NCBI GenBank assembly: GCA_019914945.1
Contig: CM034099.1
Location: 16,518,704 to 16,582,703 of the forward strand
Direction: 5' to 3'
DNA from: Typha latifolia
Taxonomy: Eukaryota > Streptophyta > Magnoliopsida > Poales > Typhaceae
DNA: 64,000 nucleotides
This document shows, piece by piece, positions 1 through 64,000 of the stretch. A program made the position numbers and the translations under genes. Position 1 is the stretch's first letter. Each line of letters opens with the position of its first letter. The notes beneath the pieces were generated by a model. That model was not told the DNA's origin, did not search any database, and worked only from the letters and a program-made list of their open reading frames with translations.

Positions 1-2
1 AT

Positions 3-146
3 GAACATCTATATACGTTCACATCGGCAGAGAAAGCAAATTGTGCATTCAAACACCTCGACCTTGTTCGAATGCATGTGTGTGAACGCTTATATATGTT
101 CACAACGACAGAGAACGCGAATTGCGCATTCGAACACGCTCAGTGA
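3..146 (+). repeat. Two-copy tandem repeat, 81-bp period
   Basis: Two copies of a unit of about 54 bp begin at positions 3 and 84. Both start with GAAC and run through CATTC(A/G)AACAC at roughly 80 percent identity. The period of 81 bp is a multiple of three, so the open frame from base 1 reads a 27-residue unit twice (NIYIRSHRQRKQIVHSNT against NAYICSQRQRTRIAHSNT). The array may continue to the left, outside the window. I recognise no gene; it may be the edge of a satellite or of a transposon terminal region. Confidence 0.6.
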
Positions 147-149
147 GAA

Positions 150-815
150 TGCACTATTTCTAAGATTATTACTAGTTAGTTTGGTTAGCCTCTTAAGATA
201 TGGATGACAACCTAAGGGATTATTATGAATGAATATTAAATTTCCTTCCCTTCCTTCTCTACCCTAACTCTTCTCCCTCCTCGTTCAAGCCCTGGCCGTG
301 TGCCATCTCGTCGTCGGTTACCTCTAATCCCTCTTGACTGTCAAGTCCTCCATCCTCCTTAGGATCTCGACCAATATCTCCCCCTCATTCTTATCCCTTC
401 AACACCACATGCCACCAAATCCATCACCATTATCACCCCTCTTTCACCATCTATATCACCATCATCACTATCACTCGTCATCTCCACCTTCACCGTAGTT
501 TTGCATATTTTTTCCCCAGGTATAGTCAGAATCTGTGAAGGGTGTGAATATCAAAACCGTAAATCATGAAGATACAAAATGACCACTACTACTTTCATAA
601 TTTTATGACTACGAAAGAATATTTTAAGATTATTCTCTTCCAACTGTGCGCACTGCTTCCTTGCAACCGAGCTTGGTCGAGAACGGACGTACGATCCATA
701 ACAATCCCCTCCCCCCGATAATCGAGGTCGCATAGGCTTCATCAGCCTTGAGTTTAATCCAACTAGAGGATGGTGGTTCCCACTGGTTAGTGCAATCACT
801 CCTTTCCTATTTGCG
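150..815. other. Intergenic, no gene seen
   Basis: This stretch contains pyrimidine-rich DNA and a CACCATCACCATTATCACC-like simple stretch around 415-490. No convincing coding signal, RNA gene or terminal repeat was seen. Confidence 0.5.
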
Positions 816-819
816 CTTG

Positions 820-3800
820 TGGCACCCATCATGACTATATTCTATAGCAAGCTACATCGTGAACCTTGTCATCTCAGTTGCACCACCAACCTTGTTGTCT
901 CAACTGTTGTCTTCCTATCAACCTAAAACACTCGCCCATTCTGAACCTTCCAACTTTTACACATACTGCAAGTTATAACTGCTCTGATACCGTAATCGTG
1001 CTCATAATCTTTATCCCACTTCGAAGTTATCCAGTTCTTATCAATTATAGTATTCACAACTCCATTCATCTTGAGACTGTTATTCAGATATTCCCAAACT
1101 TCTTTAGCAAATAGACATCCAAAGAATAAATGACCTCTAGTCTCTTAGAATAGCCAACATAACCCAGAGTTCTCATTAGACCCCCATTATGCTATATAGA
1201 TAAAGCCGCATTGGGAGCTTGCAACATATGGCCTTCCATACGAAGATGTGTACCCTGGGTGCCAAATGTAAGGCCCAATTGGACCAAGCAATCATCGCAG
1301 GCTTTCTCAAGTGCTTGGAGACTGATTGTGTGTTGGCTTCGTCGTTCTCCTCTGAGGCCCAAACCTATTGATCAACCAGCCCACCACCCCTTTTATGCAC
1401 TAAGAAAATCTTAAAGGCCATATCCATTCCAAAACACATCATTAACTTCCCCACTTCCCATCCATGCTCACTTAGAAACTCACCGTTCATCAAGCAACCT
1501 TATATGCACAGGAGGATTAATGGGACCTCTAAAATCCACGATTTCATCAGCATCGCAAGTATCATTTCCATTGCTAATAACTCATCGGAACCCACCTTGC
1601 AAAATCTTGAGTGCCCGAACGAAGCCACTCCAGATCCATGACACCTTCTTCTCTTTTCTCTCCATCCATGGCGTAAGCTCTCCATACTTGTGCAGAAGGA
1701 TGCTAACCCATAGTGATTGCCTACGATGAAGCATGCTTAGAACATGTTTCCCCAATCAACGTCATCCTCGCCGTGTGCAAACATTTTATTCCCAAGCCAC
1801 CTCCTTTTGGCTTTGTGATGGTGTCTCAACTCAATAGGTGAAGACCCTAGCAGTCCATTACCTTCTCCTATAAAAACGCTCGTGAGATCTTCATAATGAT
1901 ATCTAGAACAGTATTCAACAGCCATGTTGATCCTATTTAGTAAGTATGGAATATTATTTAGCACCCCTTGGATTAATGTGATCTTTTCGGCCATCGAGAG
2001 CATGCTTCTCTTCTACCCTGCCCGACTAGCTTCCATTGACTCTCTCGATAAGATCCTTGTGGGTCAGGACTAGAATTTTGTGGCCTAACACCTTGACTCT
2101 TAGATATGTGAATGACATCCCCACTAGTTTTAGCCACAACTTGTTAGCCAAATTGCACTTCTCATGTGCCTCTAAACCACGGTGGGAGGAACACCTCCGA
2201 CTTGTCCACTTTGATCTTCTAATTTGTGATCCTAATGTAGATATCCATTGCATGAAGTAACGCTTCTGCATTCACCTCATTTGCCTAGATCACCACTAAT
2301 AGATCATCCGCATAAAGCAAATGCGAAACTTGACCCTTGCTAACCCGCTCTAGCCACTTGTTCATTGAGAGAGGAGGTGAGGATTTGTGAGCAAATGATG
2401 AACAAATATGGTGATATGGGTCTCTCTGTCTCAATCCTCTAAGTGGAGTTATCCAATCATTTGGTTGTCCATTAATCAAAATACCAAACTGCAACAAAAT
2501 GATGCAAGCCACAATGCAATCCCTTCACTTGGGAGGAAACTTCATTATCTTCAGTGTCCAAATAAGTGCCTCTTAAGATAGTCAGTCATATGCTTTCTCC
2601 ATGTCAAGCTTGACCATTATCGTTGGTCATGCACCAAAGAATATGTCATCTCTTGAGTTGCAAGGGTGTTATCATAGATCTATCTTCCCACTACAAATGC
2701 CCATGTTCCACACCCACTAGCTTAGGCAAGAGCGACTTTGGCCGACGAACTAAAATCTTGGCGATCACTTTGTAGGCAACATTACACAATGCGATGGGTC
2801 AATAATCCTTCATCATCTGTGACTTTTTTGTTCCTTGGTATTAAAGTGATAAAGGTGTAACCCTAGCTTTTAGGGAGGGCTCCCTTCTTAAAGAATTGAC
2901 ATACACTATGTAATGGACTTGATTATAACAATCAAGGAAAAATAATAGTGGGCAATGCTAAGCACTTCTCCCCTTCTTATGTGCCGGTGGGCAACTATCC
3001 TTACCCACATCCACCTCCATCTACCTTGAGCCTTGCTCACCTGCACCATTGAACACCACTAGAGCTTGATCATCAATCGTAGTTCGGTCATCCTGTACCA
3101 TTGCATCAGCAGTTTCCTTGCACTGAGTGATCATCCACTTTAGGTTGGCCACCTCTTGCATGTGATTCCCTAGTGGTTTTGCTCCTTCCATGGTCGGAAG
3201 CCGTGAACTGACCGAGGCAACTCCATTATGAACTATATTTTCAGGATACACAACCATAGCATTAAAAACTCTTTTGTTAGGGTTTTGCACTATTTTCATG
3301 TAAGCAGGCTTTGTTTGTCTTCCATGTTTGTCGCTAATTAGATGAGCAGACCATCAATCGTAGCAACCCTCAAATTTTTAGATGCTACACAATCCTCCAA
3401 CCCAGTTGTCAAATTGTTATTCGTTTTGTATTACTCATGAATGACAGAATTGCCCTAGCAATCCAAGTTAGCCTCTATATCCATCTCTAGTTCCCTAGGC
3501 CTAGAGGTCGAAGCCGTCTCCTAGTGAGCCTAGCGGGTGATTGGGTACCTTCTTGCCATCTCTCAAGGTGTCCCACTCTTCAGCGATCCCTTCCCATATG
3601 AGGTCATGTTATCCTTCTTGGTCTCTACGTTCTTTTCCTTCTTAGTCTTGGTCTCCACCCTCTTTCCCTTCTCAGTTTTGGTCTCCACATACTTTTTCTT
3701 CTTAGCTCTCAATGTTTGGTATAGGTCCGAGGTAGCTGCCTTGCTTACTAGTTTTTTGGTTTGCATAAGGACAGCGCCATTTTTCTGGCACCTTCGTACG

Positions 3801-4470
3801 CACACAATGTTCCCTAGGGGACTTCCTTCTATTGTGGGCATGCCACTAGCTAGTGGGAAGCCTTGCTCACTCAGCCGCACTATCTCTCTAGCTCCCTTTT
3901 TGAAAGCCAGACAACCTATTTTAGTGGCTTGCTAAGGTCAATCTCCACGCAAATACGTGCACACCAGTTGTGTGAGTGATCCGTGATCGCTTCATCTATC
4001 CTCAAGGGCCTTCCAAAGTATGTCGTCATCGAGATCAATGACGCCAACTCCCAGTACTCCTTAGGCAAGTTCGATAATTGAATCTACACCGGCACCAAGG
4101 TGAAGGCTAAAAATTATTCATCAACTTGATAAGGTTTAGTAACCTTCCACTTAGAGTCCACAAACCATTGGTAAGCACATATAACAAGTCGTCATTTTCA
4201 AATTAAAATATGTAAAAACCTTCCACCACATCCGACACTTAAAACCTATGATGTTATTCCAAAGTTAAGGTAATATGACTTTGAGGCGAGGTAATGGGAT
4301 GTTGTACCCTCAAAATTAGATAAATAAGGTCAATTGCCATCTCTCTCGGCGTGTTAGGGTTTACAATAACGTAGTCATTTCTTTGCTCCTTAGGTTTGCT
4401 TAAAATCTCCTCTGGGATCCTTCCCTCAAACCGTTTGTGATTGTTCTTCCTAGTTGCAACAGAAGCTTAG
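820..4470 (-). mobile_element. Decayed L1-type LINE (non-LTR retrotransposon)
   Basis: Read on the minus strand, the order is that of a plant L1-like LINE. Around 4060-3900 there is a DUF4283-like ORF1 segment (NWCARICVEIDLSKPLK). Around 2510-2285 there is reverse transcriptase with GLRQRDP and the catalytic LLYADDLLVVI (YADD) box. Around 2000-1900 follows the downstream RT segment MAEKITLIQGVLNNIPYLL. Around 1170-1090 there is the zf-RVT signature (HLFFGCLFAKEVWEYL). The frames are broken by many stops and shifts. The interval between ORF1 and RT is too short for an intact endonuclease domain, so a deletion is likely. Both outer limits are approximate; no target duplication or poly-A tail was identified. 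The element is non-functional. Confidence 0.8.
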
Positions 4471-4479
4471 GATTTGCTC

Positions 4480-5489
4480 ATTCCCCCTGCTAACGTGGCC
4501 GCTTCTTTCTTGTTCTAATTACTCCCTCCCTACCTCTGGCTTTGCCACCTTTAATGAAGACGCTCTTTACTAGACATCCGTGCCCTCGGTTGAGGCCGGG
4601 AGAGTCTTGCTCTAGGCTATTTCTCACTTCATGAAAGCATTTTACTGAATCTAATCAGACATACTAGTCCAGGGATCAACTTTTCTTTTTATCATTTAAA
4701 AGTACGAAGACTAGATATGGGTTTAAACAATGAATCAACGCTCCCTAGATATAAAGGCACTAAGGTCTTATCAATTTTTAGCCAATATATAAAACCGCTC
4801 AGTTTAAACTTTAAATAATATGCCACGTCGAACTATTACTTCGAACTAAAATTCCGTGTCAACACATAAAGTTCCAATATGAGGTGATTTCTATTGCCCG
4901 AAGATCGCCTGCAGCTCTTGACTGCATGAATTTGCTGCATTGTGACATTGGCTGACCTTTTATCTCTGTATCTTGGAAAGCCAATTACGACAGAAAAATA
5001 CTAGGCGTAGTGAATTGCTGCACCGAGATTGCATACGATCTTCTCTCTTCTAGTTTCGTTATTGAGCACAAGTAATACGGCTACCCGAGCGATCGTCGCA
5101 TCTCTCCTCTAAACTTGGGATTTATTCTTCGTCTCGAAGGTAAGCAAAATCTTCCTCGCAGATCGTTCGATTTTATCGATAATTATTACAAATTTTCGTA
5201 GATTAACTCTCGTTATTCTCGTTTGATGTAGCAAATTGCCCATTCGAATCCATTTCCTACCCTTTTGGATCCACGCACCGCCGGAATCGGAAACCCTCAT
5301 CCTTTCTTCGCGTTGCTGCGCCAGATCTTGGGTCTGAATTGCTTCACCTTCGATTTGACCCGAGCGAGTTCGTCCGGTTTCAGATCTAGAATCTGCTAGG
5401 GAACCCTAGCTCGAGACGATCGGAGGTGTTGCCGGCTGGTTTCTCACCCTTTGGAGGTGGATCTGAGGGAGACCAGGGTTTCGTTGGAA
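4480..5489 (+). promoter_or_regulatory. Upstream region and 5' leader of SYP32
   Basis: No coding gene is supported between the LINE relic and the SYP32 start. Base composition becomes GC-richer from about 5230, typical of the leader of a monocot housekeeping gene. No unambiguous TATA box was seen at a useful distance, so the transcription start cannot be fixed. An in-frame upstream ATG at 5451 would add 13 residues, but the ATG at 5490 fits the expected SYP3 N-terminus better. Confidence 0.4.
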
Positions 5490-8400
5490 ATGCATTCGAG
5501 AGCAACGCAGTCGTCGTTTCGGGATCGGACGCAGGAGTTCCGATCCGTCGTCGAGAGCACGAGGAAGCGGGTCTCGTCCGCATCGGATGTGCCAAGCAGT
5601 AGCGCCGGATCGAAACTAGACGGCTCGAGATCTGCGGTTTCGATTCAGTCGGAGTTCAACAAGAGAGCTTCGAAAATTGGGCTTGGGATCCATCAAACTT
5701 CGCAGAAGCTTGCGAGACTAGCGAAATGTGAGTCTTAGCAATGGCATGGATTTCTTTGCTCGTGCTAGATTCTGTTATGTTTTGAATTAGACCCAAGTAT
5801 GAGGATTTTGCCCAGTAATTGCACGGCAAATGGGAAATTGTAATTTGTAGCTTTCCGGTTTTTTCATTGATAGTTTGGTTGATACTCTCCTGAATTTGCA
5901 AGCTTTAGATGTTAATTATTTATTAAAGAATGGAAGTTAAAGTGTTCATTTAAGATAGTTCTGCATTAGCTAGGTGAACATGAAACAACATTTTCTGCCG
6001 AGCCGACTATTTCCTAATTGGTAGAGACGCTCCCTTTGTTTCCCTGCCCTGGTAGGGATGCAAATGAGACAGAAAAAACTATTAGTCCACAGGGGACATA
6101 GAATGTAGAAATAACATACACTTACATGGAAAATTCGGGAATAGAAGTAATAAAGTTTAATGTTATCTTGATGTATAATTGCTATCATAGAGTTCACTGC
6201 CAAAATACTCAGTGCCCAAGCAACCTAAGCAGGTATTTGGAGATTCTATATTCTGTATTAGGGTTTAGTTGTCTACGGTATCTTAATTTGTGGATGACCT
6301 TTACTATGGTTGACTTAGAGAGCATTCCCATGCTTTCATTATCAAAGGGGTAGTATAACATGATTACAGTAGAAATAGACAATTTATTGAGCAGCTTATG
6401 CATATGTTCTTTTGGTTCAAACTATCAAATATGGTGTTATGTTTTTTGTCTCTTTGCTTGGATCTGTCTCAAATATGAAGTTCCTATATCATATTGTCCT
6501 TGAAATATGGAGTCACAAAATTATTATCTGGTTCTTCATATAGAGTTAGACTCTTTCCTTTACCTAAAGGAAACTTTTGATGGTTGCTTCTAAGTTGGAT
6601 GAGCCTAACGCATGACAAATAAGGAATATATGTGTATGTTTCCAATACAATGGAAGGTTCGGGTGTGAATTTTTACTTGCTAGAATGCCTATATTATCAC
6701 GCTTCAATGTTATGCTGCATCGCTAGCTTTGATTCTTTTCTTGTCAGAAGATAGTATTGGCCAAGTAGTTTAGATATATGGTCAGCGGGCATTCTTTTTT
6801 TGATAGGGAGGTTAGGTGCTATTAAGTTTTACTTGTGTTTGCAGTGGCGAAGAGGACATCAGTTTTTGATGATCCAACTGTAGAGATACAAGAGTTGACA
6901 GCAGTTATCAAGAAGGATATTACTGCTTTGAATTCTGCTGTTGTAGACCTTCAACTGCTATGCAATTCGCAAAATGAGAGTGGCAGTATTTCCAAAGATA
7001 CTACTAATCATTCAACCACAGTGGTTGATAATTTGAAGAACCGTCTCATGAGCGCAACAAAGGAGTTCAAAGAAGTTTTAACCATGAGGACAGAGGTAAA
7101 CCTACTTTCTCGTCTTAAATTGGCTCACTTTATGTTTCCCACTTCTTTTTGGTAGTTACGGTATCCCATTTTTGTATTGGGAATTAATTTCGTTTTTGTA
7201 CATTTGAATATGTAGAATTTGAAGGTTCATGAGAATAGAAGGCAGTTGTTCTCTTCATCAGCTACAAAGGAGGCCACTAACCCTTTCATTCGACAGCGCC
7301 CTCTGGTTTCCAGGGGAACTGCAGACTCCTCTGCACCCCCTGCACCATGGGCAAATGACTCAACATCTTCATCTCCATTGTTCCCTAGGTGTGTAATCTA
7401 ATCAAATGGGCAAATTTTATTATGGTGATACACAACCTGTTGAGAGATTTAACATTTCTGTTTATTGTAAGTGGTTTATTTATTCTTAAACAAAAAAAAA
7501 GCAAAGAGGGTGTTTAGTAGATTTCTCTTGCTGAAGCCTAAATGACTCCATAACTTGTCTTATTGATGGCCAATGTTAGAGAAAGCGCTCACTTGGCACA
7601 TGGACTACTAAGCTTCTGACACTTAGTAGATGGCGAGTGTCATCTCTGGCTGCCTTGAGCCTAAGACAATTTACTTCGGTAAATTTAAGTACCACTTTAG
7701 CGCAAACCATATTTTGTGGAGGTTGAATATCTAAATATGCGTTATGCACATGATATATTCAAGCATATGATGACTAGACATTTTAACATGAAGCAACCAG
7801 TTTATCGGAGAGAAAATTGACATAACGGAGAGTTGTTAATGCTTAATAATTTGATAAAGAGTATCATGCATAGAAGCACCATCATCGAGAAAATTAAGGG
7901 AAAGGAATTACATATTAAATAAGGTCCACAAATCTACTAGCTGCTTAGTCTAGTGGTGGCACCAATCCGTCATAGTCTAAAATGGTAGAAATTACTTGAT
8001 ATGAGCTCGGGAATTATTTGATGTGGCTGAATCACATAGCATGGTGTAGAGGATCTAAGACTAATTTCTGTCATCGCAGTTGCCATCACTTTTTCTTCAG
8101 AACAATGTTGATGATTTATCATTAATCTTTTGTAGAATCTTATTAATTCTTGGTTCCCTGACGACCTGCCATTTCAGAAGTTTATTGTTTGTGCTATAAT
8201 TCATATAGACTGTGGCCAATTTTTCTATGCTGATAGCAAATGTTACTAGTTGCACCCTAACATTTAAAATATTGTTTGTATTATCAGTGTTTAAGGAATT
8301 TTTAGTTCTGCTATTATCAGGAAAAAGATGAATGGGGACCCATCCTCATCAACTCAGCCATTGATTCCACAGCAGCAACAGCAACAATTAGCAGTACAGG

Positions 8401-10243
8401 ACAGCTACATGCAGAGCAGGGCAGAGGCTCTTCAAAATGTTGAATCAACTATTCATGAGCTGAGCAACATCTTTACGCAACTGGCTACCATGGTTTCTCA
8501 GCAGGGGGAGCTTGCCATCAGGTTTGGCTTTCTTTCTTATCTGGGCTACTTTATTTAGTTCAGAACTTTTATCTTATTCTCAGAATTGTAATCTTCATCT
8601 CATCTATGGCTTTCGAAGTTACAGTTATAAGCTTCTTGACCTCAGATCCTGTCAAGAATGTCCTGTTTGCTTATATGTTACATAATTCGTAACATGCACT
8701 CAGCCACGCACAATGATTGAATGTAGAAAACTGATGAACATCATATATCTTTATGTATACTGTTAGTTTTGTGAACCTACCAGATTGTGTGGACTCAGAC
8801 CAGTCATTTATTTGCTCATGTAACTTAGTTGAGTATAATAAAAGGAACACTGTTAGAATTGGTTGACCAAAGATTTAGATGTATATCATTAGTAAATTTT
8901 ACTCTTCGCGGATTTTGGAACAATTATGTGTCTACAGTACACACTTGTTAGATTCCTTAGGCAACAATCTTTTTCGGTGCTAAACTGCTATGTTGATCTT
9001 TAGTTCTTCGCCATGCTATAAGAAGTCCTAGCGCTTAGATTGATAATCTATTCCAATGTTTGAAAAGCGGTATAGCGGATGCCTTACCGGGCGAAGCACC
9101 GGCTGCCTCACAAAAGGTATAGGCGGCCGAGATTTGGCAGTAGGTCCACCTTGCAGGGCGCTTGGCGGGCTGGGTGGCCCTATTTAGTGCGATGGCAGGT
9201 CGGCCCACCTTAGAGTTGGAGCGCGTCGGATAAGTTAAATGGGTTTTAGAACTGACCTTTTTAAAAGAGCCAAATCATTTTGTCTCCTCTCTCCTCCCAA
9301 TCATCCTCCCCGATCTTCCACACTCTTGGATGATGCATGGCCAGTAGCGAGCGGCGCAAGGCGGGTATTGGTGTGCTCATCTTTCTCTTCAACTCAATTC
9401 GTCTCTCTTCCTCCTGAGCAACACGACCAACAACCCAATGACAGGGTTGTCAGGCGATAAGGATGACGGCACCGATGTTTCTCTCTGAGAGCTCTCATAA
9501 TGCCCTTGGTTGCTTCATTTACCTACAAATATGGAGATGGATTGGATGGCAATATGGAGCCGCAAGTGTTTATGGCGATCTTGAGGTTACTTTCGGAATT
9601 TTAGGGACAGTGGTAATGGAGCCCCAAGTATATATTGTTTATGCCCTTAGGTACTTTTCTCTCTGTCTCTTTCTCTCTCCATCTCACTCTAACATAGTAT
9701 TAATTTCCACTAGAAGTTATCTGAAATAACTATATATTATAACTAGAATTAAGAAATAATATGTTAATGCACTAACCATCTTAGTGTCTGCATATAGCCT
9801 AGGTGCTCTGCAGTGGGGTAACTGCCCTTGAACAGTGTCCACCTGTCAAAATATTGATCTTTCCTCTTTATTTGTTTTTCTTGCTGTTGAGTAATTTGGT
9901 TCCTATTACGAGATAGAAAATAGAATGCTGAACTACTATGTTTAGGTTGCTTTTAGATTCCATTGTAAAAGATGACCAAGGATGGGCATAGTTGAGCATT
10001 ATATATGAAGCTTTAAGCTTACTATTAATTGCTTACTTTCTAGTGTTATTCATTTGAATTAATTAGGATAATTATCATTACAGGATTGATGAGAACATGG
10101 AGGACACATTGGCTAATGTTGAGGGAGCACAGGGCCAACTGCTAAAGTATCTAAATAGCATATCCTCCAACAGATGGCTGATGATCAAGATATTCTTCGT
10201 CTTGATGGTCTTCCTCTTGATTTTCCTATTTTTTGTTGCATAA
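5490..10243 (+). CDS. SYP32: Syntaxin SYP32-like Qa-SNARE (Golgi)
   Basis: This is a Golgi Qa-SNARE of the SYP3/syntaxin-5 group, a tail-anchored membrane protein needed for fusion in ER-Golgi and intra-Golgi traffic. Five exons join in frame: 5490-5727, 6845-7095, 7216-7388, 8321-8521, 10084-10243, giving 340 aa, the family's normal length. Seen in the protein: the syntaxin-5-type N-terminus (SSFRDRTQEF), the conserved SEFNKRASKIGLGIHQTSQK, the TSVFDDP and LKNRLMSATKEFKEVLTMRT segments of the Habc region, then a glutamine run (238-243). The SNARE motif spans about 252-318, with the zero-layer glutamine at Q282 in MVSQQGE. RWLMIKIFFVLMVFLLIFLF is the C-terminal membrane anchor. The start at 5490 was chosen because the 13 extra codons from 5451 are leader-like. 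Intron 4 (1.56 kb) carries a GC-rich insertion. The identity is firm; SYP31 is the only close alternative. Confidence 0.95.
7616..7640 (+). repeat. Small perfect hairpin in SYP32 intron 3
   Basis: CTACTAAG and CTTAGTAG form an 8-bp inverted repeat around a 9-base loop inside the intron. It may be chance; no RNA gene is claimed. Confidence 0.3.
9060..9460. repeat. GC-rich foreign segment in SYP32 intron 4
   Basis: Within an AT-rich intron this block is clearly GC-rich. It opens with a run built on GCGGTATAGCGG, ACCGGGCG and GGTATAGGCGGCC motifs, then passes into pyrimidine-rich DNA resembling a gene leader. I cannot delimit it with terminal repeats or a target duplication. It is probably a dispersed repeat or transposon fragment. 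It lies between intact splice sites and does not disturb the gene. Confidence 0.4.
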
Positions 10244-11189
10244 TTTCATGGTAATATTGACTTCAGTACTGCACAATCTTTTTGCCTATGTATAATGTCT
10301 TCTATTTTTTTTTCATATATGTGTACCAATTTCATCTAATGAAGCTGCTTTGCCATATATAATGACCTTATCTGTCTATACTCTATATTGGAGAGGGTTA
10401 TTGATGTTAGACTTGTTATTACACAGGTTTACTTTATGGTTTTGTTTGATCTCATGTTTTGAATCATTAGAACAAGCTGGATACCTGTTTGCAGTTTCAC
10501 GAAGTTTTGCGAAATTTTAATGCTACAAAGTCATTGTCGACTTGTGGCTAGGTTGCATATTTGTCCTTTGTATGATACATCTGTGAATGTATTTCAAATA
10601 AACCTGCATCAAGGATGAAAAGGGAGAGTAACCTGAGATGGTAATATACCCTCATCCAAGAATGTGAGTGTATAATTAGTTGTATATTTCTCTAATGAAT
10701 CTAATTTCATGGCTCATGGATCACAATTTCTAGGTAAAATTTTCAAGTTTCTATTTTCCTTCAGAAATCATACTGTTCCCTACCTAAGTAGGCCCATGAG
10801 AATGGTATCTGGTGCTCTCCATATTCTAATCAATCGAACGGTACAATGTCTGTGAGTTACTAAACAGTCCATCAGGAATCATTTTTTATAGTATTTGGGC
10901 AATTCTTTTTTTTTTAATTTTGTTTTGTTGTTCTGAGAAAAATGGGCAAAGCGCAGCTATATTTATTCAGGGAGAGAAGAATTGGGTTTTGCTTAGTTAT
11001 GCAAAAATGAAACGAAATGACAATTAGATTCAAAAGGAAACGAAAAGTAGATGATTTTTTCTAATATATTTCACAGGAATGACACCCAAATTACTAAGTT
11101 ATCAAGTTTTATTTATTTATTCATTTTGCTGAAAGCGATAATTCTATTAATTTTAATCATCTTGCAAGTTTGATACATAAAAATTAGAA

Positions 11190-11225
<36 letters not shown>

Positions 11226-12345
11226 AAGTAAAATAATAAGCATCAAGCGGTGAAGCCCATATGGGTGTACGAAATCTAAGCGGAACAACACCCAAATTAC
11301 TTAACAACAATATTTTCAGCTAACTGAAGCTTCATCATGACTGTTATGAATCTTGAAGTAGTATAACTACAAGTGTACCACATGTAAAAAACGAAACTAG
11401 AAAAACAGTCAACATGGTGGATAGCTAGAGGATTGAGACATATAAAGAGGAGAGAGGGATATGAGATCTGGAGAAACAATGAGTAGTAGATTTGGAAAAT
11501 AGGGGGAGAGAGAATTACACCTCTTCTTAAGACCTTAAATCCTCGGAGAAAAATGCTTAGATTTTTTGTAATACCCTTGTAAAACTTATCAAATAAGGCG
11601 ATGAATGTAACGTCTTTCGTGACAAATTTATAATTGACTAATTAGCTTGAATAATAATTGTTATTGTTTCGAGTAATATATTTTTATCTATATTAATATT
11701 CATCATTCTTTTATATATCACATCCCACTCAGGACAGGTTAATCAAAGACACAACAATAAAGGACCTATTGTACTACTCTTGGTAGAAATATAATCCTAT
11801 AAGAATATCACCAATTTTATTTAGGAAGTAACATTTTACAATTATATTTGGGTAAATAACTTTGAGACTCAATTTGGTCAAAAATTTGAAATTTTCTACT
11901 AAATAGTACCTTTATTATGTAGAATATCATTTATACCCAATGGGGCCCCGTCTATGTATGTATCTTATGACCATTCCGCAGTATCGGTGATATATCTACC
12001 CTCCGATGTGCATCCAACGGTGGAAACGTATGGGATCTCTCCCATCCCCTTGCTCTTTCGTTACATCTAATCGTCTCTCTCGCTCGTTGCTTCGTATAAT
12101 AAACAAATCGCCTCTCTCGCGGCTCGTCACTGACGTTATCTATCGCCCTAATCTCTCTTCTTTCCTTCTGCTCTCGAAACCCTAATCCATCTCCTTCGAT
12201 TCCTCAAATTCCAATCCTATTTCCCCCAAAAGCCGAACTTTTTCTACGATTTGTCTGATCTCGAATCACGAATTCGTACGTTTATCGGGGTATTTGCTCT
12301 TGCTTTGGATTCGATTGCGGTGGCTTCTTTTGAATCTAGATAGAA
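10244..12345. other. SYP32 3' flank and intergenic DNA
   Basis: This contains the 3' untranslated region of SYP32, probably to about 10.6-10.7 kb although no polyadenylation site can be fixed. AT-rich DNA follows, with one short retroposon (11098-11287). From about 12000 there is a CT-rich leader of the next gene (repeated CTCTCTCGC motifs). No other gene is supported. Confidence 0.5.
11098..11287 (-). mobile_element. Short retroposon with 14-bp target duplication
   Basis: The exact 14-mer ACACCCAAATTACT occurs at 11084-11097 and again at 11288-11301, bracketing about 190 bp. On the minus strand the insert ends in an A-rich (AATA)n tract, shortly before the duplication. It contains an (AT)n tract at 11192-11223. 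A duplication of that length plus an A-rich 3' end is the mark of target-primed reverse transcription, so this is a SINE or a severely 5'-truncated LINE. About 11 bases between the A-rich tract and the duplication are unexplained. Confidence 0.55.
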
Positions 12346-15300
12346 ATGGCCGGAGGTGGAAGCAGGAGGGACGAGGGGTCCCTCAAGATTGGTACCACGA
12401 ACGTCTTCGCGGCGCTCGAAACTCTCAAGAAGAAGAAGAAGTCGGATAAGGAGTCCAGCAAGAGCAAGGGGTCGTCGAGGAGCCAAGCTAAGGAGCCGGA
12501 GCCGCAGGTTTTCTGGGCCCCGACGCCGATTACCGCGAAATCTTGGGCGGATGTTGATGATGACGACGACGACGACTACTACGCCACAACGGCTCCGCCG
12601 CAGCCTGTTTGGGGCTCGTCGGATCCCCAGGAGACCGAGCATATCTCTTCTGTTGTGGAGGTGTGTGCCCTTACTTCGTCTGGTTCATTGTTCTTCAATT
12701 CATGCAACTTTTTCATTTGAAATTACTATCGATAAAGAGAATGTTTGTATATATATTAGTGTAGCATATAGAGACAAATTTTTTTTTTAAGAAAATATAA
12801 TAGATTGGTATTGTTTGGTCATGTACAAAGGGAAGGGGCAGCAAATAATGCACCATGCAAAATGGATGCTTTGATTAAGGTGCCTGGAGAGAGAGAAGGA
12901 AAATTGATGTCGGAGAAACTAATGAGAGAAGATATGGTTACACTACTTTAGCAAGCAATCTTATATTAAATATAAACAGTTGGGATTAGTATCTTGTTGC
13001 TGTATTCACTGTATTCCAGTCTCTTATATCATACTATTTTTGCCATGTATTTGTTTTGTTTTTCTATTATTGGTAGTGATGTAGTGAACAAGTTATTTTG
13101 TTGTATGCCCATTCTGAGTCTTGTTGCTCCATTTATCATTAGCTTAGGCATTTTGGCATATAAATTTATATGACATCTGAGAACTAAGTTAATTTGTGCC
13201 TTTTGATAACTTTAATCAACATTATGATGTGATAATTCTATAATTATGGTACTTTATATAATGTTAAAATTAATGGAGATTTATTAAAACTCAATTTTTA
13301 TCTTTTATTATTATTTACACCCTACCTTATGTATATTTATCGTTCAACTCCTGCCTGTTGTTTTTAATGACTTAAAAGCACATTAAGTTAATTTTACATT
13401 AAAATAGATAACGGAATAGAGAATATTCTTTACTTTTGAAAATAAAAAATTTAAATACCCAAAATATCCCTTGTTTGACAATAAAATCTAGTCTCCATTT
13501 CTTTTTACCTTAGGGTATTAAGGACATTTGGCATCTATAATTACTATTCAACCCATGTATTTTGCTTAAAGAACCTTCTCATTATTTTTTTAATAGTCAC
13601 TTACCATATAGATGATAGGGTGTGAATTATAATAAGCACAAAGATAGGGTGTTTTTTGATAAATTTCCCTAAAATAGTGTTATTTTATTTTTACCGATGT
13701 CTTGGTATGTGAGGCTATGGTTTGTAGTTTCATCTGAAATGGATTGGCTTTGACGGAGCAAATATGAAATTAACCACTATAGCAGAAAACCCATTGGAAT
13801 TGGGTTGCAACAGTGGGTTTCAGTCGAGATGGGATCGTTTCGGCATTGTTTTGGTTGGTTTTGTCTGAAGCTGACTAAAACAACTATGTGATGGACGAGA
13901 GGTTCGACAACATGAAAAATGCGAAGAATAGAAATTGATAATGGTTACCAGGACAACGTCATTGAAGAGCTTCTCCGGCTGAGGAACTACAATGTCAAAG
14001 GTAAATATTTGCAGCACCGATGGAGAAGAGTAGCAATGGAGATAAGCAGTTGCAACTGAGATATTGACATCAGGATTTGCAACATTAGAAGATCAGTTAA
14101 TTCAGAATGAATTTTAACTGCTTGATCAAAATCAGTTGGATCTTATAGAACTTAGGAGATAGACATCTTTTGGTGAGGCTAAACTCGCCCAATTCTGGTT
14201 TCTAATAAAGAAAACTACTTCAGATATCCCAAAATGTACTCCAAAATGCACTGTTAGGATGTAGTAATATGTAAAACAGCATTTAATTGTACAGATTACT
14301 GCTAGCAATGCAGTAATCAGATGCATTTAAGTTATCCGATAGTATGCCCATTCAAATTCCATATAAACAATTAATGGCAGCAGACTTTAAATCATATTTG
14401 CTAAACAACCACAGAAAATTACTTCTTATTAATGTCAATAAATTTGGTAACATCAACATTAATTTCTTCTCCTTCGTGGTTAATGGCAGCAAACTTATTT
14501 AGAACATATTTGTTACCATTACTCAGTTTATTTGGAATTATGGTAACAACAATATTAATTCCTCCTAATTATTGGAAGTACATTTTGTGACAATAACATT
14601 AGATTCTCCTCATTATTGGTCAATGGCAGCAAACTTATGTAAATCTGGTATTTTCCTGATTTTTCCTGTTTTATTTTAGAATTTTTATGCTATGTTTAAG
14701 GATTGAATAATAGTATGCCCACGAACACTTCAAACACTTTACAAACAAATGTGACATGACATCATCTTGTCCACTGGTAGTGAATCTCGTGATTGCTATG
14801 AGATAAAGAGAAAATCTATTAATAGACAAGATGATGCCACATCATCTTTGTCTGTAGAGTGTTTGTATGCATAGCATTACTCTTTAGGATTTTTTAGACA
14901 TTTCTTTAATCTTTGTATTTTCTAAAAATGACCAAAACTAAAAGAACTGAAACTCCCATGTAACGCTGAAACAGATCAAAACTCCCACGAAATGCGGAAA
15001 CAGATCAAAACACCAAAAATGTTTCCTTCTTTCTAGGTCCAAAACTGAAACTTCGAACCTTGGTTAAGGGCACTGCTTGTGGTTTTCAAATCCCTCAAGT
15101 AAATGAACATGTTTTCCTTGAACAGGCTTTGTTATACATTAAAAGCATATGCCCCCGAGTCATGTCTAAGATTATGGTTTGTCCTAGCAAAGATCTTAAC
15201 ATTTATTGGAGCAGATCATAACCACTAATGTGTATACAAGCGAGTCTCATATGTATGTTTAGTGTCTCAATGAACAAGCCCTTATGTCATGCCTACTGCC

Positions 15301-15407
15301 CTGCAATGACTTTCTTAGCAGATGTTAGACGACCACTTTCCTTTTGCATCCTTGTGTCTTTCTGCTATTACTACTTATGCTCCAATGTACCATAACATTA
15401 ATTGAGT

Positions 15408-15452
<45 letters not shown>

Positions 15453-17197
15453 GTTTATCATATGCTGAGCATGACATGGTGAGGAGACAAAATAATGTGC
15501 ATTTAGATGTATCCTATTATTGTTATAGATAAGAGCTTCATTCGTTCTTATTTTCCAATATGTTAGGTCGATAGTTGGACAAATAAGCATGGGGAACTGG
15601 AATGACATTTTGAGCATATTAATGATTATGCATTAACAGTGATAACAGGTCTATTTGGATGACAAATCTGGATCATATATCAATCTTCTGATAACATTGT
15701 ATCCTCCCTATCTCTCTCTCCTCTCTCTATCTCATGTTCAAAGTTTTGCATTTAGCTTAATGATTCTATTGGTTGTCATTTGTACAAATATGTGAATAAC
15801 TTTGGATATCTTTAGCAATACAAGTGAACCACTACATCTTTTTGGTTAAAGGTGTCACTTACAGTCAAGGAAGTGGCATCTCCAGTATTAGGTTTTGGCT
15901 GCATATATCTTTCCTCTATACAATTGCATTGGCAGGAGACTTGTGTTATAACTCCTGAAGTAAGATTTTTTTTTTATCTGGTAGGAAGTTTCTATTATCT
16001 TATCATACTATGGAAGTTTTCTTGTGTAAAGATTTTTTCTAAGGTTACATTTCTTCTGCTCTGAAATATTATTTTGGTGCTCATTCTATATTCTGATGTT
16101 ACTGGCTGGTACAACCAAGTATCCTTCATTTTCCTCATTATGTATGAAATTGAGCTGCTCATGGAAATGATATTTTTTATGTTGTCAATGAGAAAGCCCT
16201 TCCTGCCTTCTAGAAATGCCTAAATGTAAATGTAACCTACATGGAACAACACTAGAAACAAGAGGTAAGGAAGAGGTAATAAGAGCAGAGTGAGAGATTG
16301 TGCTAAGGTACAAATAAATGGTATTGTATCTTTGTTGATTTTGCTCTTTCAGCGTTGCATTGGATACTACTGCAGGAAAGTGAAAGCGAAGATGATATTC
16401 TTGGTATCGACGAGGGTGATGAGGAAGTGGAGGAACCTGAGAATGAACCTGAAGTTGCTATCCCAGTGGAACCTGTTGCAAAGAAGCCTCTCCCTTCTCC
16501 TGGACCAGCCAAAGATACAGAAAGACAGCTCTCTAAGAAGGAGCTTAAGAAAAAGGAGCTTGCAGAACTGGAAGCTGTTCTGGCTGAATTGGGTATTTCT
16601 GGCAAGGATAGTAATGCTACCCAAGATGATTCAAATGGTAATAGTACATCGGTTTGTGTAATTCTTTCTTTTTTTCTTTTGTGAGAAAGTTTTTTCACAT
16701 AATTCTACTAGCAGCCACATAATGAACCAAACTATTAAGACTCATTCTTCCTGGCAAGTACCATAATGTTTATTGTTGATATGATGTATACCATTTGCCC
16801 GCCAAAAGCTTAGCATTTTTTGCCATTCTCTTTTGCAGTTGAGAGGAAAGCTGAGGAGCAAAATGGGGATGGAGAGAAAAAGGAGAATGCATCCGGAGCT
16901 TCAGAGAGCAAGAGTTCAAAGAAGAAGAAGGCAAAGAAGGAGAAATCTTCTAATGAGGGTAAAGAAGCCCAGGAGCAGCCTGATGTTATAGAAACCAATG
17001 GTGAACTGGAGGACACATCTGCAGTGGATGTAAAGGAGCGGATAAAGAAGATGGCCTCGTTGAAGAAGAAGAAATCAACAAAAGAGATGGATTCCGCTGC
17101 AAGAGTTGCTGCAAATGAGGCTGCCGCTAGGAGCGCGAGGCTTGCAGCTGCGAAGAAGAAAGAGAAGAACCATTACAACCAACAGCCGTTGCGGTAA
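12346..17197 (+). CDS. Conserved lysine-rich plant protein, function unknown
   Basis: Three exons, 12346-12660, 16376-16637 and 16839-17197, join in frame to 311 aa. The start MAGGGSRRDEGSLKIG follows a long CT-rich leader. Seen: a basic stretch (LKKKKKSDKESSKSKG), the motif VFWAPTPITAKSWADV followed by seven consecutive aspartates, an acidic block (ESESEDDILGIDEGDEE), a lysine/glutamate coiled-coil-like segment (LSKKELKKKELAELEAVLAE), a second lysine run (KKKKAKKEK) and an alanine/arginine/lysine-rich C-terminus ending KKEKNHYNQQPLR. I remember orthologues in other plants with the same WAP...KSWADVDD signature but know of no tested function. Low complexity and charge suggest a nuclear or nucleolar protein; that is inference. 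Exon 2 uses the AG at 16375, not the one at 16352, because only the former keeps the frame. Intron 1 is 3.7 kb and full of transposon relics. Confidence 0.85.
12815..12950 (+). mobile_element. LINE RT C-terminal fragment in intron
   Basis: The translation contains VWFGHVQREG followed about 25 residues later by SEKLMREDM. This is the W(F/Y)GHVxR ... W.EVI+.D(M/L) pattern at the C-terminal end of one plant LINE lineage. Only a fragment of about 45 codons remains, and no boundaries are visible. Confidence 0.5.
13275..13669. mobile_element. Mutator-like inverted-repeat element (family A, copy 1)
   Basis: The left end GGAGATTTATTAAAA is matched by the complement of the right end, GGGAAATTTATCAAAA. 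Both sides then share ATTATNATTNACACCCTA(C/T)C-like sequence. The flanks are TAAAATTAAT (13265-13274) and TAAAATAGT (from 13670), an imperfect 9-10 bp duplication as expected for Mutator-like elements. No transposase is encoded, so the element is non-autonomous. It shares its terminal pattern with the copies at 18812-19657 and 44711-45138. Confidence 0.6.
14371..14640. repeat. Three degenerate direct repeats
   Basis: TAATGGCAGCA(A/G)ACTT recurs near 14371, 14481 and 14622 (the last as CAATGGCAGCAAACTT). Each follows a related ATTAAT/CTCCT-containing stretch. The spacing of about 110-140 bp suggests an old tandem duplication within the intron. Confidence 0.45.
14705..14882. mobile_element. 178-bp MITE with 9-bp duplication
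   Basis: The left end GAATAATAGTATGCCCAC and the complement of the right end GAGTAATGCTATGCATAC begin inverted repeats that extend over about 60 bp each and meet at CATCATCTTGTC / GACAAGATGATG. The element is flanked by TTTAAGGATT (14695-14704) and TTTAGGATT (14883-14891), one base apart in length. Long inverted repeats and a 9-bp target duplication indicate a Mutator-type miniature element. It has no coding capacity and lies in an intron. Confidence 0.75.
15409..15447. repeat. (CT)n microsatellite
   Basis: A pure CT dinucleotide tract of about 39 bp lies in intron 1 of the lysine-rich gene. Open frames through it give only SL or RE repeats and are not genes. Confidence 0.9.
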
Positions 17198-17690
17198 TCA
17201 GTTTGGACTTTTATCCAGATTGAGCTCCGCATCTTTTGTTCGTTTTGAAAAATCTGACAATAAACATTCAAGTTTCCTCTGCCCTTAGGGGTACCAGGCT
17301 TGGTTCACCTTAAAATTGATCGAGGCTTTTGCAAATCTTTGTCGGTGCTCGTAATGTCATGTGATGATGTGTTGTTGTACTAGGTATACGGAGAGAGACG
17401 TTTGCAACATCACTCAGTTAATGCGAACTATTAGCTTAGATTTATATTCACATTTTCTTTTATGTGCTTGCTGTTTTTGCGCCATGGTCTTGTTAATCTT
17501 CTGTTACTAAAGTGAGTGGCAAATGTTCTCGGTACCTGGGAATGCATTAGCTAATGCTGTTGACATGTAGCTACTAATTTTCCATGAATAAAAGCCTTGA
17601 AAAACTACTTTACAAGGATTAGACGATTGCTGTAGATGATTGTCTGGTGGAGAAAAACTATCAAGAATTAGATTTTTTTTTCTCTTTCTT
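17198..17690. other. 3' flank of the lysine-rich gene
   Basis: This is the probable 3' untranslated region. An AATAAA lies inside CATGAATAAAAGCC near 17585 and could serve polyadenylation. No further gene was seen before the LINE relic. Confidence 0.45.
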
Positions 17691-17699
17691 TTTTTTGTT

Positions 17700-18459
17700 G
17701 AGAAAAGAGGTTATACCCAATTATATATGATGAAATAATGTTCAAAGGAAGGAAATTAGAGAAGAGTGGGGAATAGAAGAAGGATTCTGGTTGGCAAATA
17801 GAAGAAAAGACTTCGAAGAAGGGGCTCTTACTTGGGAAGTAAGATTCCCACTTTCTCCAAAGGTGAGATAGCTAGAGGAAGAAATCTGAGAATTTGAAGA
17901 TTTGATTGTTTCTTTTCCTCCATGCCACCAGATCATCGCTAATATGCTCAGGCCTTCCCAGATATTGGAGTAAGCAAAGGTCCTTTGTACTGCCAAAAGC
18001 GTCTATGACAAAGCCCACCCGGAATGCTATGTGGGAATCATATCCCAGTGAGTCGGTTATGCTGTCGGAACTGTGAGCAATCTGGATGGGGCTCCGGTTA
18101 GTGAATAGGAGGGAGTCCAATCTAATCCTTGAGATGGACTCCTTTGAAGCGGTGGCATCATCAAAGGAGAGAGATCTTGCTCATGGAGAGAGAGAAATAT
18201 CGTTACAAAGTGCATGGAATTGATTAAGGGTATTAGTAGGTTTCACGTGAAGCATGTGGCAAGAGGGGGCAACTAGGTAGCTGATTGGGTAGCTCACTGG
18301 GGTAAGAGGGGATCCGAACAATGTGTAATAGGGTCAGAAGGCCCAGTCCCTCCTGAGTTATGTACTCTGTTGTCTGTTGACTTCGACCATTGTTTATCAG
18401 GGACGGATGCAATTACCATAAGTGAATACAAGCTCTCCTTTATTAAAAAAAAAAAAAAA
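17700..18459 (+). mobile_element. 5'-truncated LINE ending in poly-A
   Basis: The plus strand encodes a decayed RNase H domain: ELxAIWMGLRL, then LILEMDSFEAV (the conserved acidic strand), CMELIKGISRFHVKHVARG and ADWVAHWGKRGSEQC. These are typical of the RVT_3 domain at the end of plant LINEs. The element closes with 15 A residues at 18445-18459. Stops interrupt the frame (for example between GGN and VADWV). The left boundary is uncertain and no target duplication was confirmed. The oppositely oriented ORFs here are shadows. Confidence 0.75.
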
Positions 18460-18811
18460 CATAGGGCCTTTGTTTCATAGGGGTTCGCTTATGAAATAAG
18501 AATAATATTATTCTCGTATAGTAACTAAATAATATCTTAGCTTATTCTGGTATAGTAATTAAACAACATCTTAACTTATTTTGGTATAGTAATTTATCAT
18601 TCTATTTCATCTTATTCTATACAACTTTTAAAAAATAATTTAACAATAACTCATAATTACTATATTGCCCACAGATTAGACATTACTTAATTATACATCA
18701 CCTCATTTACAGTTGAGATTCTTTCTTTCTCTTCTCTCTCTTAAAGTCACATATGTACTCCAACGCATTATCACGCACTATCGCTACATAACCATTACAT
18801 AATTATTGTTT

Positions 18812-19657
18812 GAGATTTTTACAAATCACACCTAAATTTTGCCTATTTTGTGATTTACAGTCTTTGGAAATTTTATAACGCAACTCCTCATTTTTTTTAT
18901 AATGTTCATTTAACACTCCAATATTACTTTAACTAACTGGCATTAACCATGTTATATAGTTTATGTGACTTTAGTTCAAAGATTACTAAAATACCCTTAA
19001 AAAGTTCTGACCTAACCTAAATTTCCACAAAATTCTTCTTCCCCAAACTAAACCCTAATCCCACCAAATCTAAATCCTCTTATCTATAACTAAACCCTAC
19101 CTCACAAAATTATAATATCAAAATCTACAACCCACAAGAATCCCTCAAAATTTCTACCACGTACAAGCCTTAGAAGCTTCCCCCAACTTTACATATTTTT
19201 CTTCATCTCTCTAGTTCAAACCCTTTTTTTCTCTATTTTTCCCCAAATTTTCTTCATCTCCCTCCTCATCTTTGAGGTCGCAAACAACAAAATCAGCTTA
19301 GTGTTTGGGGAGCTCTAAGATCTCTATGGCTTGGAGTTTGGAAGCTCTAAGATTAGCTTAGTATTTAGGTGATGTTCTCCATGGTTTGAAAAAAAATAAC
19401 AAATATGGATGTTCATGTTATGAATAAAATTAGAGATAAGTATAAGGGTAATTTAGGAATGTTATAAATTACATAGTGAATTATAACAGAATATTCTCTT
19501 TCTGGTATCATTCAGTTTGATTATGGTTAGATTAAGTTAACTCAGGGTATTAAATAAATATTATAGGGAAAAGAAGGGGTTGTGTTAGTAAAATCTTCAA
19601 AGATAGGGTACGAATCATAAAATAGGCAAAATATAGGGTGTGATTTATAAAAATTCC
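18812..19657. mobile_element. Mutator-like element with exact 9-bp duplication (family A, copy 2)
   Basis: TTATTGTTT stands at 18803-18811 and exactly again at 19658-19666. Between them, the left end GAGATTTTTACAAATCACAC and the complement of the right end GGAATTTTTATAAATCACAC are near-identical. The inverted repeats continue through TTTTGCCTATTTT(G/A)TGATT for almost 50 bp. The 846-bp interior has no transposase-like frame. The element is nested in the composite repeat. It is non-autonomous and probably young relative to its neighbours, since the target duplication is intact. Confidence 0.85.
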
Positions 19658-19666
19658 TTATTGTTT

Positions 19667-20510
19667 GACATATTTCTATTACATAGCTATTGTATGGCCA
19701 CACATTGCTATGCATTGTCATGCACTGTAATGCATTGTCAATGTATAACCATTGCATTACAATTGCATTACTACTAAATTTCTATGTATTGTCACACATT
19801 ATATAATTATTGCATAGTCATACATTACCACATATTACCATGCACTGCATAATTACTACATTATTACGCACTACACACTACATAGCCTCGCATTACCACC
19901 GCACTATATTGTCATACATTGCCACACACTACTATACAATGTTATGCATTTGTAAGTTCTTAATGTGGATAAATGAAGTATTTTAAGCTCATATTTAAAA
20001 AATAATATTTTTATTATCTTATTCTGGTGTAGTAAATAAACAACAATTTAGTTTATTCTAATATACTATTTTATTATTCTATCTCATCTTATTTCATACA
20101 ACTTAAAAAAAAATTTAATAATAACTTACAATTATTATTTTGCCTCTAAATTAGACATCACTTAATTACGCAACCCTTCAGCTATAATTAAGATTCCTTA
20201 TTTCTCTTCTCTTGAAAAACAATCATGTTGCATAAATACACTATGATATCCATTCTATTAACATAATACAAATGATATAAGTCCGCACTACGTCGCAATA
20301 CATAGCATTACATGGCTATTTATTTGCATTGCCATACACTATGATTATATGCCTACAATGTTACGCATTACATAACAATATATTCACTGTCACACTATGG
20401 CTATATATCCGCACCGCCACGTACTATATGATTATATATCCGCACTATCATACACTACATAACTATATGCCCGTACTATCACACTTTTATCATATTTTAA
20501 GTCCACATTT
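19667..20510. repeat. Degenerate short repeats (CATTGCCATACACT-like)
   Basis: Variants of GCATT(A/G)(C/T)CAT(A/G)CA(C/T)T recur dozens of times around 19670-19950 and 20290-20490, interrupted by one of the 200-bp direct repeats. The pattern looks like slipped tandem expansion of a short unit inside the composite transposon. It has no coding potential. Confidence 0.55.
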
Positions 20511-20879
20511 ATAATAAAAAATATTATAATTTTTAAAAATATGTAACTTTAGAAATATATAATTTTAAGGGTATTTTTGTTATTTGATATAAAATATCAC
20601 CAATTCATTATTCTCTAATATTTTTATATCAACTTTATATCACATCAAATATAATTATTTCTAAGTATTCAACTAAATAATATAATAATTCTTACTAATA
20701 TTAGCTCTCTTTTCTAGTATTAAATATTAAAATACTTATTCTAGATTGGTCTTATTCCACGAGTAAACGTGATCTAATAGAATAGCTTATACTAGTATTA
20801 GTTTTTTCTAATATTAAAAATTAAAATATTTTTTCTAAAATGGCCTGATTCCGCAAGTTAACAGTGTCAAAGTAGAGCA

Positions 20880-21480
20880 TTTGTGGGCAATCAGAAGCCT
20901 GTGGACAAGTGATACTGATCCAAGAATTGATGCGTAATGATCCTCCTCATACCTGACCCAGGAAGTAGGACCTAATAATAACTGATACTACATGCTCAAA
21001 AAGAGCTCAGATTCACCCAGTTGCATCTGTTGAGGTAGGCAGGATTCAACGCATCAAGGACGTCACACTGATTGCGAGAATTAACAAATGAGCCATCTTT
21101 GCTAATGCAAATGCGATTAAATCCTCACTATGCATCACGGGCTCAATGTGATAGAAAGCATCTGATGTTCTGTGGACCGGCCCGGATCATTTGCCACCAT
21201 ATCACATCAAGATAAACTTCCTCATCTTGGTTCCATCTTAGAATTTCTATGCTATTTATTAACTACAATAACTTTGGGAGAATCAGTCAAACAGAAGAAA
21301 AAACAAACCCAATGCTGCTATATACTACATTAAATATAAGCTCTTCCCGTCGAACAAATACAAAATCTTAATGAATAACTCAATGGAAATCAAAACCTCA
21401 GGAAACCGCTGTTTGTTAGATGGGAAAACAAGAAAGAATTGGATGTGGTACCAGATATCTGCAACTCTACATCTCTAGGA
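20880..21480. other. Downstream flank of COPB2
   Basis: This sequence shows no open frame or repeat structure that I can name. It lies beyond the probable end of the COPB2 transcript. Confidence 0.35.
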
Positions 21481-23033
21481 ATGAAATGTTACAGAGGAAC
21501 TTTTCATATTAGGACAATTACCAAGTAGCTGTTTGCACCAATCCTGAGATTCTGCAATCCTAGGGACCAACGTAAGACAACAAACAGGGAACTGCTATCA
21601 CATGGTTTCTTCCCAGAAGCAACCTGCAACAAACACAAACATGGATGATATGAATTTACAGACCGAGTTAGAAAAGAAATTGTTTGTGCTAAAGATCGCC
21701 ATTAAAATTGGCTTCAATATCTATTTCTGTCATACAAAATTGGGCCGGTGGTAGAGGATGGCTTAATATCTTACTGAGTGATGTTTAACCATCCACCACC
21801 AAAGAAACTGAAAGGTGAGTAACTTAATCTGCAAAAGAAATTTGGTTTGATATCCTCAAAGATATATACTATTTTTTACTATAACGCTCATTACAAGTCC
21901 ATTTAGCAATTGAAGAATTGGCATGTGGCGGTATATGAGCATCTAAATGCAGTTGGGCAAAAGCAAATAGAAAGAGAACAAATCAAAAACAGAATATCAA
22001 GAGATGTGCCAATTAGAATGTAAAGAGCTAATCAACTCAGAGAAAGCAAATAATCAACTCCATTAAATCTTGATACGAGATAGATTTTCACCTTGAGAAG
22101 ATGGCACAAGATGCAACTATTGGAGCTGGTTATTCTCTTGTTAGGTCCCTATTGATTAGGAGTTAGCACTGCAAGATTATAAAAGAAAAAACAGTCAGAA
22201 AGGAACAATAAATAAGAATATTCAATAACCATAAGTACATCCAAGAGGCCTATGTAAGACTTATTTCCACATTTAAACATCTCAGTGCACAGAAAAAGAT
22301 GAAGAAAGAAAGGGGGAAATGTAAAAAACTAAGGGGAATAAAATGGAGAAATGTAAAAAAATAAGGTAGAATTGAAGTGTCAATTCGAATTAAAGCACTT
22401 GAACTAGCAACATTAAGTCTACATATTTCAACCTATGCAGTTCAGAAGATTTTATCATCATAACCTGTGACATGAGTTTGTCATCAATCAACTTAACTGA
22501 AAAAAAAATGAATCCTGCCTAGACCTTGACAATGAGAATTTGTGGAAAAGCAATAATAAGACATTGTCATATAATGATATTGACTTTTATTTCACCTGAA
22601 CATAAGTGTTGCCCACTTTCGGACAAATCTAAGTTCCAATAAGAACATTTCCCTTAAATTCAGAGGAACTATCAAGGTGCTATAATAAAGTAAAGTGCAA
22701 ATATAGATCAAGTGAAAATAGGTCACTGCGATGCCATTTCGAGGCATCAATTATGAACAAATATCAGAAAAAAAAAATTGAAGCATAAAATGGCGTTTAC
22801 TTTTAACAGTCGGTGTCCAAAAATAGACCAGAGGAACGTATGTTCCCCAATATATAATTTGCACATAAAATTGTGATGGAAGCCTAATTCATATTTTCAG
22901 GTAGAAACACCTGCTTTTCTAACCAGGAGCACTTAAAGGGATAGCACTCTTTAGACATATGTTGGAATTTGGGGGAAAAACCAATTAATCACTAGATAAA
23001 TCTGGATTTTTACACTTGCCCAACCAATTTCTT
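21480..23033 (-). other. COPB2: COPB2 3' region with untranslated or alternative exons
   Basis: Two exon-like segments with good splice sites lie downstream of the main stop. The first is 22168-22092 (acceptor ATCTTGCAG, donor CTCAAG|GTGAAAATC). The second starts at 21623 (acceptor TTTGTTGCAG). The 22168-22092 exon supplies an alternative C-terminus: a donor at 23066/23065 in the last coding exon (CAGTGGG|GTACGA) joined to TG CTA ACT CCT AAT CAA TAG reads W-VLTPNQ and stops at 22151-22149. That isoform would be 907 aa. The poly-A site is not located; 21480 is a nominal limit. Confidence 0.55.
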
Positions 23034-26000
23034 TTAGGCTGATGGAGTTCCTTCATTGTTCGTACCCCACTGTTCCTCACCCTCATGCCCATTGACAAGG
23101 ATGGCACCATCAGTAGAATCATCAGCATCGACTTCAATGGCTTCCTCTTCTTCTTCTTCACCTTCTTGTGTTCCATTCTCTTCCATCATCTACAAATACT
23201 CTCTCATTAAATATATGAAGCAACAATAGAGGCACAGGTGAGAGGGAAAACATGATGGTCTATGATATGCCAGATTGTAGCTATATAAAGGAGGTGTTGG
23301 TCAGAAGTCATTTACAATGTCTAACATCTATTGCAAAACAAAACTAATACAGTGTCATAACTGCCATTTAATGTCAAAGTAATATCACTCACATATCAAG
23401 CTTGAACAAGCCTGCTGGTCTGTCAAATCATTCTTTCTCATATTATGAGTCATATGGATCATATTTTGTACTTTCTTCTCCGTGAATGATATAATTAACA
23501 TTAAAGCCAGACAAACTGAACAATGTATTGTTTATTAGAGAGGAATACCAAAGACCATTTTGGGTTATTTTGGTATCTACAAAATCCAAGTGCATTATAG
23601 CAAATCGTAAAAACAGTTCTTTGCATGTTTCACAATGGCCCTGGACAGAAAAGGCAACCTAGAACAATGGAACTAAGTAATTAAGCAGTCATAACATAAT
23701 ACAAGGTTAATTGATACATTTTGACCAAAGAGCATCAGAATATCTTTGAGCTTTACTGTGCTTATGCACTCCCATGCAAAAACTATAAAGAACCAAAGAA
23801 GACAATTACCTCATCATCATACTCTCCATTTTCAACAGGTAAATCCTCTTCAGAAATTTGCATCACTTTGAAAGCTTCCACAAGAGTTACATTTGTCTTT
23901 TCAGCATAGCTTAAGTACTGTTCAGCAGGTAGATAATTACCCCTGCACAAGTGAGAAATTTCATTAAATTTGAACATCTTTGAATCATTTAAATTTTGAA
24001 AGAGATAAGCTTCCGAAAGTAGAACTTCAAAGCAGATCATCAAAGACAAAATCAGTCGATCAGAAATAATTGATGTCTAGTAGAAACAAAAACACTAGCA
24101 CCACCATTGTAGGTTTCTGGTAGTAAAAATCAAAATTCTCTCATTGCTCCCCGCAGAACTCATTTGACCCAAATCCCATCTTTGTGAGGGAGACCTGTGA
24201 GCATTTACAGACCACCTTATGGCTAGGCTATCCCAGTGTGGGTTAGGAGGAATAAAGGCTCAAAATTCATAAACTTAGCCTTTTTCCAGCACTCTTCCAA
24301 GTGTTAACAAGGCACAATTTCCTCTTAACCTCAAACATTTATATAGTACATACAACCAATCTAATAGAAGAGTTCCCAATCAAGTGCGTGCTTATGAAGT
24401 ACAGCAACTCATCTGGACTTTTGCCTACCTGTGGGTTCCCAAAAGCTGGAATATCGATCTTATCTCAAGTTATGGAAAGCATGTTATATTGATTTTCCTG
24501 GACAGTATTTTCATATTAAATGCAATAAACTTTCCCATTCTCTCAGTCGTTTTGACGGTTCTGTAGCTTTAATTTGCAAAGCTTGTGGTAGTTCTTATGT
24601 AATACGAGAATACTAGAATAGAAACTACATCATTAGAGCTACTTGTACTTTGAGTTGCTATCTGCATGCCAAAAAGTTGCATTTCAGGCCAATCAGGCAA
24701 AAGTTCTAACTTCTATCTACACCCAACATCTGCACTTAACACCCAAGAAAAGGAAAAAAAGATGAAAACCAAATTATTGATTTCTCTGTGACATCCACCA
24801 GGTTTGTGGTACAGCATAAGTGACTCTTTCTAGCAATTCTGCAAATGTGTCTTACCATATAGGGCATGAATCAACTTGTTTGAAAAGTTGACTAAAAGTA
24901 CATTCATGTTATATATTGATTGAAGGTAATGTTTTCTGCTGCATTTTCCTTCCCATATATGGATTTTGATTCTGATTTTACTCAGATCCATTGAAACATT
25001 TAAGGTTTCCTTGCAGGTGCATAACCAAGTGTCGTAATTATACAGATGCCATGTTACCGGTCTGCCTGCTTTGAGATCACTCAGTTTCCAACGGAAGTTC
25101 AGGTTTTTTTTTCTTGTTATAAATAAATTTTTAAGCACCAAAATACAATGCTTTAATATCAAAACATTCAGAACAGGTCCTCTGCTACCTCTTTCCTGTT
25201 ATTTTTCTTTCCTATTACTAAGTATTCCTAGTTAATTTCAATATTCAGAACAGGTCCTCTGCAGCAATTATTAACTTTTCAGAGGCACAAGCGTTGTGTC
25301 ATAGGGGGCAACAAGGGATAGATGAATTGAAAGACCAAGTTTACAAACCCAAAGCCAACGCAACACCTTAGTAACTAAAAGTTAATATGTTTGCATGATC
25401 CAAACGAAACTCATCTGAAACCCTCTTGATAGGGTTTCAGATCGATTTAGACTGGGCCAGAACCCACTACTATTCTTGCTTCCTCCTCTCCTCTCCTCTC
25501 CCCTGATGAACCCAAACATAGCATCCATTTGCTATTGAAAACCACTTCTCCTGCCAACACTTTGCTGACATGAGATGTATCGGGGAGCAAAGAGAGTTTC
25601 ACCTGGTAGAAATATCCTTGAATGGCAGGAAACTAAATAACATGGAGGACAAAAGAAAATTTTACAAACATAAGAAAGATAGAAAACTAATATTGCTCTG
25701 TGTATGGTATGCAAGCTAATAAGTTAGTGCTGATGTTCTTTTAAAAATAAAAAAACAATATTTATGATCAAGTAAGCTATGACACCAAAAATTGAAACAG
25801 AAATAGTTAACTAAATAGTTCATGTCCCACCATATTGAATCAGGTTTGATAAGCTATATGATAGCTACAATCTACCAAGAATCCAGGGAGAGCATGAAAT
25901 TGTAACGACTGTCTAATTGTTACCGCTACCAACTTCAATTAACATGTTCTTATTTATTTTCTTCTTGGTCAATTATTAGCACTATATACAACATCATTCA

Positions 26001-29000
26001 AATTAATTGTCCTTAACAATATTCATAATCCTATTTGTTAATAGGAAGCCCCCAAATAACTTGGTAGAACAAACTAGAGTATCATTTTATTAGTTATTTA
26101 CCAGTTAAATTAGACACTAATAGAACATCTAGAAATACTATTTACAAATTTGTAGGATCAAAAAAACATTAGCAACATCAAATTTTATAAAAATTATTAT
26201 TAAATACTTAGGATTAAATTATAGATAATAAGAAGTAGATTATTGCAATGTAACAAATCATCAAAATATTTCTACATTAACATAAGACAATCAAACTAGA
26301 GCAACATGCAAATTAGAGTCATTGTTTATAATTGGAGGACTTTGGTAGTTTTTGCACATCTCTTTATTGATTGGCTATTCAAGCTACCCACCTAGGTTCC
26401 AGCATTACGTACTAGGGTTTGAAAAATAATTTGGCAGCCAACATAGTCCAGAGTCTGATTCAAACACTGTACCATTTTTTTACACCAACAAACCAGCGAT
26501 CATGACATATGATAGAATAACACATAAAATATGAATTTACTTGGTACTACAGTAACATTATTTTAAGCAAAATATAACAGATACTATTGAAGTACAAAAA
26601 TTGAATGCTAAAGTTGCATGCTAAAATATAACAGTCTAAAGAGGAGAAAGATCACATAGCAGGCACCTTTTGTGGGCAAGATTATTTTCAACAGCAAGAG
26701 CTATCTGCCAGTCCTCAAATAAATTAGGATACTCGCCAGGATCAGCCAAAGACTCTGCAGCTTTTGGATTGACCTTTGTAAAGAACAAATAAGAAGAACA
26801 AAACAGAAATACAATACTGTCAATTGTGGAATTGAAAATTGAAAGACCCAGAAAAATATCAGAATACAAATAGCAGCAATCAAGTCCTAAAAAGAAGTGA
26901 AAGAGTTTCTTGGCAGTCTACTACCATGAAATATGGTTAGAAGTCAAGGCATGCCAAGATAGTTAACACTAGGAAGAGAAAAAGAGAAGGGTCAAAGAGT
27001 ACTTTATTGAGATCATTTTTCCAAATTTCTACAATCTCTGGAACTTTGCTTGGAAGATAAGATCGTGCCATCAATGCAGCTTCTGGAATGCGATTACTGT
27101 ATGAAAAATGAATAGGGCAACACCATCATTATACTGTCAACTACCGAAAGAAGAAAAGGTATACTAATTAGTATAAATTGTGCATACAGAAGATTAGCCA
27201 TATAAGTTACCTATCAACCAGCAACTGAAGGCAATCTTCCAATTTACCTAGCATAAAGAGACAAAGGAAAGCAACATTGTTCTTCCCTTGCTCTTTAGCA
27301 AGGGATGAAAGTTTTGTTATCCCTTCAGCATCTCCAAGAGCTGAGTACAAAAGTAATAAGCCACTCAAATCCATAGCATGTGATAAGCACTCCTCTGCCA
27401 TCCCTAACTGCATAAAGATAATTGAAGGGCAAATAAAGACCTGTATATTAATATTCCTTATATTTTCTTAAAGAGTAGCAGCATTGCTGAGTGCTGGCTA
27501 AAGAAATAATTCGTTGATGAAAATCCCCTCCCAGACATGCTTTAACTGCCATTACATCTTAAAAGTACCTGATAGAAACACTTAAATAGAACACAAATAT
27601 CTTCCTTTAAAGCCACTGTTAATTAAAACTGAAACTTAGTTACCTGGCCTGTTTCAGCATTATCTGTATACATCTAACTTTTCTTTTATCATTCATGTCA
27701 TTCTTCTTTTTACTTACTGTTACAGGCAATTATCCTGTCTTGTAAAGAAATTTATACAGCTAGCATGCCACTGTGCTTGCAAAATTTTCCCTAATGCTTA
27801 CTTTATCAGTGTATGATGCATCAGCATTCATTTGGTACTATTCCAAAAGAACAAAAGAATTTAATAACAAATCCAACCATACAAAGTTTTTTCGAATTTA
27901 AACTGACACCAACTGAGATTTTCTTGAAGATTACTAGTAATACCTTTCCAGTGGACATCGCCAATTCTCCCAACTGCTTCCACTTAGATTCACTTTGTAC
28001 TTCAATAGCGATTGCCTGCAAATTTATGTTTCAATAGAAAGAGAGCTACTGTAAGAAACATCAGTTTGCAGGATGGAAATTAAGATGCACTTTAATACCA
28101 TATATCCTCCATTAGCAACTAGAAACGTGAATCATACCTTGGCAACCTCTAATCTACCAAGCTGTACAGCTAGGTCAAATCTGTAATCAGGATCAGTAGC
28201 TATTTCAAGAGCATCCTCTAGCATACCTCGGGACTCCAAGAAATGAGCCACGCTGCCAAATAAAATTCCCAATGAGAGAAGGTGCATGATAGCTAAATAA
28301 CGATGCTTATACTACCACTATACCACAAAGATGGAGAAAATTTTCAGTGAAGAAAAATGAGTTAGAATATTGTAATCAAAATAGTAAGGCAAGTAGCTGA
28401 TATTTATAAAGAAAAGGGACAATAAACCATGTATCAAAAATATTTTTAGCAAATCTCATCTAAATCATACCATTACTGCAATGAGGATATCAGGAAAAAG
28501 AAGGTTCAAAAGATAGTATTCAAGTTTGAATATCAGCTAAATCTGAGAGTAAATCACCGACGATAAACATAATAAGACAAAGTTATATAGGTTTGATTTG
28601 ATACTAGATCTATCCCCAAATAAACTACTAATTTTCTAGTAGTAGTGTACTATCAGTAAAATTCAGGTCTGATAAATCAGTTTAGTAAAAGCAGACATTG
28701 ATCTAGCTGAATAGAGCATGAAGCCACCTATTATGATGCTCCTGTGGTATTGTCGGCAAAACATCATTTGCACGTTCCAGATCCCCACGCATTACAAGAG
28801 TTTTATACTCGATCAAACTGAGGAGTAATGTGTAACCGATAACACTGCAATGGGTAAAATTATTAGTCACAGAAATCAATGGTCAGATGACAGAATATGC
28901 ACGCGGCAACTTTCAACTTCCAAGTTCACTCACTTAAACTCTTTGTCTATAAGATAAACTCGACTTTGGCTAGCAAGGTATCCTAATAAATACATAGGCC

Positions 29001-32000
29001 GATCCAAGTGAAACATTGTTGTGACCTACAAACACAGAATGAGTAGGTAATAACAGTTAATGTGAGAATCCATATAAATAAGTACCAATAAAAGCATCTA
29101 ATGATGCACTAATAAACTACTACCTCTCCACCAACACAATAATTTAGTCTCCATGAAGAGTTATTATAAATGAAACAGTCCCCAACCCATATCCCAGTCC
29201 GAACTCGCTCATTGATCTCATGAAGCAGCTCAAAGGCATCCTCAACACCTTGCTCATCCACTGGCTTTCCCCCTTCAAGATGAGAAGAAACAACATCTCT
29301 CTGCACCAAAATTAATGTGATTCCACATATTAAGGAAACATCAAACTCATCAGAGCATGTCCCTCTGCAGAGATATAAGTCAAGCTGCATATGACATTAT
29401 TGAGATGAAACATTTGCAGTCTAAAAAGTTATGTCCAAACTAACATTGTACTTTAGGATGTAGAATGATGTATCGCTTGCAATTGCCACTAAGTCACCAC
29501 TATCAGCCCAATAAAGATTCTGCAAAACCAAAGTTGGAGATATTATTGGAACATAAACTTAGAGGAAATACATCATAATAATACAAACAGACAGTTTCAT
29601 AGTGAAGAATAAACTCACTTTAACATTCACATCAATTCGACGTATTAATCTGCACTCAACCCAGTCATAAAAGCAAATGAAGTCATTGGAGCAGATTGCC
29701 AATAATATTCCACCAAAGATACGCTCTGCAGAAAAGGTTGGCCGGACACTTTTCTTCTCCTGAAAGCCATAACTCTTCAATCAACTTTAAAAGTTCAAAG
29801 TTTCATAAAACAATAATAACTGCAATTTGTTATAACACCATGGGAAAAACATCCATATTCTACAGATCACAGAGAAAAAATGGAGTCATTATATCGCTTC
29901 GTGCCCTTTTTCTAGTGTTTACATTTGAGACTCATTGCATGCAAACTATGACAAACATGATGCAAGTTAATAACTACTCTAACTCAACAATATTCAAAAT
30001 CCAAAGAAAAGAAGCACCAAAATGTCAAGAAACAGTTGTTTAGCATATTACAAGCTGTTAATCTTAGTTAATAATGCATCTAAGCACATGTACTAAAATA
30101 AGAATTATGTGTTCTTATAATTATGAACGTGATTAACAAAAGAAAAGAAAAATACATTCAAATGCAACAGAGATGGAGATATCAGATATTTACAATTTCC
30201 ACTAGGGCAAAGATATGAAGAAACAAAACCAAATATGACTTCCTTCCATGTGGGGCTTCTCAATAATTAAAAGAAAATGAATACAACTATGATATGAGAT
30301 GACAGTTCAATCATCCATGTTACATATGTATTTATATTAAGCATATCAAAAGAAGGATGAAGCAGGAACATTAGAAGCCAGCCCACATAGGCACATACTA
30401 TGAATACAGTATTATATATAAATAGATGACAAACCTGGAATGTTTTACTATAAATCTTTACTCTGGATGTACTTTCCCTGATTGCATACTCTCCATCGGA
30501 TGACCAAACAAATTCCAATGCAGATCCAAAAGATCTATTTCGCCATGCCAAAGCAGTATATATGATGTATTCTCCATCTCCACAAACAACAACAAATCGC
30601 CCATTTGGGTTATGCTTTAAACTCTGGCCAAACGAAAGCACAGTAAGTCAGGTATTAACTGAAGCAAGACACATCTCAAGTATGGGAAACTGTTATACGA
30701 GAATATTGTTAGACCAGTAAACCATCAAAAGATCGAAATATTAATTACAACATTTATGGTGTACAAAATTTTCATAATTGCGCAAAAGAAACATTTATTG
30801 GTTATGGATGACTGATTGATACAAGCAAAGATCAGCTATTCTCTTGCTTCAACTGAGTTGGTCCAAAACCGATAATGAACTTACTTTCAGAAGAGCACTT
30901 AATTCATGAAGATGTCAACTTGTCAAGAGAAGCTGCAGTTTTGACATGTAAAACTAGTTCGAGTAGTCCACAAAATATTAAAATGATGGCCAAAACAAGA
31001 CAAACCGACATTTTTAGAAGTCCAGAGGACTAGTCTCAGCCCAAACTAAGAAATCACTTAAAAGCAGTGGTTTTCTACCATCTATCATTCTTTGGAATAA
31101 TAGGAGCTATCAGAACTTCAACATTCAAAACCACATGTAAGAAAACCAGAAAAAAAGAAAAGATGAAACAACACAGGACTAATTATTTGCTTACAAACAT
31201 ACTTGTGGGTAAAGATCACAGCTTCCCAACTCCTTCACAGCCAATGGCAATCTTTCTCCATCTGTGACCTGACAGTAAAAGTAAACTAAGAACCATCAAA
31301 CAAACTCCTTTTTAACTTATGTAGTATAAAATAATTCACGAACCTCGACATCTGCACCAACTGCCTTGATATTCACAGTTTGAATCTCATTATGCTTTGC
31401 CCAAATAATTTTTCCACTGCTATCCATGCTAGCAACTGGTTCTTCACGGCCAATTTTTATCATGATGGTCCCTTCATCGTACCCGATTACCACCCTATGA
31501 AAATGAAGCCATTGGCATGATCATCAGTCTGGTATTAGCACAAATGAGGACTAGAGAAAAATTGGTTCAAAACGGCTTGGCAATTAAGAGAGCATTATAT
31601 GCACCAATAAGACAGAGAGAGCCGGATCAAGTTGCAAACATCAACAGGAGGAAGACAAAGATCAAAGAGAGTTGGCTAGAAGTTATGAAGAAAGATATAT
31701 TCTCACTCTAATTAGTAGAGGACAGGAGTGTGCATAGATTTGAAGGGTGAAAAGGAGAACAAAATTAGACAGATAAATATTGGTGGATTGTATAAATTAA
31801 AACAGATAAAAAAATATGATAACATCAGAATTCAGACAATCTAGATTTGGCACTAAATGCCTGCGTTGAAAACCAAAAATAGATTAGTAGAAGCAACAAT
31901 CCTCAATTTACCTTCTTGAACCTTTAATGTATCCAACAGCCCAAACTCGTTCAAGGCCATAATTAAGTGTGTTCTCGAGCCTGCAAGCCAGTAAGATATT

Positions 32001-35000
32001 TGAAATCAAACCGAACTAATTCATTTACTTCCTCACAGAAGCTAATTAAACTAGGAAGAAGAAATGAATAGAAGTTGGAGCATCTATCCCAGCTAAATCT
32101 AGCTCTAATTTATTCATGAAAACTATTTACTCCCCACTCATCGCCTGAGCGGATATCTTCATTTGATTATCAGACCACCTATAGAAAAATAAGAATAAAA
32201 AGAAGATGATCTAAATTACAGGGAAATTGGTTGACTGTAGTTGTCTCAGCACTGGTCTACGCTTTACAATTTATGCTTTAGAGTACTAGAGTTCTAATAA
32301 AAGACACAGTAAAGATGCTCGAAGTTATGTTCAGTAACCCAAAGAAATATTACAATTTTGTATGACACCAGATGTGAAGATCTACCTATCCATAGATGCA
32401 AGGTGCAATCGACATATAAAAAAGGCAGCTAAATAGACTAGATAGTGCATGCCACACTCAAGTCACACGAGAAGTTCCATAATCTGAAACTGATTAAAGT
32501 GTCAACCACAATCTACAACAAAAGAGAGCAAGTAACTTGGTTTTTAATGGAATCTTTAAGAAAAAAAAGGCAATCCAGACTCTGCTGATTCTGGTGACAG
32601 ACTGAGTGTGTCACGTCTTAGCACGTGCAAAAAAATAAAACCACCATCTAAGACAAGACTAGCATCACCACCTATCCACAATATACTTTAACACCACAAT
32701 TAAGACATTAGCTAGCCTTCATCCCCTGATATAAATGTTTGCGTAAGTGGTTTAATCCATCTTTATAATCTTAACCAATTATCTCAACCACATATCTGGT
32801 ACTATCTCACATATCATAATAGAAATCATGTGACTTTACAGTTGAAGTTCAATTTGGTTCATTCCAACAGTTACTGGAGTTGACCTCGAGCCTAAATCAA
32901 TGTCAACGCAGTCATCCAAACCTTCACCAGAAAAGGTACAGTCATTCAAATCAAGCCCAACATCTTCCTAAAGATTAATCTAACACCATACATCAAGATC
33001 AATCTGACAGCTCCTATGGAAAAGGGAATAAGAAGGGAAATTTTTTTCCCAATGTATATATTTGTGATCATCAAGTTGTCCTTATTTCTCTCTCAAATCT
33101 GATTGTTACATCCTCTATTTGTACTTGACTAGGATGGGAAAAGTTCAACCATCATTGGACTCAACTTGATTAGTTCAGACAAAGTTAAACCCTGGGCACT
33201 TTAGTATTTTGTAGGCATGATTAACTTAACTTTAGTTCCAAGATTAAAACTTGTCACTTAGCTTAGAAGCAAAGAATTGTTTAAACATCTTTAGGGAAAT
33301 GCTGGTTTTGATTCAAAAGTGTTAAAAAGTGTTAAAAATGAAATTTTCCCTTATGCATACATTTGATTATTCACATAGCATTATAGTATCAATCTATTAG
33401 GTAAGGGCTTCAACTTGATGAACAAATTTTATGTAGCCAAGTATAGATTTCTCCTCTGTGACAAATATAACTAATTCAAGAAAAATCAGTGCATTGCTCC
33501 TGAAACTTCAAGTGTTGAATCAAACAACAACAAAAAAAAAGTCCTGCAGTTGCGCCTGTTACACAAGATAAATCACCACATTGATTAATAGAAAAATCCA
33601 AAAGATAAATGACTTATCACTGTTTGAAAAAGCAGATGGAAATATGCAATAACTACAAAACTAAAGATATACTTAATTGTCTAGGCTGATGGGTTCATGC
33701 AGACCATAACAAGTTCATATTCACAAATCAAAACAATATATCAGGACCAACACCAATAATCTAGTGTAAGAGCTCAAATGACACAGGTAGAAAAGGTAAG
33801 TCTAGATCTCAAATGGATAAGACAACTATAAGCCACCAAAATGCAAACCTGTAAGTAGTTGCATGCCATATGCGAACTGTTCCATCTTCTGAACCTGTCA
33901 TTATTATGGGAAGCTCAGGATGGAAACAGACAGCTGAAACATTATGTGAATGGCCTTCAAGTGTTTGGACACAGCTCTTAGTTTGGTAGTCCCAGACCTG
34001 ATTCAGTGAAAATGCATTAGCGGAAAATTGTATGAGCAAATTATGTCTAGCCTAATAGGGAAAAAAGGAAACAGACCTTTGCAGTTTGATCATCAGAACC
34101 AGTAATCAAATATGGCCTATCACCACCAGTAAAATAATCAACACAATTCACTCCCTTCAAATGTGCATCTAGCGTAAAATTTGGATCCGGTGAACCAAGA
34201 TTCCAGATCTGAAAAAATAAAAAGAGACAGAAATAAGATCAAAATCAGCTATAACCAGGATATAGAAAAAACAATACTAATAAAGCATATTACTACAAAC
34301 CTTTATTGTGCGATCAAGTGAGGCGCTTGCAAAAGTATTGGTGTCTTTTGGATTAAAAGTAACTTGCATCACATAGTGAGAATGCCCCTCAAAAATTTGA
34401 GTACATATCCAACCCTTATCCCAGTCCCAAAGCTTTATCAACATGTCATCAGATGATGACAGAACATATGGAAGAGTTGGATGAACAGCCACACACCTGA
34501 TGTAATCGGTATGGGCCTCAAAAACTTTAACTTTGTCCATTGTATTATAATTGTACACACGAATGAACATATCATCAGCACCAGCCACAACCCATTGTTT
34601 GCGTGCAATAAATTTTGCCGACCTCACTGTAAATTTAATGTACATCCATTAATTAACTTCTAACACCACGAGAAGGTTAGAGTATAAAATAACAAACCTG
34701 GTAATTCAGTGACTTCAAATGATTTCACCATAGTCTGTAGAAACATCAAGGATCTTTTTATTATAGAGGGAGAAATCAAAAGAAACTAAGATGCCAGTGC
34801 GGCACAGTTGTAAATGAAATGTTTAAGAAAAAGGTTGAAACAATGGACTTTTAGTGGTTGAAATCTTTGCCATGGTAAATTGTCTTCATATAGATATAGT
34901 TTATTTAAATAATCACATGAGTTGAGTTAGAATAAGTGAAGCTTACATTAAAGGGTAGTGTCAGTATAAGTGTCAAACAATTATGTCGATACGCATGAGG

Positions 35001-37579
35001 GTCAACAATGAGTATCCGAGTTTGTATTGTATACTATAGCATCATAATTTTTATGACATGCTTTGTAGATATTGTAGATCTCAACAAAAAGCAACCTTGA
35101 GAATGTGCTTGACTGCTTGCTATACAGTATTTATGATTCTAACTTTTGACAATGACCATGATAAATAAAAGTTTTGGCTATCCATTGATCTTTTAGGTGC
35201 TAATTATTTGATAGGTTCACTCTATGCAATGCTCATTTCTGAAACTTTAGAGGATGTCAGGTTTCAGCATAAGTTCGAACTTCGAAGGGAACACAGAAGA
35301 TATCAAAATTTATGTCATATAGAGAAAAAGTTAAATCCTTCAATATTTGAATGCCAAAGGGAATATGAAGTTAGATCCTTCAAGATTTCACCATAGTTAT
35401 GCAGTTTTAATTTTTATCACCCAACTGGTTAACTTGAAACCTAAAAGATTTCCAAGCACCAATCTACTTGCTTATACTTGAATTTGGGCATCGTAAAGTT
35501 AATAACAATCATTAATATAAATATTTTCTCTCTATAATTTTTTTCTTGTGCCATGATGTCTCAATTTGCTCATTAGAATCTAATTCCTAATTTCCTACAC
35601 ATTGGTATCACCCAAATAAAATAGTAGATAAAGAAAATTGGCAAAGTCCTCAATCAATCATCTGAGCTAATTCAAATGGGCAGGTTACACTGGTACAGAG
35701 AGGTTCAAGTTTTTTAAGACTGTTCCAAATTATTATTTTTTCCTTTTCTTCTCATTGGTTACATTTCTCAGTTTCTTTTCTTCGTCCAGGACACAAATAA
35801 ATTAAGATGGTGAAAGATAAATATTTTGACTAACTATACAAGGAATGGACAATATGCATTTCTTTTGTGTTTCATTCAATAAGGATTAAGGAATGTGAGG
35901 GCAGTTATGCTCTTGAAAAGTAACACGAAAGGAGTTGGGGTGTATCTAACATCTATTACTCCTTCTCTTCCTCCTGTCAACTGGACCACATTTCCATCTT
36001 TTCTCCTTTCTAAAGCCCAAAACCTAGACTTAACTATCTAAACAACCAGCTCTCCTATAAATCAAACTTCTCTAGATTGGATGCGCACAATCCCTTCAAA
36101 TCTCTTTCGTACTTCTTTCCACCTATAATATTCCAAAGTAAACCTTTTGCAGGGTCCCAAATGCCTTTGGATTATCCTACAATCTAGTAATTGACACCCT
36201 TTAAGACTTTCCTACATCAGAGTTGGTAGTCTTTTTGTAAGTTTACAACTCTCGTGTTCAATATTGTAGGGAAATCAGCTTTCCAAATGGATATATTTTT
36301 ACAACATATAAACCAGCATGTTCACCTCCCTACCATTTATGCCCCACCTTTTGGGACACTGAAGCAATCAAAGATAGCACTACTCTGTAGTCTCTCATTT
36401 ATAGAACAGTATGGTTACATTGGTTGCATTCACTCAACACCGAGTGGCATTTGTATTGTTTAGGAAGTCTCCTCCTACATGATGGCATCAGGGCTGATTC
36501 CTGGCACCCATTCCCCAGATGTTTGATGATTTACAAATTTGAACTGATTTTCAAATGGTATGTATTGTGTTTTCTATGTGACCTAATAATGCAAGGAACA
36601 TAATCATCATTGAAAGATTATCGAGATTGCCCTTCCAAAAATTCTAAATAAGTTTTAAAAATCATCAATTGGTGAATGCAGCATTTATGTTTCAATCTCT
36701 AGCAACACTGTAATGTGTTACGCGGATCACATTATCTTTTTTATAATCCTATATAATCTTCACTTATTCACAACCAGATATATGCAAGGGTCATTAGCTC
36801 TGCAAAATCCTACTCTAGTTCATAGTGAATCTCTCATGCATAGGAGGCTCAAATAATATGTGCTGAATCAGTTTCATACCTGCGTTTGATAGTTCCAGAT
36901 GCAGACACTTCCAGAATAAAGACTCGCCAGAATCCTGCAGCATCAGAGATGCAAGATTGAACATCATTACAAGATGAATTTCTGAAGATCTTGTATACGT
37001 AATTACTTAAAAAGAAAAGGAGATAATTTGCATAGGAAATTATTAAGGCAATAAATTCAAGTGCTCGATGAGAATCAATAGCATGCTGATTTAAGAGAGA
37101 TTGAAAGAATATTGAGCATAGTATTCAATTACCATGGCTCGGTTGGATGCAGATCTACTGATTTTACTCTTTCTGATCTTTGGGCGAGTTTCCTCTGATC
37201 CAGTGATCATTGAAAGCAGATTAGATATATGAAATATGGAACATTTGAGCACAATGACCAACAAAGACATCAATAGATTAGAAGAATATATAGCATCAGC
37301 TTGAAGTACCTTGATTTCTAATCTGAGAGGCTGCAGCCACCACCGCGATTACAAAACCAACAAGAAAAGAAAAAACATTCGTCAGTCACTGCTCAAAACA
37401 CCAGATCTCGAGAAAATTCAAGGCTCTACCGGATCAAAGGCTCGTGAATCAAACTAGAATCTACGAATGCAATATATTTCGAAAAGATCACCGGCTTTCC
37501 TTCGAGCGAAACCAATTCTAAGCCAGATCTGGCATCCAAACCGGTGACCGAGAGGGGATGGATCACGAAAACGTACCAT
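23034..37579 (-). CDS. COPB2: Coatomer subunit beta'-like (COPI)
   Basis: Beta' is one of seven subunits of the COPI coat that drives Golgi-to-ER and intra-Golgi vesicle budding. Minus-strand exons, 5' to 3': 37579-37577, 37330-37310, 37194-37133, 36934-36880, 34734-34698, 34626-34301, 34208-34077, 33997-33849, 31980-31912, 31494-31344, 31268-31203, 30623-30435, 29759-29619, 29519-29445, 29300-29124, 29025-28934, 28844-28728, 28252-28138, 28015-27944, 27407-27211, 27096-27003, 26773-26667, 23942-23810, 23189-23034. They join without a frame break to 911 aa, the normal length. The protein has an N-terminal WD40 propeller ([21 protein letters not shown]-type repeats such as [15 protein letters not shown] and [11 protein letters not shown]), a second propeller, an alpha-solenoid ([18 protein letters not shown]) and a glutamate-rich tail. 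The first coding exon is just the ATG. The alternative C-terminus is described under the 3' region. Confidence 0.96.
31540..31715 (+). mobile_element. LINE fragment in COPB2 intron
   Basis: The short frame ending [17 protein letters not shown] matches the C-terminal tail of the same LINE lineage as the fragment at 12815-12950 (W.EVI+.D pattern). It is antisense to COPB2, lies inside the intron between exons 9 and 10, and is too short to delimit. Confidence 0.4.
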
Positions 37580-37900
37580 TTTGCAGTCGGGAGACGATGC
37601 GGAGACGAGATCCGCAGATCGAGAAGAGCAAGACCTATAAATCTAGGGATTTGAAGAGCCGGGAAGGAGGAGGAGGAAGAGAGATCCACGGATCCGGTGA
37701 ATCTTTTCTTTTCTCCTCAAAGGCGAATCGCGAGTGGCGACGATGGCAGGGATGGAAATATAGGCAGGAGAGAGAGAACGAGACTTTGGCTTGGCGGCAT
37801 CGGAGTGGGTAAAGTAAAATAGAATTAGAAACGGTGGTAAGGTAATAACACCAAACAAGAGACATGGATTTTGCTTCTTTTCACGAAATTGCCCCCCGAT
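37580..37900 (-). promoter_or_regulatory. COPB2: COPB2 5' leader and proximal promoter
   Basis: The start codon at 37579-37577 is immediately followed by the GT of intron 1, so all sequence upstream of it is leader or promoter. The region is purine-rich on the plus strand (GGAGGAGGAGGAAG near 37664), i.e. CT-rich in the direction of transcription, as in many plant housekeeping leaders. No clear TATA box was seen. Confidence 0.45.
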
Positions 37901-37989
37901 TGGTATGACGTTGACTTATTGAGAGAGTTTCTTTTCTAAGCTTAATCATCTTTTGAAAATGCCGTGAGTTTCTTGAGCTAAAAGGTTTC

Positions 37990-38200
37990 GCCCCGTGGGA
38001 CCTATCAGATGATGGATCAAGATCAACATCGATGGCTTCTGCAACCCTTTCTCTTCATCGGTTGATGTAGGTTTTGTCATTAGAAACCACAATGGCTCCC
38101 TATAGACTATACGAGTGACGATGCAGCAGCTTTGGCAGTTTCAACTATTCTTGATGGAGCTTAGGTTGTTTCGGATGATGCTCCAACAAACCCAGGGACG
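37990..38200 (+). mobile_element. LINE RNase H relic
   Basis: The translation contains KINIDGFCNPFSSSVDVGFV followed by IRNHNGSL. This is the first strand and catalytic aspartate region of the RVT_3 RNase H domain of plant LINEs. DDAAALAVSTILDGA follows. Stops and a missing remainder show it is a fragment. Confidence 0.6.
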
Positions 38201-38335
38201 ATACTGCTGCAAAATCCTAAAATTCAACCATATAATTAGTTTCAGCTATTCCTACTGAAACTTAGGTTGTTCGGATGATGCTCCAGCAAGTCTTAGGGAA
38301 TATAATGCCGTAAAATTCTAAAATATGACCCTATT
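38127..38335. repeat. Two-copy tandem duplication, about 105 bp
   Basis: CTTAGGTTGTTTCGGATGAT and CTTAGGTTGTTCGGATGATG mark two copies, each followed by GCTCCA(A/G)CAA and ending in AAAAT(C/T)CTAAAAT. The duplication lies at the broken end of the LINE relic. Confidence 0.65.
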
Positions 38336-38339
38336 ATCT

Positions 38340-39150
38340 TTTGTCACCCTCCTAAATAGAACGGTTCAAAAAGTCATTGGGCTCAGTTCAAGCTCTAAAT
38401 GACCCAAGCCGTTTTTTTAGAGCTCAAATGTATTATTAAGCTTAGCCGAGCTGGAGCTAGCTCACTCGAGCTTAGCTTGCTATTGTGGCAATATACAAAT
38501 CAAAGGCTCTCTCTCAAGTCTCAACCCTAGAAAATCGACACCGCTCTCGTCCAAATCATCATGACCCCTATCCATGGATTCCCTCACCAGAGCCATTCCC
38601 GTCTTACTAAGCGTCTCCTCCTCTCTCCTTCTAACCCTTTGTCAAATCTTAGCAATCGAGCCTAGCATGATACTGGGGGTATCGTTAGGGTTTTGGTAGG
38701 GACTTTTGTGGTGCTAGCAATCGAGGATGGAGGATCCTTCTCGACTCCTGACAATGTTGATGTTGGAGGCTTTGCGAAGACTCTGGCAAGATCTCCCCGC
38801 CACCGATGAGGGTCGAACTCTCTATTTCTTCACCGGCAATGGAGGAAAGGCTCAATTCTTTAGATGAGACTGAAATGAAGACGAACTCGCACGACTCTCC
38901 TCTATATTGTCTCCTCAACTCTAACCCTAAGAACACTAACGCCCTCCGGCTTTGGTCCCTCATGTACATGAAACTTGAGTTCAGGGATGACAGTGAGGTC
39001 CTCTCCCTCCTCCATTGTCTCATCGAGTTAGAGATAAGCTAAGTCAAGCTAAGCTTTTCCAGCTCGAATCAAGCTTGAGTTGGGAAAATAATCGAGCCGA
39101 CCCGAGCTAGGCCCAATTCGCTCAAGCTTGGCTCATTTACACCCTTACTC
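38340..39150. mobile_element. GAGCTC-rich transposon with gene-like interior (family B, copy 1)
   Basis: The left side (TTGGGCTCAGTTCAAGCTC, GCTCGAG-type motifs to 38480) and the complement of the right side (GGGTGTAAATGAGCCAAGC, TTGAGCG, to 39040) are built from the same motifs as the ends of the element at 51518-52720. Between them lies GC-richer DNA (about 38515-39030) resembling a gene leader plus broken coding sequence. One frame (38830-39040, ERLNSLDETEMK ... LLHCLIELE) faintly resembles a TPR helix pair. No clean target duplication was found. The identity of the enclosed gene is unknown. Confidence 0.5.
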
Positions 39151-41830
39151 CTTGTATGTCGTCTCGAGTCTCCTTAGTGCAACTATAACCTAGTACATGA
39201 TAACATCCACCTACTACGTATAATGTTTTTGAGAAAAAGGTTATATAACATCTTTTTGTCGATAGTTGGTTCAAAAAATGTCACAAAATTCGAGCTAATA
39301 AAAGTAATAAAATTTATTAGAAGAACTTACTGAACACACAAAATTATACAAAGTTGAGTCTAATGCTTAACACTCTCATTAAGATCAATTTGTCACCTAC
39401 CTTTTGCTTTTGAAAAAATGGGCATGTCTTACAAGATTATATTGAGTTTATATCTTAATAGACTATTTTAGCACAATTATTTTCTTTTTCAAGCATTTTG
39501 TTTAACTTATAAATAGTCTAATCAATATTGTATTCTAATAGTTGAGTCCTCTCAGTCAAATCATATTTTAGGTTCGTGACCAAGGCTTCCTCACAAATTT
39601 ATTTATCCAAATAGTCTACCTCCCAAACTGATTATGTAATGAGGTTTATTTTAGATATGGCCATCGCATAGGCCAATAAAAAAATACTGAATTTATAAGT
39701 TTTTTACATAAGATACAAAACACTAATTTTTTTAGCTATTTATTCCAAATATAAAATATTAAGCTTATTAGCATTTTATATAATAATTACGTGTAAATAT
39801 AAGAAATGAGAGGAGAGTGAGAAATTTTAATTTACATTTATGTTACTCAAACTTAAATGTAATATATTTTTCTAGTTTATCCGATAGTAATATAATTCTT
39901 GTTATAATACAAAATATAAAAATTATCGTTCTCTAATAGCTTAACTTAAGCTTGTAGAGTACGTCATGGTTTCAAATCTTATTGTGTTAATTTGTATCTG
40001 AAAATATAAAAACTCCACTCGTTGAAATTAGATTCACTTCTTCGTTCTCTAATAGTTTAAGCTTTTAGAGTAACGAGTGGGTTAACAATTATAACACGAT
40101 AATTTCTCTAGTTATCTAATTACTGGATAAATACAAATCAATATATAATCTTTTTTTTTCTATACATGTATTTTTATAGGAATAAAATGTTATTTAAATC
40201 AGTGTCTTTTGTGGGATCACGACTTATAAGCTTTAACTTTGGGAGGATAAATAAGTTTGAGAAAGGCAAATCTTCTCTCAGTCCTAATGTTAGTTTATAA
40301 GAACAATTTGAGCTTTAAATCAAATTTCTTTTTCTTTTCTTTTTTTAAGCTAGAACGAATTAATAGGCAAAAATCTACTAATGATTGTTGATTGGCGAAT
40401 AATTGAGATCCCCAAGCTAGTTTAGTTGGGGCAATAATAAGGCCCAAGTTGTTTCAAGCCCAGTACAGTCATAGTAGAAAATTTGGGCCAAATTAGTCTA
40501 TAGCCTATAGGATGGTTGTCTTTTTTATCTTATACCGATCCAACACCATTTGAAAAGGAAGAGAGATTTAGTGCCAGCCTACCCGTCTTGGATCAATTGG
40601 AGCATGTTTTTAGATGTGCGTTAACATATTGATTACATATATCTAATATTCATAATCGCACCTAAAAATAAATATTTAGGAAATGTAAAAATAGAGCAAG
40701 TGTGATCGGATTTGTGAGATACATACTACTAATATACCGGTGCGCATCTAATGGTGTACTCAGATCGATCTACATGAGATTAGTCGTATTGAATATATTT
40801 CCCTTAGACTGAGTTCTATTACATCTAAACTAGTTTAGCTTTACTCATTTTTTTAAACTCTAAGAGAGGAGAGAGAGAGAGAGAGAGAAAATGATAGAAG
40901 TAAAAGTTAATTAAAGTGCTATTTTCTCAAAGGTATTAAATTTTATTGGTAAATATAAAATACAAGAGTAGAAGACATGGAAGTAGGTATTAATAAAACC
41001 TTAATCAAATGGACCAACAATCCAAGTCTTACATTAATAGTGATATTACTTATAAACTTAAAAGTAGTTGAACTCCATAGTATTTTAGTTGTGTAATAGT
41101 TGAAATTAATTCGGAACTCGGTTATATATTCTCCTCTTCAGGTTTCTTACTGTGTGGTTTTGCTTCATGTAGGCCCAAAAGTGTTCTATTTGAGTAATAG
41201 TAGAGTCATTTTTTGGCATATTTAAGCCATGGCCATGGTTGTGCCTCTCTAAATTGATTTGATTTAAAGACTCCTAAATTAATTTAGTAACCAATTATCT
41301 TCTTATCTTTTTTATATCCGATCAAATTTATTCTTAAAAAAATTAAGACTAAAAGATGAGACTACCTAATCAAGCTCAGGGCTTAGCCTCATTTCAAATA
41401 AAGCCGCCTAAATAATTTATGTTTAGCTTGATATAGTTTGAATTATATATACATTTATAGGTAATTGTATTTTAAACCATTAGATTGGGGGTGTACTTCC
41501 GTAAGTCTATTACCTCCAAACAAATTGAATGAGCTAGCAAAGAGAAGCTACAAAATAAGCTTTAGCTTAATTTATCAAGCCAAAAGAGCTGAACAGGAGT
41601 CGGTTCGAATTCCTTTTAATAAAAGCATTGTGGTTATCTCTTACAATTTAGCCTACTATTATATTGGCTAATCATGATCATGCCAGTCTTAATCGAATTC
41701 AAATAATGAAAGATATTTTGGAGACAACCCAGTAGTTACCTTTTAAAACCAAGGATTATCTCCAAACGATAAAGAAAAAAGAAAAAGATATGAGCAACAG
41801 AGTGGGTCAAAGCTGGTACCGGAAAGAGAG
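39150..41830. other. AT-rich intergenic DNA
   Basis: No open frame with coding character was found. Short A/T runs and a (GA)n patch at 40866-40887 are the only simple structures. A small frame at 41465-41671 has no recognisable similarity and is not called. Confidence 0.5.
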
Positions 41831-41835
41831 GCTTA

Positions 41836-42776
41836 GGATGGGGAGTTTTTTTTTTTTTTCTGACCAAATTATATTAGTTTTTTATTTTATTTATCGAAAT
41901 AGTTAACACCTCAAACTTGATATTAAAATGAGTCTATTTCATTGTAGCCCTAAATAAAATATTAAAATTTTATTAAGTATTTTACCTAGATAAAAATAAA
42001 ATACTAATCAGATCAGCAATTTTTTTAAGTAAAACGATAATACGATCAACGTTTTATTGAAATAAAAAATATTAAATAATTCAACGATTTACTAGAAAAA
42101 GAGAATATACAAAAAGCATGTGTTTTATTGTTAAATGTACAAAAAAAATGTCTGTTTCACTGTAGCCCTAAATAAAATATTAAATTATTAAGTATTTTAT
42201 CTAGCTAAAAGTAAAATGTTAATTAAATCAGTATCTTTTTCAAGTAAAATAATGATATGATCAGCGTTTTTATTGGGAAAAAATGCGAGATAATTACTAG
42301 AAAAGGAGGATATAGATAAAATAAGTGTTTTATAATTAGAAGAACTAAATGAGAAAGATATATGTAAAAGTATACAGAAATTTTTTTTAACATTATAAAG
42401 TTTGAGTATCATTTTAGTCATAAAATACATAGTTGTGAAAATATATAAGAGTTATATAAATTGGAATAATATACCAAAAGAAAAAGACCACAATTCCTGT
42501 AAAAAAATCTATTTTTAAAAAAAAAAATTCTAAGAAAGAGCTCAACTCTTCGGTGTGTTTTAATATGAAATGATGATATAATTAATATTTTACTTTTAGC
42601 TTAATAAAAATGCTAACTTATTAGTATTTTATGTAGAGCTACAGCGCGGGAGACCTATTTTAATATTAAAGTTGAAATAGAGTCTATTTGGAAAATTAAT
42701 TTTTCAAAAACGGTTAGTTTGATCAAAAATTCTATGATGGGAGAGAATATTTTTTTTGTTTTTAATATAAATTATA
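41836..42776. mobile_element. Inverted-repeat element with internal tandem duplication
   Basis: The left arm (CTGACCAAATTATATTAG, then CTTGATATTAAAATGAGTC, then TGTAGCCCTAAATAAAATA) is matched by the complement of the right arm (TTTGATCAAACTAACCG, CTTTAATATTAAAATAGGTC, TGTAGCTCTACATAAAATA). Part of the left arm is duplicated in direct orientation about 218 bp further on (from 41933 and 42151). Limits are approximate and no target duplication was confirmed. There is no coding content. Confidence 0.6.
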
Positions 42777-43338
42777 GTTTAATTAACTTTTTTAACGTTC
42801 TAGTTAATAATTAACTAATGGTTGTAATTTGATTTGAATAATAAGGTAGTTAAGCGATTAAATTTAAAATACAGAAAGTCAGTGGAAATCAAGCGAAGCT
42901 ATAGGAATAAATTATAATTTCCTTATCTTTCTGATATGAATAAATTATAATATCCTTTTCTTTCTGACAACAAGGAATAAATTCCTATAAAAAAAAGGAC
43001 GAATAATCTTATTTAACTTACAATATGGTTCAGGCCATGCCATTTATTCTGTTCAAACTCACATTTTTAACACATAGATGTCCAAAGAATTTCCTTGGCC
43101 TATTTGAATGGAAGAGTTGCCCAGTATTCTCAATATAACTGAAACACTAAATGAAATTTTCACTTCTCTATTAAAAAGAAAAGAAAAGAAAAGAAATTAA
43201 AGTTGCTTTCTCACAATTGAGGAAGTATATTGAGGAATATCCCTTTACCAATCAAACATACTTAGTGCACTTTGCTTAGTGGTGTTTATCCACTCATGAA
43301 AGAGAGTGCAATTAAGAGCTACATTAATGCTAGTAGAT

Positions 43339-43341
<3 letters not shown>
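42777..43341. other. AT-rich intergenic DNA
   Basis: The sequence TATCCTTTTCTTTCTGACAA is a near-repeat of TTTCCTTATCTTTCTGATAT about 55 bp before it (42920-42975). Nothing else could be assigned. Confidence 0.4.

Positions 43342-43379
<38 letters not shown>
43342..43379. repeat. (CT)n microsatellite
   Basis: A pure CT tract of about 38 bp lies directly upstream of the open frame at 43415. Confidence 0.9.
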
Positions 43380-43383
<4 letters not shown>

Positions 43384-43414
43384 GCAAAATTAGAAAAGCT
43401 TTGCTCCTTTGTCC

Positions 43415-43963
43415 ATGAAGCTTCATCCAAAGACCAAAGCAGAAGAAAAGGCTTCTTCAACTAAAAGTAAAGTTGCAGAGCAGTCGATATCCCAGGAGGA
43501 GAAAGGAAACGAAGGGTTACGGGCAAAAGAGGAGTCCATTACCTTACTGATGATGGCAACGTTAGAAAAAATTTCGTCGTCAAAGTGCAGCAGGTCTTCC
43601 AATTTCTGCGGATATTCTACTGGAAGGATGGAATATCCCAGTAGCACTTTGGCTCAGCGTCATCATGCATGGAAACAATACATTAAAAAGAGGCTACTAC
43701 TACGCGTAAGCCAATATGTGGGTCCGTCCGGGTCAACTCCACTAGTTTGGAGTCAATGGAAACTCGGCAATCCGATTTTGTTCTTAGTTATCAGACAAAA
43801 ATCATTTTGGAGATCTCACAAGATTAGAACGAGCATGATCACCAATCAAAGTGGTCAACGCCATGGAGAAAGGGAGGAGAACGTAATCTCCTTCGGAAAT
43901 GGATCGAAATTTCTATCGACAAAACTGACGTGGGGAAGCACCAAAGTTGCTTTCGTTTGGTGA
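43415..43963 (+). CDS. Hypothetical protein, 182 aa, unassigned
   Basis: This is the longest open frame in the window not explained by a recognised gene. The first ATG lies at 43415, in MKLHPKTKAEEKASSTKSK, about 35 bp after a CT tract. CT-rich leaders are common before plant starts. The N-terminal half is lysine/glutamate/serine-rich. The middle has YPSSTLAQRHHAWKQYIKKR; the remainder is unlike any family I know. A donor-like CGC|GTAAGC at about 43704 suggests that only the part up to KKRLLLR is coding, with the rest an intron. No TATA box, membrane segment or signal peptide was seen. It may equally be a chance frame or a decayed gene. Confidence 0.25.
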   Translation: MKLHPKTKAEEKASSTKSKVAEQSISQEEKGNEGLRAKEESITLLMMATLEKISSSKCSRSSNFCGYSTGRMEYPSSTLAQRHHAWKQYIKKRLLLRVSQYVGPSGSTPLVWSQWKLGNPILFLVIRQKSFWRSHKIRTSMITNQSGQRHGEREENVISFGNGSKFLSTKLTWGSTKVAFVW

Positions 43964-44123
43964 TAAAAGAGAATGTACGTAAAGTTTTTTATGGGCTTTC
44001 TTGGTTTGGTCTTAATTATTTATTGAGAATATATAATAATCTTTCAAAAATTTCTAACAGGGGAATAAGAAGTAAGGATGCAGGAATTTTAATTTGACTC
44101 CATGCAACTCCAAACAAGCTTGC

Positions 44124-44196
44124 CTTCTTCTTCTTCTTCTTCTTCTTCTTCTTCTTCTTCTTCTTCTTCTTCTTCTTCTTCTTCTTCTTCTTCTTC
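44124..44196. repeat. (TTC)n microsatellite
   Basis: About 24 perfect TTC units. The poly-lysine frame on the opposite strand is an artefact of this tract. Confidence 0.95.
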
Positions 44197-44710
44197 ACAT
44201 TTAATTTTAAAATCGAATAGTTAAAATACATAGAACATAGTTGAAATCACGCTAAATCACAGTAAATGAAATGGGTAAACTATAATTTGTCCAAATAGTT
44301 TCAAAAGAATGTAAACGACAACCATGCATTTGAAATATATTGTTTCATAAACTTGAATAGCTTTGCAATAAACTATTCGATCCAAGCCACGTCCTCTTGG
44401 GCGACAAAAATGACAACCTTCCAATGGATGGACGCCATGGGCCACATGATATGATTCCCTTGCATAATTTTAATTACGTACAGAAAACAACTGAAGCTTA
44501 TACGATATATTCTTATTCCCTTTCCTGAAACCAAGAGAAGAGAGGGAGCCCAACTTAATTCCTTTCTCCTTGTAGTTTCTTGGTTACTTGTCTCCATCTC
44601 TTAGTTAGGGATCTACGGGTACGGGTGGCGATCGTTTCGTGTTATAGATGAACTTCATGCCCGTGTTAACGGTAATGCTAGCAGTAAAAACATGACCTAG
44701 TTAATAAATA

Positions 44711-45138
44711 GAGAAATTTGTATATAACTCTATGTCTTTTGATGAAATTATAATTTATACCATACATTTTTACTATTTATAAATTAAGCCCTATAATTTA
44801 TCAAATATGTGTAGAAAATATTCTACTGTTAGATCTGTTAGTTAAACTTAAGCAAACCTCTGAGTTAAGTTAACTATACTAATAAAATTATGAAAATACT
44901 TTCAACTAAGTTATATTAAAGATATTTTAGTTATTTTAAAAATAAGAGTATTTTATTTATTTTAAAAATAAAATATTTCTATTTAATAGAATATTTTCAT
45001 AGTGTTAGTTCAAATCTAACCCAGAGTATTTTCTGCACATATTTATTAAATCATACGACTTAACTCACAAATAGTGAGAACGTAGGATGTAAGCTATAAT
45101 TTCGTTAATTCCGTTAGCAAAGTGCGACAATTTTTGTC
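44711..45138. mobile_element. Mutator-like inverted-repeat element (family A, copy 3)
   Basis: The left arm from GAGAAATTTGTATATAAC, through GAAATTATAATTTATACC to ATGTGTAGAAAATA, matches the complement of the right arm (GAAATTATAGCTTACATCC to ATGTGCAGAAAATA) over more than 80 bp. The outer sequence aligns with the end of the copy at 13275 (GGGAAATTTATCAAAA ... ATTATAATTCACACCC). The flanks TAATAAATA and TTAGAAAAA agree at 6 of 9 positions, a possible decayed duplication. It lies about 360 bp upstream of the SULTR3 TATA box. Confidence 0.6.
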
Positions 45139-45501
45139 TTAGAAAAATGAGTGTGATTATTGATTCTCCTACCTACCTGAAGATGCTCTAAGAATTTATA
45201 CAAAAATATGTTATTTTATTAAATATATTAACAGAATGCCGGTAACAAGAATGGCTTTGCTAATAAATAAGTTCTACTTTTAACTACTTGGGTATATTTA
45301 GATGGTGATAGATGATGACACAAGGTATGAGTTTGGTTCTTTTGATTTTAATATTTAGTAAATTTTTTATTGAAATATCGTATGAGCGTGGTTATTAGAA
45401 AGGGCTAACTTTCTGTTTTGGAAAACAAAAGTCTCTTAAAGCAATTGCCAAACTATTTGCCCACTTGGCCTTACATTCCCACCTCCACCACCTCATCCAT
45501 C

Positions 45502-45509
45502 TATAAATA
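45502..45509 (+). promoter_or_regulatory. TATA box of the SULTR3 gene
   Basis: TATAAATA lies 111 bp upstream of the start codon, in a stretch that otherwise turns CT-rich. A transcription start near 45535 and a leader of about 80 bases are implied. No other regulatory site is claimed. Confidence 0.65.
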
Positions 45510-45612
45510 TAATCTCTCCACACTCCTCTCCCCAAGCTAGCCTTCACCTAACTTCAATCCCTTGAGCAACTTCCTTCATTAATTTGCTTCCCTTAGCTTC
45601 TGCTATTCTGAC

Positions 45613-48600
45613 ATGGGTGGCAGCTCTAATAGAGTAAAAAGTTTGCCAGAATACCTTGACCTTGAGTCACCTCCAACCATGCAACCTATGGAGATCCACA
45701 AGATCTCTTTGCCTCAAGAAAAGACCACTTTCCAATCCCTCAGACAAAGGCTAAGTGAGATCTTCTTCCCTGATGACCCCCTGCATCAGTTCAAAAACAA
45801 GTCATTCTTCAAGAAAGTGGTGTTAGCTTTACAATACTTCTTTCCCATCTTCCACTGGGGCTCTGAGTACAGTCTTCAGCTCCTCAAGTCTGATGCAGTC
45901 TCAGGCCTCACCATTGCAAGCTTGGCCATCCCTCAAGTGAGTAAAAGCTGCCAATCTTTTGTATAAACTGCTGAAATGATGATTAGCTTGTGGAAGTCTA
46001 ATCTTTTCGCTTATGTTACACAGGGAATTAGCTATGCAAAGCTTGCAAATTTGCCTCCTATCATTGGCCTGTGTGAGTATATATTCTAAATCTTCCTGTA
46101 AACTTATTGTTTTGTTCAGTTCAACCAGTGTAGAATTTTTTTATTACTTAGATTGTATGTTTCATTAATCTTGTGTCTTTTTCTTTTTTGTTTAATTGGG
46201 GATTACAGATTCAAGCTTTGTGCCACCATTGATATATTCAGTTCTTGGGAGCTCAAGAGATCTTGCAGTTGGCCCTGTATCAATTGCATCATTGGTGATG
46301 GGAACTATGCTCAGAGAGATGGTCTCACCTGATCATGAGCCAATGCTATATCTTCAACTAGCCTTCACAGCCACCTTCTTTGCTGGTGTATTCCAAGCCT
46401 CATTGGGTTTTCTAAGGTAAGTGATCCTCTCACAAGTACTTCATTTGATTCCTGAGCCACCATCTCACCATTTAATATTTCATTTACATGCATAATTCAC
46501 TTGTATTTTACTTAATTTTTATGCTTTTGGAATAACTTTGTCTAGTGATGTCAACTTTATATTCTTTTTTGACTAATATGTTCAGTTATTTTTTGGTGAT
46601 ATAGACTAGGTTTTATCGTCGATTTTTTATCAAAACCAACGCTAATTGGATTCACCGGTGGTGCGGCGATAATTGTATCCCTTCAACAACTAAAAGGATT
46701 GCTTGGAATAGTTCACTTCACTACTCAGATGGGCTTTATTCCTGTAATTCTATCAGTTTTTCAGCACAAATCAGAGGTAAGAAGAAACTTAGGGCAATAG
46801 CAAAAGAATTCTTTTGTCAACCAATTTGATAATTTTGTCTAATGTATATGTTAACCTTTTTATTTGTTCGTGCAGTTGGCCTGGCAAACAATCCTTATGG
46901 GTACCTTATTCCTGGTATTCCTACTAATAACAAGACATATAGTAAGTTTCTAAATATCTCTTTTTCACAATAATATCTACTTTCCTTAAGGATATTTCCT
47001 AAAAAGAAGGGTTGTGGTTTAAACCTCACATTATGGTGGGTCTTTGTTGCTTGCCACTAAAAGGAATTAAACTCCACTAAGATTTACTAGTTAGTATATC
47101 TCAATTTATAATTATAAATTTTCAAAGATAACCTAGACTTGTCTAATCCTGATTTTATTACTGTTACATTTGTATAAATAACTCATTTTTATTTCTTGTT
47201 GACCCAAATGCCTCTAGCCTTAGGATATATAACATAAAAGTATAACATTAAGATACATCAAATGAGAGGTTCACCTATATATTTTGTGTATTTGGTAGTT
47301 ATGTTCTTGGACTATTCTTAGAGTGTAATGAATGAATTGCATGATGCAGAGCATGAAGAGACCCAAACTTTTCTGGATATCAGCTGCTGCTCCTCTGGCA
47401 TCAGTCATTCTCTCCACCATCATTTCCATTGCCTTCAAAGCTCAGAGCCATGGCATCAGCGTAGTAAGTATTCTTCATATAGTCAATTAGTATATCCAGA
47501 CCTCAAAGCTTTAATTTACAACTATATATATAACACTTCTTAATGTTTTTGTCTCAGATTGGGCATCTGCAGAAAGGGGTGAATCCTCCTTCAGTCAACA
47601 TGCTTTATTTCCATGGCTCTTTCTTGGGTCTTGCCATTAAGACAGGAGTAGTCACTGGCATCTTGTCTCTCACTGTAAGCCATCTTCTCTGTAATATATA
47701 AGCTAATTTTGTAAGTTATGCAAACTAATACAGTATCAGACCCGAGGTTTCTGATGAACAAATTCCCATAATTCTTTCATTTCAGGAAGGAATTGCTGTT
47801 GGTAGAACATTTGCTTCTCTGAAAAACTATCAGATAGATGGAAACAAAGAAATGATGGCCATAGGAATCATGAACATGTCTGGCTCCTGTGCTTCATGCT
47901 ATGTTACAACAGGTATCATTGACTACTTATCCAATGCTAAAATTGCTTCATATCAATAACAACATCTCTTCTGCTCGTCTCATACATTCTAATGCTGTGC
48001 TCTGAAACATGACGCAGGATCATTCTCGAGATCTGCTGTGAACTACAATGCCGGTTCGAAGACGGCAGTTTCAAACATCGTCATGGCGTCCACTGTCCTC
48101 ATCACAATGCTATTTCTCATGCCACTGTTCTATCATACCCCTAATGTGATACTATCTGCGATAATAATCACGGCGGTTATCGGATTAATAGATTTCCGCA
48201 CCGCTGTCAGGCTTTGGAAGGTGGACAAACTTGATTTCTTAGCTTGCATGAGTGCCTTCTTTGGTGTTCTATTCATCTCAGTGCAGATGGGTCTCTTAAT
48301 ATCTGTAAGCACTACTCATAATTCGTCTAACCATGTGTGTGTGTGTGTGTGTGTGTGTGTTACCTATTTACCTAGCAATGTTATGTTATGAATTTGTTAA
48401 TGAGGAAGTACGCAATATAATCTTTTTCTTTATCTTTTTATGTGAATTTTGCAGGTCGGCATCTCCATACTTAAAATTTTGATACATGTGACAAGGCCTA
48501 ACGCAGTTGTAAAGGGGATTATTCCAGGGACTCAGAGCTATAGAAATTTAGGACACTATAGAGAAGCCATGAGGGTGCCTAGTTTTCTCATTCTTGCCAT

Positions 48601-49256
48601 CGAGTCCCCCATTTACTTTGCTAACTCCATTTACCTCCAAGAAAGGTGGGTCTCCCTAGTATTCTTTACTTATATATATAATATTGAGGTTTATTTTCCC
48701 CTCTCTTTTTTTTTAAAAAAAAAATTTCATCTTGCCTCTTTGGCAGAAGCTAAACGATTGTTTCCATTGATATATGCAGGATCTTGAGATGGATACGTGA
48801 GGAAGAAGAGAGGGTGATAAAAATGAGCCAGAGCTCTATCAAATGTATTGTTTTGGACATGGGTGGTAAGTACTAACCTCTGGATCAACTAAATCTACGA
48901 CTGCATTATAAATTTGGCTAATGAAACATTACATGCGCACAGCCGTGACAGCCGTAGATACGAGCGGCATAGAGATACTCGTAGAGCTAAAAAAGACACT
49001 CGATAATAGATCTCTTGAGGTAATACTCGATTTATTCCTGCTTAAATGAAGAAGAAGAAGAAGAAGAAATAGAATAACATAACTCAATTCTCAATTTCTT
49101 TGATTGGTGTAGCTTGTACTGGCAAATCCAGTGGGAAATGTTGCTGAAAAGCTTTTCAAATCAGAGGCTTGGGAGCTATTTGGAGCAGAGTGTATGTACA
49201 TGACTGTGGGAGAAGCCATTGCTGCAATGTCTTCTACGTACAAATGCCAGCCTTGA
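45613..49256 (+). CDS. SULTR3;4: SULTR3-type anion transporter, SULTR3;4/SPDT-like
   Basis: A SLC26/SulP-family H+/anion symporter. Thirteen exons: 45613-45936, 46024-46072, 46209-46416, 46605-46776, 46876-46941, 47350-47463, 47558-47674, 47786-47912, 48018-48304, 48455-48645, 48780-48865, 48943-49019, 49113-49256; they join in frame to 653 aa. Seen: the group 3 N-terminal [11 protein letters not shown], the SulP signature [68 protein letters not shown], about ten to twelve hydrophobic segments, and a C-terminal STAS domain (about 523-645) with VTAVDTSGI at 582-590. [10 protein letters not shown] and [12 protein letters not shown] are, as I recall, characteristic of SULTR3;3/3;4. Rice and Arabidopsis SULTR3;4 (SPDT) move phosphate in nodes rather than sulfate, so substrate should not be assumed from the name. 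Family certain; subgroup probable. Confidence 0.92.
48334..48361. repeat. (TG)n microsatellite in SULTR3 intron 9
   Basis: A pure TG tract of about 28 bp lies just downstream of the exon 9 donor. Such tracts can influence splice-site choice; no effect is claimed. Confidence 0.85.
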
Positions 49257-49870
49257 GTTCGAGACATTCTGATACATTAAAGCTAAAAGGACTAGAAGTT
49301 GTAGAAGAACCAAATGGTGATGAATAGTACGCCAGAGCTTTTGTGGTGAGCTCTTCGAATAAGAGTTTTTGGAGGAGTTAGGCAGCAGGACATGAGGCAC
49401 TCTAGATGTGGTACAATCCTAAATCAGGGAACTGTTGAGTGATTTAGTTTTTCTCCTCTTCACTCTGTAGTTAGTGAGCAGCAATTTTGTACAAAGAAGG
49501 CAGCAATGTAATAAAAAGAGTATAAATAAGATTTATATTTCCTGTTCATTGGTATATATTTGACGCCAGATTCTCTATAAACCAAAATAAATATTATAAC
49601 CAAATAGATGAATTACAAATTTATTTATTTATATAGGTGACTTTCAGAGATAATAACTAGAATTCAATAAAAATTGCTAACTTGATGAAGGATATTTACT
49701 AGCCTTAGCAAGTTATAGAATCATTACAGAAATCGCTTAATTCATTTAGCAATTTATATAATACTAATATTTTCCTATCTATGCGTATCAAAAATCCATC
49801 ACTAATAAAGCAATTTATATAATGCTAATATTTTCCTATCTACTTATTTTCAAAATTATAAAATTTGTGG
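49257..49870. other. SULTR3 3' flank
   Basis: The 3' untranslated region runs to roughly 49.55 kb, with AATAAAAAG near 49510 as a possible poly-A signal. AT-rich DNA follows, containing a short direct repeat (ATTTATATAAT(A/G)CTAATATTTT) near 49750 and 49811. No gene was seen. Confidence 0.5.
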
Positions 49871-50146
49871 ATAATTTTATTTTTACCCCACTAAACTATC
49901 TCCCTTTACCACAATGACTCCCTAAGTTTTTTTTTAACACATAATGACGCATAAACTATTAAAAATATCTTATTTAATCCCTTCCGGAAGAGTTTTGTTA
50001 CCTACGATGAGAATACTCTTAGATAGTTCCAATGCTAGCAACTCTCCAATTGGTACTGCTGCTCCAATAAAAAGTATGGCTTCCCAACGATACGAAAGAA
50101 GGAATGTTAGTACAATGCACCAATTAGAATAGTGAGTCACTGCTGA

Positions 50147-50745
50147 GAGCTCATCAGATCAGAATGGAGTCGAGGATGATCTCCACATTGCTAAGGTGAC
50201 CAGTGAGCACGACGAGGACCATCATGTACCGGATCTCAAGGCAAAGCATAATAACCGAAGCAAACGACAACTTAGCAAAAGGCCGAAGCTCATTGAACGC
50301 AGACCAGGATAGCCCTATCTACCCACCCTTGCACTTGCCCACGACATATACTATCTGAGACAAAACCACCAACCACGCCGAGAAGTTGAAGGCCACCGCC
50401 GTGCTAAGCAACTCCCAGTTGAAGACAAAGATGAAGAGGGCCGACGGTATGTCATGAATTATGAGCACCGCAAAGGCAATCCAAGTAATATCCATAACCT
50501 TGCTCTGTGCCCGTAGAAACTTCTGAGTAGAGAATTTGGTTACCGATGCAAATATCTAAAGAATGATGCTGATAGTGAATTTGCTGGCTTTGACGGCGAT
50601 AGCTTCATCTTGGCCTAAAAGCCTCAAGAGAGGAATGGCACATACGAAGAGTGGACATAGAAGGAATCTAGAGACGATGAGGATGACCCATGAATGTTGC
50701 ATGTACCTGACTGACTTCAAATACTTGCCCACATAGTAACTAGGA
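50147..50745 (-). pseudogene. MATE transporter (DETOXIFICATION-type) pseudogene fragment
   Basis: The minus-strand frame reads continuously for about 195 codons with two in-frame TAG stops (after ...KFTISIIL and after ...VGKCKGG). It is recognisable as the middle of a plant MATE efflux carrier: YVGKYLKSVRYMQHSWV, PLLRLLGQDEAIAVKAS, QKFLRAQSKVMDITWIAFA, NWELLSTAVAFNFSAW, LSWSAFNELRPFAKLSFASV, IMLCLEIRYMMVLVVLTGHL. This corresponds roughly to the third to seventh membrane helices. No frameshift was found. Intact family members are about 480-550 aa, so both ends are missing. A short upstream frame (around 50900, LCKEMCQFSRIS) might be a displaced N-terminal piece. Confidence 0.8.
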
Positions 50746-51517
50746 AAAAAGGAAGAAGACAGACAAAGAGATATAGATAGAGATAAATATGAGTCAGTGT
50801 GTATGATGAGGTGGCCGAGCTCCCTTCAATCCACCAATCCCAAACCTCCTCCACAACCGTTGCCCCCATACCAGAGTACGATAAGGTGGCCGAGCTAATG
50901 CGGGAGAACTGGCACATCTCCTTGCATAGCATGGGAGCGTCCCAGCGCTGCCTATGAGGGCACCTCGGAGGCGGTCGTGCACTAGGCCACGCCATCGCCG
51001 CTTAGGTATGGGGGACACCCTGTTTTGTGTAGGGTTGCCAAAGCATCGACCAATGGAAAGAAGAGGAGAAGGGAGGAGAAGCTGGTGTGCACGAGCTAGG
51101 GGAGTGCAGTGCCCAAGATGGGGGAGAGCTCGCTCGTCACCTTCGACATATTAGCGAGGAAGTGGGCTTCACCACTACTAGCACCAACAATTCGGCCTCC
51201 TCGTCTCCCTGGTATGACGAGGACGATGACGGAGAACATGAGTTTCAGTGTTGGCCAAGACACTATTTGCCACAATCTGCGACCCTATGAGAGAAAAGGA
51301 TATGTCGAGGAGGCAGAGTGGAGTGGAACGAGAAAGGGGGATTGGGGGCACAAGGGCAACAAAAATATTTAAAAAAATAAAATATTTAATATTAGCTAAG
51401 CTACTTAACTATCCCACTATTATAAGTAGTGAAAAATTTTAGTTAATTCACCAATTACATCAATGGCGTCAAGGGGGTCAAATATTTTTGATAGTTTATG
51501 AGGGTTATAGTATACTA

Positions 51518-52466
51518 GGGTTGTAAACGAGCGAGCTGGGCCCAGCTCAACTTAACTCAAGAGATAGATTTTTCTACCTCAAGCTTGGCTCGACTCGCCT
51601 CCAACTCGATTAAGCTCGAACTCGACTCAACAGCTCGTAAGCAATCCACATGATGCAACTCGAGTCAAACACTGTCATCGACCCGCAGTGATCTGTATTG
51701 AAGACAATGATCAGGAATCGCTTGTAGCTATCGGAGCAGCTTCGCCGCTCCCCATCGATGGCCTCTACATCTTTACCAAGTCTGAGCTCAAGTAGGCAAC
51801 TAACATCTATGATTAGCGCCTCACCTTAGGACAAGGCAGCGCCAACGAGGTCTATTTAGGGAAGCTCCCTAGCGGCCAGCATGTGGCAATCAAGCGCGTC
51901 TACTGTGAAAATAAGATCGTCGAGTTTTATAGCGAGGTGGAGATCCTTGCCAAGCTTCGACATTGGAGCCTCACAATCATTGTCGATTATTGAACCCTCA
52001 CTAACGCGAATCCTCTCCACAGCGAGAAATCCTTCTAAGAAGCTTCTCACCCCGACTAGCTCCCGATTACACAACGATGACGAGAAATTCACCCTAGCTT
52101 CACATGTCACCTCCCCGATCCTAGTTATGCAGCGACAACGAGAATTTCGCCCTAAGCTTCACATGCCCATCATCACCTCCGCAGCACTATCAGGAGCAAC
52201 TTAACTGCATCATCGATGAAGCTTGGAGATTCATAGCAAATGTCAGTTTTCAAGACCCAACGACGACGTCGTGCGACGCAAACTTGACATCCTAGATCGG
52301 GACAGAGTTCAGGCAAAGACAAATGGGAGCTTGAAGATAGAAATAAGTTTTGGTGGTGAAGATGGATTTTAGCTAAGAGTGTGTAGGAAGGAGTATTAAA
52401 GAGGCTAGAATTTTTATTTATATACACATCATAATATCCGTTGATCTAAGATCCAACGATTCTAAA

Positions 52467-52508
<42 letters not shown>

Positions 52509-52720
52509 GAGCCTAATCAAGAGGAACTTAAAGAAGCCGATGCTAGCTCAGCTCAGAGTGTACCTCAATACTGAAGCTCATTGTGGCTCATTGTGGCAAA
52601 TGGTGTCGTTCCCAAGCTCATTTGGAGCTTAAAAAAATCAGTTTGGCTTGGCTCATTTAGAGCTCGAGCCAAGCTCTAAACGAGCTGAGCCCAAAAAATT
52701 AGGGGCTTTTCTGACAGCCC
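51518..52720. mobile_element. GAGCTC-rich transposon carrying a kinase fragment (family B, copy 2)
   Basis: TATAGTATA occurs at 51506-51514 and exactly again at 52721-52729. Next to it, allowing three extra bases on the left, the ends begin GGGTTGTAAACGAGC and, complemented on the right, GGGCTGTCAGAAAAGC. Both subterminal regions are dense in CAGCTC, GCTCGAG and AAGCTTGG-type motifs. The interior is GC-rich and encodes part of a receptor-like kinase. The insertion splits the right arm of the element at 49871-52792, so it came later. An (AT)n tract lies at 52469-52504. Confidence 0.75.
51738..51994 (+). pseudogene. Receptor-like protein kinase N-lobe fragment
   Basis: One plus-strand frame reads GLYIFTKSELK-stop-ATNIYD-stop, then RLTLGQGSANEVYLGKL, PSGQHVAIKRVY and EFYSEVEILAKLRHWSLT. 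That is the entry to a plant receptor-like kinase domain: the F(T/S)...EL..AT..F pattern, the glycine loop (GQGSANEVY; the last Gly of GxGxxG is replaced by N), the VAIK lysine, and the helix C glutamate in the EVEIL segment. It then stops in VDY. Two stops and loss of everything after the N-lobe make it non-functional. It lies inside a transposon, which probably captured it. Confidence 0.8.
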
Positions 52721-52792
52721 TATAGTATAAAAAAGTTTAAAGAGTCGTTACGAGAAAAAATAGATAATTCAGAAGGTGAGAAAAAGATTATT

Positions 52793-53166
52793 AAGACCAA
52801 AACTCAGATAAATAAATTCATAACTCAGTGGGTGTAGTTTGGTGTGCAGATTAAAACCTGTCAAAAACTTCCAAAATATATAGCAACGTGCAAATAGAAA
52901 TCAAAATAATTCCGGACCAATTAACTCCTCAAGTAGTAACAATCAACCTGGAAGGCACCACATCAATCACAGTTCACTGTAATCCCCGTCCAAGCAAAAA
53001 AACCGAGGCTTTAAGAACTATGTATATTTCCTTCCCATAAAATCCCTTTCCAATCACATTCCAGAGGAACACAAGTACAAAGTAGGTATCCATAAATATT
53101 CTAAACATCCTACCATCTTTTGGAGAAAATCCTTCATAATTGATGAGGGAATTTACAACATGGTAA
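52793..53166. other. Intergenic and HSP70 3' flank
   Basis: This short stretch separates the transposon from the HSP70 stop codon and probably holds that gene's 3' untranslated region. Nothing else was seen. Confidence 0.45.
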
Positions 53167-54895
53167 CTATGAAACGTGAGGGTCTGCAATGTTATTACTG
53201 TGCTGTGCCTCTCCCGCTCCCTCTGACTTGTCTGTGTCCATTGGCTCACCTGCTGGTGTCTGATCACTCTGCTCGGTTGCTTGAGGTGATGGTGTTTGTG
53301 TGTCAGTCGGAGTTGGCTTCTGTGGAGGCCTTGGCTTGGTCATTATTGACCTGCAAAACCTGTTGAAGCAAATGTCGCAGCTATAATATATAGAATCCAC
53401 TTCTAATTGCTTTTCTTTACACTTAGTACATTATGAATACAATTGAAAAGGCACTGTTAAGTAACAGACGTTATATATATCACTGGTGTGATTATGGCTA
53501 ATTATAATCGATCATGTTGTTACCTGTCGAGTGTTTCAGCTTTCCTCTTCACATCTGCAGATGGAAGAATTGGAGTGGCACTCTTGGGCAGGGCATCTTG
53601 CTGCTGCTTTTTCTCTCCCAACCATGCTTCTGCTTCCATGCACTCACGAATGACCTGTTACATCAACAGTTCAGTAGATCAATAGGATAGGATACATTCA
53701 TACAAATTTTGTTATCCAAAATCTGAACACTAGCAAATTTCATCTCAAGAAGCATATATACATAGAAACATGCATATTTCCACGCACATGTGGATGAATA
53801 TCAAAGAAAAAGGTATTCTTGATTTATAGTGACAACTGGGTCCGTCTTTATCATCCAAGTATCTAACACGTTTACCTATCTGATTAAATGCACAAAGAAG
53901 GAAATCTGATGAACACAGAAAAAGGAAGAAGAGGTGCATGGTTGATATGCAGTTGAACGCAATACCTTCTGTTTTTCTGCTAGGTCTATGTGGTCAAATT
54001 TGGGATCTTTGGATGAGGCTGCATCCCTGAAACTATTAATGCAACATGAAAGACGGTCTATCAATGAACCTCTTTCCATCCAATCCGTATAGCGTTCTTC
54101 GATAGGGTCACCTTGCTGCATTCAAGCAGTCTTATCAGCCATCACCATTACATAGAGCAACACCATATGAAATAGAATATATACAAAATTCTACCTTTTT
54201 GAGCTCCTCAAGCTTGGAAACATAAACACCCTTCGTTTCATCCTCACCATCTTCATAAAGCCAATTCTCAACCTCCTGAAGCTTCCCTATGAGCTCTTCC
54301 TTCTCCGAAGGCGTTGCAAATTCCTTGTACTTGTCATAAAGCTAAATACAGGAATATGATAAATAAATCAGATAAATTTTATTACTCAAAGCTAATTACA
54401 AACATAAAGGACTAACCAAACAGCACCTTGTTTCGCATGTCATAAACATATGCCTCCACAGCATTCTTCTTGTCCTTTGTTTCTTCCATTACTCTATCTT
54501 GTAGAGCCATTTCAAACTCTTTCTCCACAGCTTTCTGCAGATCTCCAGCAACCATTCCACCATAGATCAATTCAGAAACAGGCACATTTGTTTTCTTTAT
54601 CTTCCTTTTAGAAGCCTTAACCTGCAGGCAAATGTAAACTTATAAGTAGCCATGCTGATAACAAATTTACATGAGAAGACAATTGAGAAGAGAGATTAAT
54701 GAAGACAAATAAATATATGCAGACATTATCCCAATAAAGCATTTGAATATATGAGTACCAAGTAGATAAAAGGTAAAAGTGCATGGATTAATACTTAAGT
54801 AGCCATTAAGTACTCCCCGGGATTCAGAAAAAAAATCACCCTCAGGAGTGGGTTATTTCTCTCCAATATGTATACATACATACATAAACACATAC

Positions 54896-54946
<51 letters not shown>

Positions 54947-57900
54947 GCAGAATTTGGAAGGTCAAGTGGAAGCATGCAATTCAAGCCATTGCACTAACCG
55001 CAATCAGCAAGTAACAATAAAAATCTGATTCTTCTGAATTATAATAGCATTGATTAAAACCAATCCAGCTGGCAAACTCCCATTGACACAGTTTAGTTTC
55101 ATAAAACCAGGAGACAGATATGCTTTAACAAGTACTGAGCATGGCACAAAGATGAAATTGAAGTGCACAAAAAACCATTCATTTGGAGATGTAAGTGAAT
55201 GCTAACTGCAAACAGATGATTTGTTTAAAAGCGGCCTTTCATCACGGCAATAGTTATGTTTAGAATGGACTTAAGACTAGTGCAATTTCATGGTTCAAGA
55301 CTTCAAGTGCATGCAAGTAGACAAACACCCACACAACTAGGAACAAACAAAAATAAAATTCCAATTGAGGACTCAAAATTTTCAAAATGTGCACAAAAAC
55401 AGCATATGCCAGAATGATGAAACAAACCATTGACAATGGACACACCTTGGCATCAGTCTCCATCTGCACTGTCTTTTCTTCAGAATCTAGTGCACCCATT
55501 TCGCCCTCTACACCAGTATTTTCTGCTGCACCTTTAGCTTCCTGCATATTTATGTCAGTTTCAGTTGTAGATAAGCCATTTGATGCTTCATCAGTATCCA
55601 TTTTTGCAGCCTCCTTTGGTAGCTCATTTGCAGCTGACACAGGAACTTCACCTTCTTCTTCCAACATCTGTAGAGCACCAAAAAGTTAAAATATCCAGAA
55701 GATAAGCATTATGGACTAATAATTTTCTCAGTAATCCTTCTTCGATGCTTACAGTTGCTGATTCAATAGAAACAATCCCATGGAGATTTAACCGGACTTT
55801 GAGTTTCAGTTTAGCCCTTTCTCTTTCGCTGGATTGAAATGGACCAATCTGTCAAATGGTATTTTGAGAAGATCATTAGCAGATCAGAGCGGCAAATTAC
55901 CAACAATAGTTTAATGCCAACAATAATAAGAAATGGAATATTTTGGTTCCCTACCGTGTATGTGCTAATCTTTGCTGGAATTTGCGGGTCATCGACATCA
56001 GCATACACAATGTCGACAGTGAAAGTACTAGACCTATAGAATGTCAGAGCTTTCACACTGGGAATTGGATTTCTTTTGGGAAATACAACTGTGCTCTGCT
56101 GGTTTTCTATTGTTCCATTCTTGGAATCAGGAGCAGATCCTTTCCATGACAAGGCAATTGAAAAAGGGAAGCTCTCATGAACCTATAACATGGAGAAATA
56201 TCACATTGACATGAGAAACAGGCAGCACTTTAGAGAACATGCTGTTTTTATTATCTTTAAAGTACACAAGAACAGAAAGAATATTTGTAGCTCTAAATGA
56301 AGATAGCAAGAAAAGTGTTGTATTATCTTTGTGTGGAACACACTTGAAAGACAAGTACCTATATATGTTCTTTAAATATTTAGGCCCATCTTACAAGCTT
56401 CAAATATAACATTGTTCAAGAAAAGAGCCGATCTAGAAAATGAAACAAGTACCAAAGTTGATATCTACACAGAGCAAGCCCAGCTCATATTACCTAAAAC
56501 AACACACATATCCTCGCTTTATTCTTCCCACCTCTCCAACTGCACTTCCCTGTAGGGGTATTATGTCCTTTTGTGAATTTGCTAGAACTGCCAATTGAGA
56601 CCTCATTAATGCTGATATCAGAAGGTCAAGTCCACCTAGATAACTGCATAACTGTCGTGTTCCTAATTTCCTAGCTAAGTCCAAATAGTAAGAGTACATT
56701 GTCGTGCTCCTAATTTCCTCATAAATCCAAATTTAAAACAAAGTGCAAAACAGATATGCCGGCCGGCAGGATACGGCACTTTGCATACCGAATTATGAAT
56801 ATAACAGAACATACAACCAATATTGCATTAGCATATTTATTATCGTACAACTATACAAGAAAAGCAGCTACTTGCCTACTTCATTCCCACAGCCTTGTTC
56901 GCTAATCAACTTATCCTCTTACATGCTAGAGTCATCAAAGATATCATCAGAGGCGCATTATTATTTCCAGACACTTAACAACCTCGAGCTATATCATTAA
57001 GCTGAAATGAGAACAAACAAATAGTACATAAAGGTAGAAGGTAAATGACAAAAATAGAACATTAGGTATCAGCAACCATTATATATGCATTCAACAGGGG
57101 AGACAAAAGAAAATTCACAGAATCAACTGAGATTAAAAATGCAATCGCAAGTACCTGAAACTCCCGCACTTTGAATGTTGGGCTAAGGATAGCGCACTGA
57201 AGGGCACAACCCCGGGCGACGCACTCGCTTGCATTCATTGTACGTCTGGGTTCTTTCTTGAAGAAACTTGCAAGTATCCTATTAATTGCTGGAACACGAG
57301 ACCCTGATCCAACAACTTCGACAGCATGAATATTCTCCACACTCAACCCCGCATCTACAAGTGCGTTCTCCAATGGCCTCACAACACGCTTCAATATAGG
57401 TTCGCTGATCTTCTCAAACTCTTCCCTCTTAATAAACCCTTTCGCATCCTTCTCCTCCATTAAGCATTCTATATTCAACGGTGCCTCCGGATTCGCACTA
57501 AGAACCTTCTTTAGCTTCTCACATGCTGCCCGAAGTCTGAGGCAAGCCCGGGCGTTCTGATACACATCGATCTTATACTCGTCCTTGAACTTGGCTGAGA
57601 AATGCTTGAAGAGGACCTCATCGAAATCTCTCCCGCCGAGAGACCGGTCATAGGCATGGGAAAGAATTTTCAACTGACCCTTCTTGAACCCAGCAATGCT
57701 AACTTGCATGCTCGCATGGCCGACATCGACAAAAGCCACATTCAACTGACCATTCTCTGGAAGGTCAGTCTTGTAGATGCCATATGCCAGAGCTGTTGCT
57801 GTGGTCTCATGGAACAGTCTGAGAGGATGTAATCCTGCAATGGTTGCAGCATCCATGACTGCCCTCCTTTGGAGATCGGTGAAATATACCGGGACGCCAA

Positions 57901-58324
57901 TGCAGCAATCGACGACCGCCACATTGAGATTCTTCTCGGCGATGCTTTTCAAATTCGCGAGGACCATGGCGAGGACTTGGGTGGGGGTAAAGGTCCTCTT
58001 CTCGCCAAGGTAATCCGCATGGAGCAAAGGGAATCCATCGGGCCCCTCGGTGACCTTGAACGGAAGAGATTGAAGGTCGCGCTGGAGCTCAGGATCGGAG
58101 AATTTCCGACCGAGCAATCGCTTAATCTGGGAGATGGCGTTCTTCGGGTTCATCATGGAGGACGCAGCGCCCGCGGCTCCGATGAATCGCTGCTTGTCGC
58201 CGAAGCACACCACGGCGGGTGTCTCGCGCTTGGATTCTTCGTTGAGTACCACATCGATACCCCGTTGCCGCGCCACGGCAACAATGCAATTCTCATTTCC
58301 AACATCAAATCCAACAACGCTCAT
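53167..58324 (-). CDS. HSP70-15: HSP70-14/15-like chaperone (HSP110 class)
   Basis: A large HSP70 relative that acts as a nucleotide-exchange factor and holdase for cytosolic HSP70. Exons on the minus strand: 58324-57155, 56182-55955, 55848-55753, 55667-55446, 54621-54427, 54341-54195, 54115-53966, 53654-53524, 53359-53167; they join to 843 aa, the expected size (canonical HSP70s are about 650). The first exon holds almost the whole ATPase domain: phosphate-1 motif FDVGNENCIVAVA, the diverged phosphate-2 motif FVDVGHASMQVS and the adenosine motif VVGSGSRVPAINRIL. The substrate domain is interrupted by a long acidic insert (EEEGEVPV ... KMDTDEASNG), then KASKRKIKKTNVPV and a helical lid. The C-terminus is proline/threonine/glutamate-rich with PMDTDKSEG and no EEVD tail, as is usual for this class. 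Exon 9 has two acceptors nine bases apart. Family certain; 14 and 15 cannot be separated. Confidence 0.95.
54900..54943. repeat. (AT)n microsatellite in HSP70 intron 4
   Basis: An AT tract of about 43 bp, preceded by a short TACA-repeat patch (near 54870-54890). Confidence 0.85.
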
Positions 58325-58570
58325 CTCTCCGACTATAAATTACACGAGTCGACCTGAAACGAGAAACAAACACCCACAATCATGTCGAATTCTTGCAACA
58401 GAGAAGCAAACAAGAATCTACAACGTATCAAATAACATATATAGTTCAAATGGAAACCATAGAACATTGTCGACCTGTGGATCGATCGAAACAACTTCGT
58501 ATTAGAGATGGAAAAAACAAAAAGCCGGGAATTCAACCTCGCATCACACAGGTGGGTGTGATTATATACT

Positions 58571-58573
<3 letters not shown>
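58325..58573 (-). other. HSP70 5' leader with probable intron
   Basis: On the minus strand TTTGTTTCTCGTTTCAG ends at 58354, 30 bp upstream of the ATG. It is a strong polypyrimidine tract and acceptor. A good donor, GTAAGT, lies at 58573-58568. Together they suggest an intron of about 220 bp in the 5' untranslated region. The donor choice is provisional because it adjoins an (AT)n tract (58574-58611). Confidence 0.45.
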
Positions 58574-58615
<42 letters not shown>

Positions 58616-58632
58616 AATGTCTGACAGCCTTT

Positions 58633-58900
58633 TTCTAGAACCCTCTATAAATCCTAGAGCTTGGAAGAGTTCGCATAAAGATTGGCGAAACTTCTTTCCA
58701 GCGAATCAGAGCCGTCGATTCGATGCCGATCGCGGAAATCTTGGATTGTAGTTCACGGGCGGTGGGGATGTTGGAAAGGAAAAATATAATAAATATTATT
58801 CTTCGTGAGTAGTTGGTGGAGGAGTCTAGAGAGAACCGGGGAGTTCTCTCTCGACTCTGGAGTCTGGAGGCGGGGGCAAGGAATAATTCGAGAAGGATCT
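58633..58900 (-). promoter_or_regulatory. Heat-shock-element-like cluster upstream of HSP70
   Basis: Three inverted nTTC/GAAn pairs with the correct two-base spacing occur here: TTCTAGAA (58633-58640), GAAACTTC (58687-58694) and TTCGAGAA (58887-58894). The last is followed in register by GGATC, close to a third unit. Heat-shock factors bind arrays of such units in either orientation. The first may lie within the transcribed leader. Each pair alone could occur by chance, so the call rests on the cluster and on the gene's identity. Confidence 0.35.
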
Positions 58901-58959
58901 CTGGCTTTAGTATTTTATTTTTTATTTTAATAAATGGAAAGAGTTGTATTTAGTTAACG

Positions 58960-60440
58960 GCCTATGTATGCCTCTCTTATTATATTAGCCATTTCTCCGA
59001 TTTATATTTAACCTTCAAACTCATAAACAATAATAATAATATAAAAATTTTATATTATTATATTTTTTAATATTTTTATCGAGTTATAATTATTAGATAT
59101 TTCGGTCAAAAAGTCAATGGCGCTCGTGATTTTTGACTTTAGAAATTATTGCCGCTCTCGAAATTTTATTTTATATTACTAAGCCAATTTAAATATATAT
59201 TTATTTAATAAAAGTAATGCTATTTAAGTTATTGTCATCTCGGCGATATAAAATAAAGGTTTAAAAATTAATTTTATTCAGAAATATAGAAAAATTAAAT
59301 ATATCTAACTTATAATAAAATTGCTTGGGAATGTCAAGGATTTTATAGAAATACAAAAGAATAAACTTAGAATTTAGAAAGAATAGTGACATAGCTCAAG
59401 AGGGATGACTCGTTGGGCTTTCTTTATAAGTAGGCTGTAGGCCTAGGCCTAGGCCTACTAATATAAAAATTGAATCCATATATATAGAAATATTAAATAA
59501 ATATAATAGTAGTAAGGAGGTTATATTTGAAACTCGGGATTATTTATAGTATATAAAAATTAGAGTAATTAAAAGTTTCTAGTTAAACAATTTAAGTACC
59601 TGATTACATAACTATTGTCTTATATAAGATCCGAAACTAAGCAAATTGGATTCGATGGATTCATTATATGGATTGAAAAATTGAGACCTGACTTCGAATT
59701 AGTAACATTTGGAGCGGATTTAATTTCTAGATTTCGTTACACTCCTAGAAGAAGAGTTAATTATATTTTTTTATTTAATTTTTTTGTAAAAAAAAAAGAG
59801 TGAGAATTTAAAAAAAATCTAGCCGAGACAATGACTCCACCTGCTTCTATATCACTGCTTCGCTCCCAATGATACTAGGCTAATCCAATACCACAAACTC
59901 GATAGCTAAAGTAAAAGTGTTCTTAGTCTATTTCGTGCAGGTCGATTTGGGCATACCATTTGGATGCTTATATTTACTTTTTGGTCAAAATTAGAATTAT
60001 ATAATGCGTGCATAAAAAAAAAATGCTCGAATCTATTCAAATGGGTCAGCCACTCAGCCCGTGCAGAATCCCTGCCCCTCCTTGTTTAGAGGAGACAAGC
60101 CAAGGAGGTTGCATAAAAATTAATCATGTAGCGAGGCAAATTATTATGTATATAGAAAAAGTAGTGTTGCAAATATTCTACAGATTATATAGGCATAAAT
60201 AAGATACGATTTGAACAGTCGCTAAACAAATTGGTGGTCTAAATCAGTACAAAGATGATAGGATTCGGTAAGAAAATTAGGAAAGATTAGGATGAATCAA
60301 TTTCGGAATTCTAATGCCAAATGTCTATACTTACCTTATTTTATTTTATTTTATTTTTCATACAGAGATGAGACCAGAATCTATGTTGACATAATTGAGC
60401 TTGGATTTTTGAGGAGAAAAGAAAAGAAAAGAAAAGAAAA
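58960..60440. other. AT-rich intergenic DNA
   Basis: No gene is supported. Visible structure is limited to a direct run GGCCTAGGCCTAGGCCTA (about 59440-59457), A/T runs and an (AAAAG)n tract at 60416-60441 just downstream of the next gene. A frame at 59615-59803 has no recognisable similarity. Confidence 0.5.
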
Positions 60441-60509
60441 GAACTAAGTCTCGTTAGCTTTGGCGTTTTCTTGATCACATCCTACTGCCAATTGCTCTCC
60501 GTCCATCAC

Positions 60510-60884
60510 TCACACTCCCACACGCGAAGAGACGGCGAACCGCGCCGAGAACCCTCGCGCCAAATTCTCGAGCTCGACGGACGCCGACCCGTCGTCAAAA
60601 TTCTGCGCGTAGGTGTAGGGGTCGTACGGCCCGTGCTTCCTCGGCGCCGGCTTCATCATCCTCTTCTTCTCTCTTACAACCCTCTTCCAGATCCGTAACC
60701 ACCGCGTCCTACTGGACGGCGCGGCCGCCGCCGACGACGACGACGTTCTCTCTAGTGGTTGGAATCCGGTGCCGTAATCTTGCACCAGCGTTCGCCTCAG
60801 CCCTGCAATGCTCCAGCGAGTACTGCACCAGATGCCGTCGCCGACTACTGCAGGCCTTGTCTGGAGACTGGAGCTGTGGTCCAT
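60510..60884 (-). CDS. Small plant-specific NFDDG-motif protein
   Basis: Single-exon minus-strand gene of 124 aa, GC-rich against its surroundings. The start MDHSSSLQTRPAVVGDG has a good context (CCCATGG). The conserved C-terminal half reads RWLRIWKRVVREKKRM, then GPYDPYTYAQNFDDG, then ELENLARGFSARFA. I recognise this as the signature of a family of short, uncharacterised plant proteins with W..(I/L)W+.(I/V)+REK+R, YDP.(S/T)Y..NFDDG and (S/G)FSARFA motifs. The N-terminal half is serine-rich and probably disordered. No signal peptide or membrane helix was seen. A TATA-like run lies about 55-65 bp upstream. Biochemical function is unknown to me; I would not infer one. Confidence 0.75.
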   Translation of the reverse strand: MDHSSSLQTRPAVVGDGIWCSTRWSIAGLRRTLVQDYGTGFQPLERTSSSSAAAAPSSRTRWLRIWKRVVREKKRMMKPAPRKHGPYDPYTYAQNFDDGSASVELENLARGFSARFAVSSRVGV

Positions 60885-60938
60885 GGGTTAACGCTTCTTT
60901 TGATTTCTTAGGAGGAGTTCCACTGTGTGGGAGAAGAC

Positions 60939-60950
60939 TATATATATATA
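60939..60950 (-). promoter_or_regulatory. TATA-like run of the NFDDG gene
   Basis: TATATATATATA lies 55-66 bp upstream of the start codon on the minus strand, which places transcription initiation about 25-30 bp before the ATG. A GT-repeat lies directly upstream, so it could be a simple repeat that merely looks like a TATA box. Confidence 0.45.
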
Positions 60951-61024
60951 TGTGTGTGTGGAGAGAGAGACATGTTCGATTCGGATTTGCAAAAAGAAAA
61001 CGGGGATGTTTTTGCAAATGTTAG

Positions 61025-62478
61025 GTATATATGCAGGAAAGCCCATTATATTTGATTATTTGAACGAGCTCTATAAGGGCAAATGAGGTAAGTTATAGTA
61101 ACAAGGGCAAAAAAAAAATATAGGTCGTTATATGGAAGGGAAAAGGGATCCAAGTTGGCGCCTAAGATTTAGCTGATTAGGGTGAGATGAGGTGGTCAAC
61201 TTGGCATAAGCCCATTAATGGTGGATTTGATTGGGCCCATGGGCCAATAAGAGATGAGCTGTTAAGTGGGTCAGGCTCAGGATAATGACACCTGGAATGA
61301 CGCCTCCTGTCCGACGTGGGTCAGTTGATTGGCTCGTCTTGAGATGTGGTCCTGACCAGGATCAGGCTAATTATTTTCCAGTCTTGGTTTGAAATTAGTT
61401 TGGAGCTCTTAAGCTCCAAAGCACTGTGAATAGATTTCGAGACAAGCCATTTATACACAGACTCAAAGACTAATTCAAACTGGAATCAAGCTTAGAAGTG
61501 TATCTTGAGTGGTCTACATTTTACAAAATCAAATTAAATATATAATTAAATTGAACATTATCGAGCTAAGAATAATTGAGCCTTATTGATCTGAGCTCGA
61601 GTCAGTTTGATTATTTTGACGGTCACAATAAACCTAAATCATACTCTATAGCAGTCTAGTAATGTGTGTGTGTATATATATGCAAAAGCTTGTCCCTCAA
61701 AGTGAAAAATCATTTCCTCTTATCTCCCTTTCACACATAAATTAGTTTCAAAGAAACATCTTTTAATAAAGAACTTTAGGTTTGGAAAAGAAAAAGAAAT
61801 TGCTAATCAAATGGATTTCTCTCTTTGGTTTTCAAATTACAATCTTGCTCTCTTATTTCTTAATCATATCGTTAAAGATATGATATACATTATTAGTTTC
61901 TTACCTAACAGTTTTAGTTTTTAGGGTAACTAACTATCTATCGTAATACTAGAGCTAGTTTTTATTAAGGTTATGGGAGTTCATAAGACGCTTCGACTTG
62001 AACTTCATGACCTATCTTCGAAATGGTTACGGAGAAAATTACATGATATTTTGATGTTTGAGGGCTTAGCTTAATAATTTGGTTTGATAGCTTGTTGTTA
62101 CGGTGACTTGAAAGAGCATCTCAATAACATTTAACTTAGAGTAATAGCTAAGCAATGGCTTAGTATGTTGACTAATATTTTTAATAAAGCATTTGGATCA
62201 AGAAAAGATTAGCCCTTTGTAAAGTTTATATTTAGCTATTTTGATAGAATTTGTTGAGTATAAAAAGAATCTCTGCTAAAAATAATTGTCATTTGCATAA
62301 TATGAATGTGTGTAGTGTTATAGATACTATGACAAGAGCACCATTTTCTCATACTACAAAAATAAAACAAAAGAGTGGCTTACTGCATGAAAGATGATTC
62401 TAATCTGGCTGTCAATTCCAGCTGAAACACCCTCACCATCAGCGGCATGTCCTACCAGACAGAACGTATTACTTGCAT
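61025..62478. other. Intergenic DNA
   Basis: This region holds a GGGCCCATGGGCC palindrome near 61234 and GAGCTCGAG-type motifs at about 61560-61610 that recall the family B transposon ends, but no paired end was found. There is no coding signal. The end of the SAMC transcript probably lies at 62.35-62.47 kb. Confidence 0.45.
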
Positions 62479-64000
62479 TCACTCTTGTTTTGGAGGTTCA
62501 GATTTAGAAGAGTCCCGTTGAGAAAGTAACAGCTTTGTCCTCTCTAGTACACCGAAGAAGATGGAACCGCCGATGCCGATCCATAACACTCTTGGTCCAA
62601 TACCCTACCAAGAAAACAAATAACAAGGAATTAACGGTCTCCATAACACAAGCAGAATGATATTACAGGTCAAATGTCCATTGGTTGGACAACAGACCAA
62701 GTAACACTCAGTTTATTATGTTATCTAGACTCAAGTGGACCTGGTCTCCAATTTATCGAGTATCCAATCGTTTTAGTTGCAGAAACTGAATAAGGACAAT
62801 CAGAAGCCATAACAATGACACACACACACACACACACACAAAAAAAAACAAAGTGCCACAATAAGTTAATTGCTTCTACTATCTATAGCCGCAGAAATTT
62901 CATCCACCAAACTATGTTCACCATGTACATTACATTAGCTATGTATCATTCAGCAATTTATACATCAGGGACAAAAAAATTATCACAAATGAGGAAGCTA
63001 CCAAGCAAGTAACCCTACTGATATTCATGGAAATGCAGAGGCCTATTTATAAGCCAGTTGAAAACATAACAATGTCTCCTTGGCAAATATATTGATTGGG
63101 GTATTTAGGGCAATGGCACTTGATAGACAACCATGCGCTTTTCATAAATCCTAATACACCCTAGTTTGCTCAAAAGCCGCAGAAAGAAGCAAGATAACAT
63201 GCCCATACCTTCAAGAAAGCAGCTGGACCCTCTTCTCTAAGAATTGTCTGAGCACAATTAAGGAGCCCGGTGTATTGGTTTTGAGAGCCCTGCATTTGAA
63301 GTAAACAAATTAAAAAATCATCCAAAAGGTTCTTATCAAGGAAGAACTTGAAAAATAAGACCACTCGACCTGAACCATCAATCTCGTCTTCATTACATCG
63401 AGGGGAGTTGTTATAGCTCCAGTTACTGCACCTGAAATGGGTTTTCTTTTGTCATAAGAAGGCACATGCAAAAAGACAAAAAAAGAACATCTTATCCTTC
63501 CATGTACAAGTTACACTTTGTTGAGATGAAAACCATGTATCAGGGCAGTAGCTTCCTTAGTGATTTCAGGACAAGCAATAGCACAAGAAATAAGGACCAT
63601 GACAAGTATAAGTTCTCACTTAACAGCAAAGATTAAAGAAAAATAACTTTGGCAAACGAAAACCTTTGGGTGTGAAACTTACTTTTTGAGTTATTGCAAG
63701 AAATCTGAATTGTCAAAAAAGGGGAGAAAAAGGAGAAGAAATTGATGTAGAGTTGTCTGTTAAAATACAGAAAAACGATAAAATCCAGGAACTGAGAAAT
63801 TTCAATTTTTGCAGTGTATGCAAAACCAAAAGGTATAGAAACAGGAGTATGAAAAAGGATTTCCGCCTACCAGCAAAAGCACCGATGACAGCATTCTCTG
63901 GATCATTTAACTCCCTTTTCGCCTGCATGAATTATTAAAATAAAGGGACAAAAGAGGATTAATATGATCTTACAAATCCTTCCAACTGTCTATTTTCACT
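62479..64000 (-). CDS. SAMC1: S-adenosylmethionine carrier (SAMC), C-terminal exons only
   Basis: Partial gene: its 5' part lies beyond the right edge of the window. Visible exons on the minus strand are 63922-63871, 63431-63370, 63289-63209 and 62604-62479 (stop TGA at 62481-62479), which join in frame to 106 codons. Seen: LNDPENAVIGAFAGAVTGAI, TTPLDVMKTRLMVQ with the mitochondrial-carrier signature Px(D/E)xx(K/R), then YTGLLNCAQTILREEGPAAF and LKGIGPRVLWIGIGGSIFFG. GIGPRVLWIGIGGSIFFGVLE is the third-repeat signature I know from SAMC1/SAMC2. Those carriers import S-adenosylmethionine into plastids and mitochondria in exchange for S-adenosylhomocysteine. The tail after the last helix (LSQRDSSKSEPPKQE) is short and charged. 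The three-repeat architecture cannot be checked here. Confidence 0.88.
62819..62840. repeat. (CA)n microsatellite in SAMC last intron
   Basis: A CA tract of about 22 bp followed by nine A residues. Confidence 0.85.

Follow-up and report, generated by a model that had tools for sequence, protein, structure and literature searches.

The cattail locus described here is an older Mutator-type (MULE) transposon that was later split by an unrelated hAT-type transposon. Both lie in the window, that is the whole stretch of 64,000 nucleotides of Typha latifolia DNA (contig CM034099.1) that was analysed, and positions are counted from its first letter. The original prediction held that two unrelated inverted-repeat families are nested at this place and that each encloses sequence from a cellular gene. 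Both parts are borne out, and each family also has copies that do not carry these genes.

Nested architecture of the two elements

The outer element (49868-52794) is a non-autonomous member of the Mutator superfamily with gene pieces inside, delimited by a terminal-repeat profile and by the family termini GGGATAATT; its length is about 1.71 kb once the inner insertion and the 8 bp duplicated by it are subtracted. The left terminal arm (49868-49985, forward strand) has 26 other genome matches at E<=5.2e-7. The right terminal arm, on the reverse strand, is found in two halves, proximal (51353-51515) and distal (52731-52794). Within this arm sits the inner element (51516-52722), a hAT-type transposon of 1207 bp that also has gene pieces inside. 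Its ends are TAGGGTTGT and TAGGGCTGT, and it is flanked by the two copies of its target site duplication, TAGTATAC (51508-51515) and TAGTATAA (52723-52730). The break points first proposed conveyed the nesting correctly but were a few bases off, and are corrected to the boundaries given here.

With the inner element excised, the outer left arm aligned to the reverse complement of the right arm with a score of 63. None of 2000 dinucleotide shuffles of the arms reached this score (mean 25.4, sd 4.0, maximum 46), which is the outcome predicted for terminal repeats compared with shuffled AT-rich sequence. A profile of the outer terminal repeat was then applied, built from 37 family sequences with the window copies left out and with loci duplicating one place removed beforehand. 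It gave four matches in the window at E<=10: the left arm (49880-49972, forward strand, E 3.2e-11), the proximal right half (51516-51354, reverse strand, model positions 65-228, E 7.9e-36), the distal right half (52785-52723, reverse strand, model positions 7-68), which alone reaches just 2.6 bits (E 2.3), and a chance-level match of 0.9 bits at 36609-36637. The two right halves thus meet at model positions 65-68, in the predicted order. Joining them raises the profile score from 119.0 to 128.9 bits; the exact join is left undecided by the score, because retaining both copies of the target duplication gives 129.7 bits. With about 118 bp on the left and about 227 bp (split) on the right, the arms have the length of Mutator terminal inverted repeats (about 100-500 bp).

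The outer arms belong to a multi-copy family, as had been predicted. Counting the window copy itself in each case, there are 27 genome matches for the left arm and at least 40 for the proximal right arm, the latter a lower bound from 40 of 81 candidates scored. Many of these copies form paired elements of about 1.1-1.7 kb whose termini read GGGATAATT. A perfect 9-bp duplication flanks 13 of 19 paired elements, compared with 4 of 342 mispairings; among the remaining pairings, three agree at 8 of 9 positions and one each at 7, 6 and 5. These figures, in which L072 is counted twice, cover pairings of 900-2000 bp that have a model start below 12 and sufficient flank, which excludes L026, for example. 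Long arms together with 9-11-bp duplications define Mutator-like elements, according to PMC3310237, and it is the excess of perfect duplications over mispairings that leads us to the MULE diagnosis. Several members (L023 and L078 compared with L022, L080 and L083) have quite different interiors. Some of the family likely carries cargo other than that of the window copy; a Pfam search of eight sampled open frames from other members returned no family.

At the window copy itself, the best candidate for a 9-bp target duplication agrees at 5 of 9 positions, no better than mispairings, and its arms are identical at 60 of 102 positions, among the lowest of 21 pairings (0.58 to 0.90 in the 20 others, median 0.83). 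We read the missing duplication and the divergent arms as decay of an old copy; a damaged end could produce the same picture. A related explanation is that the outer element already lacked its end when the hAT element inserted at its right edge, in which case 52731-52794 would be ordinary flank. The low score of the distal piece taken alone and the absent 9-bp duplication fit such a history, as does L011, a family member likewise without a match at distal model positions 1-57. The distal piece, however, begins at the right model position, so that 7-68 abuts 65-228, it adds about 10 bits on joining, and it scores 40 against the left arm by itself. We therefore consider a previously truncated element unlikely, and keep to a right arm split by the hAT insertion.

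The inner element was classified from its termini and flanks. The short terminal inverted repeats of hAT elements are of the TAGGG/CAGGG consensus type. In the window, TAGGGTTGT and TAGGGCTGT agree at 8 of 9 positions, and the flanks TAGTATAC and TAGTATAA at 7 of 8, as a short terminal repeat and an 8-bp duplication, the latter a hallmark of hAT elements (PMC8903248). Under strict rules for ends and duplication, 3 of 16 hAT-family sources pass, namely the window (7/8), L044 (7/8) and L049 (8/8), compared with 1 of 30 control loci, L059, which turns out to be the window locus under a different number. L034 has an 8-bp duplication of 7/8 with looser ends, and both L034 and L049 have related hAT ends without the gene pieces of the window element. 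A second stretch of the window (38379-39134) has inner-family ends of the GAGCTCGAGC type in inverted orientation (profile matches at 38379-38425 and 39134-39033); no 8-bp duplication was found at this stretch. In a plain pairwise test the longer inner arms are weak, with 17 of 2000 shuffles scoring as high. This, and the AT-richness of the arms, would be expected if the locus held only chance similarity and old gene duplications without transposons, an explanation that we reject as next to impossible given the outer-arm shuffles, the 26 other left-arm matches and the 9-bp duplications of the outer family.

Captured gene pieces and their timing

The outer element was predicted to enclose a MATE carrier; this identity is right but incomplete, since a UNE10/PIF exon is also present. 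The MATE (DTX-type) piece (50063-50733, reverse strand) comprises one coding exon and about 119 bp of intron beyond the open frame. It matches L010 (C14:878236-878906) at 81% over 50063-50705, and at 564 of 671 positions when extended to 50733. The MatE domain is found at 2.8e-23 in L010 and at 2.4e-4, below the cut-off, in the window piece. Because the similarity runs past the donor's open exon frame, the piece was copied from DNA, and an origin as a retrocopy is ruled out. Directly adjoining it is a first-exon piece of a UNE10/PIF-type bHLH gene (50734-51285, forward strand) with 5' leader, ATG and coding sequence, identical to L014/L017 (C2:15383378-15384092) at 441 of 549 positions. In a protein search this donor gene is 100% identical to the Typha latifolia transcription factor UNE10-like. 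Pfam gave no hit for its exon 1, the product of which presumably holds the phytochrome-binding (APB) motif, and a marginal HLH match (3.3e-4) in a later piece of the gene. For both cargo pieces, donor-like genes that look intact are located elsewhere in the genome.

The same two pieces, in the same order and with the same junction, recur at L011 (C8:2488806), and a decayed version is found at L013/L019 (C8:1809473), in a search in which 40 of 75 candidates were scored. L011 and the window also have in common a rearrangement with deletion close to the start of UNE10, a change that the gene does not have. At this place the sequence of the UNE10 donor differs, and the window contains a 21-bp near-repeat, GTATGATGAGGTGGCCGAGCT (50801-50821 and 50876-50896, 90%); the rearrangement around it, seen in L011 as well, marks one shared capture. 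L011 further contains about 0.9 kb of extra sequence (L011:415-1320) between the left arm and the MATE piece, with end motifs like those of the hAT family. Judged by these motifs, another hAT element may have inserted independently into this chimera.

The inner element begins with a left hAT backbone (51516-51662) common to L033, L044, L054, L057, L091 and L092; in L044, L054, L057 and L091 the match ends at 51661-51662, where the kinase piece starts. This piece (51663-51992, forward strand) covers the juxtamembrane region to the early kinase domain of a SPARK-type receptor-like kinase and is identical to L030 (C6:1606629-1606958; SPARK 1e-13, Pkinase 1.5e-40) at 271 of 330 positions. A receptor kinase had indeed been predicted, but a second piece had gone unnamed, that of a subtilisin-like protease (51998-52320, reverse strand, the edge near 51998 set by eye from the junction alignment). 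It matches L037/L041 (C1:1747219-1747461) at 188 of 242 positions over 52020-52320, and L037 has the I9, S8 and PA domains. The right hAT backbone (52332-52722), with subterminal motifs of the GAGCTCGAGC type and an AT microsatellite (52469-52504), is common to L034, L035, L036, L044, L049 and others. The kinase piece joins the subtilase piece at one and the same point in the window, L031, L032 and L033, among the 40 of 54 candidates scored for the inner element. By eye, a short stretch bounded by two CAATCC repeats on the left edge of the kinase piece in the window appears to have been lost in L031-L033.

The nesting had been taken to give a relative date for both captures. This is not borne out: the MATE-UNE10 chimera also lies at L011 and L013, and the kinase-subtilase chimera at L031, L032 and L033. 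Since each chimera recurs at other places with identical internal junctions, both captures are older than these insertions, and what follows from the nesting is the order of insertions only, outer first and inner second. Nor do the divergences from the donors rank the captures. Kimura two-parameter (K2P) distances are 0.185 (0.146-0.222) for MATE, 0.235 (0.189-0.287) for UNE10, 0.214 (0.156-0.279) for the kinase and 0.278 (0.204-0.370) for the subtilase; with values this similar (0.19-0.28) there is no clear capture order. Given the shared chimeras and these distances, nesting was dropped as a date for the captures.

Taken together, we hold it highly probable that a pre-loaded MULE inserted here, that a pre-loaded hAT element then entered its right arm, and that both decayed. 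The MULE lineage had already copied a MATE exon with flanking intron in antisense orientation, together with the 5' portion of a UNE10/PIF gene in sense orientation. A member of this lineage, whose arms, chimera and other copies are observed, inserted at this locus, probably by means of transposase supplied in trans. A non-autonomous hAT element from a lineage already carrying the kinase-subtilase fusion then entered the right arm, where it duplicated 8 bp. Most likely the captures happened earlier and in other locations, through template switching while a broken element was being repaired; we infer this because the pieces are fused directly, an intron is retained and deletions lie between short repeats. 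Template switching guided by microhomology is described for animal Pack-TIRs in PMC8277862, and the fusion of neighbouring insertions for Pack-TYPE elements in PMC8903248. Elements of both families would subsequently have been moved by transposases in trans. Candidate sources of these are present in the genome, with 101 matches to the MULE domain and at least 150 to the hAT-dimerisation domain (150 of 463 candidates scored). No MULE transposase was found inside the outer-family arms in a comparison at the DNA level that covered one of the MULE-domain matches: this nearby case, C12:252763, lies outside the element, with no second arm in 7.7 kb.

Possible cargo exchange and present state of the pieces

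Related hAT copies differ in the gene piece next to the subtilase. In L040, L044, L054, L091 and L092, a BTB/POZ piece (donor L090, BTB_2 6.8e-13) stands directly before the same subtilase edge, the place of the kinase in the window, L031, L032 and L033; neither BTB nor kinase was found in L038, L039 and L057. L044, L054, L091 and L092 share the backbone that stops at 51662 in the window. At the junction the donor subtilase reads GATCCCTC, and the two types of chimera have GA-CCCTC or a decayed version of that sequence. Two open frames from BTB-type copies gave no Pfam family.

Judging from these junctions, the hAT lineage may have swapped its cargo in modules, the subtilase being acquired first, BTB next, and the kinase then replacing BTB in the branch of the window, a scenario to which we give even chances. 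The replacement would have left both borders in place, the backbone edge at 51662 and the subtilase edge, and the evidence for it lies in few bases. Under the modular scenario, copies with BTB, with the kinase and with neither would be layers of one repair-driven shuffling process.

One copy, L039, stands out in two respects. Its subtilase piece (L039:1515-1758) is 95% identical to the donor over 244 bp, compared with about 73-88% for the aligned pieces of other copies, and despite this closeness it has the right junction common to the other copies. Such closeness would be explained if the piece had recently been copied again from the gene, or if L039 is young. The stretch after the subtilase piece (L039:1240-1500) is common to several hAT copies, and its equivalent in the window copy has apparently been deleted between GGGAGCTTGGAGA repeats (by eye). 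A search with this stretch returned 20 matches and no clear donor gene; it is possibly an extra gene piece.

Stops and frameshifts break the captured pieces, and the UNE10 frame terminates five codons past its ATG. Differences from the donor were counted by codon position. They are near even for MATE (25/187, 29/186 and 34/186), unlike real MATE paralogs (30/18/88 and 40/20/83), and near even for the subtilase (18/80, 17/81 and 19/81); the counts are 33/165, 25/163 and 41/166 for UNE10, and L011 has 28/26/45 of about 189 in its MATE piece. In the kinase piece of the window there is an excess at third positions (13, 15 and 31 of 110 each), and the other kinase copies give 10/11/18, 12/14/17 and 14/5/10. 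Some past constraint or donor-side change may underlie this excess, which could come from silent changes in the donor or from loss of methylated C at GC-rich third positions. On the sequence evidence, both elements are decayed, encode no working protein and most likely do nothing at present.

The contrary proposal is that the chimeras of the window work as new genes or as regulators, acting through chimeric coding transcripts, which the original prediction had suggested, or through antisense or small RNAs against the MATE donor. Relative to the UNE10 piece, the MATE piece does lie in antisense; promoters can reside in long MULE arms according to PMC3310237, and the kinase excess could be counted in favour. 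Against this stand the stops and frameshifts, the near-even change in MATE and subtilase and the early end of the UNE10 frame, and we regard a present function as very improbable compared with decay.

Comparison with known systems

The locus is a Pack-MULE with a nested Pack-hAT, and as such a well-preserved example of a process already known: published work covers Pack-MULEs and Pack-hATs as well as insertions nested in MULEs (PMC8903248; PMC3310237; PMC3903597). We found no paper on a Pack-hAT inside a Pack-MULE in the open-access literature, in a search not aimed at proving absence. What a single locus makes visible is that nesting dates insertions and not captures, which is relevant to the stratigraphic dating of gene capture. 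The hAT copies with readable junctions, together with their donor genes, form a natural series for testing how host-gene pieces are captured and swapped by hAT elements, a mechanism that is still debated. With this finding, a small monocot genome (214 Mb) outside the grasses joins those having both Pack-MULEs and Pack-hATs.

Like the Pack-MULEs of rice, maize, tomato and other plants, the outer element has long Mutator-type arms, no transposase and host-gene pieces with an intron, and belongs to a multi-copy family with 9-bp duplications; it differs from them in having no visible target duplication and an arm split by a hAT element. The inner element resembles the Pack-TYPE hAT elements (Pack-hATs) of PMC8903248 in its hAT ends, 8-bp duplications, host-gene pieces and related copies with different cargo. 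In Pack-PIF cluster 18 of maize and rice, described in the same source, one gene piece is present and a second was added in a subgroup, whereas in the window hAT family one piece seems to have given way to another. Insertion of other transposons inside MULEs is likewise reported for maize and rice, in over one third of the candidate coding MULEs of PMC3903597. That survey concerns transposase-coding MULEs, whereas at the cattail locus host and guest both carry captured host genes.
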